Source of the DNA: Deuterostichococcus epilithicus
Taxonomy: Eukaryota; Chlorophyta; Trebouxiophyceae; Prasiolales; Stichococcaceae
Assembly (NCBI GenBank): GCA_033439295.1
Contig: JAVTLE010000014.1
Location: 3,658,001-3,722,000 of the forward strand
DNA: 64,000 bases
Direction: 5' to 3'
Under the pieces are notes generated by a model, which was not told the DNA's origin, searched no databases, and saw nothing but the letters and a program-made list of their open reading frames with translations. A program made the position numbers and the translations under genes. This document shows, one piece after another, positions 1-64,000 of the stretch. Numbering within the stretch: position 1 is the first letter of the stretch; each line of letters starts with the position of its first letter.

Positions 1-2050
1 CAAGATCTGAAGACAGCACACAGAAGCCCAGAGGGTGCGTGAAGCGGTGCCTACGAGGTGGGACTCGTACAGGGGACATGCTTATCTCATTCCGGTTGTG
101 GTGTCACTCAGGTCGTAAAATGGGCTTTTTTTTCAATCGCATGTTCATGGTAAGGAATGCACTCTGGTTGTCTGCATGGCCACTTCCTTCACTGCAAAGC
201 CGTGGAAGCGCACCTGTGCTGCGGCTGCACGCTCGCTGACGAGGAGCTTTGCAGACGGCGCCTGTTTCTCGCCGCGGGCCGTGGCCACGCGGGCCGCCAG
301 CGGCGGGCCGGCCCCGGGCAGCAGCGGCAGGCGGCGGCCGGCGCGGTAGGCAGAGTCCGCAGCCGGCTGGGCTATTTCCCACAGCCAAGGCACAACTGCC
401 ACTTCGCCTGCAGACAGAAGCAACGGTTCGCTGCACAGGGAGGGCGGCTGCTGGGGCATCCGCGACATCTGCCCCGACTTGTGAGACGACGACGCAGCAC
501 TTGTCAGCACCTGAGATCGGCCGGGCAGCAGAGAGCGCACCTTCATCCGGCGTCATGACACACGGCGACGGCCGCGGAGCATCCTCATCCTCCCCTGCTC
601 CGCTGCTGCTCCAGTGGGACAGCGTGTTCGAGGACGCGACGCTGGCAGTGTCGCTGCCATCGTCGTCCTGCTCCGGGTCGGCGGGCTGCGCTGACCCTGC
701 AGGCATGTATTGCTTCAGCGGGGTGCAGCGGTCGGATCATGTGCCTCATCTCTGCCGATAAAGCTGTAGTGCAGGCTCGTCAGGGCGGCATGCACAGGCG
801 AATTTGAAGCTGCTGAGCGTACATGCTGCTGCCTGCCTTGTTCGAACGAAAGTCAGCCACTCGGTCACGGTTCAATGAGCATAACACCGGCTTGGGTGCA
901 CAGTAGCACCACCCGTTGCTGCTGGCACTGCTGCTGCAGGACCGCCCAGGTAGGCATGCACTAGCACTCAAAGCGTGTCATCGAGCACAGCGGCCTTCCG
1001 GGGTGATTATCTGAGACACTTTGCGGGCTGCTGACGCTCTCACCCGGCCGCCGCGCCGCCAGCCGCAGGGCGGCCAGGTCCGGCGCCAGCGCCCCGCCAC
1101 CACCTGGCCGCCCAGCCAGCCGCGTGAGCAGGCACAGCGCGCCGCCGGCCAGCTCGCCGGCGGCCGGCCCGGCCTCCAGCCGCTCGTTCCGCTCCGCACA
1201 GGCCGCCTGGCATTGATCCGTCAGCGCGGCGCGGAGCTGCGCCAGCGCAGCCGCTCGTGTGTGCTGCGCCGAGATGGACAGCCGCTCCTGCAGCCTGTAC
1301 AACCAGGGCGCATGGAAATGATTGAACACAGAAAAAATTGCAGCCTGCGCCACCGGCACGCATGGGGTTGCATCCATGCGCCCGCATATGGATTCCTTGG
1401 CATCGTCGAATGGCTCTCGACCTTAACTTGCAAACTCGAGAGAGGACCAGCATCTGAGAGATGCCGTCCTGAGCGGCGTCATAAGGCTGTAGATACAGCA
1501 GCTCGGCAGTTCGGCAGCCTCATGCGTTGCACTGACACAAAACCTCGACACTGACAAGCAATGGCATGCGCGGCGAAAAGGTGCACACTCGTCGAGCTCC
1601 TCCAGTACGAGGCCATAGCTGGGCGCCGCGCCCAGCAGCCGCTGCTGCTGCAGGGTGGCCTCGGCGACCCGCAGGCTGCTGCGGTGCGCCGCCTCGACCT
1701 CCTGCGGCCACAGAACCTTGAAACGCTGAACACGGGTCCGACAGAGCATCAAAGGGCTGCTGGAAGAGCCAATGGTTTTTCTTGCCGTTGGCGCCGCCGT
1801 CCTGACTGTAAATGCAACCAGCCATCCCGCACCACGCATGGCTGCAGCTCATCCTGCAGCCTGTCCCCCGCCTGCCCATCCGCGATCTCATTGGGACTTT
1901 TAAGGGATGAAGCTTTCGTACCTGACGACCTGGGGTCTGCTCGCCCCATTTGGATACAGACGCACATAGACGCACCTCAACCAACAGCACATGGGACACC
2001 AGTTCCGACAGCAGCGCCTGCTGGCTGGCGCCACCGAGACCCAGCTCCAT
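1..2050 (-). CDS. Coiled-coil protein of unknown function, partial (3' end beyond the left edge)
   Basis: Four exons share one consistent reading phase on the minus strand: 2050-1976, 1716-1589, 1294-1044 and 407-214. A further acceptor (CTTCAG) near position 9 suggests the gene continues off the left edge. The Met at 2050 is the first in the phased chain and begins MELGLGGASQQALLSEL. The visible ~216 residues are rich in Ala, Leu, Gln, Glu and Arg with heptad-like stretches (for example LQERLSISAQHTRAAALAQL), so a coiled-coil protein is likely. I do not recognise the family; a weak resemblance to augmin-type microtubule proteins was considered but not supported. It follows the SKA2-like gene on the same strand by about 200 bases, so the two may be a single gene whose junction I could not resolve. 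The exon chain is more certain than the function or the start. Confidence 0.5.
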
Positions 2051-2258
2051 GCCGCCGCCGCCGCCGCCACGTCAGATCCCGCTGACAAGCTCTTGGCGCC
2101 CGCACACAGCCGCCGATGAGCTGCCGCAGCCGCGCCTCCTCCGGCTGTCACTGCTGATGCTGTTGCCGCTGCCTCCGCTGCTGCTGGTGCCGGTTCTGGC
2201 GTCACTGCCGCCAATGCGCTGCACGTCGACACCAAGCGGTGCCACGCGTCGCTGATGT

Positions 2259-2952
2259 TCAGGAGCACGCGACGGCTGGCGCCCCAGTGCAGGCTTGCAG
2301 AGCGCCTAACTGCGCTGAGACAGCTTGCAGCTGCCCCTCGATTGCCTCCACATGTGCCTGCGAGTAGAGGACCGACACCAGGGTTGCTGACGGGCATCGC
2401 AGTCATCGTTGCCCCCGGTGGATGGAAACACAGTCATCAGAGAGAATGCTGCTGCATGCTTCCACCAGCCGACATCGCCCATGCCACCCGATGTGATTCG
2501 CAAGGAACGTGTCTCTTTCAGCATGTACCTGCTTCTCTGCCATGCACTGTTCGCAGTCCTGCCGCATGCGCGGCAGTTGCCTGCGCATCACATTGCTGAA
2601 ACATTGGCTGTACAGTCGTCTGCTGCTCTGTTCCTAACGACCAACAGCATGCAGCGTGCACCGGCAGCGCCGTATTGCCTCTCACCGCCGCAGCTTGTGC
2701 AGCTTCACGAGCAGGGCGTAGGGGTTGGGAGCCTGCAGAGAAGCAACCACGACGTTGAGAGGCTTCTCGTCGAGCTGATGGGCCTGCAAAATGCATGCGC
2801 AATATGATGGGTCACCGCCTAATGAATGAACGCACCTGAGTGCCTCTCTGACCAAATTCGGATTGTAGCTGGACATCCAATTTCGAGAGCTCAAGTTCCA
2901 GCACCGAGAAGTGGCGCACAAGGCCACTGATTGTCTCAGGCAGCGTTGCCAT
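2259..2952 (-). CDS. SKA2-like kinetochore protein (candidate)
   Basis: Four exons in phase (2952-2836, 2783-2686, 2580-2529, 2357-2259) give a 121-residue protein, the length of animal SKA2. SKA2 is the small helical subunit of the Ska complex, which couples kinetochores to spindle microtubules. The central part resembles plant SKA2: NPYALLVKLHKLR, then QDCEQCMAEKQ, matching the NP-x-L-(L/V)-x-(K/R)-I/L-x-x-(I/L) pattern followed by the conserved C-x(3)-AKQ-like segment. The N-terminus (MATLPETISGLVRHFSVLEL) is amphipathic, as expected for the helical bundle. The stop at 2259 assumes no further splicing. A downstream stretch in another frame (NISDAWHRLVSTCS, near 2225-2265) resembles the plant SKA2 C-terminus and could be a missed last exon. 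The start is the first Met in the exon. Confidence 0.5.
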
Positions 2953-3574
2953 GGAGTTCAGTGTGCACGTTTCAAATTTGAGGCGATGTGTTGCAGTTTC
3001 TGTCAACCGTTCATCAAGCGGTCAGCGCCTGCGATCACAGATTTGCGCAGATGGTCGATCAACAATGGGGCTGAAAGCGCGTCAATCACGTGCCGCAAGG
3101 AAGCTGTCATCTCGCCGCTTTAAAGTCCGGGGCAGGGAATCGGCAACAACGCACCAGTCTGGCTGTCCCCGGCACCTCGTTAGCGGAAAAGTTGGCGGTG
3201 TGTGGCAACTTGCAGAGGCCGGTGACCGATTACTGTTCAGGCCGGCAACGAGGATGTGTGGCTTTTTTGGCCTTTGGATACATTCATCATGCGGCGGCAC
3301 AAGGTTGCCACATCGTCAGATGAGGGGTTTCTCAACGAATCGGCCCCTCGCTCGGGTATGAGAAGCTGCACAAATGCGTGCAAGCACTCCCTCAACACAG
3401 ATGCGCAAGCAGCACCATAGAATTATTCTGGAGGCTACAGCCCCTTCTTTCAGCTAGTTGCTACTGCGATGTGAAGTCCTGACACCATCCGACAAGCTTA
3501 AGACGTTGTTTCGAGTCAGACACCGCCTGGTGCACGATATTCACCGTCGTCGGCCTCGGTCATCAGCATCAATC
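2953..3574. promoter_or_regulatory. Divergent intergenic region, SKA2-like / small membrane-like gene
   Basis: These 622 bases separate the start of the minus-strand SKA2-like gene from the plus-strand gene at 3575, so they should hold both promoters and 5' UTRs. No convincing coding frame, repeat or core promoter element was identified. Confidence 0.4.
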
Positions 3575-4246
3575 ATGGCAGACCCCCGAGACGAGAAGGG
3601 CGTCTTCCACGGCAGCTTTGCAGGGGCGTGCATCGCAGTGGGCGCCTGGTCTCTGGGGCAAGACCTGCGGAAGGTGCGGCAGCCAGCGGCATGCCCCATC
3701 ATGCCGGTTGTTAGATGCCCTCATGAGTACTTAATGTGGTGCAAGAGCGGGGCATCACGTATGCAAGAGGGACAGTACTGGTTGCTCTACGTAGTACCCT
3801 GTCTTCCAACAGCCATGCCGCCCCACGCTCCTGCTACCTCGGCTGTGTTGCAGGGCCTGACCGCCGTGGCGGCGAGCCTGACATTCGGTCTGCAGACTGT
3901 GGGAGTTGGCACCATCAAGGCTGCCGTGGACGCCGAGCTGCCCACGGGCCCCGTGACGCCACCGCACATGCCGTGAGCACTTTCGAGCATGCACCGGACG
4001 GCCGCCGGATGAGTATGCATTATCGGGCAGGCTCATGCTATCGCTTGCCAAGAAGCCTGCATCTGCGCAATGGCCCTGCAGTATGACCTCGCATAACGTG
4101 AGGACGGCATGGAACAGTGCCTTGGAGAGCCACTTTGCAGATGCCGTCACTACCTAATGCGGACGTGTGTTTGCAGTCGGGAGGGCGACGACAGCAAGTC
4201 CGGTGATGATGATGGCGCCGCCACCACGGACGGCACACCATCATGA
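3575..4246 (+). CDS. Small hypothetical protein, two hydrophobic segments and an acidic tail
   Basis: Three exons join in perfect phase: 3575-3673, 3854-3972 and 4177-4246. They encode 95 residues. The start is MADPRDEKGVFHGSF, followed by two small hydrophobic, Gly/Ala-rich segments (around GACIAVGAW and LTAVAASLTFGLQTVGVGTI) split by the first intron. The tail is Asp/Ser-rich (EGDDSKSGDDDG) and occupies its own exon. The hydrophobic stretches are short, so a small hairpin membrane protein or a subunit of an organellar membrane complex is possible, but I do not recognise the family and assign no function. The gene converges with PRP18. The three-exon phase match makes a real gene likely. Confidence 0.6.
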
Positions 4247-4556
4247 GCAGGAGGACGCGACTGACGTGCAGCCACATTGACAGCAGCTCGAATGCCATCG
4301 AAGTGGTGTAGAGGCAAGATGCAGCGTGTCAGGCTTCAGAAGTCAGAAGTGATGCCGCCGATACCCAAAGGATACCCCGGCATGACACCACCTAGAAGAA
4401 GTGCAACAGTTGGAACGCTGAGCAGGGTTGCAACATCCCAGGACGCGAAACGTCTTCAAAGTTTTGGACTTGGCCGGTCTCACCAACATGGAATGTGTAC
4501 ACACCAGACAGGGCATCTGTTTTCTCAGGAACCTCCTAACAGTGATCCGGTCATCG
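4247..4556. other. Convergent intergenic spacer
   Basis: About 310 bases between two convergent genes. It should contain both 3' UTRs. Nothing else is recognisable. Confidence 0.4.
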
Positions 4557-7500
4557 CTACGACCCCCCCGCCAGCGGGCTGCCTGCTCGAGGTGGCTTGC
4601 CGGCCGCCTGCGCCGCCGCCAGCGGCTTGTTCACCGCCGGCGAGGCGCTGCCGCCAGGGCTGACGCTGGGTGGCACGTCCTTCAGCGCTGGCGAGCTCCG
4701 GCCGCCGACCGGCGGCGTGCCCGTGCGGCTGGGCGACCGCGTTCCAGGGTGGTCCAGCTCCCGCATGGTCTTGTTGACCTGGCACGTTGGGAACAACGGT
4801 TCTGATGAGAAAGAGCTTTGTCAAGGGTCCTGCACCTGCACGCAGCTCGTTGTGTCAGCAGGACTACTCGTACAGACTCGGTTGGGGACCGCCTGTCGCC
4901 ACGGCAGGATCCTGGCCGACATAGTCGCGCAGCAACATTAGCCACAGCTGTTGCCCAAATAACAGCTGAATGTGTAGCGAGCGAAAGAGTGGTTTCCTCA
5001 TCGTGCGCACCATGCCCTGCCAGCTGAGCGGCACTTTGACGGTGCCGTCGGTGTCCAGGAAGTGTGGCGCCGCCCGCAGCCCCTGGTCCCGCCACGTTGT
5101 GCCACTGTGCTCCGCCTCCAGCAGCGCCTGCGCGGAAGCCGTAGCTGTCATTGCCGGTGTCCTCTCTCCGAAGCAGGCGTCTTGCAGGCTTGCAGTCACC
5201 CGCACTGCGGCACGACTGTGGGCGCACACACACAATTGAGCCAGACAGCTGCACGACAGTCAAGCTCAACCCTGGAGGCGATTGCAGAAGCACAGTGCAG
5301 TCGGTCTTGAAATTCGTCACGGTGCGCACCAGTTTGTCGCTGCCGGCGCCAATTGCGCCGCGGGACACGTCGCGAAAGCCGTCAAAATCGACAGACCGCG
5401 ACGGATCCGTCGGGTGCGCCCGCTGCATGAACGTCAGCAGCCGCTTGACCGCCTGCGTCAGCAGCAAATTGGCCAGGTCTCCAGGATCTCCGGATCTCCT
5501 TTCCAGCTGGCAGGCCTCGCATGTCCACCTAGAAGCTGTGTGTGACAGCAGCTCGATGACACCACCATGCACACGTCCACGGTCCTCATGCACAAGTGTC
5601 CTGTCGCATCACCAAGGCCCTACCTGCAGGTACTTGCGGGTGGCCTCGTCGTTCATGACGTGCGCGGCGCCGCCGACGTTCATGCCCGTCACGTGCGAGA
5701 TCTTCTCCCGCGAAGACCGCTCGTGGATGCCGACGCTGGTGACGCCGATGGGCCACGGCGCGTTGCCTGCACAAAACGTCCCATCGACATGCCCAGTGCA
5801 GCTTCTCAGTGCACAGCAGTCCTATGGCAGACGGAATCTCTCAGCGCGCCAACCTATCATCAAATTGTACTGCAGCAGGCCTCTGGGCCCAGGTACCCAT
5901 TTCGACTGATGGCCCGGCGAATGAGGAATCGCAGCCACACAGTGATTGCGCCGGCCAGACGTCAACACTGGTCAAAAGACCGCCTGCGCGCTGCAGGAGC
6001 GTCAAGATGCGGGAGTTGCACAGGCACTTCTCTCCCCAAGCGGCCAGGCAGCAGGAAGCCGTACGCACCGACAGCGAGACGCATGTAGATGTCGTAGGCG
6101 TACAGGTAGTTGTGCTGCTGGATGGCATCCACGATCATCCACAGCCCCGCCAGCATGTCGGGCGGGATGCGGCGCTTGCGCAGGTCCCGGAACATGGGCT
6201 TGAAGAACGTCATCGTCTGCTTGAACTGCGTCGTCGCCTGCACGCCTGCGCGGGGACAGAGAATGCGGTTCGGAGCCCAGCCGAAGGCCCTGCGTGGACG
6301 CTACGCCGCAAAGTGTGCCCTCACGAGGCGAGTGCTGCGCCGTTGTTCCTCATACCACATCACACCTTCTGGTGCATCGTCGCCGCCAAGCGCTCCTGTA
6401 TCCTGCCACCACGAGCCCAAGTCTACTAGCGAAGGGCAGACGGCAACGTCAGGCGTGCCACCCCGGACCCACCTGCGCCAGACTCCTGGATCTCGGGCGG
6501 CCGCCGGTCCAGGTCCGTTTCCCACTCCTTGACCCACGCCTGGACGGCCTTGTGGATGCGGTCCTCCGTGCACATGGCCGCCTCCTCCCGCTTCGCTTTC
6601 ACCGCCTCCGCCGCTGCCCGGAAAGTGTCCATCATGTCCGCCTCCTCTCCGCCAGCCTCCGTGGCATCAGCGCGGCCCGGGGCGCCCGCCTCCGGCTGCG
6701 CCTGCGGCCGGGCAGTGGCAGGGGCACCTCAGCGCTTGGCAGAGCGTGGCGCGCATGTCCTCCGAGGTCGAGGCTGCGTGGCAGCCGCCATCCTGGATGG
6801 AGCTGCGGCAGCCATCCTCGATGGGATTGAAGCAGCACCAGCCTTCATGAGCGGCGAGTGGCAGCCTTCGATGCGCAGCTGATGAGATGCCAATCCTCCG
6901 TGAGAATCAACTACTTGCGCGCGGCCTTCGGTCTGCAGCAACCAATGCCCTGCAGCACAAGGTTCGCCTTTTCGGGTCCCGGGCCTGCTGCCGGCTCTGC
7001 TAGCTTCTCCTTCTGCTTCTGCTTTTCTCCGCCAGCGGCCGAGCCCGGCCGCTTCCCTGCCCGCTGCAGTTCCAGCAGCGTGTTGTTCTGCTGGCCCGAT
7101 CCCTTCTGCTCGTCGGCCAGCTGTAGCGACGACGCTGCCGTCTTGAGTCGCGACCGCCGTGCCGCATCATCCTGCAGCAGAGTGAGCAAATGGCTCTTGC
7201 ACGGCCATCCTGTCAGCGTACGAGTGCACGACTCATCGCATCCTTTGACCGTCGAAGGATCGATCGTCCAGATGCCAAGGCAGCTTGGCCTTCCAGAGGA
7301 AGCCTCCAGGCCATTCTTCGGCAGTTCAAAGCCTCCAGGCCATTCTTCGGCAGTCTGCAAACTGCCACGGCCATGCAGCCCTGCAGGCGCGCCTGCGCTC
7401 GAAGTGCAGGACCACGCTCACCTCGCCGAAGAGAGTGATGGGCTGGTCCAAGGCACGCAGGCGCCGGACGACCTCCGCCATCGGCAGCCGGTCCTCCTCT

Positions 7501-7879
7501 GATGCAGCCGCATCCGGGGCAGTGCCCCCTCTGTTCCGCTTCTGCACCCTCTGCTGTGGCGCCGCCGGCTCCTCCGGCCTTGGGAAATCCTGTCGCAGGT
7601 CCACAGCGCATTGTGCTGTGTGATCTCGCACGTCGACGGTGCATGCACATGGCAAGCCGACGGGCGCTGTGTCAACCCGCAGGCTTGAAGCCACGCACGG
7701 CAGGTTGGCTGACGCTGCGAGACGGCACTCACCCGTGTCTGCAGCTCTGCGGCCTCCTCCTCTCTCAATTTCCGCATGCGGGCCTCCTCCAGCTCCGAAC
7801 GCTTGACAAACTTGCGTCCTTTGAACTCATCCTGAGTGCTTTTCCGCTTCTTGGCGATGGCTGCTGCCAGCGCGTCCAT
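4557..7879 (-). CDS. PRP18: Pre-mRNA-splicing factor 18 (Prp18)
   Basis: Nine exons in phase (7879-7733, 7589-7422, 7171-6959, 6701-6473, 6245-6069, 5766-5624, 5452-5330, 5127-5011, 4778-4557) encode 512 residues. Prp18 is a nuclear U5-associated factor for the second step of splicing, acting with Slu7. The N-terminus ([13 protein letters not shown], then [14 protein letters not shown]) is the family signature. Residues ~88-105 form the Prp4/Prp18 SFM motif ([18 protein letters not shown]). Residues ~253-400 form the helical Prp18 domain, including the conserved loop region [18 protein letters not shown] and the family ending [20 protein letters not shown] plant-like LLEAE segment follows. 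The protein is longer than human Prp18 (342) because of a Lys/Glu-rich insert after the SFM motif and a Pro/Ser/Ala-rich C-terminal tail ending SPLAGGS. The plant-type ending and phase agreement leave little doubt. Confidence 0.93.
7299..7356. repeat. Short tandem duplication in a PRP18 intron
   Basis: The segment AGCCTCCAGGCCATTCTTCG followed by GCAG occurs twice, near 7299 and 7331, about 32 bases apart. It lies in the intron between the PRP18 exons 7589-7422 and 7171-6959. Confidence 0.7.
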
Positions 7880-8419
7880 CAGTCACTCAGTCAGTCTGTT
7901 ATCTGCCTCAGTTTCAGCAAGACTTGCTATGGCTGCACTTTGCACGAGCTCCTCACTAACGCAGGTGCCGAGCAAACAATCGTGGTCATAGGCGTTCTAG
8001 TCGCAAGTCGCAGCCCCCCTGGTTGTGTTAACAAGTCACACTAAAACGATGGACTTGCATTCATGTCTAGTAAGCTTTTTGCATCCCATCATCATCGACA
8101 TTGACGCCCTTGATGGACAACTGGGAAGCAGTGGATGCGCAGGATGGAGACGCGCCTGCGGCACTTTGCACATTGCTGTTAATTGCACCGTTGCCTGCCT
8201 CCGGGCTCCCCAATGTGATGAAAGCCTGACGAGTGGCTAAATAAATCGATGCTTCCAGTCCATGCGAACGAGACACCGCCCACCGCGGTGTCTCCGGTCT
8301 CTCCCTCTTCACTTCCTGCTTTCTGGATCGCCCGCCATCATACAGTCTGTGCTACTGCTCGGCCGACAAGAGTGCAGAAACTTCCTGGCACAGCCTGCCG
8401 ACGCCTCTGTGCAGCTTCA
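7880..8419. promoter_or_regulatory. Intergenic region upstream of PRP18, downstream of BRCC36
   Basis: 540 bases between two head-to-tail minus-strand genes. It should hold the PRP18 promoter and the BRCC36 3' UTR. No other element is recognised. Confidence 0.4.
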
Positions 8420-9139
8420 TTAGGGCGGCGGCTCCTTCGGCCGCTGGACCGCGGTCTTCACCAGCTGGCCGTAATCATCCAGCGTGGTCATTCCGAACAG
8501 ATCCTCAAATACGTCCGGCGACCCGACTGCGCTACCGCCCGACCGCGGCGCCGCGGGCTGCGGCGGCCGGCTGATGGGCACAGCGGCGGCCTGCGCGCCG
8601 CCGCGGGCGCGATGTTCCGCTGCCAGACGCTCCTTTGCGGCATCTGTCACCTGGTCGTCCGACATGCCCCAGGGTTGCTGCGCCGCTCCCTGCCACAGCT
8701 CCTGCTGCTGCGCCTGCGGCCACGCCTCCGGGCCCGCCCCGTCCCACGGCTCCTGCCTTTGCGCTTTCCCCGACTGCTTCGTCGCATCCGGCTGCTGCTG
8801 CTGCTGCTGCTGCTGCTGTTCCCCCGGCCATAACCGCACGGGGCCCGCAGCGCTGGGGTCGTCCACGTCAGACATAGTGTCTGCGTCTGGCTGTGAAGGC
8901 CCCGGCGCGACCGGGGCGCCGCTGGCCATCCGAGTGCTATCGTTCTGTAGAAAAGCCGATGTCACCGCCGGTGGGCCGCCGCCGAGTGCCGTGCCGCCGC
9001 CGCTCGGCTGCAGGCCCGACGACAGCACCGACGCCAGCTGCAAGGCTAGCTGCGGCACGTCCGCTGCAGATGTGCTGCCGGTTTGGCACGGAGCTCCCTG
9101 ACTGGCGGCCGGCGTGGCAGCTGCTGCTTGCTGATGCTG

Positions 9140-9180
<41 letters not shown>

Positions 9181-11214
9181 GCCGCCACTGCTGCTGCGCC
9201 TGTGCCTGCTGCGCCTCCAGCGCCTGCTGCAGTATCGGCTCCAGGGCGTCAAGCTGTCGCCGCTGCAGCTCCGTCTGCGTGCGGCATATCCGCAGGCTGT
9301 GCAGCGTCGGCCCTGCAATGGATCCACAGTCGTCCGATGACTTTTTGTGTGGCAAGCGAATTAGTGCTGCATCCCTCATACGTGTTGTGTCAATGGCTGT
9401 TGAGACACAATTGATTGCTTCAGCAGACAGCCAGATGTGCTGCAGCAGAGCCCAGAGCATAACAAAGGGATCTCGCAACCACCAGGAGCATTGTTGCATA
9501 CATCAGTATCTGCTCATGTCTGCTTTTGCTCACCCAGAACGAGCTCGATGAGGCTGGCCAGATGCTGCTGGTAGGTCGCCGTGTGTTGCAGTGCTGCCAG
9601 CGGGTCGGTGTTCCCGTGCGCATCCACTGCGTCCTCAAGCGCCGCCTCGAAAGCCGCCCGCTCCTCGTTCAGAAGCACCTGCGCATCACAAGCAGTGTGC
9701 TCGCTGGTGAGCAGGGGTAGCGCTGAGGGGCATGGCTGAACATGCAGCCCGGTGTGCCCATGCCAGCAGGGAGACGATGAATGCAGAGCTGCCTTGCAGG
9801 TGTGGTTCGGCCAGGGTCAGTCTTGCCAGTCTCCGTTGATGACTTTCGACTGTGTGCACTTTTGCAGCTGATGACCAGAACGCTGACCTTCAAGAGGACC
9901 TTCAGGTCGTGAAGCGTCTGCTCCGCAGCGCCCTGCGACTGCACGACTGACAGAGGCACCTCCCTCCGCTGCCAGTCGCCCGCGCGGTGTGCCGCTGTAG
10001 ACAGGACCCGCGCAAGAGATGTCAAACACGTGCTTCGTGCAATGGCTGGTTGCCTGTGTCATGCCGCATCATGCAAGCACAGAAAAACATGCGCAGCCTC
10101 ACAAGAGATACATGCAGGCGTCCAGGAACAGGACACCACTACCTGCTGCGGACGCCGCCATGGCCTGCTCCATGTCCGAGGAGTCGACATGTGTCAGCTG
10201 CGCGGGCTGCGGGGACGTCAGCACCGACTGGAAGGCGGTGATCTGCACCTTCTGCGTGAGCATCGCGGGGTCCTGCGGTGCAGCACAGCACACACGTGAT
10301 CAAGAATGCAGCACAGCAGAATGCCGACACTGGGTAGAATGCGGGATGCGCTGTCGGGTGTCTTTCAGACTTGATGTGGTAAGTAAGTCTACCTCGTTGA
10401 AGGCAGAGATGATGAGGCCGACAAAGCCGGGATCAAGCATCTGATACATCGCCTGTGTGCGCACATCCACGTGCGACGGCAGCACCTGTCGCAAATTGGA
10501 TGGTGTCTGAGGTTCGGGTGCTGTTCCCCAAGTGGTATTCAGTCATTACCACAGGCTTGGCTGGGTATGACTGGCGCTGCTCAACAGGAAACTGACATAA
10601 AACAAGGCGCTTGCCGTGATGTGCGGGTGGCTGTGGTACCACCCGACAACCCGTGTCAGGGTGCCTGTCTCGGCCGAGAAGGCGTCCGCGACCGCTGAAC
10701 AGCGTGCCATCTGCTCGGGGCTCGCCTCGACCCGGTCCTGTTCAGCCATTGTCATGGGGTCACCAATCGCTTCACTTGCCTGCACCGCACGAGCACTAGG
10801 GTGCAGGATTGCGGCTTACGCACCTTTCGGCGGTCGGTGCGGATCTGCGGCATGGCTGCCCAGATGCGAACGGTGGCAGAACCGTCCTCTTTGTACTGCG
10901 CAGGCACAGTGCGATGTCGGCCGTCTGAGTGTGCCCAAGCAGGCCATTGCAAGAGGCGAAGGACGGGGTGCTCCTCAAGCTGCGGCGTTGAGACGGGAGC
11001 GCACCAGAACATCTCCCAGCAGGAGGCCCATTACCTGAAAATGTTGCATCGATTTCAAAGCCAGGACCCATCATCATCGGGAGAAGAGCGGTCATGTGGG
11101 TGATGCTACATGCAGGGCGGTGAGCGGCGTCAGATTGCGTGTAGAACATACCTCCTCCACTTCTGTCGACAGCGCATGCAGGTGACACGTCCAGAAAACC
11201 TCTGCAAGCGGCAT
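8420..11214 (-). CDS. BRCC36: BRCC36-type K63-specific JAMM deubiquitinase with a Gln-rich tail
   Basis: Nine phased exons: 11214-11152, 11034-11005, 10895-10824, 10737-10615, 10485-10393, 10272-10143, 9994-9888, 9678-9534 and 9312-8420 (551 residues from the Met at 11214). BRCC36 is a zinc protease that removes K63-linked ubiquitin within BRCC/BRISC-type complexes. The JAMM site is complete: Glu in STEVEEVMG, then WYHSHPHIT and LPSHVDVRTQ, giving H-x-H-x7-S-x2-D. Later parts match plant BRCC36 (NEERAAFEAAL, TATYQQHLASLIELVLG). Beyond the usual end the protein continues ~240 residues with two polyGln runs, closing EDLFGMTTLDDYGQLV. The intron after PHIT starts with GC (ACG|GCAAGC). An extra 5' exon at 11332-11302 (MTADRVELTS) resembles the plant N-terminus but could not be phased. 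Confidence 0.92.
8791..8820 (-). repeat. CAG run encoding polyGln in BRCC36
   Basis: A near-perfect CAG/CTG trinucleotide tract inside the last BRCC36 exon, read as about nine Gln. Confidence 0.85.
9142..9181 (-). repeat. Second CAG run encoding polyGln in BRCC36
   Basis: A longer CAG/CTG trinucleotide tract in the same exon, read as about a dozen Gln, flanked by imperfect Gln/His-rich sequence. Confidence 0.85.
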
Positions 11215-11637
11215 GTACAGCCTGAGCACCCGCTGTCATCTCCGTGTTGCTGCAGCTTCAACGGCCAAAAGTTGCAAGTGCAGGCACCTCATTGCATGTA
11301 CCTGAGGTCAGCTCCACCCGATCGGCCGTCATCGTGGCACAAAGAAGATATCAGCTTCGGCTGTCTTCACTATGCGCCTCAGCGAACCAACGAGCTTCTC
11401 GTAGGTCACCAAAGCTTCAGTCAACAAAGCCTGAACAGCAAATACGTCAGCTGGCCTGCTGCCTCAAACGTCGAATCTCACATCGAAAGGTTTGACGTGG
11501 AACCAGTCTGATAAAGACCAAGCCGGAGCTGAGGCCTGCTCGGCTGCTCTCCGAGTGCTCTCCTGCCCCATCTGGCAGACGCCAGCTGGCTTGAGCTGGC
11601 AATTTAGTAGTTGTTCCAATCTCTGGCGTAATGGAAC
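11215..11637. promoter_or_regulatory. Divergent region, BRCC36 / GST
   Basis: About 420 bases between the starts of a minus-strand and a plus-strand gene. It likely includes a 5' non-coding or extra first exon of BRCC36 (near 11302-11332) and the GST promoter. A minus-strand open stretch at 11345-11450 has a plausible protein composition but no start or link. Confidence 0.4.
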
Positions 11638-13572
11638 GTGCTCACGTTTCGATCTACAGAGGCTTGTGCCAGACGGTCAATTGCACAGAAGATGCTTTGC
11701 TCCCGCGTCCTGCCTGCACACAGCAGAGCCTTCAGATCGGTTGCAACAAACGCGCACGTGCACCGGGTTGCAGCCAATCGAGGACGCACAATGGTGGCTG
11801 CAGCGTCCGCAGACAAGCTCGTATTCTACGACTCTGGTGAGCGCTGCAGCGAGGCTAGGCGACGCGTCATGTGATCATCGATTCTGCGTGTACCTGTCAG
11901 CGACCGATCGGAGTGCATCTTGACTCGCAGGGTCCTGCCCATACGCGCAGAGGTGTGCTTCTTGAAACAGCTCCCGTGACACTTTCGCTCTCCAGCGTTG
12001 CTACCTTTTGTTCTGGATTGCATGTATTTCACAGCTGCCACATAGGGCCGATGTCGCAACCCTCAAACGCATGCATGTGGCAATGAATCCACAGGGTCTG
12101 GCTCGCGCTGGAGGAAAAGGGTCTGGAGTACGAGACCGTGAGAGTCGACTTGGCCAACCGCACCCAGGTGCGGCATGCCCTGCACACAGTAGGCAGACTG
12201 GCAGCGGGTGGTGAGAAACAGCCTTGGAAGGCTTGGATGCTCATACATTTAATGAACCTGCAGGAGTTCACAGACCTCTACCGCAGCGTGAGTCTCGATG
12301 ACCACCTTGGCAAGGTCCCCGTGCTCATAGATGGCGACAAGAAGCTCATCGAGTCAAGCCCGATCGTCGAGTGAGAATGACCAGTTGCTGAAGACACCCT
12401 GATTGCAACATCTGAACAGCGTCCGCGTGTTTGATGCAAAATCGCTCGCTGAGCATCAGCTCAGGAATAGTTTCCACTGTTCCGCCCTGGTAGGTACCTG
12501 GACCACCGCTTCCCGAAGCAGGGCCAGCGGCTCCTGCCCGAGGACCCGCTGCTGCGCTACCGGGTGCGCTGCATCTGCTAGCCTTTGTTAGCGGCTCTTG
12601 CCTTTTGCCGCCCCGCTGCAATCGATGCTGACGTCAGTCATAAAGTGACCTTTCACACTTCATCGTTTTGATTTGGCGCTAAAACCAACATGGCACGTGC
12701 GCAGGTGAAACTTTGGGCGGACGCATTCAACGACAAGCTGGCTGTGTTCCCGATCCTGCGGGCCACCACCAAGGCACAGGTGGAGGAGGGCAAGCAGAAG
12801 CTGGTTGAGGGCCTCAAGGTAGGGACCTATGGAATGAAGGTTCATTGGAGCAGCGCAGCCGGGGGCATACACCCTGCATGCACAATGACACCCTGCATGC
12901 ACGATGACATGTTCCAGCACTGTCTGCTCGATGTGGGGTTGTCGCCGTATACTGCCAGCCCATACGCACATGCTTACAATATGGGACACTCCTGCTGTCC
13001 GTCCGCTGACATGTGCTGTGGCCGTGGTTCAGTACCTGGAGAGCTTCCTGCAGAAGTACGCCGTCGCAGACGAGCCGGGTTACTTCCTGGGGGCAGACTA
13101 CAGCTTTGCAGAAACGGTGAGTCTGGAGGTCGACGGGCGTTGTCGCCTGTTTCTGATGCATTTCAGGCACTACGCATTCCGACTCAGATTTGAATGCGAC
13201 AAAAGCTGGCGTGCATTTTGCCACAGGCCACCACGCCCTTCATCCGACGGTACCTCCTGGTGCTGCCAGAGTTCCGCTCCATTGACGTTGAGGGCATCAT
13301 CCAGGCCGAGGGGCTGACGCGCCTGCAGCAGTGGATCAAGGTGATTTACTTGGGCATATATGCGGTCGGCCATGTCCTGCCTCCTTTGGGGCAAGCAGGG
13401 TGCCTTGGTGTGTGTACGCGTTGCAATTTGTCAATAGCAGATGTAGATTATGTCGGTGCATGTCCACGCTCAGGCGACACTGGACCGGGAGAGCAACAAG
13501 AAGACCGGGCCATCAGATGAGAATCTGGTCAAGGGCTTTGAAAAGTTCGTTGCCAAGCTGGAGGACGCATGA
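11638..13572 (+). CDS. Cys-type glutathione S-transferase (lambda/DHAR/omega-like)
   Basis: Nine phased exons: 11638-11836, 11931-11952, 12095-12167, 12264-12370, 12494-12563, 12705-12818, 13033-13116, 13227-13340 and 13474-13572. The protein is 293 residues from 11638 or 275 from the Met at 11692. The Arg/Ala/Ser-rich N-terminus suggests an organelle transit peptide. The thioredoxin-like domain has the active-site GSCPYAQRVWLALEEKG: a catalytic Cys, as in lambda, DHAR and omega GSTs, which act as thiol transferases or dehydroascorbate reductases. Glutathione-binding signatures follow (GKVPVLIDGDKKLIESSPIVEYL with the cis-Pro and the ES pair). The helical C-terminal domain includes EPGYFLGADYSFAE. 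The subclass is undecided. The active-site motif is carried by a 22-base exon. Confidence 0.92.
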
Positions 13573-13728
13573 AGGGTGCTGCGGCCTCTGTACAACCTTC
13601 AGCCTTGCCTACCTATGTTGCAAGCCATGCTAGGTACCTAGTCGGAAGCACTTGCAAGGTGTACAGAAGTATATGATCGGCACAGCGCGCCAAAGATGAT
13701 GTATTGTACAAGCAGCCTCCGACCCAAT

Positions 13729-15727
13729 TCACTGGAAGATGAGAAGCTGTTTCTTTTTGGATTCGGTGGCCAGTGCCTCTTTAAATCTATCGAAGGGCAG
13801 TTCTGAAACTGCTGCCTGAAATTTCTTTCTTTGGATCAGCTTGACGATGCGCTCAAGCGCCCGAGCCTTCTTGGCGCGACTGACTGATGTGTTGTCCGCA
13901 TTTGATAGCCAGAACCCCCGCGCTTGCAGATCCTGCATTGAGATTGAACAAGTTGCATGCGACATCCAGGTCGCAGGAGGCATTGCTGATGGATACGTGT
14001 AATCAGCGCAATGCAATGTGTGTAATAATTCGACATTAGCGCACCTTGAAGATGAACAGTGAGGTGGGTAACTGCACAGGCTTCATACTCATGCCGCCGT
14101 AGGTCACGAGCATGCCGCCAGGCCTGCACTGTTTTCCCTGGTCAGACTCCCAGGAGATTGTGGGATATTTCACAGCAACAGGCGAACCGAGAGGAAACAA
14201 TCGGCGCTTGCCAGCGGATCAACGCAGGGGCAGTTGCAGACTGACCCACCCCAGAGCCTTCGCGACGGCAGCAGAGCTGCTGCCGCCCACGCAGTTGAGG
14301 CCCAGCCGCGGTCGCGGAAGCTCAGCGGCCGCCATATCCTGCTTCAGGGCCTGCTCTGTGGTGACAACCACTGCGCCGAGGCCCAGCAGCTCGTCCCTCA
14401 GCTGCTGCAGGTCCGGCCGGTCGCGCACCACATTGACTGTCTTGATGCCTGCAGCGGAAGGATTGGGAGGATCAAACATTGTGTCCGCGCTGCAGCTGGG
14501 AGTCACCGTTCGATCACTATGTGGCAGCCCACGTGGCAAGTGCAGCCGCTTGAAGCATGCAGCGACCCACCAGGCCCATCTTTCACCTTGCGCATGCGCA
14601 ATCTGGATCACAGCCTTGCCCACGGCGCTGTTGCTGCCATTCTGCACGACCACGTCGCCCTCTTGCAGTTCCACAAACTCCTCCAGCATCCGCATGGCGG
14701 ACACTGGGCTGCAGGCATGCAGGAGCAGATTATCTGCCGTGGTGGTGAACGCTCAATGCAATTAGGGATGGCATGCACCTAACTTGCACAGTCGCAGAAC
14801 GTTGGCAGACCATCCGGCAGGCGCTGCAACAAGCACGCACTTGACACTGAGTGTGGCCGCCAGGTTTCGTGGCAGGTCGCTGGGCACGACATGCCAGTCA
14901 GCGGCGCAAAATGTGCCGCTCTGCCTCCAGGTGCCCTGCCCGGCTATCAGCGGCACCATCCAGTCTCCCTCAGAGACGCCACTGACCTGTGCACGTGGTG
15001 AACGAGCCGTCTTGTCACCACTTCTGCAACTTCGTTTCACAAGCTGCAGATGTGTGTTTTACTTGTTGTGATGTGTGCGGCAGCACTGCTGTACACCTGG
15101 CTGCCGATCTGGCGCACGACGCCAACGCCCTCGTTTCCTGCCACTGCCGGTAGCGGCGGCTTGATGGGGTACTTGCCCTCGATCTGATTGATGTCTGCAG
15201 GTCAGTTTGAAGTGGGTGGTGTCGAAGGCAGCGATGCAACCAGTCCACCTGGTTCACGAGGCAGGTTTTTCTTGTGAAAAACAATTGGTTCAAAAGTGCC
15301 GGAGCTCTGTAGGTAAAGGTCGCGTTTCGAGCATCTGGTCTACACAATTCCCGAATGTTGGGCACCAGACACCGCGTGCCTGAAGGGTTGATGGGCGCCT
15401 GCGCCACGAAGAGGGCTTCATGAGCCGGACAGCACGCACAAGGAGAGCATGTTTACCGGGAGTTCCAGGTGACAGAGATCACCTGGAAACTGCTCGGCAA
15501 CTACATGAAAGCAGAGGATGCACAGCAGAAACCAGCCAAAGATCAATGCCTCTCACCGCAACCATGTCTAACAGCACATCGTTTTTGCCCACTTCCTCGA
15601 CGTGCCAGTCCCGCAGCCTCACCACGTCCTTTGGAGCCCCGTGCGACTCATATATCAGGGCCTGGCACGACGACGCGAACGACCGAGCGGACCTGAAGTG
15701 TCGGAAACAGCCCAACCTGGCAAGCAT
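13729..15727 (-). CDS. MECR: Mitochondrial trans-2-enoyl-CoA/ACP reductase (MECR/ETR1)
   Basis: Eight phased exons (15727-15557, 15398-15380, 15194-15097, 14986-14841, 14708-14587, 14448-14250, 14123-14045, 13932-13729) encode 345 residues. MECR is an NADPH-dependent medium-chain dehydrogenase/reductase that performs the last reductive step of mitochondrial type II fatty-acid synthesis, feeding lipoate production. Signatures: APINPSDINQIEGKYP near the N-terminus, GNEGVGVV, the nucleotide-binding VVVQNGSNSAVGKAVIQIA (~164-181), then IKTVNVVRDRPDLQQL and LNCVGGSSS. The N-terminus (MLARLGCFRHFRSARSFASS) is Arg/Ser/Ala-rich like a mitochondrial presequence. The second exon is only 19 bases and its downstream intron starts with GC. 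Confidence 0.95.
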
Positions 15728-16462
15728 GGCTGTCTGCTGCCTAGCTTGCGATCTGATGCTCGACCTTGCACCTGCTCACATATCCAACAAGCGGCACTTC
15801 GTCCGACCGCTATGCAGTTGCGTGGCCGAATGAAGCGCTGCACCTGCTGTGATCCCATATTTGCATGTCGAGGCTGGCACGGGTCACATCATTGACCCTC
15901 TGAAATCAAATTGTGGTTGTGTGTTGTTGTCACCAGCTGACGTCTCGATCGGAGCGAACAGGAGAGCTCCCACAGCTGGCAGATGCAGCTGACACAGCTT
16001 GGTGCATGACGCATATCCGGCTGGTGTTGTCCGCTCCTTCTAGCGCAGTCGGCTCTTACGATGTTTAAACGGACAGCTGTTGAGAGTCTCTCAGCCTCCT
16101 GACCTTGCGCGCTGGGCCGCAGGAAACAAGCGCCTAGATGTGATGGTATTGCATCGGAGCTAAAGCTGACCCGAGCTGCGCAGCCTATCGTCCTCCAGCG
16201 CCTGCGCGTTTATGAGGAGGCCCTCGATGACACAACCTTTGTGCTGCCGAGAGGTTCCGCTGTATTGCGACAGCAGCTGCACATCGAGCACAGATGTGCT
16301 GCATCTCGGCGGCAAACTGCCGAACGCCTCCCCTTTGCGCTCACCTCGCAAGGTCTGCAAGGCACAATGAACCATGCGGTGCCAGTGACCGACCGCATAC
16401 AATTGCTGTATGACCCGACACGCGCCATCTAGCGTCGCACTCAGCGCTTCGTGCAACCGCAG
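15728..16462. promoter_or_regulatory. Divergent region, MECR / kinesin, with an unexplained plus-strand open frame
   Basis: This spacer should contain the MECR and kinesin promoters and the first kinesin exon(s), which I could not place. A plus-strand open stretch at about 16105-16432 reads like protein (LKLTRAAQPIVLQRLRVYEE, then DDTTFVLPRGSAVLRQQL) but lacks a start Met and could not be phased to the next exon. It may be a 5' kinesin exon or a relic. Confidence 0.35.
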
Positions 16463-19400
16463 GTGGCCAGCGCCAATCAGGAAAACAGCTCGATCAACCT
16501 GGCAGCAGCACCGACAGCAAAGCAGTCGCCGGCGCGGCGGAGAAAGTCCGTCAGAACCAGCAGCTACGACGACCCCAACAGGTCAGCGAACCCTTCCGAG
16601 ATGCTCAAAATGATTCCATGAGACCGGCGGGAGTCTCCTAAGCAGGGGTCTGACCTCATGCTTTCCGTGTCATGTGGGCCGACAGGTCTGCCAACCGGCG
16701 GAGAGAGGCCGCGCTGTGGGTGGAGCAGCTGACGGGGCAGGCTGTGGACTTCGCCTCCGACGCGGCCTTCCGGCTGGCGCTGCGCGATGGCGCGCTGATG
16801 TGCCAGATCTTGCATCACCTGAAGCCCGGCATCATCCCGCAGGTGGAGCCTCTTGCATGGGCCTGCCGTTCCCTGTGGCAAGTTCGCTTCGCAGCTTGCG
16901 AATGTGCCTGGTGACTCGCCTAGCATGATGCTGCCTGATGGCAGCTTGTTGTGCGTCGACATGCCTTGAAGCGTCACGAGAGGCTGCCACTCACTCTGCT
17001 GCAGATCGTGCTGGCGAAGATCCCGGAGGTGCGGCAGCGCCTGGCCGGGGCGGCTCCGGACCTGGAGTGCGCCCACGCCTTCGTGGTCGCCATGCGCACG
17101 CTGCAGGTGAGGCGCTCGAAGGCTTCATCGATCTGCTCGGCAGCGCCTGGGCACCTGTCAGCAGTGAGCGGCAGGAGGGTGTGAATCACAAGGATCTGGA
17201 GGAGATTGTTCTCTCCAGCCTGAGATGCTGGGCCTGTATACTTGCTCAGATGTGCCCCAGCAAAACCTGATACTCTTGCATCCGCAGGTGCCGGGGGAGG
17301 TGGTGCCGGCAGTTGCGCATCTGCAGGACGAGGGCCCCGAGGAGCATCCCGGCCTGGTGGACTGCCTCCTGTTCCTCAAGGGCTCCGAAGAGGTGCGGAA
17401 GGTCGCGCATCGTCCCCTCCCTGCCTGCTGCTGGAAGGCAGCATGACCAGGTCGTGGCACCATCACAAACCTGCTAGCTGAGTGCCTGCTGGAGAGTGTC
17501 TGCATTGTGCTGCAGCAGGTTGTGCTGCAGCGGGTGAGCTTTTGCTTCTGGCCTCGCAGCTTGATTGAGCCCCAGGCATGACAATGCAGGCGCGGCGGCG
17601 GGCGCACATCCCGATGGAGCGGATGCTGGTGTTGGCCAAGCCTCCGTCGGCGCCCACCACGCCGCAGCACCCCGACGCGGCCTTGCTGACGCCCTTCCAG
17701 CTGCGGCGACGCTCTATGGAGCCGTCCGCCGACGCTGCGAAAATCACAGCTGCCGCATCGGACACGAAGCGCCGCGAGGCGCCTGCTCCAGGTTCAGCTG
17801 CTGCGGTCAGGCCGGACACGCCTGCAGCTGCCACAGCAGGGCCCGACTCTGCGGCGGACGCCTGCACGCCGGCGGCGGGGGCTGCGGCGCCAGCAGCGTT
17901 TATAAAGACTGCAGCCTCCGCGCCGCCGGAGACACCAGACATGGCGGACGCTGCGCTGCTGCGGCAGTGCGCACGCATCACGGCGGCGGCGCCCGCCGGC
18001 GGCAACGGCAAGGCCAGCCCAGTGGAGACCGCGCTGGCTATTGCGCGCATGGTCAAGCAGTGCACGGCGCAGCTGCGGGCCACGCCGCCCCACCTCAGGT
18101 GCTCCCTGGCCGCTTGCCGCCTGTGCTGGGACGAGGGGTTTGCAGTGTGGCGCCCTGTCCAACATGCGGGGGGCCACTCAGCCAAACTGGTCCGCCGCCG
18201 CACCATCAAGAAGTGGCAGGCATACCTAGCTTCCCAGGCACTGCAACCCCGAAAAGCGTGTCGACTGCTGTTTGTCGTCAGGGGGGAGGTGGCGCCCGAC
18301 AGCCCGCTGCCGGCAGCCCTGGCGGGCGGCGGCGCCGGCGGCATAGACGCGCTGTCCACGGCGCAGCTCATGGCGCAGCTAGGCCCCTTCCTCGGCAGCG
18401 GCATCACCACCGTGACCCAGCGCTACGAACGTGCGGCTGCCCTGTGTCCCTGCTGCTAAAAGGATGTGCCTCCGGCAACCTGCTCATTGGCCGATCCTGG
18501 CCGACGCCTGACGCCAGCCACAAACAGCAGCAGCGCCTGTGACCGCCTCTGGGCGCCGCACCCGACGCAGCGCAGCCAATTCCGGCATCCATCTACGTGC
18601 CTGCGCCCGCTCAAGTGCCCGCGACTGCTGCCGCAGGCATGATTGCGGACAGGGACTCGCAGCTCAAGCGCATCACGCGTGCGCTGGAGGTGCGAGAGAA
18701 GGCGCTGGCGGAGGCGCGCCGCGCGCTGGAAGACGCGCAGCGGGCTCCGCCGGCGCCGGCGCCGGCGGCAGCCCCCCCTGACGCCCGCCACGCGGTCAGG
18801 TGAGTGGGCGTACGCCTCGACTCCAGCACAGGCAAACTGCCAACAGCAACCACATGCACAGCAAGGGGCCATGCTGCCCGCATTGCTGCAGCTGACAGAC
18901 TGGATTGTCTTGGCAGGCAGCAACCTGGGCGGCTGCAATGCCAGGCAAGGCAATCTGGCACAAGAGCGCACCTCTCCTGGTTGCGAACATGGAATTTTGT
19001 CCGGATGCACAGGCGGCCTCGAGGCGCAGGCAGAGGATCTTGCACAGCTGCGGGAGGCGGAGGCAGATGCACTGGCGGAGCTGGCAGTGGCGCACGAGGC
19101 CGCCGCAGAGGCGGCCGCGGCGGCGGAAGAGTGCCGGGCGCGCGCCACCGCCGCGGAGGCGAGCTGCCAGGACCTGCGGTCGCAGGTGCTCGCGCCGTGC
19201 CACGACGTGACTGAGAGGAAGGTTTGGTGGTGGTGCGGCTGTTCCGCCGGACAGTCGGCTCTCCACCGGAGGAAGTTGGAGCTGACATCAGAGGGAAGGA
19301 TGCCGAGGCCGACATGCTGGCAATGGCACATTCCTTCAGAGCCCCCCTGCTGCGCTCGATGCAGGGTGCCTCGATGCCTGTTGTCTCAGCGCCGCCCTGC

Positions 19401-22400
19401 TCGGTGACAGGTGTGCCAGCTGGAGGCGGTGGCAGAAAAGTACGCGGCGGTGGTGGCGCGCAACGCGGCGCTACACAACGAGGTGCAGGACCTCAAGGGC
19501 AGCATCCGCGTGTTCTGCCGCGTGCGGCCGCCGGGCGCGACTGGCGACGCCTCGCCGCCGTGCACCAGCGTTGGCGTCGACGACGAGGTGCCCGCCCTCG
19601 CGTTGCTTCCAGCATCCAGTATGGTCTTGCCTCCAGCAAAGTTCCTGCAGGGAATCACAGCGCATACATACCGGTTTGTGCCTCCAGCCTCACAGATGCG
19701 CCAGCCTACGACAATGCATGTTTCACTGCGGCGCGTGAGCAACCCCCTGGTCGACCGCTGCCACTGTGTCGCCGCCTGCTCTCTCTGGCGGAGTGTGCAT
19801 GCACAGACCGATGACAAGGTGTTCCTCGTGACCGCAGCTGGCAATCCAGGCGAAGGGGGGCCAGCAGCGGCTGTTCAAGTACGACAGGGTGTTTGGCGGC
19901 GGCGCCAACCAGGCTGAGGTGTACGAGGATACGAAGCCCCTCGTCCGCTCCGTCCTGGATGGTGCGCCGGGCTGCATGCGCACGAAGCAAGAGTGACGCA
20001 GACGTTGCTGGCCGGACTAATGTGTGGTTCCGAGATGTGCCTGCGGAGCTGCTTAACAACCCACATGGCGCTGTGTCCCGAGTCTAGCACACCTGCCGTT
20101 TGTGTGTCGGAGCAGAACACAGCTGGCGCAGCACTGCTCATTTCGGATCTCTAACCCATCGCATCTAGGGCGCTGGCACACCGCAGGGCAACAGAGCCAC
20201 AGCCCATTTCAGAGTGATGTCGCAGACGTCATCCCGAGTTCTGACAGCTGTGGTTTTCCGCTGCAGGCTACAACGTGTGCATATTCGCGTACGGGCAGAC
20301 GGGCAGCGGCAAGACGCACACGATGAGCGGCACGCACGTGAAGGACCTGGCGGGGCGCGGCATCAACTACCGCGCCCTGGACGACCTTTTCGCCATCAAC
20401 GCCCGCCGTGCCGGCGAGGTAACATGCACGCGTGCCATCGAAGGAGAGATACCTAGAATTCGCTCCTGTGATGGTCACACCGAGTGCCATTTGCCCATTG
20501 CATCGCTGCGCTGTGGCCTGTCGCGCCCTGCGTGACTTGTTTGTTGCCAGCTCCAGCGCGCCGGCGGGGCCTGCCTGCCGCTGCCGCAAGCGTCTGGTGT
20601 CAGCAATGGCTGCTGCCGGAGCATCAGGGAAGGACAGATCAGTTTATAACTGCAAAACAGCTGCTAGACAGTCTTGTGACCCTTCCTGTAGGTGCGGTAC
20701 ACAGTGCGAGTGCAGCTGCTGGAGATCTACAACGAGCAGGTACGCGCCGCTCACACGCGCTTGTGTGCAGCATGCCTGGCTGCCAAACACCTGCGAGCAC
20801 ACTGCCGCTTATCCGCCCGGTGGCAGCACACATGACCCTCGCTCGCCATGTACGGCCTTGTCTGCCTGCCGATCTGTTCCTCGTTGTCTGTCATCCACCT
20901 TTGAGTTTCTGTTTCCCGCAGCTGCGCGACCTGCTGGTGGACACCCCGAAGCGGCTGGACATCCGCTCCACCGCCGCGAGCGGCCTCAACGTGCCTGACG
21001 CCACCCAGGTGCCGCACATCGGGCAATTGCAGAACTGCTGCAGCGCACACTGCTGCTTGTTTCCTGAGTTCCAGCTTGGCCAGCCCCTGGTCGTGGGCAT
21101 GCACTCAGGCAAGCATGCAGGCTGCAGCACCTAGCAGGCCGCTGCGGAGCCAGAGCAGGCCACTCAGGCGAAAGCAGTTCATTGGGTCTTGCTGGCTGGC
21201 CTGAGGAAAGACAGAGCACTTTCACCCGTGAATTCGCATGTGCTGTGTCAAGGTGGCGGTGACGAGCACGGAGGAGGTGCTGGCGGTGATGGAGCGCGGC
21301 GCGGCCAACCGCGCCACCGCTGACACCCGGATGAACGAGCGCTCCAGCCGCTCGCACTCGGTCCTGTCCGTGGTCGTGGACGGGCGGTCGCAGCTGAGCG
21401 GCGCCGCCACCCACGGCTGCCTGCACCTCATCGACCTCGCAGGCGCGCATGGTTCTGCTGCTGGTCCCATCCCACTTGGGGCGGTGTGCCTGTGGGTCTG
21501 TGGAACCAGGAGCCGACTTGGTCATAGGCGTGCTGCTGCAGTGCTGGACTTGGCCACCTCATGAGCATGCATGCACGGACGACGGCAGGGCACAGCCTAG
21601 TCCCCAGAGCCTGCACACACAAGCAGCTGCGCGCCTGTCCCACTGTGACTGGCGGCGCAATGGCCGAATCCGGCTCACATCCCGGCGGCACTCGCGACTG
21701 CGCAGGCAGTGAGCGGGTATCGCGCTCTGAAGCGGCCGGCGAGCGGCTGGTGGAGGCCCGGCACATCAACCGCAGCCTGTCGGCACTGGGCAGCGTCATG
21801 GCGGCACTTGCAGCCAAGTCGGCGCACGTGCCCTACCGCGACTCCAAGCTCACGGCGCTGCTGCAGGACTCGCTGTCGGGCAACGCCAAGGCCATGATGT
21901 TCATCCACGTCGCGCCTGAGGTGCGCCGCTCTTCATCTGGACGGCGCAAAACCATCCTGTGTCCTGCCCCGGTCGTGTCTGATGCTGCAGCTCGAGCCGC
22001 AATGTGCTCTTGCCGCCGACTGCCTGAGAGACTCCGGCCGCAGCTCAGGAGCAGTTTGCACAGCTGGTGCAGGGGCTGGTGTCGTGGATTGACGTGCTCC
22101 CCCCATCGCAGGCGTCGTCCAGCAGTGAGAGCGTGAGCACGCTGGCGTTTGGCAGCCGGGTGTCGGAGATCACCCTGGGGCGCGCCACCCGCAACTGCGA
22201 GTCCTCCAGCGTCGTCGAGGCCCGCCAGGCCGCCCAGCTGTGCGCCCTGCTGCCTCGGCTGATGATGTTTGGCTGCTTGGGCCGTTCAGGAATGCGCACC
22301 CTGCAAATAGGGCCCACCAAACNCCNCACGCNCGAGTGCCCCCCCCNGATCCGGGTGGAGAGCCATCCAGACTGCTTGAGCTGGTGGCCATTGCACAGCG

Positions 22401-24594
22401 TTCTGTGCTGCGGCTGGGCATCACCTTGTGCTCTGCAGCACGCGGCCACGATGCAGATCTCCTTCTGAGTCTCAAAGATGAGCACAACACGCAGTGCAAG
22501 TGCACATTGATGGATGATGACTCAAAATGCACAATGGTGCGCCTGCAGGGCGGAACGGCAGGCGGCAGAGTCGGCAGCCGAGGCCGATGAGCTGCGCAAT
22601 GCGCTGTCTGCCAAGGAGGCCGCTGGCGCCATGATGCACGCCGAGCTCGCCGATCTCCGGGTGCGCGCCTCAGGCTTCATCCTGACCCCCAAGCGGCTTG
22701 ATTTCAACACCTGTGGTTGCGTAGCATGGCCAGCTCTGTGTGGCAGAGCCTCGGCCGCACTTAGGGCAGCCTGCTGCGAACCCGCAGGCAGAGCTGCAGG
22801 CGCTGCGGCGGCAACGGATGCCGGCGGCAGCGGTTCTTTCACAGGCGGCGGGCACCCCGGTCAGTGAGGGCGGCAGCAGCGCGACGCCGCGGAACGGCGG
22901 CAGCGCCGGCGGCAGCCGCGTGAGCGGCGGTCGCGTGCCGCCCCTGCGTGTCAGCATCGCGCAGGAGGTTAGCAGTTGCCGGCCCAGAGGCACTGCTGAT
23001 GCCGCTTCGCCTCTCTCTGCTTGGGGCCGCAGTCCGACCGCGTCTGGTAGCCGCATGCCAGAGGCTGCAGTCAGGCCACTCTTGCATGCACCCGCTTGCG
23101 GTTTTGATGCAGACACAAGCCTGCTGCTGTGGCGCGGTCGGCAGACGCTGCGCCGCGAGCAGACGCAGCACCCACAACGGGCAGACGCTCGCGCGGCCGG
23201 TTTGAAAGTAGGTGGCCCTTCCCATGCAGGAGCGCATTGCGCAGGCGGGCACACCTTTGTCGGCGCGCACACAGGGAGCGCTAGCACGGATGCGGGTCGA
23301 TGCGGACGCAAAGCCGCCGCGCACACCACGCGCCAATGGCGGCGCAACCCTGCGCCTGCCGCCGGTCACGCCCCGCGGTGGGTCCTGTTGATTTGCTGTG
23401 CTCTGTGCTATTGACGGTGGCGAAATGTGGATTCTCTGACTTGGGCAGATGTCCCTGATGGCGTGACGCTGGCCGTCAGACCAAGGGGTATCAAGGCATG
23501 CAACCAAGCATCCCCAGACGGCCTTCGTTTTCCCAAGTAGCACAATCCCAAACGCCTGATGCAGCACGACTGATGCGCCCAAGTCGCCCGCTGCCGCAGG
23601 GCTGACACCGGGGGGCCAGCCACCGCCGCCTGCGGCNGCCTGGANGCCNCGCAGCGACCGCCGCAGCTCCGGCTCCTCCGACGACTCGTGCGCCACCGTG
23701 AACGGGCCGCCCGCCGGCGCCGCCGCCGCGCCTGGCAGCGGCAGGCCCGCGGCGACGCCGGCGCCGCGACGAGTGTCGATGGACCGCCAAGGCGGCTCCG
23801 CGACACCCTCCACCGGCACGCTGTCCAGGATACCCCGGTGCGCACCACCGCCGGGTGCGAGAGCGACGCTGATCTTCAGGGAACATCCGGAAGGTTCGCC
23901 TGAGGGTGGAGGCCGAGGACCGCCGCCGCCTGAGCAGGCAGTGCTAGCAGCCAGTCCTCCGCACCATGAGCAGGCGGGGGGCACGGTGCTGCGGGGCCAG
24001 CCATGCATGGCTGAACCAATTGCGGATCCCTGTGTTTGGGGTGCCCATCAGGCCTGGCAGCCAGCTCACAGAGAGTTCGTCCTGATTCGGTCGCATCGCC
24101 CCCTCAGGCTGTCGCTGTCGGGGCTGTCGGGGCAGGCCACGCCACGGGGCGAGTCGCTGTTGCATCGCGGCCCCGCCTCTGCACGCACTGCCGCGACGCC
24201 GCGCCGCGCCTCGGTCGACTGTGCCCGCTCGCCCAGCGGCGCCGTCACGGAGCGCGGCGGGACGTCATCTCGCCGTACGGCGGCTGCCACCCACCTCACA
24301 AGTCAGGCAGGTCCCTGCGAAGGCGCACCTCAGTGCTACTTGCCTTTACAACAAGCCCCCTTTGTACTGTGCATGGCGACCTTGCGAGCGCATTTTACAG
24401 CGAAATCGCCCATGCGAGTTGGTTCCAGCGAGAGGTGAATGCTGCTGACTGTTGCGCAGGCGCCTGCCCCGCAGCCCGCAAGCACCAGGGACAGCCGTGG
24501 TGCCATCGCCAGCGGGCGCCCTGGTGCAAGGACGAGCATGGCAGCAGGCCGGCCAAGCGCCCGGCCTGCGGCGCCATCAAAGCGCTGGTCCTGA
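16463..24594 (+). CDS. Calponin-homology kinesin-14 (KCH-type) with internal motor
   Basis: Minus-end-directed microtubule motor; KCH kinesins also bind actin through an N-terminal CH domain. Exons 16463-16581, 16686-16842, 17005-17106 and 17288-17392 give a basic leader and CH domain ([30 protein letters not shown], then [11 protein letters not shown]). A linker and coiled coil follow (17578-19200). The motor is in phased exons 19411-19587, 19838-19961, 20267-20418, 20692-20739, 20922-21008, 21253-21442, 21706-21920 and 22112 onward. It shows the kinesin-14 neck ([18 protein letters not shown]), P-loop ([13 protein letters not shown]), switch I ([10 protein letters not shown]) and switch II (DLAGSE, across a GC-AG intron). 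A coiled coil and a Ser/Arg/Pro-rich tail end at 24594, or 24623 with an alternative junction. The first exon, the 17.4-17.6 kb joins and those near 22.2-22.5 kb are unresolved. Several N bases fall at 22323-22347 and 23638-23649. Confidence 0.88.
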
Positions 24595-25137
24595 GAATGC
24601 GGCTTGCTGACGACACATTGTAGCATTCCACCAATCATTGTTACTGAAGGTGGAGGCTCATAGCCTGTCAAGAGCAGAGTTACCTAGTGTCGCTGAAGGG
24701 CTCTGACATCTGGATTTGCCGCCTGTTCATATACGTACCTATGGTGTGCAATGCAATCTGAACATTGGTACTGCAGATTGATTTCTGGAGGAAAAACTGC
24801 GAACCCAACAGAACGTCGTTTCTTGAAGTGAGTGGCAGTCGAATGAGAAGCTGTACCAAGGCACGCAAATTTTGGCATCTGCTGCAATGCAGAGCTGCAA
24901 GCACCATCATCCTCAGGCGAAGCTGTGTTGCAAGGGGAGTAGCCCGAGGTTTCTAAACACTGGCGTAGACCCACATGTAGATCACTAGACACACCACACT
25001 GCTGAAACCAGACAATAAATGGCATATCCGTCTGTCGTCTGTCCGTCTGAAAAAAAACTGACAAAAAAAGTTTAGGTTGGTGAATGTGTGACATGGCCTC
25101 TCGACCAGGTTTTAAAATGCTCGCGATGCAACCATTG
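24595..25137. other. Kinesin 3' flank, no gene seen
   Basis: 543 bases after the kinesin stop. They contain a short A-rich stretch (~25050-25070). No supported coding frame was found. Confidence 0.4.
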
Positions 25138-25682
25138 CGAGGCAGACGTTGCAGGCTGCAACGTCCAGCTGCGGCCGATCCGCCTGCAATGCCGGACGTC
25201 ATAAAACATGTAGCGACGCAGGCGGTGCATGGCAGCGGGCTCGGCCGGGAACAACCGTTCCTGGGAAGGGGTGTCATTGCACATGTAGGATCGACATGCA
25301 AGGGCAAGTGGCACTTGGGAGATGAGGTCCCCAGACTGTGACTGCGTGCTCCTTTCGGCGCGTTAGCGGTGGCGCAATTCGTGATTGGTAGAGGCTCCTT
25401 TGGCCAGATGGTCGTTGCAGCCAATGCAGCCGCTGTACATGTGTCAAAGCTAATAGCACATGGCAACCCTCGGGCTAAAAAGGGCGGATGGTCCAGCGAT
25501 GCTGTGCGCGAGGTGGCACAGTCAATTTTCGATGCCAAGCTCAAGGAGTTGCAGGCTGCGAAAGTCGAGCTTCAGCCAGAGTCATGAGTGTTTCAGAAAC
25601 CTTGCAGAAAGATAGATAAATGAACGCTTTGCTCCTCTACCTTCCTGCCCCAGCGTCCAGGTGTGTCAACCCACGCCACATC
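25138..25682 (+). mobile_element. Left arm of an inverted duplication; degenerate coding copy
   Basis: This arm matches the reverse complement of about 25738-26262 along its whole length, including flanking non-coding sequence. It carries two open segments. Near 25160-25341 there is a frame with PAAADPPAMPDVIKH and GKWHLGDE. At 25369-25587 there is a frame with GRGSFGQMVVAANAAAVHV, then KKGGWSSDAVREVAQ, ending LQPES at a stop. Both segments are shared with the right arm. I do not recognise the protein. The copy may be part of a transposon or of a duplicated host gene; classing it as mobile is an inference from the arrangement. Confidence 0.5.
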
Positions 25683-25782
25683 ACCACTGAGCCGCGCGCA
25701 ATGTGGCGCGGGACATCCTATCTGGGTCAATAGTAAAGTGGCGTGGGTTGACACACCTGAACGTTGGGGCAGGAAGGTTGGA
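25642..25782. repeat. Palindromic centre of the inverted duplication
   Basis: CTTCCTGCCCCAGCG followed by AGGTGTGTCAACCCACGCCAC (from ~25642) is mirrored, with two mismatches, by GTGGCGTGGGTTGACACACC and the matching GC-rich end up to ~25782. The loop between the innermost arms is about 55 bases. Confidence 0.8.
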
Positions 25783-26262
25783 GGAACCAAGGATCAGTTA
25801 TCTATCCTACCGCAAGGTTTTCCAATTGTTCACGACTTTGGCGAAAGCGCGACCTCCGCAGCCCGCAACTCCTTGAGCTTTGCACCAAAACTTGACTGCG
25901 CCACCTCATGCACGGCAGCGCTCGACCATCCGCCCTTTTCAGCTAGAGGGCTGCCCTGCGCTATCAGATCTGACACGTGCACTGTGGCTGGATTTGCTGC
26001 AGTGACCATCTGGCCGAAGGACCCCTGCCAAACACAAACTGCGCCTCCGCTAAGGCGCCGATAGGAGGATGCTGTCACAAATTTGGGCCCTCATCCCCCA
26101 ACTGCCACTTGCCCTCGCGCGCGTGGACCCTACATAGGATTTGACACACCTCTCCGGGAATGTTGTTCTCGGTCGAGCCCGCCGTCGTGCACCGCCTGCG
26201 CGCTAGATGTTTAGCGTCGGCCGGCGCTGTAGGCAGGTCGGCCGCAGCTGCGACGTCTGCCT
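25738..26262 (-). mobile_element. Right arm of the inverted duplication; second coding copy
   Basis: The mirror copy of the left arm. On the minus strand the upstream segment reads AAAADLPTAPADAKHLA and then HAREGKWQLGDE. The downstream segment ends at 25830 and reads GSFGQMVTAANPATVHVSD, then KGGWSSAAVHEVAQ, ending SPKS and a stop. Aligned residues are mostly conserved between arms while the DNA has diverged, and a GT that could start an intron in the left arm is GG here, so at least one copy may be inactive. Confidence 0.5.
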
Positions 26263-26670
26263 GTTGGGCAGCGACTGGTGGGTGAGAATGCCCCCTGAGG
26301 AGCAACGGCAGTCAAAGCCACCGTTGCGGGAGGGCTTCGCTTTACACAGCTGAGTCGGTGGGTCCAGATCACTCAGATCACCTAGGTGCACTCACGGACT
26401 GCGCTTCCGATCAGCTGGTGGAGTCACAACTCTGAATTCTCCTCGCCATCAAGAATGTCCGAGGCTGGCAGCATCTGGTCGATTCTGGCACTCAGATATG
26501 GGTCAAGTGTCACTGAGCTCCGCTTTACTAGGGGCTTTGGTGAAGATGAAAACACTCTAAACACATTACATACACCTGCTCCTACGCAGCCGTGGCTGCA
26601 GGAAGTACAGGCTCCAGCAATATAGATCACTATTCATACAATGCATTGCGCCAGCCAGCACAAGCCCGGC
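26263..26670. other. UTP14 3' flank
   Basis: About 400 bases between the inverted duplication and the UTP14 stop. A plus-strand open frame at 26386-26625 (80 residues with a few kinase-like words) has no homology I can recognise and is not called as a gene. Confidence 0.35.
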
Positions 26671-29600
26671 CTAATTGCGAGGCTGTCCCCCGGCGACGAC
26701 CTTGACGCGCGGCCGCAACTTGGCCGGCCCGGCGCCCTTCTCCAATTTCGCGCCGTGGCCGCCGTTGCCAGCCGTCTTGTCGGAGGCGCCCTTGCTGTAC
26801 TTTAGCGGCTTGATGAGCAGCCCCGCCTCCTTGGTAACCGCCGGCCGTGTCAGATTCCTGCAGTACAGTTGACGGAGTGCATTGGCATGGGTCCAGCCAG
26901 TTCCAGATGCCGAATTCCTAGCCGCTGTTAGGTGGGTATGTGCGGCGTGAGCCCCAACGCTGACTAACTGCAACATGGTTGCAGCTGTACTATGTGCTGG
27001 CAAGGGGTATTGAAGTACCCAAACACCCTGGCGGCGAGCATAAAAGAACGAATCCTCATCGGAGCACACTGACAGATTCTACGACAGTCCCCCGCCCGCC
27101 CTGAGAGCGGAGTGGGGCCGATTTGGGAAGCAGCCACGATGGGCTGCAGCCGGGCAGGCGGCCGCACCGGAAGGACGCATTGGTATTGAAGTCCTGGCCC
27201 AGCGGCTGTCGCATGGAGCGCTCGTAGGTGTCGCGACCGTCAAAGGGGAAGGGCACGCCCGTCGCCGCATACTTCTGCGCCCGCCTGTCCCACTTTTCGG
27301 ATATGACGATGTGCGCCTGCCCTGCGTCCTTGCGCCGTGCCAGCGCCGCCTCCTTCTGCCTGCAAGGAGGATTTGAGCACATCACGGTACACGAGAGCAG
27401 ACCACAGTGCATCAGAGCAAGTCACGACTACCACAGTGACGTGCCAACGAGGAGAAACGGGCAGATCATCGCAGCAAGTCGCCGTCAGCGTACGTCCGCC
27501 ATGGCTGAGACGGATCGGACGATTTGTCGCAGGTGTTGATCGGACTGCGCGCACAGCAGAGCAGGACCAGAGTGCGTGCTATGACTGAAAAAGTTCCAGG
27601 AGCAGAGCAGCGTGGCGTCCACGCTTGCGCTGCTGGACCCGGCTTTTCATAGACACGGCAGCGTGCAACTCAGCCGGTCGCGCCAGTGGCGGCCAGCAAA
27701 GGAGCCTCTTCCACAGAGGGGGACAGCCGAAAGGAACAGCCGCTCCGCCTGCAGCAGGCATGCGCACAGCCACATGCGCTCGAGGGCCGTCGGCAGGCGC
27801 TCGCTGCTGCGACTGCTTGGCAGCGGCGGCGGCGTTACAGCGGCCATGTGACCACAGGCATGAAAGCATCCCATGGCCGTCAAACGGGCAGAGACAAAGA
27901 GCTCACTGCTGAGCCTTCTTTGCAGCGGCGTCGGCGTCGCGCTGCATGCGCTTTGCGGAAGCCCAGGACCCCCAGCCGGGAAGCAGTCCCGCAGCCTCCG
28001 CCGGCGGTGCCTCCGCGTCAGCTTCCTCCGCCTTTTGCGCTGCAAAGTCCGCCTCGACATCGTCGCCAGCAAAGGCCATGGCAATCAGCTCCCGCTGCGA
28101 CAGCTCGCCGCCTGCCAAAGCAGCATGGCAGGAGGACGTCAGTCGGGCTCAGGGGTGTTCATCACTGAGCAGTTAGGCATGATGACTCTCATGCTCACGG
28201 TCTCATGCGGTGATTGTTTCATAGCAGGTTTGCAGCCATATAAGGACACACGCACACCTGCCACCGCTCGCATGGCGTCTGGCGCTGCAGCATCACCACC
28301 ACTGCCCTCATCTTCTGAACTGGCTGGCAAGGTGCGCTGGCCTTTGCCCCTTGCGCCGGCTGCTGCCTGCTGGCTGCCGCTGTGGCGCCCGCAATCGCCG
28401 CCGTCCGAGTGGTCAGCTGAAGCGTCGGCACCGATGGCAGCGTCCGGCGCCGCTGCCGCCATGCTGCCTGTGGTGACCCGGCTGGCCGGCCCAATGCTGA
28501 CGCCGCCCTGCTCGCCGCCGCCGCTGTCCGTCCGCCGCCGGGGTGCCGCCGCACCATCGGCGCCGCTGTCGCCAAACAGGCGCATGTTGCGGGCGCCGTG
28601 GCTGAGCGGCGCCGCGCTGCTGGTCGCCTGCCTTGTACGCCTCCGCTCCGGCTCCGCGGGCCCTGCCCCAGCCTCGGCATCTGCCGCCGCCGCCGCTGTG
28701 CCGGAGCCGCCGCCGTCCCCAGGCTGCCGGCTGGGCGCCGCGCTGCTGTCGGGCCGGCTGGAAGGGTCCTCCGGTGCCGGTCGGCCGGCGCTGGACTGCG
28801 CCGCGGTGGCCGCGTCCTGCCGCCGCCGCTGGGCCAGCCGCCCAGCCTTTGCCTCTGCGTCCTCGTGCTCGCCCGCCTCGCTGTCGTCATCGCTGCGTCA
28901 GGATGGAGGGCCGTCTGATCGCATGTGTCCTGGACAGTGCACCCTTTGGACTGGCCACCGATGGCTGCAGGTCGGAGGTGCGGTGCAGGCGCCAAGGCGC
29001 TGCGAAGGGTTTTGAGCAGAGCCATGCTGAGGAGCGCAGCTTCTGAGGCTGCTTGCAGCCAGCAAGGGGTCGGCAGCAAGTAGGAAGTGCATCTGCGCTC
29101 AGTCTGGTAGCATCAGTGAGTTCACCAGGCCGACAGGCCTTCAAACAAGAGGTGTCAGAATTGAGCTGTTCATCAGCGCGCACATGCAGTTCACATCTCG
29201 CAGGATGCTAGCATGCTCTCTAAGCTGCAAAGGTTGTGCGGATGCTCATGCGGGAAGGGGCGTCTGCGCTCAGTCTGTTAGCATCGATGAGTTCACTAGG
29301 CCGGCAGGCCTTCAAACAAGAGGTGTCAGAATTGAGCTGTTCATCAGCGCGCAGAGCAGCTGTGCATACAGTCACGTGCATGGGGCTGTGCACACAGTCA
29401 CCCGAGTCAATCGAGCAACAGCTAGATCAGCGTGCAGACATCTGGCAGCAGGAAGGTTCAAGACGAGCTATTGTGCATTTTGAGCTCCTGATGTCGGAAA
29501 TGTGCTTGGAAGTGCGAGGGGCCATCTGCGCTCAGTCTGTCAGCATCAATGAGTTCACCAGGCCGGCAGGCCTTCAAACAAGAGGTGTCAGAATTCGAGC

Positions 29601-32600
29601 TGTTCATCAGCGCGCCAGCGTTGGACCCAGTCACACAGGAATCGGGGACATCGTGTAAAGCTGTAGAGATGGACCGATGCCGCAGGCGGCGGCCATCTCG
29701 TGCGCACCTGGTGTCGGGCGCAGCAGCCGCGCCACTCTGGCCGAAGCCTTGCCCAGCTCCAAATGCGAAGCGGCCGGACGCCGCCTGCGGCTCGCCATCC
29801 TGCTGCAGCTCATCTTCTGGCACGCCCGTGACCTGTGCAAGGCAGAGAAAGGACCAGATCTGGCATTGCGACCACCCAAGTGCAACGCCAAGTGCGACAA
29901 TGCTCAGTCGTATTCTCGCAAGCGGACCGTGTGTTAGTCAATATCCACATGCCCAACCGGAGCCACAGATGGCTTGCGACAGGCATACGAATCGCGACAG
30001 CGCACCTCGGACTCGATGGAGCGCAGCAGGGCGGCGGCGCCGGCGGCGGCTACCGCCTTCTGCTGCTCGGCCGCGCGCTTCATGAAGGGCAGCCCGAAGA
30101 GGCCCCTGCCGCCCGCATCCTCCTCCGCGTCTGCGCGACGCGGGGAGAGTAATCCATGATGACTGTGGCGGCAGCCAGGCACTTTTGTGCAGATGGAATG
30201 GCAGATGAAATGGCAGTGGCGGTGCTTGCGTTCGATGCCAAACAAGGAGAGGGGACTGTTTGCGCTGCACCTTGCAGCACGTCCAGGGCCGCGGCGCGAG
30301 CCTTGCCGTATGCCGGCCTGCCGGCCCTGCGCGCCGGCGCCCCCTCGTCGTCGCCGCCGGGCCCGGCGCCGCCGTCGCGCTCCATCTCGTCGTCGTCGGA
30401 TGCCGAGGTGCTGCCGTCGCTGTCGCTGCCCGAGCCGCTGCCGTGAGCCTGCTCCACCTGCGCGGGGTGGCATCAAGGAGGCGCTCGCCATTGCTGTCTT
30501 ATCGGGACCGCTGCTGAGCTCGTGCAGCATCAGAGTCCGCAACGCCCTCAACTGTGAGGTGGAGGAACTGGTGGTTCGCGTCACACAGACATGTCTCACA
30601 CCTGAAAGCTTTCAATGGACCTGCTCAAGCGTGCGTGTCCCTCCCCCCCTCCTCTGCAGGTGCAGGTGCAGGTAGCAGACACATGACGGCGGGCACACAC
30701 CTTCTGGCGCAGCTGCATGCCGAGGCGCAGCTGCTCCTCCATGGCCTCCTTGGTGGTGGCGTCCATGACGTTGATGCCGCGCCGCAGCGCCCGCCGCGCC
30801 CACTTGCTCGTGTTCTTGTGCTTCAGCGTCAGCCGCTCCTGCGGTGGGAAGGGGCCACAGCGAGGGCGTCGTCCAGATGTCCTGGGTGTGATCTCAGGTG
30901 CAGAGAGTGAGCGCGGCAACCTGCCACCGCAGTCTGCAGGCGGCTCAGCGACTGGACGAGGCACAGCTGCCGCCTGCACCTCCCCAGCCCACGGCGGCGG
31001 CCAATGCTCATACAGTACACAGAGCCTCTTCTGTGGCGCCCACATGCCGACAGGCCGACCGGGGCGGCATCGAGATGTCACCTTGGCGCGCTCGAATTCG
31101 GCCTCCTCGGCGGCCTCCCGCAGCGCCTCCCCGGTGCCGTCCTCGTCCTTGGACGCCTTGCGTCGGGCGGCCTTGTTGGTGCGCCGCCGGTACTCCTTGC
31201 TCTTGATCGCCTTCATGCGGGCCGCCTTGCGCTCGTGGTAGAACAGCAGCGCCCGCATCTTGGCCAGCCGCTCCCGCCGCGCCTTGCTCTCCTCCGCGCT
31301 CAGCGCCTGCGCAGACAGGGCTTTCCGTCAACCCGCTTTCTGAAACCAGCGCGCGACAGGCTGAGCAGGATGATGCGCCGGCAGTCGGAGCTGTGGTCCA
31401 CGCCAGGCAGGCGCTAGCCTGGGCTGCATTTGTTGCTCGTACAGCCAGCCCCCTCAGCGCCAGCGCCGGCAGCACGCCCCGGTCGCGAGGTGCCATGCAG
31501 CATTCGCCAGCCTCAGACCCGTGGCATGCTCTTCAGCAGGCAGGGGCCGACTGGCTCGCAGGAGGGTCTGGGGCACCGCGTCCGCGGGGAAATGATGAAA
31601 CAATGATGCCAGAACCTGAACACACTATCAGGACTGACTCGCCTTGAGGGCGAGGGCATCCTCCGCCTCCTCCACGGCCTTGCCGCTGGCCACGCCCGCC
31701 GCCTGCAGCATGGCCGCCACCTCTGCCTCCATGTCTGTCTCCGGCGCGAACTGCGCTGTCAGCGCCGCCGTGGTGGCCGCCCGCCCAGGGCCGCCGCGCG
31801 GCGCGGAAAATGCCAGCGTCGGCGCCTCCCGGTTCGCCTGCCGAATGAACGGGCGCGGTCAGCGCAGGCGGACACCAGAGCATGGTGTCTGCTCGTCCAG
31901 CTGGGCGCAGCCTCTAAGATGAGTCATTGATGCAGCGCTGCACAATCCGGCGCAGCCGCCGGGAGCACACTGGCGCATCAGGCAGAACGACATGGCACGA
32001 CCTTCAGATGTTCGGCCGCTTAGATGTTGCACAACGACAAGCCTCGCATGCGTACACACCTTGACCATGGGCTGCCACTTGGCGACATCCTGAGAGGTGA
32101 CCTCGTAGGCTGCCTTGCGCTCCTGCCGCGCCTGCACATTGCCCGGCAGCGGCGCAGGCACCGCGCCGCCGCGCCGCTCCAGGCGCTCCAGGGTTTTGCG
32201 CGTCGCGCCGAGCTTCTTGCGGCTCTCGCCCAGCCCCTTGATCAGGTCCGACAGCTTCAGCTCCCCCTGCCCCTGGCCGCCTGCCGAGCAGAAAAATGAT
32301 CAATTTGCGGGCCACCACGTTCACATGCTGGACCGTGCCGTTAAGCAGCGAGCCTAGGCTGCCAAAAATTTGGAGGATCGCAGCCCTGGGGCACGCGGAG
32401 CGTCAGTGAAGCGATCATGCAGCTTAGTGCAGGCGAGGCATGCCGACATTGTCTCTGTCTCGAGCAACAGATCGACTCCAGCGCATACAGAGGCCTAGCA
32501 CCTGCGGTGGCGGACACAGGGTTCAAGTTGTACTCGGACTCGGGATAGGCCTCCGAGACGACGACGTCGCGGCGCTTGCGCTTGCGGTCCGCCTCTTTGT

Positions 32601-33488
32601 CGCCGCCGCCGCGGATGTCCTCGAGCATCGCCCGGTGCCGCTCGTCATCATCGCTGCCCTCGCCATTGCCATCGCCCTCACCCGCCCGCGCGGCGCCTTC
32701 GTCCTCTGACAGGTCCTGCATCATTGCCAGGGCAAGCAGACTGGTATCGTGTCGCAGCAGAAGTGCACGCCGTTCGACGCTGCAGCGAGGGCAGTCTTGA
32801 GAAGTTCTCTGCCTCTGTGTTGCGATCTTGCAGGCAGCACAGCTGGCCTTCTCTGGCAAAACTGACACATGCATTGTCCATGTCTCGAGTCTGATGCAAG
32901 GCCCCTGCGGGAGGGTGTTGCATACGTCGATGCTGTGTCAGGCAGCTCACGTCTGTGTTGTAGCCCTCGTCGTCGTCAGAGGCGCCAGAGTCCAGCAGGT
33001 CTGCTTCCTCCTCCGCCTCCTCATCGCTGCCGCCCGAATCGCCAAACATGCCGGCAAACTGAATCTTGTCCTCCGCCGTGAACGCCATGTCCTCGTCGAT
33101 CTCCTCATCGTCCTCCACATCGGACGGCAGCTCGAATTCCAGGCCGTCCGCGATCTGCGAATCGTGCACAGGCACCCAAAGCTCACCTGGCGAGGTGGCG
33201 GCGGCTGCCAGTGGGCGAGCACCTGCACATTCATGCACGGTGCACGCGAGCAAGCTGCGAGCAAAGTCTTGCAGCGATGCAAGCCTCGAGGATCCCTGCA
33301 CGACTGAGCATCCACTGGCACGCTGCCATGCGCCGGCGCGGCACGCATGCATGGCTCACATCGTAGCGTTTGTTGACGTTCTTCGGTCGCTCCTCAACAG
33401 GCAGCTCCGCTTCGGCTTCGTAGATGTCCAGCGGCTGCGCAGTCTCTTTGGTCTGTTTGCGGCGCTTGCCGCCACCTGGTCGACCCAT
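26671..33488 (-). CDS. UTP14: U3 snoRNP-associated protein 14 (UTP14), SSU processome
   Basis: Fourteen phased exons: 33488-33360, 33154-32951, 32715-32502, 32280-32060, 31837-31643, 31306-31082, 30838-30701, 30457-30271, 30130-30006, 29832-29708, 28892-28258, 28111-27907, 27359-27168 and 26857-26671. They encode 993 residues. UTP14 acts in nucleolar 18S pre-rRNA processing and activates the DHR1/DHX37 helicase. Signatures: an acidic N-terminal region (ELPSDVEDDEEIDEDMAF), the basic central block (YHERKAARMKAIKSKEYRR, then LTLKHKNTSKWARRALRRG), LPGWGSWA (~840), HIVISEKWDRRAQKY and the basic C-terminus (LLIKPLKYSKG). The algal protein is longer than human UTP14A through an Ala/Asp/Ser-rich stretch in the 635-base exon. 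The intron after 31643 starts with GC (AAG|GCGAGT). Confidence 0.95.
29091..29614. repeat. Three copies of a ~90-base repeat inside a UTP14 intron
   Basis: Copies at 29091-29180, 29262-29351 and 29524-29614 share TCTGCGCTCAGTCTG, then GAGTTCAC, AGGCCTTCAAACAAGAGGTG and CTGTTCATCAGCGCG with few differences. All three point the same way and lie in the 815-base intron between exons 29832-29708 and 28892-28258. Confidence 0.9.
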
Positions 33489-34045
33489 CTCGGAACGACC
33501 TTCAGAGACGCCTGGAGCCACGCTACAACATCAGGCCGCCTCGTCTGGCGGCGTCAGAGGGAACGGTTTGGCGAAGTGCAAAGCCTGAAATAAGCTCTTG
33601 TGCTCGGCTGCGGCTGCTCATCGGCTCAGTTGCCGAAGGCAGACATCGGACGCTAGCCAGCCCGATTCCCTCGCAGCTTTGACGAGTCCGAGAAGCCGGA
33701 GCACCAGCTTGGCGCACCGCTTCAGCTCCTTCCAAAGTGTCCAGCCAGTCTGATTGGGTGCCAAGATCTCAAGATAATTCTGCCTTTCGTCGGCTTGTCA
33801 GACAAGCCCTTACCTCCGGAGCCTGCCAGACGGAGGACGATTCGGCTGCATCCTGGGTTTGGATGCGCTCGAGTGTTCAAACTGCGGAAAGCGGACACTT
33901 AAAGGCTCTTTACGTGTGTTATATCAACTGAAATGCAGGTCGGTGCCAACCCGGATGCTCTGAATGTCATTTACGACTCACAGACTGTCTTGATGTCCGC
34001 ACGACATCGTGTGCAAAGTCGACTTAAACACTCAATCATGGGCCG
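33489..34045. promoter_or_regulatory. Divergent region, UTP14 / ubiquitin-like fusion
   Basis: 557 bases between two head-to-head start codons, expected to hold both promoters and 5' UTRs. Nothing more specific is recognised. Confidence 0.45.
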
Positions 34046-35183
34046 ATGCAGATTTTCCTCAGGAGCTTGGACGGCCACACCAGGGTGCTGCACATGCAGC
34101 CGACCGACACGGTCGACACCCTCAAGCACATGGTGCAGCAGTTGGAAGGTGCACCACTAGGTCGCAGCGCAGCATGCCGCCGTCGCTCATAGAGTTGTTG
34201 TGACGATCACAATATGGCAGCTGCACAAGCTGACCCGAAATACTGGAGTGGTTGCAGGGGTGCCGTGCGGCGAGCAGCGCCTGATGTGCGGCGCGCAGCA
34301 GCTGGCCTCAGGCGCACGGCTGGCTTCATACGGTGTGCACGACGAGTCAAACGTTGCGCTGCTGCTGCGGCTGCGGGGCGGCAACACCGCGAAGCTCGTC
34401 CAGCTGACGGTGCAGCCGCGGGTGCAGAAAGAGAAGTGGAGCCTGTACTGGAAGGAGACCATGTCTACTAAGACAATCGAGCTGGACCCTGTGCCACTGC
34501 AGCTGACCATCAGCACCACCATTGCCGAGGTAATCAGGGGCAGCGCTTTCCACCTCATCAATGGCAGCGCATGTGCGTCCTATGTACGTGTCGGCATGCC
34601 AGGCTGCAGGTCAAGATTAGTTCCTGAGTGGCCGCGGCATGATGCGCCAGGCTTCGAGTGGGAGCTTTCTGTCCCCGCGGCAGGTGCAGCAGCTGGTGGC
34701 CAAGCGCTGCGGCTGGGATCCAGTGGAGGGGCTGCAGAGGCTGGAGGGCTTCACGGAGGCATGGGAGCGGGTGCTCTTCCGCGGCCACGAGCTGAAGGCC
34801 GACCAGACTCTGGAAGCGGCAGGGCTGCCCGACCAGGCCACCGTCACCGCGATCCGCAAAGTGCTGGTGCCTGAGGGCTGGAAGGTGATTCCTTCGATGC
34901 TGATTCCTTCCGTGCTAATTCCTCACAAGGGCCACGTGCACGAAAGGTAGGACTGCGCCCCATCTTGCACTGGTGGGGCACCAGCGTTTGCAATCTGCAT
35001 CGCAGAGGCGCAGACGCGTGTGACTGCTGCAAAACCGGATCATCATGAGTTTTGGGTCACCTGCGGCTGGCTGTGCATGCAGAGGCAAACCTCCTGTCTC
35101 TGACCCAAACTGGTTATGAGCAGGTGATCAAGGAGGGGGATGAGGAGTCGATCTCCTCCACGGATTCCGAGGACGATTTCTGA
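34046..35183 (+). CDS. Ubiquitin-like domain (76 residues, ends LRLRGG) fused to a second beta-grasp-like domain
   Basis: Four phased exons (34046-34148, 34258-34529, 34684-34884, 35124-35183) encode 211 residues. The first 76 start MQIFLRSLDGHTRVLHMQP and end NVALLLRLRGG; they align to ubiquitin without a gap, 33 of 76 identical by my count. Of the seven ubiquitin lysines only K27 is kept (K6 R, K11 H, K29 M, K33 L, K48 Q, K63 D), and the I44 patch is L43-M44 with A68 replacing His68. After Gly76 comes a 135-residue extension. Its second half looks like another ubiquitin fold (LFRGHELKADQTLEAAGL, then DQATVTAIRKVL), and it closes with the acidic tail EGDEESISSTDSEDDF. The layout recalls ubiquitin fusion precursors cleaved after Gly-Gly, but cleavage is an inference. 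I know no named orthologue. Confidence 0.88.
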
Positions 35184-35328
35184 CGGAACATTGCAAAGCT
35201 TGCTTGGCGCTGTTTCTCTGCAACATGCTTTTCCATGATGCAGCAGTGAGGCACTTCGGACAGCAACAGTGAGGCGGACAACCATCATCTGGCTCTTGGA
35301 TTGTGTACAGTCTCTGCAGCTGTTCCAC

Positions 35329-36635
35329 TCAGGACAGACTCTTTATGAAATTGACCATCACTTCTGTAGCCTCTCCTTCGTGGCCATTGAGGGCATGGTC
35401 TGCGCCCTCAATGACATGCGCTTGCGACAGCGGATGTGTCAGCACTGCCGCAAACATGTCGCGCATCTCATGGGGACTGATGCTTTGTGGCACGTACTCG
35501 TCGCTGCCGCCAAACAACGACAGCGTTGGCACCTCTGCCAGGCGCCCCAGCTTTGCCTGCGCAGTTCATTAGGAAAGTGACTGGCATGGGCCATTTGCTG
35601 GCGTTGTACCAGGCCCTTTCGAAGACGCTGTGTTGGCAAGCAGCATCGATTCATTGGATATTATTATAGTAGTTGTGAACATCAAACAGGGCATCTTACA
35701 TAGCGCTCCTCTTGACTGAAGCCAGCGCTGAAATAATCGTCGTCACCGCCTGGTGCTGCAATTGCGAGAAAGCGTCGAGCTGTCACAGGTGTGCCATCGT
35801 CATCCCTGCGCATGAAACCGGGTTCAGTCTATATGTTGAGTGTGGCTTGTGTGGATCCTCTTCTTCTGCCCAGAGTGGACGCCTCATCATTGCTGCCTTG
35901 GCAGTCGAATGGTTTTCGCAGAATGAGCCCACCTGAATGCGATGTTCTCTGCATGCCCATTCTCGACCAGGCGCTGGCACAGCTGCACACGGCCAGCAGT
36001 CTCCGGCTCGGTCGCCAGCCAGTCCTGGTCGCTGACCTGTGGGCGCCGCAGGAGCGCTGTCTTGGCATCAAAATCGGACCGACGCTGGGACCTTCGCATC
36101 CAGCGTTCAAATGACCGCCACAGCACTGGCCCGCAAGCTCACTGGTGCCTGCAGGATGACGCCGTCTGGAGGGTCGGACTGCCTGTTTGTATACCGCGCC
36201 GCATCTTGGCACCCTGTGCTGTGCCCGGCCAGGACCAGAGCCTGCGCGGCGGCACAACAAACACAATCAGCTTGGATTCCTGCAATGCAACATGTCGATG
36301 CAGCATAAGTATGAGCAAAAGCTTTAACGAGCGCACCTCTGAATCATAGGCAGATCTGAGGTGCTGGGCCAGCTGGCTGAGCTCGTCGGCGTCTTGGTCC
36401 AGGCTGCCGACGCCCCAGCCTATGAGTGACGTCGACAGCATCGGCTGCACCAGTGACCTGCAGGTATAGCTTACATGGTTTTGACGAGCACGTGTCGATA
36501 GATTCTGCGACACTCCAAAGATGTCCACGCACCAGCCGATGGCGTCAAGCTTGGACGCCAACACCATGGCATATTTGGCGAACAGCAGCGCATCGCCGAG
36601 GCCGCCGACCAGCACCACGTGCCGCCGGTGACTCC
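35329..36635 (-). CDS. DUF1749 / SidJ-like alpha/beta hydrolase
   Basis: Six exons in phase: 36635-36533, 36457-36337, 36241-36143, 36036-35933, 35805-35700 and 35556-35329, giving about 253 residues plus an unplaced start exon that must supply one base. The family (DUF1749, including fungal fusarinine C esterase SidJ) has an alpha/beta-hydrolase fold. Signatures: VVLVGGLGDALLFAKY near the start, then SLVQPMLSTSLIGWG with SLDQDADEL, the nucleophile elbow LAGHSTGCQD, GVILQAPVSDQ, and the C-terminal SLFGGSDEYVPQS (acidic residue) with EGADHALNG (catalytic His). The Ser-Asp-His triad therefore looks complete. In fungi SidJ hydrolyses siderophore esters; the substrate in algae is unknown. Confidence 0.88.
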
Positions 36636-37182
36636 CTGCAAGCGTACTGTTAGATAGTATTAGAAGCTTTTCGGGTGCTCCTACTGCACGTCATGCGTAG
36701 CCATCAGGCGTATGCTGGATTACCGCACCACTGCAGAAGGCTATGTTTCCTGGCTTGCTCGCATATCGGAAAAGGCTGCCCTGCATTGCCAGGCTCATGC
36801 AACCGGGATGCTGATACTTGGCTAGCTTGTCATTCAGACTTGCTGTCGGATGAAAGCTGAGCAGCCTTCACAGAACCGCTGGGGCGCATGCGCAGGAATA
36901 CAGCACGCAGTCGTCTGTGCCAACAGCTGCTGGCCGGCGAGCGCCACTCAAGCAATTCCTGTCTGTGTGTTTGATACTATCGGCCACTCATATGGCTTGT
37001 GACTTTTTATTTGGCAGAAATAGAAATTGCAGTCTGGTTATGCACTGTAGCATGCTCGTAGATCATTCACCCGGCTGCAATGCCAAGTGATTGCAAGAAC
37101 CGATAACCTGACACACAAAGTGTTCTGCAGGATCCGTGTGTTTCAGAGAAGTATTCGCGTCCTGCAGCATCGGGCCAGGTCA
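36636..37182. promoter_or_regulatory. Divergent region, SidJ-like hydrolase / FKBP
   Basis: About 550 bases. It should contain the first exon and promoter of the hydrolase and the FKBP promoter. A minus-strand ATG frame near 36890 (MRPSGSVKAAQL) was considered as the hydrolase start but does not phase. Confidence 0.4.
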
Positions 37183-38299
37183 ATGGCCATGAAAATTGCA
37201 GCGAGGATTGCGTTGCTGATTGGGCTGCTGGCTGTCACGTCTAGCCTCGCCGCGGCAAGAATCGAGAAGGACGTCACGTCTCTGCAGATTGGAGTCAAGG
37301 TCAGCTGCGCCGACAGCATTAACTTCTGTTTCGCTTGCCACTGGTCCCTTTTGCCACGCACCCGTACCGTCATGCATCGGCTATGGGCTCTTGGTCTCCT
37401 TCAATGTTAACGATGTGAAGCTGAGGGTCTTCAGGTCCCAAGGTTCTATTATGACTGCTGATGGGGATCACCTGCGAGCGCAGCACCGCCCGAAGGCGTG
37501 CACGCAGAAGACCAAAGCGGGCGACAATGTCTCAATGCACTACAGCGGGTGGGCTACCGCTAGACTGCAGCATAAGTGCTTGGAAACCATGCAACCTGCC
37601 TGCTGTTCTCCTGCACTTGCTCGTGATGGAGCACGTGCTTGACGTCGTTTGTCAAGTCTCGCAGGTTTTTGACAGACGGTGAGCAATGCGGGCCGCTTCC
37701 GGTGCTGCCTCTTGCATGCCATTGGAAGCGTTGCGCACTGATCCTCCAGATTCGTTTCGTTTCGATTCTTTCTTTATCCACAGTAGTCGAAGCGACGCTC
37801 ATGTCGAAGCGATATTATCGTTCACAGGCACGAAATTCGACAGCAGTCTCGATCGAGATTCGCCATTTGAGTTCCAACTTGGAAGCGGCCAGGTCATCAA
37901 GGGTTGGGACCAGGGCCTGACACACATGTGCGCAGAGAACAACCGCTGTGTGCTTGCTTCATCATGCAACAGTCCTCCATTGAAGCCGGGATACAATTGC
38001 CAAGTGCTCAAACTTTCCCCAGAAGTGCATTCAAGACGCCACTTGTGCATCACAGGTGCGTCGGAGAGAAGAGGCGTCTGAAAATTCCACCAGCATTAGG
38101 TTATGGCGACCGCGGCGCTGGTGCCAAGATTCCTGGTGAGGCTCGGAGCAAGTTGTCCTTCAAACCCTATACTGTCTTTGAAGTCTAGAATGCACAAAGT
38201 GGTCATGACGCCGGCTTTTCTGACTAATGTGTCCACCTCCATTGTGACGCAGGCGGATCCACGCTCATCTTCGACGTAGAACTCTTGTCAATCAAGTGA
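37183..38299 (+). CDS. Secretory-pathway FKBP-type peptidyl-prolyl isomerase (FKBP2-like)
   Basis: Six phased exons (37183-37299, 37484-37548, 37665-37678, 37828-37927, 38056-38135, 38253-38299) encode 140 residues, close to FKBP2 (~142). FKBPs catalyse cis-trans isomerisation of prolyl bonds and bind FK506. The N-terminus ([20 protein letters not shown], cut near AAARIE) is a signal peptide. The domain shows the family pattern: [23 protein letters not shown], the binding motif [13 protein letters not shown], then [21 protein letters not shown] and the final strand [11 protein letters not shown]. There is no KDEL-type retention signal, so ER lumen, thylakoid lumen or secretion remain possible. 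The third exon is only 14 bases. Confidence 0.93.
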
Positions 38300-39090
38300 C
38301 AACCGCCTGGCATTCTTCTGAGGCCAGTTGCGATTGCCTCAATGGCCAGCCAACAGAAGCAGTCACTGGAGACACATCCTACTTGAGACGGAAGGAGAAA
38401 ACTAGACGTAGAGGCTCCTTGATGTTTGTCCTCGTCCCTGTGACGCTTGAACAGACTTATTTTGTTCTCGACTCCTCCCCGCTGATGGCAGAGTTCTCTG
38501 CCCAAGCTTGGCGTGCGAAATTCTCAAAAGCAAAATCTGCGTGTCCAATCTATGTTCAGAATTGTCATCAGCAACATCAGACGGCACATCCACCATCTTC
38601 TGTGTCCGATTGAACATTAGCGCACGCCATCACCGCCGCGCCGCCACAACCCAACCACCATCAGCAAAGCAACGGTAGATCTGTCAACTGGCACTGCGAA
38701 GAGCTAGGCACTGGAGCACCCACCCACGACCGGAGCCCCAACATGAAAGCTGCAGTTACTTCTGCTCATGCAAGGGCAAGGCAGCAGTAAACCCTCCTCA
38801 ACTAGGCACACAGGAGTGGGTTATCGAGCGCTCAGCTAGTGACGACCCCTTGTGTGCTACATCTGCAGGAAATCAAAGTGGACCATGCAAAGTTGCAGGG
38901 CGCCGCCAGGTGCCCAAAAGCAATGACGCCGCTGCTGAGCGGCACTCACAGCCGTGTCGCCGCGCTGACGCCCAAGCAAGTGACCGACCTTCAAGTACAA
39001 TAACATACACGCTGCTAGCACTGCCACTGCCAGCAGCTGTCCTCCAGTTTGATTTCTTGCAAGGTGACTACACGTAGTGCATGCCCCCCT
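38300..39090. other. Convergent intergenic region
   Basis: About 790 bases between the FKBP stop and the stop of the zinc-finger gene. Two short open frames (minus 38402-38617, plus 38850-39077) have no recognisable features and are not called. Confidence 0.4.
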
Positions 39091-41165
39091 TCACTTCTCC
39101 TCCCCTCCGCTGATGCCGGAACAGGCTTCTTGTATTTCGCTCTCCTCCTTCGCAGCCGGAAGAGGCTTCTTCCATGAATTACCAGCTCCTGCAGTTATGT
39201 TTACCACCTTACCTCTGCGGCGCAACTGTGTATTGGCTCGTTCATGGGCCAAGACCGATGCAAAACGAGGTGTTGTGCCAGACAGCAGGCACAGCAGGAC
39301 CCGGCGATGGGAGGGCTGCGGGGCAACAGCTGCTGCCATGAGCACACGTGCCGCCGTTGCGTTGCCAGCAGCAAGCAAATGGTCGGTAGCACACCTGGTG
39401 CACTCCGCGAGGCGGCTGATGTGCTGTTGCGCCTCAATGAGCTGCTCGCAGATGCGGTTCAGGTCTTGGCACGATGCGCGCGCCGCAGCCAGCTGGCAGG
39501 TAACCTCCTCCAGTCGGGGGTTGACAATCGCCAGCTCCCTTCGGGTTGCAGCGCATGCGTCTATCAGATCCGCCCGCTCATCCGCGGCCTGCAGTCAGCA
39601 CAACACGCCCAGAAAGTGATCAACAAAGAAGTGTGATCACTGGCCCTTTGTTGTTAAATGGCATGGAAGTCTGCCACAGTGCTAGGCTGCGCCAGGGCTA
39701 GGCAGCAATATGGCAGGTGCACCGAACAGCCATGCCAAGAGGGGCCTGCCTTGGGGTGCGCGTGTGCCGGAGCAGCCAATGCTGGGATGACGCTGAAAGG
39801 GGAAATCCCGCCGGCTCCCAACCAGGACGTATTTCATGCTTAGGGGTATATGAGCACTGCAGTAGCGTCCAGCAGCTGTGGCGTGTGCCAGGTTGCCAAA
39901 TCTAGGCCTCTGCAGAACGGCATCGCGGCGGTGCCGACGCACGTCCTTGCGCACACGGTCGGCCTCCGCCACAGCAGCACTGCGATCAGCCACCGCCCCC
40001 AGCAGCTGTCGATCAGCGAGGCTGGCGGCTCGATCGTGTGCGACCTGCTGAGCAGCCGCAGACCCGCGCTCCCGCTGCAGCTCCTGCTTCGCCGGGCGGT
40101 CCCGCACTTCACTCTCGCGTGCGTGCGCCGCCTGGTTGACTGTGTTCAGCAGGCTCGCCGCCGCTTCCGCCTGCGCCGTCGCTGCTGCTGCTGCAACCGC
40201 CTCCAGCCGCTCGACCTCAGCAACATGCGCCTCTGCCGCCACGCGGGCCGCATCGGCTGTCTCCCTGTGCGCAGTTTCTGCTGCAGCCAGCTGCGCACGC
40301 ATATCGACGATGGCATCACGTTCGGCGTGTGCGGCCGCCGCCGCCGTGCACTGTGCGCGGCCCAGTCGCACCTCCATGGAGCGGGATTCGGCACCAAGTG
40401 TCGCCAGCTGCCGCTGGGCATCCGCCAGCTGCCCCGCAATCGCTGCGCGTGCAGCGTCCGCATTGCTGCACTGGATTGCTGCCAGCGAGAGCTGGTCCTG
40501 TAGGCAGCGCTGCTGCCCCACCGCTTCACAGGCGGCTGCCGCCCGCTGGTCGCGCTCGGCGCCCAGTTTTGCGCTGTGCTCGCGCACGGTGGCGAGCTGG
40601 CGCAGAGCGTCGGCAGCCTCTGCCACTGCAGCAGGCGGCCCTGTGTCGTGTGGCGGCCCGCCGCTTGCTGCATGGCGGCAGAGGCAGCCGCGGTCTGCTG
40701 CGGCGCACCCAGTTCTCGGCAGGCCGCGGCCACTCCCTGCTCGACCGCCTGGTCGACCGCCTCTGCCCTCTGACGCAGTGCGGCGAGCTCCTGGGATGGA
40801 GCATCGCTCCGCCGCTTGACGCCGGTTATGGCCTTTGCCTTGCCGGCCTGCAGCGCGGCTTCCCTCGTCGGGTACAGCCCGAGGTTGCCGGCTTCCTCCG
40901 CGGTCGCAAATGCGACAATGCCCTTGGGTGGGTGCGCGCCCTTGGGGGAGCGGTAATGGTTGCCCAGTGAGTTTGTGCTGGCGAACGCCGTGCCGCACTC
41001 GGGGCAGGGCACGCCTACGCCTGGTGTCGTCGGGAGGACCCTGTACGGCTTCGGGTCCTTGGTGCTGCTTCTCCAGTGCATGGCCGTGAGCATTCTGTCC
41101 TCTCCCCGCAGGGCGGCGGCAGCTGTGCCCCCGCTAGCGGTCATGGCACCGGCGCCAACATGCAC
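39091..41165 (-). CDS. Zinc-finger and long coiled-coil protein, unknown function
   Basis: Three phased exons (41165-40709, 40625-39943, 39588-39091) encode 545 residues. The apparent frameshift between two long frames near 40.65 kb is explained by an 83-base intron (donor GTGCGC, acceptor CTGCTGCAG). Near the N-terminus is one putative zinc site, CPECGTAF with SLGNHYRSPKGAH: Cys54, Cys57, His70 and His78, a C2H2-like spacing with a longer final loop. From about residue 110 to 430 the protein is an almost continuous Ala/Glu/Gln/Arg-rich coiled coil (AAVAEADRVRKD, ELAIVNPRLEEVTCQLAA). The last ~100 residues are a different, more basic region ending EACSGISGGEEK. I do not recognise the family; a structural or centrosomal/nuclear scaffold role would fit but is not shown. 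Confidence 0.75.
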
Positions 41166-41836
41166 CCGCCGCTAGACACCTGCACCGGCAGCACCCCCGA
41201 AGTCAGGGGCATGGCAGCCGATGTGAGCGACTGCGAACGGCCACACGCCAGCCACAACCAGCGGCGCAGTCGAGTGCATCACGGGCAGCAGGGGTCTCCA
41301 AGAATTTTCCAAGCCGAGCGGACGGATCCGTGCAGCCTCGCTGCGGTGCCACACCACAGCGCGTGCAAAGTTGCGAGCGCACTCAGCGGCGAGCGGTGTG
41401 CAGGCGGCGTAGAGGCGACGGACGAGGCCGCGAATGCCACGGGTGCTGTTGTTCCGGGCTTCGACAGCGCTGTCTCGAAGAGCGCTCCGGATCCCTGACT
41501 GGTGGCTTGTTGATCAGCGAAATACCCACAGAAGATCGCACGAAATTTGCGCGCGGTACGGTTGCATGCGGCGCAAGGTGGAACACATTTTGCTCCAGCA
41601 TGTTCCTGGGCCACCTGTTTTTCTGTCGGTGGCGCTGCGCAATTACGTACCACCAACCTGGCAACTTCCCTCTCTGAGTGGAGGGACCAGCGAGCGAACG
41701 CTCAAGCATTGAAGGCTTTCACCAACCCAGATTCACTTGCCGAGTCATCCGCCGAAACTGAATCAACACTCTGGGTGGCGGAATTGGTGTCGGAAGGAAT
41801 GTGATGTCACACAAGTAGCTTTGCGCTGAGGACAGG
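41166..41836. promoter_or_regulatory. Divergent region, zinc-finger gene / BLTP2
   Basis: 670 bases between head-to-head starts. A TATA-like string (CTATATAAG) lies just downstream, at about 41846-41854, inside the proposed first BLTP2 exon. No other element is recognised. Confidence 0.4.
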
Positions 41837-42780
41837 ATGCTTCCGCTATATAAGCTCGTTTGGCGGGGCTTGCTGCTAGCCGCAGCATACTTTCTCTTCA
41901 AGAGGCAAGCTGCTGTGATGGGCGACTGAGCTGACGATTGCCACCCTGTTGTACGTCAGCCAACCACTGGGCAGCCTGCTACTGCCTGCAAAACAAGACG
42001 GTCTGATCTAGGATCTCTGAATCAAGCATGAATATTTTTGGGAATATCCCGCCAGTCTCAAATGCAGCTGATATGGCAGTAGTAATCCACCTGCGTCTCT
42101 GCAGTACAGGCATGAGTTTGGGGCAGGTCTCAGGGGGAAGCAGACTGCGCAGCGTGCTTTGAAACTCAAGACACCATTACACACGCTGTTTAACATGTTG
42201 ACTGTGTTGCGCGCCTCAGGTTGGCAGGGCTGATCGTGTCGCTCACAGCGAGCAGCCGCAAGGTCAAGGTCAGCGTCGAGGCGATCGGCTTCCTGGTGGT
42301 CCGAGGGGTTGCACTTACCTTTACAGAGGTCGGTACCAACTGATTCATATCGCTGTGCTGCGGAAGCGCATGCTACTGCCGCAGCGCCAATCAATGCATG
42401 GCCCCCCTCGCTGCGGCATACCGCCCCATGCCTCCTGCAACCCTGCACACAGGGCCCAGTGGCTAGGGTACGGCTGCGGGAGCTGTCCTTCGGACGTAGC
42501 GCCAGCGCAAAGAAGGCAGCAGCTGGCGTGGCGCAGGCAGTCACCAGCTTCCGCCCGCGCATCCCACTCAACCTGCGCGGCGTGGAGGTTCAGCTAAGGG
42601 TGCCACCGCCCCCGCCCCCGCAGCCACAACCCAGTGGCAAGCTCCGCAAAGGGGCTGCCAGGCGAGGAGCCGCCCCAGCCGAGACGGCTCTGCAGCAATT
42701 GGCGCAGCCTCTGGCAGCGCAGCCCCTGGCGGCACAGCCCCCGGCGGCGCGGCCAGATGGCGCAGCACAGCCAGGCGGCC

Positions 42781-42816
<36 letters not shown>

Positions 42817-45800
42817 TCAGTCAGCCGCCCATGGCCGCAAAGAAGGCCGCAGCGTTTGCGCGGCGTTGCCTCTGGGCGGTGCTGGCCGCTGGCAGGTGGG
42901 CGGCTTCGCGGCTGCCGCCGCTGCCGGTGCACCTGCCGCTGCGCCTGGCAGGCAGCATGGCGCTGCAGCTGCTGCTGGCGCTGCTTCCTTCGGTGCCGGT
43001 GCGCGTCAAGGAGATTGAGGTCACCTTCGAGGTGCGGTGCACGTGCAAAATGCTCCGCCTCAGATTCGCGCAACATACTCACTGCTCCGCGCATGGATGG
43101 CTGCACCCCTGTGAACCGATGGTGCAAAAGTGATGCTGATGCCGATGCACCACCGCATGATCTCTGCAGGAGCTGGGTATCCGGCTGGGCGTGGAGCGCG
43201 TGATGCTGCTGCTGCACAGCACCAACCTGTTCTCGCAGTTGGACGCGATCGCCACGGTGTCGGCCATCACTGGTGGCGTCCGGCGGCAGCCAGGTGGGTG
43301 GCCGCTGCTCCTGCAGCCAGCCTTGCACCCAGCTTGCAGCCAGTGCGCCGACCATCTTGACGAGGGCACTCTGCAGGAAGGATCATCCTCGATTTCGCAT
43401 TCAGGAGCGATCTCGGAAACTCGGTGGCTCGTGCGTCAAGGTGTTGCTTCCTTGCTGCCAGGCTGCGGCGAGGGAGCTGCCGGAGAGGAGACCGCGCATG
43501 AAGGGGATGAGGCGCCACTGCTGGACGTCACAGCCTTCTCTGCCGCTGCAGTGTTGGCCGTCTACTGGTGCTCCCCCATTGCTGAGCAGACTGCCAATGA
43601 AGCATTGCACCAATGGACCAACTGCTCACATTGGGGTGAATCACAGTGGTGCATCAGTGATGCGTGCAACCTCGGGCCCAGATGTGCTGAATGAGCTGGT
43701 CCTGCGACCACGCATGTTGGTGTGGTGCCGCAGGCGCGCAGGCGGACTGCGGTTCCTGAGCCTGACCAGCGAGCTTGGCGAGGCGGTGGCGACGCTCACC
43801 CCGGTGCTGCTGGAGGCGGCCCTGGCTTTCCAGCCGCCGCCAAGGCCGGCGAGGCCGCTGCCGCCGCCGCTGCCGCCACGGCCACGAAAGCAGCGGCCGC
43901 CCAAGCCGCCCCTGGCAGAGCGCCTGCCAGGCCTCCTCGCAAGGGCGCCGCAGCAGGTGGGCACCGTTTATACTGAGTCGTAGCATTGTGGACTGCAGGT
44001 GCAACCAACACGAGGCTGATGCCCCGGAGACCCCTGGCACCTGTTCCAATTCAAGACAGTCGCCTGCCTTTTGTAAATCGTCAGTCTTTGCCTCCAACCG
44101 GAGGCATGGTGGGCTGCAGCTCATGATAGGCATGTTGCCCTTTGAAGCCTCCGCCTTGGTGCGACCGCAGGCAGAGTTCAAGGCGCCGCTGCTGGCGCTG
44201 AGGTCGGTCGGCTTCGGCGACGCCGCCGGCGAGGCGCAGCTGCAGTGGCAGGCCAGGGGGCTGCGGCTGTGGAGCGACACGCGGCAGCCGCTGGGGCGGC
44301 GAAGCTCCGTCGCGGACGCGCTGCGCCGCAGCAGCGGCTTTGGCGCCGACACGCAGCTGCTGCAGGTCAGCCCTCGAGCGTTGCATCATGACGGTCTGCA
44401 GGAAAGCACGTTTTCAGGTGTTCTTCGGTGCCGAGCGTGCGTGCAGATCTCGCAGTCGACGCCAGCCATCAGTGCAGAACCGGTTTTGTGACAGGCATGT
44501 GTGCCAGGCCTTTCGATACACAAGCAATCACCGGTGTGCTGCTACGACAAAAACGGTGGCACTCAATTTCCCTTTGGTGCGGGCAGGTGTCGGGCACCTT
44601 GGCAAGCATGGAGGCGAGGGCGGGCATCGCAGGCAAGCCTGCAGCGGCGGCAGCGCGCAACGGCGGCGCAACGCTGTCCTTGAAGTTTCTGCAGTCGCCA
44701 CAGGTGGGAAGTGAAGCTAGCTGGCAGAGACAGTCGCACGGGTCAGACGCTGCTGCCTTCATCGGTTCACAGCAGTGACGTGGTTGCGCCTGCAGCTCCA
44801 GGGTTGCCTGCCCTGGATCCTGTCTCTGCACCATAGAGCTCGGGCTGGCCGGGAGCGATCACGTCGCCTGACTTCTGAGCACCTCCACCCTGATGGCACC
44901 TACAGGGCATCCTGACCTGGCGGCAGCCGCCCACCATCACGGCCCGGGCCAGCCTGGACATCGGCGCGGTCCATGCACATGCACGCGCGGCCAACATCTG
45001 GGCGGCCGCAGAGGCAGCTTTGCGATCGTACGCCGGCAGCGTGGCGAGGCTATGGGCGTTGCCGCCTCCGCCCAGCCCGCAACCGCAGCAGCGGCAGGCG
45101 GCGCTGGGAGCCCAGCTTGAATCAGCCGAGGACCCGGGGGCGGTCGGTCCTCCCAGTCGGGGGCACAGCCTGGGTGGCGGGGGTGCCGCGACAGACGGTG
45201 TCCCGCAGCATGCGCCTGTGCCCGCGGCGGACGAGGCTGCGGAGGCGGCGCCCCTGCAGGAGGCTGCGGCGGCGCCCGCNGCCCGGTTCCAGCTGGACGT
45301 CCGCGCCAGCCTCGCTGCCGCCAGCAGGGCCGAGCTGCTGGCACCGGACGGCTCGGTGTGCGCTGCCCTGCGCGGCAGTGGCGTCACGCTGCTGGCCACG
45401 ACGGAGCCGCTGCCTGGCGCCGGCAGGAACACCAGCCGTCTGGGCAGCATCGTCGAGCTGCGCGGGAGCAGGCCTGCCGCCGTCGCCGGCACGGACAGGG
45501 CGGCGGCGACGCCGGAAGCGCTGCGGCACGGGCGGGAGGTGCCGCCGCCGCCTCGGAGCGCCGGCACCTGGCTGCGCGGCGGGCGCGCCGGCAGCGGNGG
45601 TTTTGGCNGGGCCGGCTCCGCGGCACCCGCGGCGCCGGCGGCGCCATTCCTGGCCGAGCTGTCATGCCGGCTGGACCTGGGCTCCCTCAACGCGGTGGTG
45701 GCCTGCGAGGGCAGCAGCGGCGACGCCGGCTGCGGCGCTGGCGGCGGCAAGGGTGCTGCCGCCAGCCGCTTTGCAGCCGCGGCGGCGGGCGTGTCGCCAA

Positions 45801-48800
45801 GCGTGGCCGACGATCCGTTTGCAGAGGCGGGCGCGCCTGAAGCCACGCTGCCTGGCCGCGCTCAGCCACCATTGGAGATGCAGGAGGTGCTGGCTATCGA
45901 CACCTTCTACTTCGACTTGGCGCCATCGCCGCCAGCGTCTGCTGCTCCCGCCGCCTTTGGCGAAGCGGTCGAGTTCGAAGGTGCTCACCGCATTGCTGAG
46001 CTTGCAATGCAATAGCCTGAATTGTGGGAGGCACCCAGCACCCTGTACCAGTCCTGACGCACTGTGCATTGAACCTTCCGTGCCGAGTCAGTGTCAAGTT
46101 CGACTCCAAGGGATTCGCCAACAACAGGAAAACTGGATGCAGCCCGTCATCGAAACGCTGCCGGTTTCTCCGCGTAGGCAAGCTGTTGGTCAGGGGCATC
46201 AGCGCTTCGCTGGACAGGACCCTGGCGGGTGGCCTCGCACGCCTTGCCGCCGCATCGCTGCCGCCGCCCTCGCTGCTGACGGCCTGCAAGGCCCTGAAGG
46301 CCAGAGCGCCGTTGCCGGCGCCGCCGCAGCGGCCAGAACCGCGGAAGCACGCCCGGGGCGGGAAGCAGTCGGCGGCGCGCGTCGTGTCTGTCGGGCTGGC
46401 AATGGACGACTGGTCACTCGGCTTCAGCGCAGAATCCGAGGTGCTGCCGGGCCACGACAATGGACTTCCCTCCGGCTTTCGGCTGCCGTTCCGCCAGCGT
46501 CTGGCGATCGGCACCGTCGCCGCGGAGCTGCTGCTGCCGCAGAAGGCCGTCACGACGCGCATTGCAGACTTGGCGCTCCTGTATGAGGAGCAACCTACGA
46601 AGCAGCCGGCGGCCGTGGGCATGGCGGGATCCAGCGAAGGGGTGCCGGCTGCAGGCTCGCCGGCAGCCGCAGCTGCGGCAGACGGCTGCGTGACCGTGCA
46701 GATGCTGCACATCGCTAACGTGACAGCCGGCATCCTGTCGCCGGGGCATGAGCAAGCAGCAGGCTGGCAGCAGGAGGCATTGGGCCTTGACGAGCAGGCG
46801 AAGTCAGGGCGGCAAGCCGCGGGCGATGCCGGCTCTGCAGCGATGCCGGCAATCGACCTCGAGGTCGCCGGCGTCAGCGTGCGCTTCGAGCCGGATGTCG
46901 CCTTTGCAGCAATAGACACCGCCGCCGAGCTGGCGGCCGTCGCAGCAGACTTCAGACAGCGCTTGCCGCAACCGGCGCCGCCGCCGCAGCAGCCGCGGCC
47001 GGCGCCTGGCGCACCTCTGCCGGCTGGCGGCAGCTCTGTCGGAGGCACAGCTGGGAGCGTCCTGGCAATGCAGGGCGCCCTCGTGCATGAAGCCGGCAGC
47101 GAGGTTGCGCACGGCGTCGAGCATGTCGAGGCTGCCGGCGCCGGCGCAACAGCTGCAACAGCCGCGGCGCCTGCGGCGCCTCACAGCGCAGACTCAGGCT
47201 CGGCGCCACCGGTGCCCGGAAGGCGCAAGCCAGGCCCCAAGGTGCAGATGGCGGTGCGCGTGCGGGCGGTCACTGCAGAGGCCGCCCTGGGCAATGGCGT
47301 CTGCTTCTCGGTCCAGGTGCGAGCCTGAAATATGTGGCATCATCTTTCGTGGCATGGGCCTGCAGAATGTTTCCTCCAACCCTGCTGAGCCATTCCTGCG
47401 GCATGCAAAGTGAAGGCGAAGGCCTTAGGACCCTGGCCAATGGCTTGAAGCAGCCATGGTTTGCGGATTGCCTGCGACGGTCTTTGTCAGTGCTCGACTG
47501 TACATGTGGGTGTGCTACAGGTCGGGCTGCTGGAGCACGAGGTGGGCGCGCTAGCGGCGCAGCTGTCGGCGCTGTCGGTCGCCCTCAATGGTCAGGTTGT
47601 GGCCAAGGTGTTCCAGGCGCACGTGGCCGGGGCGCTGCCCGCCGCCGCATCCGCTCCTTTGGAAGCCGCTGCGGCTGCAGCAGCCACCCCGACGGCCGGC
47701 GCCGGGAGTGCGGCGCCCGCTGCTGGCGGCAGTGGCAGTGCCGGCGGACCTGCGCAGCAACAGGCACCCGGTGGCGTGAGGCGCGGCAGCTGCTCCGGCG
47801 CCGCTCGGCCGTCACTGGCAATCAGGGTGCCTGGCGATGGTGGCAGCGGGGACGCAGACGCATCGGCGGCGTCACCTGCTGCCGCAGGTAAGAGCTAGCA
47901 GTGCGGGCATGCCGCTGAGCCAAGCATGCTCCAGCGAGGGGAGCTGTGGAGATCATGCTACCATGCTCCAGGCAGCTTGCTCGCTGCGCTGTGCGTCTCA
48001 AGTTGTTGGTCGCGCTTGCTGCTGCAGACGCCGGGTGCAGCGCACGACCTGCTCCGCTCCTTTGTTTCATCTTGCCAGCTTTCAACATCTGCTAAGCAAC
48101 AACTGTTATATGTCACGTGCTTCTTGATACACATCTGACATGGCCACATTGACTGATACGCCTGGGCAACCGAGCTGCACCGCCTGCTCCTGACGCAGGG
48201 CCTGCCTCGCCCGCGGCGCCGCTTGCCATGCCATTTGCGAGCGACGCGCGGCGGCTGGCGATGGCGCGGGCCCGCGCGGGCATCTCCGACGACGCCTCTG
48301 ACGCCGTCATGGCGCCTGCTTTCGTAGTCAGCGCGGCGGTGTGCGGCGTGCGGGTGCTGCTGCCGCATGGCTGCGAGCTGGGCGCGGCGGTCCGCGGCAC
48401 CGAGCTGTGGGCCAAGGCCTTCGGACAGGCAAGTCCCAAAATGTTCTTGCTTCTTCGTGGCTGAGCCATCATGCTGCCTGTTATTGCGACACCCGCTCAA
48501 ATGCTGCGCGTCACTCCTGCAACCTGCAGGAGCCGAGCGCAGTCGTCCAGCAAACAAACCTTCTGAGGCAGACATGCAGCTCACCGTTCTCCTCATCCGA
48601 ACGGCCTGCAGGAGCTGAAGCAGCATGCGCTGCACCGGCTGGCTCTGGGCAACAAGCTTAACGGCCCGGCAAAGGCGAAGACGGCGATGCCCGCGATCGA
48701 GGTCCGGCTGCGGCTGCAGGACGCTGCTTTCGTGATGAAACACCACGAGATGGAGGTGCGGCGGCCATGTACTGCATTGGCAGCTCACACTACTCAACAA

Positions 48801-51800
48801 AGGCGATGCTGATTCGAGCATCAAGCCGCCTGCGCACACATGTCCGTGCGGCCGCATGATGCAGCTGCAAAGCAGCCGGATTGCTGCAGCTCCGGTGCGC
48901 CTGGGTGGTGTGTGCATTGTTGACGTCCTAGCGGTAGTTGCCCCAGCTGCTGTCTCCTTTCGCAATTCATCACTGCTCACTCTCCTTGGCCGTCTGGGGT
49001 GCAGGCGTGGCTCGCGACGCGCGGGCGGGCGCTGCGAGCGGCGGTCACGGAGCAGCGCCTGTGGGGCCGCGCACTGGACGCGCTGCCTGACGCCGGCTTG
49101 GGTGGTGGCGAGCGCGCGCTCGGCGTCGACCGTAGGGTCGCCTCAGACTACATTGCCGCCTGCCAGGCGGTGCGTGCCACTGTCGCAGCTGCACAGCTTG
49201 ACCGTCAGGGGAAGCTTCAACTTTTTAAGATGCATTGCCGTTGACCGCCAGCTGACCTGTCGAGTAGCTGGTGCTATCGCCCCTCCATCCATCAGTCAGG
49301 TGCTTGCGCTGGCCATTCCTTTAGTGTGCAGAGCTGCCTGGACGGCTATCCGTTTGAAGCTCGGCTTGAGTTGTGTGTCCGCCTTTGCAGCTTCGTGGGC
49401 TCATCCTGGTCTGATTCACACCTCACCTGGACGGACAGACGACAGTCAAACATGCAATATTTCCCTGTCGTACTCCATCGTTGCCATGGTCCGTGCAGCG
49501 CCCTGTCGGCGGCGTTCGCGGCGACCTCATGCGGGCCGCGGTTGCGGACCTCGAAGCGGTTGTGCTGGTCTGTGGCGGGGGCCCAGCCGGCGAGGCCTCC
49601 GCACGAAGCCACATCGAGGCTGTGGACCCACCCACCACCGGCGTGCCGCTGCGGCAGCTGGTTCGGCTGCAGCTAGACGTGGTTGGCGGCGGCATTGCCG
49701 TCCACTTCTGCGGCAGCTCGCAGGTGCGGCGCTGATCTGGGAGCGGCTGTGGTTGGAGTTGCATTACACCGGCCGTTCAGCATCTGGCTGCACTCTCAAG
49801 CCGAGCTCTGCATTCCTGTGCACGACCTGTCCGGCTCGTGGCAGGGAGTGTGTAAGGTGAGGCCATCGGTGCACCTCTGTGGCGCATCTCACCCGCAACA
49901 TGACACTGGAGGTTTTGAAAAGCACCCTGCCGCCTGTGCAGCCTCTGGCGAGCGTCAAGGAGCTCACGGCGACGGGGGTTGCGGCGCTGGGGCGGCAGGT
50001 GACCGCGCCGCCTGCCACGTCGCCGCGCACGTTTGCTGTCGGCCGCCGTCGCAACGTGGAGACCCAGGTGCGAGTGATTCCGTACGAGTGGGAGGCAGGC
50101 CCGGGCGCGTTGCTCCGCTCTGACTGAAGCAAAGCCTGCAGGTCGCCTCACCCAGATGGTGCCTGTGTGATGCAGGTGTCGGTGACAGCAGGGCGCTGCC
50201 TCTGCCTCTGCTTCAGATCCCTGCCTCATACGAGGATGCTGTGCGCTGCAGGTGACGGTGAAGGGCAGCCGCTCGGAGGTGAAGCTGTACACCGACGTCC
50301 ACGTCGTAGTGCAGGGCGTCGGTGGCGGCTTCAGCGTTGGGCTGCAGCCCACCATCGGCCTGGTACGCTGTTGCTGATGCCGTTGCTGATGTCTTTGGAA
50401 CGAGCTGGCTCGGGCCACCGACCTACTGAGGCAACTGGCTGGCCTTCGCTAGCGCGCCGCTTTGCATCGACAAGAGGCATAACACATCTGATGCAGCTCA
50501 TAACTCTGGGTCGGCATGCCGCAGGTGTCAATGGCGGGCAAGCGGATGTCGCCGAGCGACCCCGATAAGAGCCGACCACGCCCAGAGAAGCTGCCATGGT
50601 GCGGCCTGGTCATTGAATATAGCTTGAGCCCTTCACGCAGACAGGCACCTTGCACAAGCATTGTTGCAGAATATGGGCAGACCAGAGATCGCAGCAGACA
50701 GACTTGTAGGCTTAGCGGCACAGCATGCCAGCAAGCATCTGCCAGCCGGCATTGTCTGCTGAGACGCCAGGTTGCAGCTACAGCCTGCTGAAGCCAGCTT
50801 GTATTCCTCAGCAGTTTCCAGGGGCACAGGCTCGACCTGCTCGCCTGAAGCTGAGGAATAGAGCTGAGCTGTGGTAGGCTGAAGCTGCATGCGCGACTGC
50901 TGGTGATGGCAGCCAACAGGTTGTTCCACTGAATCGCCCTGCGGAATTAACCAGTTTGACAAATTCAGGTGGGACCTCATGCGCTTTGTGTGGCGCGGCA
51001 AGCTGCGGGCGCGGGTTGAGGACGTCGACTTTGCACTCGGCACCACGATTGATCCGGACATCACTGCCACGTCGCGGCGCCTGCAGGTTTGGTTGTCACG
51101 ACTGCCTGTATATTGTCCCCCGCTTGCACAGCCTGTCCCGCCTGGCAGGTGGACTGCCAGCGGCCTTACACGAAGGCTTTGAACAACCGCCTCTCCAGAG
51201 CAGACCGATTGCTCGAGCTTACAAGGGCACGCATGCATTGTGCAGCAACATCGCACATGCAGCCTCTCATGGCTGCAAACCCCGCCAGGCACTCAAACTT
51301 CCCCATCGTCCTCGCCTCCAGGTGGCGGTGCGGCAGCTGGACGTCAAGCTGGTTTCCGGACTCGCCACAGCCGCCATCGAGGGCCTGGTGGCGACGGCGC
51401 ACGCGGCGGACGATCCCGTTCGCGAGCCCGGGCGGCTGCTGGCACTGCCGGTCGCGGAGCTGGGCTCGCTGCTGGTCAAGGCGCGCCTGGCCTGGCACCT
51501 GCCCGGCGGCCGCGATGCGGATGATCACCACCTCTTCCCCATCCCGCCGCCGGTCCGCGCCCCTGCCCGTTTAAAGTCCTGGGGGGCCCTTGAAAGCCCT
51601 GAACATCCTCGGCAAGCCCCTGTCGCCTCGCTGGTGCTGCTGGTGTGCACGCCTGGTGTGTGTGACATCCCTAGACCCTGCCTTCCTTGCAGCTGCTCCA
51701 TTTTGTTGCTCATGTCTGGGCCGATCTTAGTCTCACCCGCCAGCTCGTGACTTGACACGCCTCCGACTCTGCTGGACAGGAGGGCGAGGGCGTGCTGCAG

Positions 51801-52543
51801 GGGCCCATCCCGCTGGCGCGCGCCGTCAAGTCCAGCGGCTTCGATGTGGGCCTGGAGGTGCTGCTGGGGCCGCCGACGCCAGTCACGGGGGCGCACCCGA
51901 GTGACGTCAACGAGTCCGGCGCGCCTGCGGTCTTCTTCGGCGACTACCAGGTTTGCATGCGCCCCAGTGTCAAATGGAGCTCTTTGACCTGGAAGACTCG
52001 AGCGACACGAAGGCGCATGGGGCTGCAATTGGGCATGGGGCTGCAACTCTGGAGGCGGCGCGGCTGCGTCTCGAGCGCCGCTGCAACAGCACCGCTTATA
52101 GCCTGGCTTCTGGGCAGCACCTTCTCTCAGACACAGCAAGCCCCAGGCACAGCAGATCCACCGCCCACTTTGCCGACTTAGCTCTGATGCTCTTTGCCGG
52201 GCACTCCACTTCAACCCGCTGCCATTGTCAGCGCCCTGGCTTTCCTGTTCGCAGATGCGCTTCATGCAGGAGCTGCTAGCCACGTTCAAGTCGCCGCCGG
52301 CGCACTTGAAGATGCCGAAAAAGCGGGGCACCTTCTACGCGCACAAGTTGGCCAGCGGCGAGCCGTCAGAGCCCGATGTCGTGAAGCTCCTACAGGGCAT
52401 GGACCTGGCTTTGCAGGCCACGCCCCTGGGTGAGTTCCCGTGCCCCTTGGTGTATTGTTAGCTTACGACCTTGTTCATCTGTTGGTGCAGCCTCCGGCCG
52501 TGCCAGGCCTGGCTGTATATGGCCTGCATGTGGTTTGTGGGCC

Positions 52544-52619
<76 letters not shown>

Positions 52620-55600
52620 AGCTGCGAGTGTAGTTCCGTGCTCTGAAAGACAATTGTTTGTTGACCGCAGAGATCGTGCACTGGACTGCCGACACAGCAG
52701 ACCCTTCCTGCGGCATGGCGGTGACCATTGCGGACGTGCGCTACGTCCACCGCCTGCGCCTCAATGTTCCGCTGCCGCAGTCCGCCATCACACTGCTGCC
52801 AAAGTGCGCTTGGCGCCAACCTCGCGCTCCTCGGCTCGGCAGTTTTCTGCCTGTCCATGTCCCAACTTTTGGACAGAACGATTGCTCTCGTCAGGGTTCA
52901 CAGCGCCCGCCACAGCGTGACCGCCTCATTCCCGTCCCGCCATCAGCCTGTCAAAGCAAGATACCCTGAGCGGGTAGCGAGACCCCCGCATGAGGCTGTC
53001 TCATCGTCTTCGGCTGCCCCACAGGTCGCACCCCGGCACCACATCGCAGACGCTGGCGGTAGATGTCGCCGGCGAGCGGCTGCAGATGCTGCTGGGCGGC
53101 GCCTCAGCTGCGCAGGCGGCACGCATCCGACGCCTGCAGGAGGACTCCGGCCATGGCGGCAGCCACTCCGGCAGCTTTAGCACCCCGCATCTTGGTGCGC
53201 AGACTTGCCTTTGCGGATGCAGTCGGCGCTGCTGCAGCGCTTCTGTGCATCTGTGCTGACATTGCTGGTGTGGTGCAGTCCAACCTTGCCCGCCGATGCG
53301 GATGTGACTTGAACGCCCCACATCTGTGGCTGTGAGACTCAGGCCTACGTTCTGCAGATTGGTGAAGCGGGCGTGCTGAGGGCTGCTCAAGTGCTGCCTA
53401 AGCCTGCACGTTCGCTGGCTCGATGTGCCTGTGGCACGTTGCTGCACATCCCCATGTATGCAAACTCCTCCGGCAGCTTGCTGTGCGGCACTTGCGCTTC
53501 TGAACGAGACAAAATCAGCCCACGCCCAACACATGCCCTCTGTGCAGGCAGCAGCACACCACACGAGCTGCAAGGCAGCCTGTCGGCGGCGGAGGCGGCA
53601 GAGCCCATCGCCGACATTGCCGGCTTTACAGTGCACCAGGGACCCTCCGACATGGGCGACTCGTCCACGCCTGCAGACAGGTGCGCTGGCATCTGACGGC
53701 GGGAGTAGTGCCCGCCTGCAAGTGCTGCCTGTGCAGGCTGCTGCTGCAGGCATTGCACCCACCTCTTCTGTCCCAGCTTTGACAGCCTCGGCACTGCGCT
53801 GCCAAGGCAGCGACCTCGGGTGCCTGTGCTGAAGCGCCACGGCATGGCCGCCGGATCACAGGACGGTGCAGGCGACGCTGCAGGACTGCCGCTTCGCGTT
53901 CGACCTGGACTCGCGCAATGCGATGTGGGGCGCGGCGCTGCACCTGGCCGCAGGCGTGGCGCCCTTCACGAAGCCGCCCTTCAAGAAGCCCAGCCCTGTC
54001 GGCCCGAGCGCTGCCGCCGCGGACGCGGCGCCGGAGGGCAGCGACCGCGCCCCGGACGGTCCCTCAGGTGCTCAGGCCCGCCAGGCTGCATTGCAACGCG
54101 TAGGTCCTGCACCTCCAGCGGCCGGTGCCCTTGTGTGCTCTAGCACGTCGTCAGCCGGATGCGCGCTTGTCGACTGCGCACCTGCCGACCGGTCCCGCAC
54201 TGTGCAGTGGCAGTTGTGGCACCGACACATGCCAAACATGCAGGGCATCCTGCAATTGTTCGCTGGAGAGGCTACGCTGATACAACTTGTTGATGCGAGT
54301 TCTGCGAGTCGTGCAGCTGTCAAGAATGAGCTGCATGCGATGTCGTCGATGAACCCTGGTTGCTGTCGTGCCGCCGTGCGCAGGCCTGGAGCACACTGCT
54401 CGCATTGGCGAGGCAGCGGGCCAGGCCCGGCAGTCGAGCAGCAGCACGCCGGAGGCCGCCGTGTCTGCCAGACAGGCGCGCCTGCAGCAGGCGGCCCCCA
54501 GTCCCGAGCGGGGAGCGACAGCGGACGCGGCCGCCTCTGGTGGCGAGCTCATGCGCGTCCTCATGCGGCAGGTAACCGGATCCAGGCGCTCGCCTCCTCG
54601 TCTGTCACACAGGAACCAGGTGCACTTGCCCATTCACGACCCCTGCCAGGTCAGACGCTGTGGCAACGAAGCAGCATCCACCGGTGTTGGTACCAGTAGG
54701 GTTATTCTGATTTCTGAAATTAGATATGCACCTGGCTGAGGCACCGACCTCCTGGGTCAGTGTTAAGACACCCCGCCTTACCTGCTTGACCCCAGCGGCC
54801 TTGTAACAAGCCATGGTGTTTGTGTCATCGACAGGATCGTGCGGAGGCCGCAGCATCGGGCAATGGCGGCCTGCCGCACGAGGCAGAGCACCAAGGAGGC
54901 GACGAAGAGGGCGATGCGGCCGACGACGCCTCGGACGTCGTGCTGCACGCCGGCAGCGACTCCGACAAGGTCTGCTGTGTGCCAGCAGGCAGCCTGTGCG
55001 TACCACCTGTAGATCAACTTAAATCAACTTTTCAATGGCAGGCTGCAAATCAGTCAAAGATGGGTGTTCGCGATAGGTCATCAATCGAGCGCGCCACAAA
55101 AAGAGTAGGCGCCTGAACCGTTCTGCTGCCCTGCAGGAGGATGGGCCGCAGTCGCTGGGCGCGCCGGCGGCGGATGCGCAGCCGGCCGTGCGGTTCCGCA
55201 TCCAAGTCTCAGGCCTGCAGGTGGGTTCGCGACCACACCAAGTTTCGGCCAGCTGCGTCAGTCGTGTCTCATGAAGGCCTGGTTCGCCTCGCAAGGCCAT
55301 GCTGCTGCCGTTGCACGAAGTCGAACACCCATTGCAGTTCAACTGCAGCTGAGCCGCCACGCCCCCGCAATGATGCAAGCAGGGCGTCACGCTCTACACT
55401 GCACAAAAGCTGTGCGCGGATGTAAATCCATTGGAGCACTGACCGCTCCGCCCACTGGGATCCTAGCTGGAACCAGAAGTTAAGGTGACACAAACCCCCG
55501 GCCATGGCAGGTGGCGGCTGTGGACACAACGGGTGGCCGCTTCCTGCTGGCGGCGGAGGCGGCGCACGTCATGGGCGTGGACCTGCCCTCCGCCCAGCGC

Positions 55601-58600
55601 GTCACCAGCCTCGCGGTGGGCTGCCGCCGCCCTGTGTTGGCCCTACGGCCCCTATGGCCACTGAGCCTCCCGCGGCGCACTCCGTGGACAAGGCGACCCC
55701 GAGCGGCCGTGCCCCCGACCACTGGCATGCTGCCGTGCACGTGGCCGCTGGAGATGCAGTCAGAGCGCCCCCTGAGCCGTTGCTGCATGCCAGCCGGTCG
55801 ACACCTGGATGTTTAGTGGTGGCAGTGACTCGAGTACTGGTGTGCGCTGCAGGTGCGTGAGGTGCAGGCGTACATCTCGAAGCCCGATGCAGACGGCTCC
55901 CCCTGGCTGACCGCCAGTCAAGGCGAGTTGGCGCCGGCCTCCGAGGCCATCAGGCAAGTTTCCAAATATATCTTCCCCTCGCTGTCCTGCTGGCAGGCAC
56001 GATTCGCATTGGGGTTCCACGCAGCAGCTCACTGGCCTTGCACATGACCGCCACTGCCGATCACGCGCCGAGCACGCTTGCATATCAGGCGCAGGTCGGG
56101 AAGGCAAGGACCCCAGGTTAGCGCCCGAGTTTCTGACGGCCTTCTCATGTCGGTGCGCTGCAGGCAGGTGTTCATGCCATTCAGCCTGCAGCTGCGGCAC
56201 ACCAAGAGCGGGCGCCACAGTGGGCAGGACCTGCGGCTGCAGGCGCCCGAGATTCATGCGGTGCTCGACTCCAAGGAGTTCCTCACGCTCGTGGACGTCG
56301 TGAGGTGTGCCTGATGGACCCCGCACAACAGCGTGCCAATGGGTCATGGAGAGCACCCAAACCTCGACCACTTGGACGGCGCCCTGCCCGCCTGCGCAGT
56401 ACATGGACGCGCCCGTACGACACCGAGGACACCGACAACACAACCTTCTTCGCATGCTGTGATGGGAGCCACGGGTTCACAGGCGGAACCTCCCCTCGTG
56501 CAGGCACGTGATGATGCCGCCGCCGCCGGAGGTGGTGAAGCTGAACGCGGAGGCGGCGTTGCTGGGCGAGGCGGAGGACGAGGGCGTCGAGGCAGGCCGC
56601 GAGGCCTTCGCGCTGCTGCACCAGGAGGTCGCCTCCCTGGCCTCCGAGGTGTGCGACGCCTGCTGGCGTCTCCTGCTTTCGCGCTCTGATGCATCCGTGC
56701 TCCCTGCGCGGGCAGAAGGCCTCAGGGTGGCGGCTGCGGAGCAGGGTCCTGCGCCAGGGGTCTCCTCCCTGGCGTCCGAGGTGCGGCCTGTCTGGTTGCT
56801 CGCTCTGCGCCGGGTTGAGGAGCACCTTTCAGCACCAGGAGCTGGTGCAACTCGTAGTCGTCGGGCGCCTCCCTTGCGTCAGAAAACGCGCGCCATCTGC
56901 ATGTACTGTGAGTGTGTTTCGAGCCAAGGATCAAGTTTCCACGTGTCGCCTGGCATTCCAGACCTGCTCATCACAGTACATCACAGCCGGGCGAGACTGC
57001 TATGCATGTTCTCATGCTCGCAAACATGCAGGCGCACCAGCTGCGGATGGGGCTGGCCTCCGGTTGGCAGAAGACGTCCAGCGGCCGGGGCCTGGGGCGC
57101 AACGCCTCGTCGAACCGTGTCAAGCAGGTGTGTGTGTCTGGTGTGTCTATCCTGCTGCCATCGCAATCTCCGGAGGCGTATCGGCGGGGCACTCGGCAGA
57201 AATCTACCCTGCGGCCTGGACCTGCGTCGCAGTGTTTTGAAGAAACGTCGATGGTGGCACACGCCTGCTGGCCCCTCGTTTCGCTGGGCTGTCTGTCAGA
57301 CACCTGCTGCGGCCCACAGGTCGAGATGCATGTGCTGGAGCTGGCAGAAGGCGCAGACTATGTGGGCGATCTGCCGGCGGCGCTGCAGGAGCACTTCGCC
57401 AGCCTCAGCGCGTGCACCGCCAACAGTGTCGGGTGCGTCCAGTGTGCAGGCTCTCGCGAGTGCAGAGGAGCTTGCTGGTGGGTTGCGACCACAGCCACCA
57501 CAGACCTGACGTCGCGCACTGCGGGCGTCACAACGTCCTGTCCTGCCGGGAGGGGGGGCGGGCGCCAACGCTCGCTCTTTTGTGCCATGCAGGGTGGGGC
57601 GTGAGGGGCGGCGGCTGCTGCTCAAGTGGCTGGAGGAGCAGGCGGGCGGCGCGGCGCAGGCCATGGCCTCTGTGCGCGACACGCTGAAAGACGCCAAGGC
57701 AGCCGCCCGCAAGCGCCAGCTGGCCGACCACGCCGCAAAGGTGGCGCACCGTTTGCAACAGTCTCCAGCCTCGCTGATCAGATCCCGTGCGCCCGGACCA
57801 GTGTCTGCCCTGCCTGCGCGGGCGCATGCCAGCCGCTGCAGGGCTTTCTTGCAGTGCCCCTTGCCGAAGGCCGCCCGATCACTTGCAGAGGAAAGCGGCA
57901 TGGCGTGCAAGCACGCTGTGTGCTGGTGCTGGCATTCGGCTGCCTGGTTGTTGCACTGAACGCGTCCACTGTGCTGCCAGGTGGCTGTGGACGTGGACGC
58001 CGTCAAGTGGTCGCTGTGCCATGAGCGGGTGCCCTTCTTCTCCTCCGCCCTGTCCGGCCTGAAGCTGGCGATGACGCGCAACGAGGACAATTCCGGTGCG
58101 CGGGTCCCCCTCCCGATGCGTGTCGCTCTGACGTGGAATGCTGGAAGGCCAAGTAAGCGTGAAAGGCAGGGACCGGGGTCAGAGCATTGCGACTGCAGCC
58201 CGGGGGTCGGTCAACGCGGCCTTGACTGCCTTGGCGAGGGACTCGGCAGCGAGGAGTGCGAGACGCGGCTGTGGCAGCAGGTTCCTGCCGTGTGACGGCT
58301 CGTGCATGTCACGGCCGCTCATTGTCTCTGCAGGCTCCAGCAAGTTCCTCATCCACCGCATCGACATTGAGGAGCCGGCGGCGCCGGTGCCCTCACCTGG
58401 CCGGTGGGGCGCGAGCATCCAGCCGGCGCCATGCCCGAAGCCCATCGTGTCGGCGTGGAACCCCGACGAGTCCTGGGATCACGACCCTGCGGTGAGACGA
58501 TATGATACCGCAGCGGCCGCTGCCGGTGTGACCGGCACAGTCACAGGACGTTTGGCAGTACAGTCGCCTGCTCCGTCCTCTGGGCGTTCACACATGCGAG

Positions 58601-61600
58601 TGGGCACCGGCGCTTGCCGCCACGGGCCACAGCAGCGCCAGACCGGCGCGTGCGATCGTGCGATCTGGTGCCGCCCTCCTCTGAGTCGGCGCAACGACCT
58701 GCGGGCGACGCGTCGGGCAGGTTCAAGTTCGTGCTCTGCGGCAGGTGCGCGCGACGGCGGTGCTGGGCGTCCCGCAGCCGGAGCGCCTGGTGTACGACAA
58801 CCTGGACCTGCTGGTGCACCCCATGTCCGTCTCCTTCACCGATGAGCAGCTCAACCAGCTGTGGGTGCGTGCGCACACCTCCACTTTTGCTGCCCAGACA
58901 CTCCACCCCCCCTCCGCCCCCTNTCCCGACGAGCTCGAGCAGGCCTTGTGCATGTGCGCAACCTGGGCATCGTGCTGTGTGTCGTGGTTCCAAGCAAACA
59001 CCAATTTTGCTGGCACGAGTCAGGCAAGGGCACTCTGTCACCTTCACTGCAGAGGTGTGTGGCATGTTCTCATCCTTGATCGGGAGCAGTGTCCCCGGCA
59101 TGCAGCTGGCGGCCGACGGGATTCACTACCGGACTATTGGACGGGTCATCAGAGTTCATGAGCGCCTTACATGCCTCAAAGAGCCAGTCAACTGAACATT
59201 CATCCATTCCAGCACATGCCCGTCCCGCAGGAATACTTCTTCCCCAAGGAGGAGGACGAAGCGGCCGGCAGCGGCGGCAAGAAGGGCGGCGGGCAGGAGC
59301 TGTGGATGAAGAGCGCGCTGTCGCGCACGCTGCGGCGCGGCGGCGGCAGCGGCCGGGCGGCCAAGGGCGCCGCCGCAGCCGCCGTCGCTGCCAACCCCGC
59401 GCTCACGGAGGAGACGCTGGCGGCGCTGTCCGAGAGCGAGCTGTCCGCCGGCGGCGCGCCGTCGGCGGAGCCCGGCCCGGCCACCTCGCCAGGTGCAGCC
59501 GTGCCGCGCTCCTGCAAGCTGGCTGTGGCGCACAAGATGGGCCACCCAAGGCCTTGAATCTCATCTCGATGTTGCACACCTGGCCGGTGCAGCAACGTGC
59601 AGCAGCGCTGGGCCCATGCATCAGGGAGCGCATGGCGCTTGCCTGCCTCGGACACTGTGCAGGTACTACACCTGGCTGTCAGCTGCTGTTCAAGTGGCTC
59701 GCACGCAGGACCGGGCGTGGCGAAGCTCCGCCACCCAGCTGCATGAACCTCACACGAAGGCACATATCTCGCAGCTTATCAACACATGCTCTGCCTGGCG
59801 CGCAGGGCACCGCAAAAGCGTGTCTGCCAGCGACATCACGCCGCCGTCCGAGGCCGGCTCGCTCGGCAGGACCTCCATCGGCCGCTGGACGCTGCCGCGC
59901 AGCTGGACGCGCAACAGCTCCGGCGGCGGCGGCCCCGCGGCGGCGGAGGCGTCGGAGGCCTCCAGCGGTCCCGGCGCGGCGCCGTCGCTCGCGGGCATCA
60001 CCCTGGCCAGCAGCAGCCGGAAGTCGCTGGTGGCGCGCACTGACAGCAGGTGAGGGGGTGCCAGGCCGCAATTTACCTGTAAGGAGTGTGTGAAATGATG
60101 GGCTGAATGAGCTCGGTAGCCTGCCTTCACTTCGGATTGTTTCCCTTTCCTCTGACCAGCCGGCAGAGGGAGAATCTGTGACGAGCATCTGGCCTGCAAC
60201 CCGCGCTCCGCATTTGCAATGGCCGAGGAACAAAAGTGCACTATCTGCTGCAGGGTGTCCAGCCTGTCAGCGGGCGACGCCGGCGAGGGCAGCCTCGGCG
60301 GCAGCAGGAAGCGGCGGGCGCAGCGGTCGGCGCCGCCGGCGCGCGTCGCGCTGTTCCGCCACGTGCGCTTCAACCGCGTGCACGTGGACATTACGTACAA
60401 GGGCACCTACTTCTCCCTCAGCAACGCCAAGGTGTGCACGTGCTGCTTGTCTTGATGTTGCAGTCAGAGCAGGTGCTGTAAGTGTTGCAGCAACAAAAGG
60501 GTGTTCCCAATGCAGCGGCGCCCAGAGACGGGCACGCCTCTCCGCAATGTCTTTGTCCATCGCAGCGCTCTGTGCGCTCCAGTCCTATTTGCATGCGCCG
60601 TTTGCCACTGGGGCGCCAGCTTGAAGATGTGACTGGTGAGTAATTGCAGCCCCCTGGCAGCTCCTTCACTGCCAGTCTGGGACGCACACCTGCCTCACGG
60701 GCTCCTTGCCGCGTGCGGACGTCACGAGCGATGTTGTGCCTTCGACAGTGAATGATGGAACCCTGGATCCTCCCCAGATGGTGCTGGACAACCGGGTGTA
60801 TGACGGGCTGGAGGGGCCGTGGCGGGACCTGTTCCAGCGCCTCAAGTGGGACATCGTCAAGTCCGTGCTCAAATCGATGACCGGGCTGCAAAGCCGCAAG
60901 GTCAAGGTGCGCGCTGCTGCGGTGCTGCAGCTCATTCGGCAATGCTCTTCCCTGTGGTACTACCACTCTCGGGCACGAAGCTGAAACTTTGGGTGTACCA
61001 GCGGGAGTGCACGCATGCGCCGTCTGCCTGCCTGCCAGGCAGGTGGCTGTCTCTCGCGGTGCCGAGGCGGGCATCTGTGGACGTTGTTCCTGCTGCTCAT
61101 CGCACGGTCATCGGGCAAGCCGCGCAGCATGGATGAACTCAGTGACTTGCACTTTGCCAAGCAGCTGTCCCCTGCTGGTCCGACGCTGAAGCGCACGATG
61201 AGAGAAAGCTTTGCCCTGGAGCACAGGAGCTGCTGCCGTCGCACCTGCGCTCCGCGGTGGGCCGCGCAGAGCGGCGGGTGCTGCAGAAGTCCGCCAAAGC
61301 CTTCTTCACCAAGCGCGGGCGCGCAGAAGAGGCGCCCCTGGATGACGCCGCCCTCCAGGTGCGTCCTCGACCCAGGTTTGGGCCGCCTGTCAATTAGCAG
61401 TCATGGGCAGAGGGACCGCTCGGCAGCCATGGGCAGCGGGAGCGCTTGCACGTGCTGTGGAGCCCTGCTTACATCAAGCTGGCTGCATCTTTTCGTGTGT
61501 GCATGCGTGTGCGCGCTCTGCAAAACGCTCCGCCAGCACAGGCATGCTCGTTTCGTTGCCTCAGCCAGCGGAGGGTCTCAAAGCGAGAGAGCCCATCTGC

Positions 61601-61993
61601 GAGGATCTTGCGGTAGACCATGCAGCCCAACTAGGCCACCTCGTGCTGCAGGAGCTGCGCAAGACGCGTCTGCTGCTGGGACGGCGCCATGTGGAGCGCG
61701 TCACGGAGGCCATGGCGACGGTCGCCGCCTCTGCTGCCGCCGACGCCGTCACGGCTGCGGCAGCGGAGGCACAGACCGAGGGCGAGTCGTTGGCAGAGGC
61801 CGTGCAGACGGGCCCGGCGCCGGCAGGCGGCGATGTCGCATCGGCCCTGGAGCAGCAGCTGCACCACAACTCTGCGCCAGCGGCCCTGGAGGAGGATACC
61901 GCGCTGCGCTCTGAGGTGCTCTCGGCCATGCCCCCGGCCAGCGGGCTCCGAGGTCCAGGAGGCGGGCCGGCAACCATGTACCAGGGAAGATGA
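41837..61993 (+). CDS. Giant bridge-like lipid transfer protein, BLTP2 family (SABRE/KIP, FMP27, Hobbit)
   Basis: BLTP2 proteins form long hydrophobic grooves that carry lipids between the ER and other membranes, mostly the plasma membrane; plant SABRE and KINKY POLLEN are needed for cell expansion and tip growth. The start encodes a membrane anchor (MLPLYKLVWRGLLLAAAYFL, 41837-41904) joined across a GC-AG intron to LAGLIVSLTASSRKVKVSVE (42220-42307). Other exons include 42453-43031, 43170-43293, a large Ala/Pro-rich block at ~45000-46015 and ~46160-47325. The C-terminal exons are phased: 58745-58864 (LVYDNLDLLVHPMSVSFT), 59231-59492 (EYFFPKEEDE), 59806-60049, 60263-60431 (ALFRHVRFNRVHVDITYKG), 60778-60906 (RDLFQRLKWDIVKSVLKS), 61227-61358 and 61652-61993. 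These match the SABRE/FMP27 C-terminus. Many middle exons could not be phased, so length is not given. Confidence 0.85.
42784..42818 (+). repeat. CAG run encoding polyGln in BLTP2
   Basis: A pure CAG tract of about 11 units in the third BLTP2 exon, preceded by short AQPLAAQP-type repeats. Confidence 0.85.
52545..52619 (+). repeat. (CAT)25 microsatellite in BLTP2
   Basis: Twenty-five uninterrupted CAT units. They sit between the exon ending near 52430 and the one starting near 52670, so they are intronic. The polyHis/Ile/Ser frames they produce are not real protein. Confidence 0.95.
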
Positions 61994-62748
61994 TCCGCAT
62001 ACACTGCGAGTTACACGAGGCGTGCGTGGCAGCAGTGTACGGGTCGAATTTGATCGCATGCCGCAGGTCCGGCAGGTATAGACCATGCCCACTTGGCGAC
62101 GGCGCTGAGGCCTTCGGGGCCATTTCCTCGTACTGCTGCCTCTGTCGGGAGTTGGTAATCACAGTGCTGCTTGCGTCGGTGTTCCACAAGCTAGGCGCTC
62201 GGCTGTGTGGCTGGCCGGACTTTGATGAGTTTGCAGCCCGAGTGCACTGCTGTTGGTCGCGTGGGGGCCTAGTGAACCACCCAACACTTATTTTTCTCGG
62301 TCTGCTGAAATCCTAATCGCAGAACTAGGTGCCACAGCGTTGTCAGCATTGGAGATATGCTGATTTCTAGTTGTCAAGCGATGTCTATCACTCAACTGTT
62401 CGATTGCTGTGCTCTCCTTCAATGTCTGTCACTCCTGACAATCTGACACTTTTCCTGCCGTTCCTGCTCAACGGCGGTAACCCTGGCCCTTCACAGCGTG
62501 ATTTGCGGCAGGGTGAATAACTGCTGCACGGGTGCATTGAGAAATGCTTGGGTAGCTGCAAGCTCGTGTGCCCGTACCAGCCCATCTAGCCAGCTGGAAG
62601 CAGCAGCGGCTGCGCCGCATGGCAGCAGGAGCACATGCGCTGCACTTTCCCTGTGACCCAGCAACGCCTCGTCTGCCGCTCCCGGCCTTGGCGACAACAG
62701 CGATATTAAACCCCAGCCACGACTCTGAATCCTCCTCCTCCCGTCTTG
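61994..62748. other. Convergent intergenic region, BLTP2 / SKI2
   Basis: About 755 bases between the two stop codons, holding both 3' UTRs. No supported gene or repeat is visible. Confidence 0.4.
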
Positions 62749-64000
62749 TCAGGCCACGTACAAGCTGGCAGCGAAGACGACGTCGCGCTTGATGGCGGCG
62801 GAGGCGGCAGTCATCTGCGCCCACAGCGTAGTGTCGCCCATGACGCGGGCGGCATCGCGGAACTCGCGGCATGTCTCGTCCAGCCGCACCACCGTGCGGA
62901 CGATGGAGCCCTGCGGCGGGCACGCCTCGGATCTTTATTGAAGGGGTTGAACGTCCTCTCAGGACCAGACAAGGGATCCGTTGATCGAGTGAAAAGTGCA
63001 GCTTAGGCTGTGATGCGCGCGGACTCGGGTGCTGCAAATCCGGCATCCCAGCAGGCAGCGAGGTCAGCAGCCCCGGGCTGGCAGCTGACAGCCGGCGCCA
63101 GCTTCTGAGCCGGTCTGCAGAGTCTCGTCGTGCTCGTTGTGAGCAGCACAGCAGGGCGACCGGCAGGGGGACACCTCCATGACGTCGGTCAGCTGGCAGA
63201 TGTCCGTGAAGGCGGTGCCGCACGCCCACTGGTACACCACCTGCGGCAGCAGGGCAGCGTTCGACCACAGAGCAAGCTCCGGCACCAGCATCGCGACCAG
63301 TCACGCATGCGTAGGGCTGCCGAAGCGCCGCAGCGCTCAACAAGCAGGCCGGTATTGCTGTGCAACATGCTCTGTGATCGAAGCAGACGCAGGGCACCGG
63401 CTGCAACCACCACGGCTGCAAACACCAGAGCCTAATCCCCACGTCCACACGCAAACCCTACAAAGCCTGGCGCTTTGAGGCACAACTGAAAGGAGCCTTC
63501 ACCAAGTCGCCAGGCTTGAGCTCCGCCACTGGGACCCTAGCCCCGAAGCCTCTAGAAAACGTCCACCTCCATCAGGCCGAAGTTGAGGGTGTTCTTCACG
63601 AAGTCGCCCGGCACCAGCTGCAGCCCGGCCGCCTGCTGCGCCTCGCCGGCAGCGCGCGCAAGTGCGGCCGCGTGCTGGGCGGCTGCCTCCAGCGCGGGGG
63701 GAATGCCGCCAGGCGATGGCGCCGAGTCGACGCGCTCCTGAAACACCAGCGCCGACAGCAGCGCCACCGCCTCCTCTGGCGTCAGCTCCGCCAGCACGCC
63801 TGTTTCGTGTCGTAATGCGCCTTGCGAATGCAGCCCTGGATTGTGTACGGAGGCAGGGGGCAGCAGGCAATGGTGCATGGCCCACGTGGACAGCTGACCA
63901 GGGGCTCCATCGGAGCGGCGCTGGCGCCCAAACAGCGCACCGGCGAAGATCATTTCGGTGGCGACCAGCTCGTCGCCGGAATTGATCTCGCAGGCGACGC
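62749..64000 (-). CDS. SKI2: SKI2 RNA helicase, C-terminal part (5' portion beyond the right edge)
   Basis: Four phased exons are inside the window: 64000(+)-63941, 63799-63567, 63240-63175 and 62910-62749. SKI2 is the DExH-box helicase of the cytoplasmic Ski complex, which unwinds RNA and feeds it to the exosome for 3'-5' decay. The visible part covers the C-terminal ratchet/DSHCT region: CEINSGDELVATEMIF, then LTPEEAVALLSALVFQE, NTLNFGLMEVVYQWA with TAFTDICQLTDVMEGSIV, RLDETCREFRDAARVMG and the family ending IKRDVVFAASLYVA. The segment DICQLTD and the RLDETCREF wording match plant SKI2 better than the related nuclear helicase MTR4. The helicase core lies outside the window. Confidence 0.92.

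Follow-up and report, generated by a model that had tools for sequence, protein, structure and literature searches.

The window analysed here, a stretch of 64 kb, corresponds to positions 3658001-3722000 of contig C12, and the genome searched alongside it, presumably of a green alga, comprises 46.8 Mb. Its plus strand carries an open reading frame of 211 residues in one frame with no stop (34046-34148, 34258-34529, 34684-34884 and 35124-35183), which divides into a ubiquitin-like head (residues 1-76) and a second half (residues 77-211). Both neighbouring genes lie on the minus strand. Divergent from the candidate gene is UTP14, a ribosome-biogenesis factor (27167-33488), recognised by PF04615 at C12:3685167-3690275 (window 27167-32275); its N-terminal part (32276-33488) was assigned by eye, and two N-terminal fragments alone matched no family. 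Convergent with the candidate gene is a DUF1749 alpha/beta-hydrolase gene (at least 35329-36343) with PF08538 in the ORF fragments 35329-35565 and 36107-36343. About 0.44 kb (33489-33932) separate the UTP14 start from the probable start of the candidate gene, and this interval possibly represents a bidirectional promoter. An upstream region shared by the two genes is suggestive only.

The original prediction had four exons starting from the ATG at 34046. The protein sequence stays unchanged, but translation probably starts at 33933 and the gene would consist of five exons. In the Ub-L40 gene (contig C18) and a polyubiquitin gene (C11), an ATGCAG followed by gt is located ~155 bases upstream and the next exon begins at Ile3 after an AG. 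The candidate gene has the same layout, namely a probable first coding exon ATGCAG (Met1-Gln2) at 33933-33938, the donor gtcggt from 33939 and gatgcag ahead of ATTTTC at 34052, so that the probable first intron, judged from this layout, spans 33939-34051. The motif ATGCAGGT occurs three times on the plus strand of the window, including the copy of the candidate gene, and not at all on the other strand. The ATG at 34046 shows C at both -3 and +4, which we take to be a poor start context, and an out-of-frame ATG lies 8 bases ahead of it. Between 33933 and 34046 there are four ATGs, which would fall within the proposed intron. Against the upstream exon speaks that the heads of two further genes of this genome, SDE2-type and eS31 (see below), as well as the first unit of a polyubiquitin gene on C15 begin without an intron at codon 2.

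The head exon covers 34052-34148, beginning with residue 3 and ending after one base of codon 35 (phase 1 donor), as judged by frame and ubiquitin similarity; it would cover 34046-34148 if codons 1-2 were unsplit. Residues 35-125 are encoded at 34258-34529, comprising the rest of the head, its LRLRGG end, the Gly76|Asn77 junction and the start of the second half. Codons 69-76 (34359-34382; pattern match at C12:3692359-3692381) read LLLRLRGG and form a C-terminus of ubiquitin type. As the junction at 34382/34383 lies within a single exon, the fusion is not a product of splice choice. The exon at 34684-34884 encodes residues 126-192 with most of the second ubiquitin-like domain, as indicated by PF00240 and hhalign. 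The last exon (35124-35183), joined by a frame-consistent GT-AG splice of 34885-35123, encodes VIKEGDEESISSTDSEDDF and a stop. An extension of 135 residues with an acidic tail had been claimed, and the 211-residue frame is indeed found; the acidic end, however, requires that the last intron is spliced in one particular way out of several, and read-through gives a protein of 213 residues with a different end. The start of the last intron (34885-34950) reads in frame as VIPSMLIPSVLIPHKGHVHER followed by a stop; a donor (gtagga) lies at 34947, and an alternative C-terminus from this region is possible. GC at third codon positions is slightly in favour of the acidic end (0.80 versus 0.60 for the read-through end, ~20 codons each). 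Judged by these sequence data, the gene appears genuine.

The head belongs to the ubiquitin family. PF00240 matches residues 3-74 with E=5.2e-18 and 65 bits, above the curated cut-off of 25.4 bits and far beyond chance. A gap-free alignment to human ubiquitin gives exactly the 33/76 identical residues counted originally, and the translated exons likewise bear out the LRLRGG end and K27 as the sole lysine. Compared to ubiquitin of the same genome, 34/76 residues are identical and 42/76 differ. With this identity and only one of the seven lysines (6, 11, 29, 33, 48 and 63 are absent), the head is not ubiquitin proper. In an exon-wise six-frame search of the genome with PF00240, the exons of the candidate gene are absent at E 0.001 (37 matches listed), marking it as a divergent family member. 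Searching the PDB by sequence, the best 60 of 336 matches are ubiquitins, ubiquitin fusions or ubiquitin-derived constructs. The head retains Arg72, Arg42 and Gln49 and carries the surface substitutions I44M, H68A, V70L and R54A; positions 44, 68 and 70 are presumably residues which many DUBs touch. AlphaFold on the protein alone reached a mean of 38. Together with six viral ubiquitins the head was modelled as ubiquitin with 63-86 in blocks of ten residues, and Foldseek aligned this head model to single ubiquitins with a TM of ~0.8. A second copy of the head was not found in the genome search.

The intron positions and phases point to a descent of the head from a ubiquitin unit. Codon 35 is interrupted in phase 1 by the second head intron, as in Ub-L40 and the first unit of the polyubiquitin gene on C15, and introns at codons 2 and 35 as in local ubiquitin genes are read as descent from such a unit, the one at codon 2 being deduced from the layout. 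By alignment, the SDE2-type and eS31 heads have the codon-35 intron as well. The ubiquitin units on C18, C11 and C15 seem to be split after codon 2 (not the first unit on C15) and in codon 35, and some of their donors may be GC. A copy of RUB1/NEDD8 was ruled out as source of the head by the different intron (after codon 40 in phase 2 of the RUB1 model made here), an identity of 28% to the partial RUB1 and the retained Arg72. The tail pattern has 18 matches in the genome (2 in the control), that is 13 ubiquitin units, the SDE2-type gene, the candidate gene and three others (C4, C12:4332174 and C13) with no ubiquitin-like sequence upstream. Four of the matches lie on C11 and eight on C15. In a tree of 13 rows the position of the head is without support and its branch is long (1.5), while the SDE2-type and eS31 heads are grouped at 91/91 with a long-branch warning.

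The second half likely holds a ubiquitin-like fold with a longer loop after the helix. PF00240 matches residues 143-183 (34735-34857) at E=4.3e-4 and 20.4 bits, which is under the cut-off. When set against six ubiquitin-like sequences in hhalign, the second half was aligned in 63 columns (residues 103-182) with a score of 36.5, the best shuffle reaching 23.5 and none of 300 shuffles the actual score. Omitting the head from the profile gave 39.7 versus 21.8 for the best of 300 shuffles. Hence the second beta-grasp-like segment of the original prediction gains statistical support from a below-cut-off family match and an alignment exceeding all 300 shuffles. The AlphaFold model with six viral ubiquitins is not confident here (blocks of ten only 30-58). 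With this weak full model the first 22 Foldseek matches are linear ubiquitin chains or di-ubiquitin-derived constructs at an rmsd of 13-19; given the low confidence of the second half we do not use them as proof. The second half is single copy, as a genome search at E up to 10 gives three matches, all to its own exons. It has no relatives among 74 stretches from prokaryote genomes, and neither has the full protein among three pattern stretches from viral contigs. Searching viral contigs with the ubiquitin-like alignment yielded 36 stretches and six relatives at 37-43% identity, all of them ordinary or nearly ordinary ubiquitins. No NCBIfam match exceeds its cut-off (best rad23, E 1.5e-4) and the best PHROGs match is no better than E 0.28. 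A second domain arising as recent duplicate of the head was rejected, the similarity being weak only (BLASTP E 0.014, 20% identity).

Two other genes encode drifted heads in this genome. The eS31 (RPS27a) gene on C11:2086969-2087502 (minus strand) contains the only PF01599 match of the genome and adjoins a degenerate ubiquitin head on the same strand. This head shares 34/74 residues with local ubiquitin, has K27 as sole lysine and a tail reading ARLLGG, so that it should not work as ubiquitin. An SDE2-type gene at C7:1956083-1956423 (PF22782, E 7.9e-16) has an unusually ubiquitin-like head with the end LLLRLRGG|KGG. K27 is kept in all three drifted heads compared; other lysines are lacking in the candidate and eS31 heads, and the SDE2-type head has one elsewhere. 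Lys27 of ubiquitin is completely buried according to an excerpt of PMC6934565, and its retention is thus evidence for the fold and not for a chain type. The K27-only pattern had been taken as a possible mark of a modifier unable to form K48 or K63 chains. This is not supported, since K27 is also the sole lysine of the eS31 head and one of just two in the SDE2-type head. For the same reason we rejected K27 as a chain signal. Judging from the sequences, the drifted heads of this genome lose surface lysines and retain the buried one.

We propose that the candidate gene encodes a ubiquitin-head fusion precursor, drifted from a ubiquitin unit and cut after Gly76, with the second part as its working product, and give this reading an even chance. 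The head of such a precursor should end in a complete RLRGG with any in-frame residue but Pro behind it, and LRLRGG|N within one exon is what is found. A ubiquitin coding unit would have become joined to a second, ubiquitin-like protein; the head would then have escaped the exchange which keeps true ubiquitins alike, and drifted with fold and LRLRGG retained. A cellular deubiquitinase would cut the precursor after Gly76 and release the 135-residue part, a ubiquitin-like domain with acidic tail starting with Asn, which may be short-lived by an N-degron route. The head would act in cis and build no chains; as in SDE2, it would aid production or folding or time the release. The model is fission yeast Sde2, whose head, as described in passages of PMC9508853, is cut at GG-K by Ubp5 and Ubp15 and is replaceable by ubiquitin, and whose freed part acts in splicing and is a short-lived N-end-rule substrate. 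Because the candidate shares this plan and a local SDE2-type gene is present, we infer the cut after Gly76. The sequence itself shows the reading frame, introns of ubiquitin type, an intact tail, a likely second domain and the parallel heads, whereas cleavage and release of the second part, its function and its control by an N-degron would follow by inference.

Several observations speak against the precursor. I44M, H68A and V70L alter the surface touched by many DUBs, the residue after GG is Asn instead of Lys in the SDE2 case or Gly in the local eS31, and I13R places a charge in the core. Moreover, the AlphaFold model of the second half is not confident, and relatives of this half are absent from the genome, the viral contigs and the prokaryote genomes searched. 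In favour of the N-degron step, the genome contains partial matches to NTAN1 (profile 205-244 of 270) and ATE1 (37-114 of 122) with 41.8 and 34.5 bits; a UBR-box search gave no match in the genome, and none in any control either, and thus weighs on neither side. A more far-reaching version, in which one cut yields two products in a fixed 1:1 ratio, namely a ubiquitin-like cap that is E1-competent and almost devoid of lysine and a short-lived ubiquitin-like regulator starting with Asn, is a long shot.

Among the alternatives, a relic would be a decaying ubiquitin unit stranded before another coding stretch and no longer under selection. The absence of an orthologue from the collections searched, the long branch of the head, the ambiguous last splice and the donors of the two head introns, which by eye seem weaker than those of true ubiquitin genes, would fit such a decay. 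The head was compared to neutral simulations in which a local ubiquitin unit drifted at random until its identity was equally low (2000 runs), with outcomes counted singly, not jointly. A stop-free head is seen in 614/2000 drifts, so the open head alone is weak proof of selection. Likewise K27 is kept in 735/2000 and alone often survives by chance. This does not apply to tail and core: LRLRGG is kept in 38/2000 and at least 13/14 core hydrophobics in 54/2000, the actual head having V, I, L, M or F at 13/14 core positions with I13R as the charged exception. All six tail columns match local ubiquitin despite 34/76 overall (hypergeometric P=0.006). Furthermore, 211 codons are open with a strong codon-position GC pattern (0.66/0.41/0.87 at positions 1/2/3 versus 0.56-0.60 in introns), and the introns are of ubiquitin type in correct phase. 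The relic reading is hence unlikely, with a slim chance in our estimate.

Alternatively, the protein might stay uncleaved as a tandem adaptor, in which the head docks on the proteasome or another ubiquitin receptor while a client is bound by the acidic tail or the second domain. Attached ubiquitin-like domains are common (Rad23, Dsk2, Ddi1), and the absent K29 and K48 would spare the protein from ubiquitin-fusion-degradation; lysines 6, 11, 29, 33, 48 and 63 are all lost. Since the second half is itself probably ubiquitin-like by PF00240 and hhalign, the protein resembles linear di-ubiquitin, and the Foldseek matches of the weak model agree with this, although their rmsd and the unconfident second half weaken the point. 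Uncleaved heads usually lack RLRGG, whereas here the whole tail is retained despite 42/76 differences from local ubiquitin; in addition H68 is lost. We regard the adaptor as somewhat improbable, but it and the fusion precursor remain the two leading readings. A distinct modifier appears improbable. In this case the ubiquitin E1 or a dedicated cascade would attach the freed head to targets via Gly76, and the head would form a cap almost without lysines which ordinary chains cannot extend. Arg72 is the residue by which the ubiquitin E1 distinguishes ubiquitin from NEDD8, and LRLRGG with Arg72, Arg42 and Gln49 makes the tail compatible with conjugation, no more. LRLRGG is however no less intact in the SDE2-type head, and in yeast its counterpart is required for processing. 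The surface changes H68A, I44M, V70L and R54A and the missing second copy of the head also speak against a modifier, and with K27 being structural the lysine pattern is no argument.

The proposed fusion precursor shares features with several known systems. As in SDE2, an N-terminal ubiquitin-like head ending in GG precedes another protein, but Asn instead of Lys follows GG and the second part is ubiquitin-like. The local SDE2-type head resembles that of the candidate in its LRLRGG end and codon-35 intron and differs by an unbroken MQLF (no codon-2 intron) and by being two residues shorter. PF22782 is absent among the matches of the candidate up to E 10 and the junction reads GG-N, so it does not class as SDE2. 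In Ub-eS31 the head is likewise degenerate, its only lysine is K27 and codon 35 is split by an intron, but the partner is a ribosomal protein and the tail reads ARLLGG. Divergent S27a heads are known from Caenorhabditis/nematodes and many protists, as stated in an excerpt of PMC10457151. Parts of PMC6332867 describe in-frame fusions of ubiquitin to novel partners, hypothetical proteins among them, in Bigelowiella and Guillardia, and no extra clear-cut ubiquitin fusion found in Chlamydomonas and Arabidopsis. The candidate differs from the Bigelowiella and Guillardia fusions in that a ubiquitin-like partner follows a head with just 34 of 76 residues in common with local ubiquitin. In FUBI-eS30 (FAU) a ubiquitin-like head is also cut from another protein, as sections of PMC10611586 and PMC8354635 describe; partner and sequence are different, and we set it apart by description. 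ISG15, FAT10 and linear di-ubiquitin resemble the candidate by two consecutive ubiquitin-like folds. Their reactive GG ends the second domain, whereas in the candidate GG ends the first. Among titles and abstract openings listed by open-access searches for such fusions or divergent heads, none describes a green-algal ubiquitin head joined to another ubiquitin-like domain.

If the cut occurs, the candidate would be a non-ribosomal, non-SDE2 addition to the few proteins activated by removal of a ubiquitin head, with a ubiquitin-like product. Taken together, one genome holds three drifted heads (candidate, eS31 and SDE2-type), each with K27 and a GG at its end, and in two the complete LRLRGG is retained. 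They represent a natural experiment on which ubiquitin residues serve fold and processing and which serve signalling.
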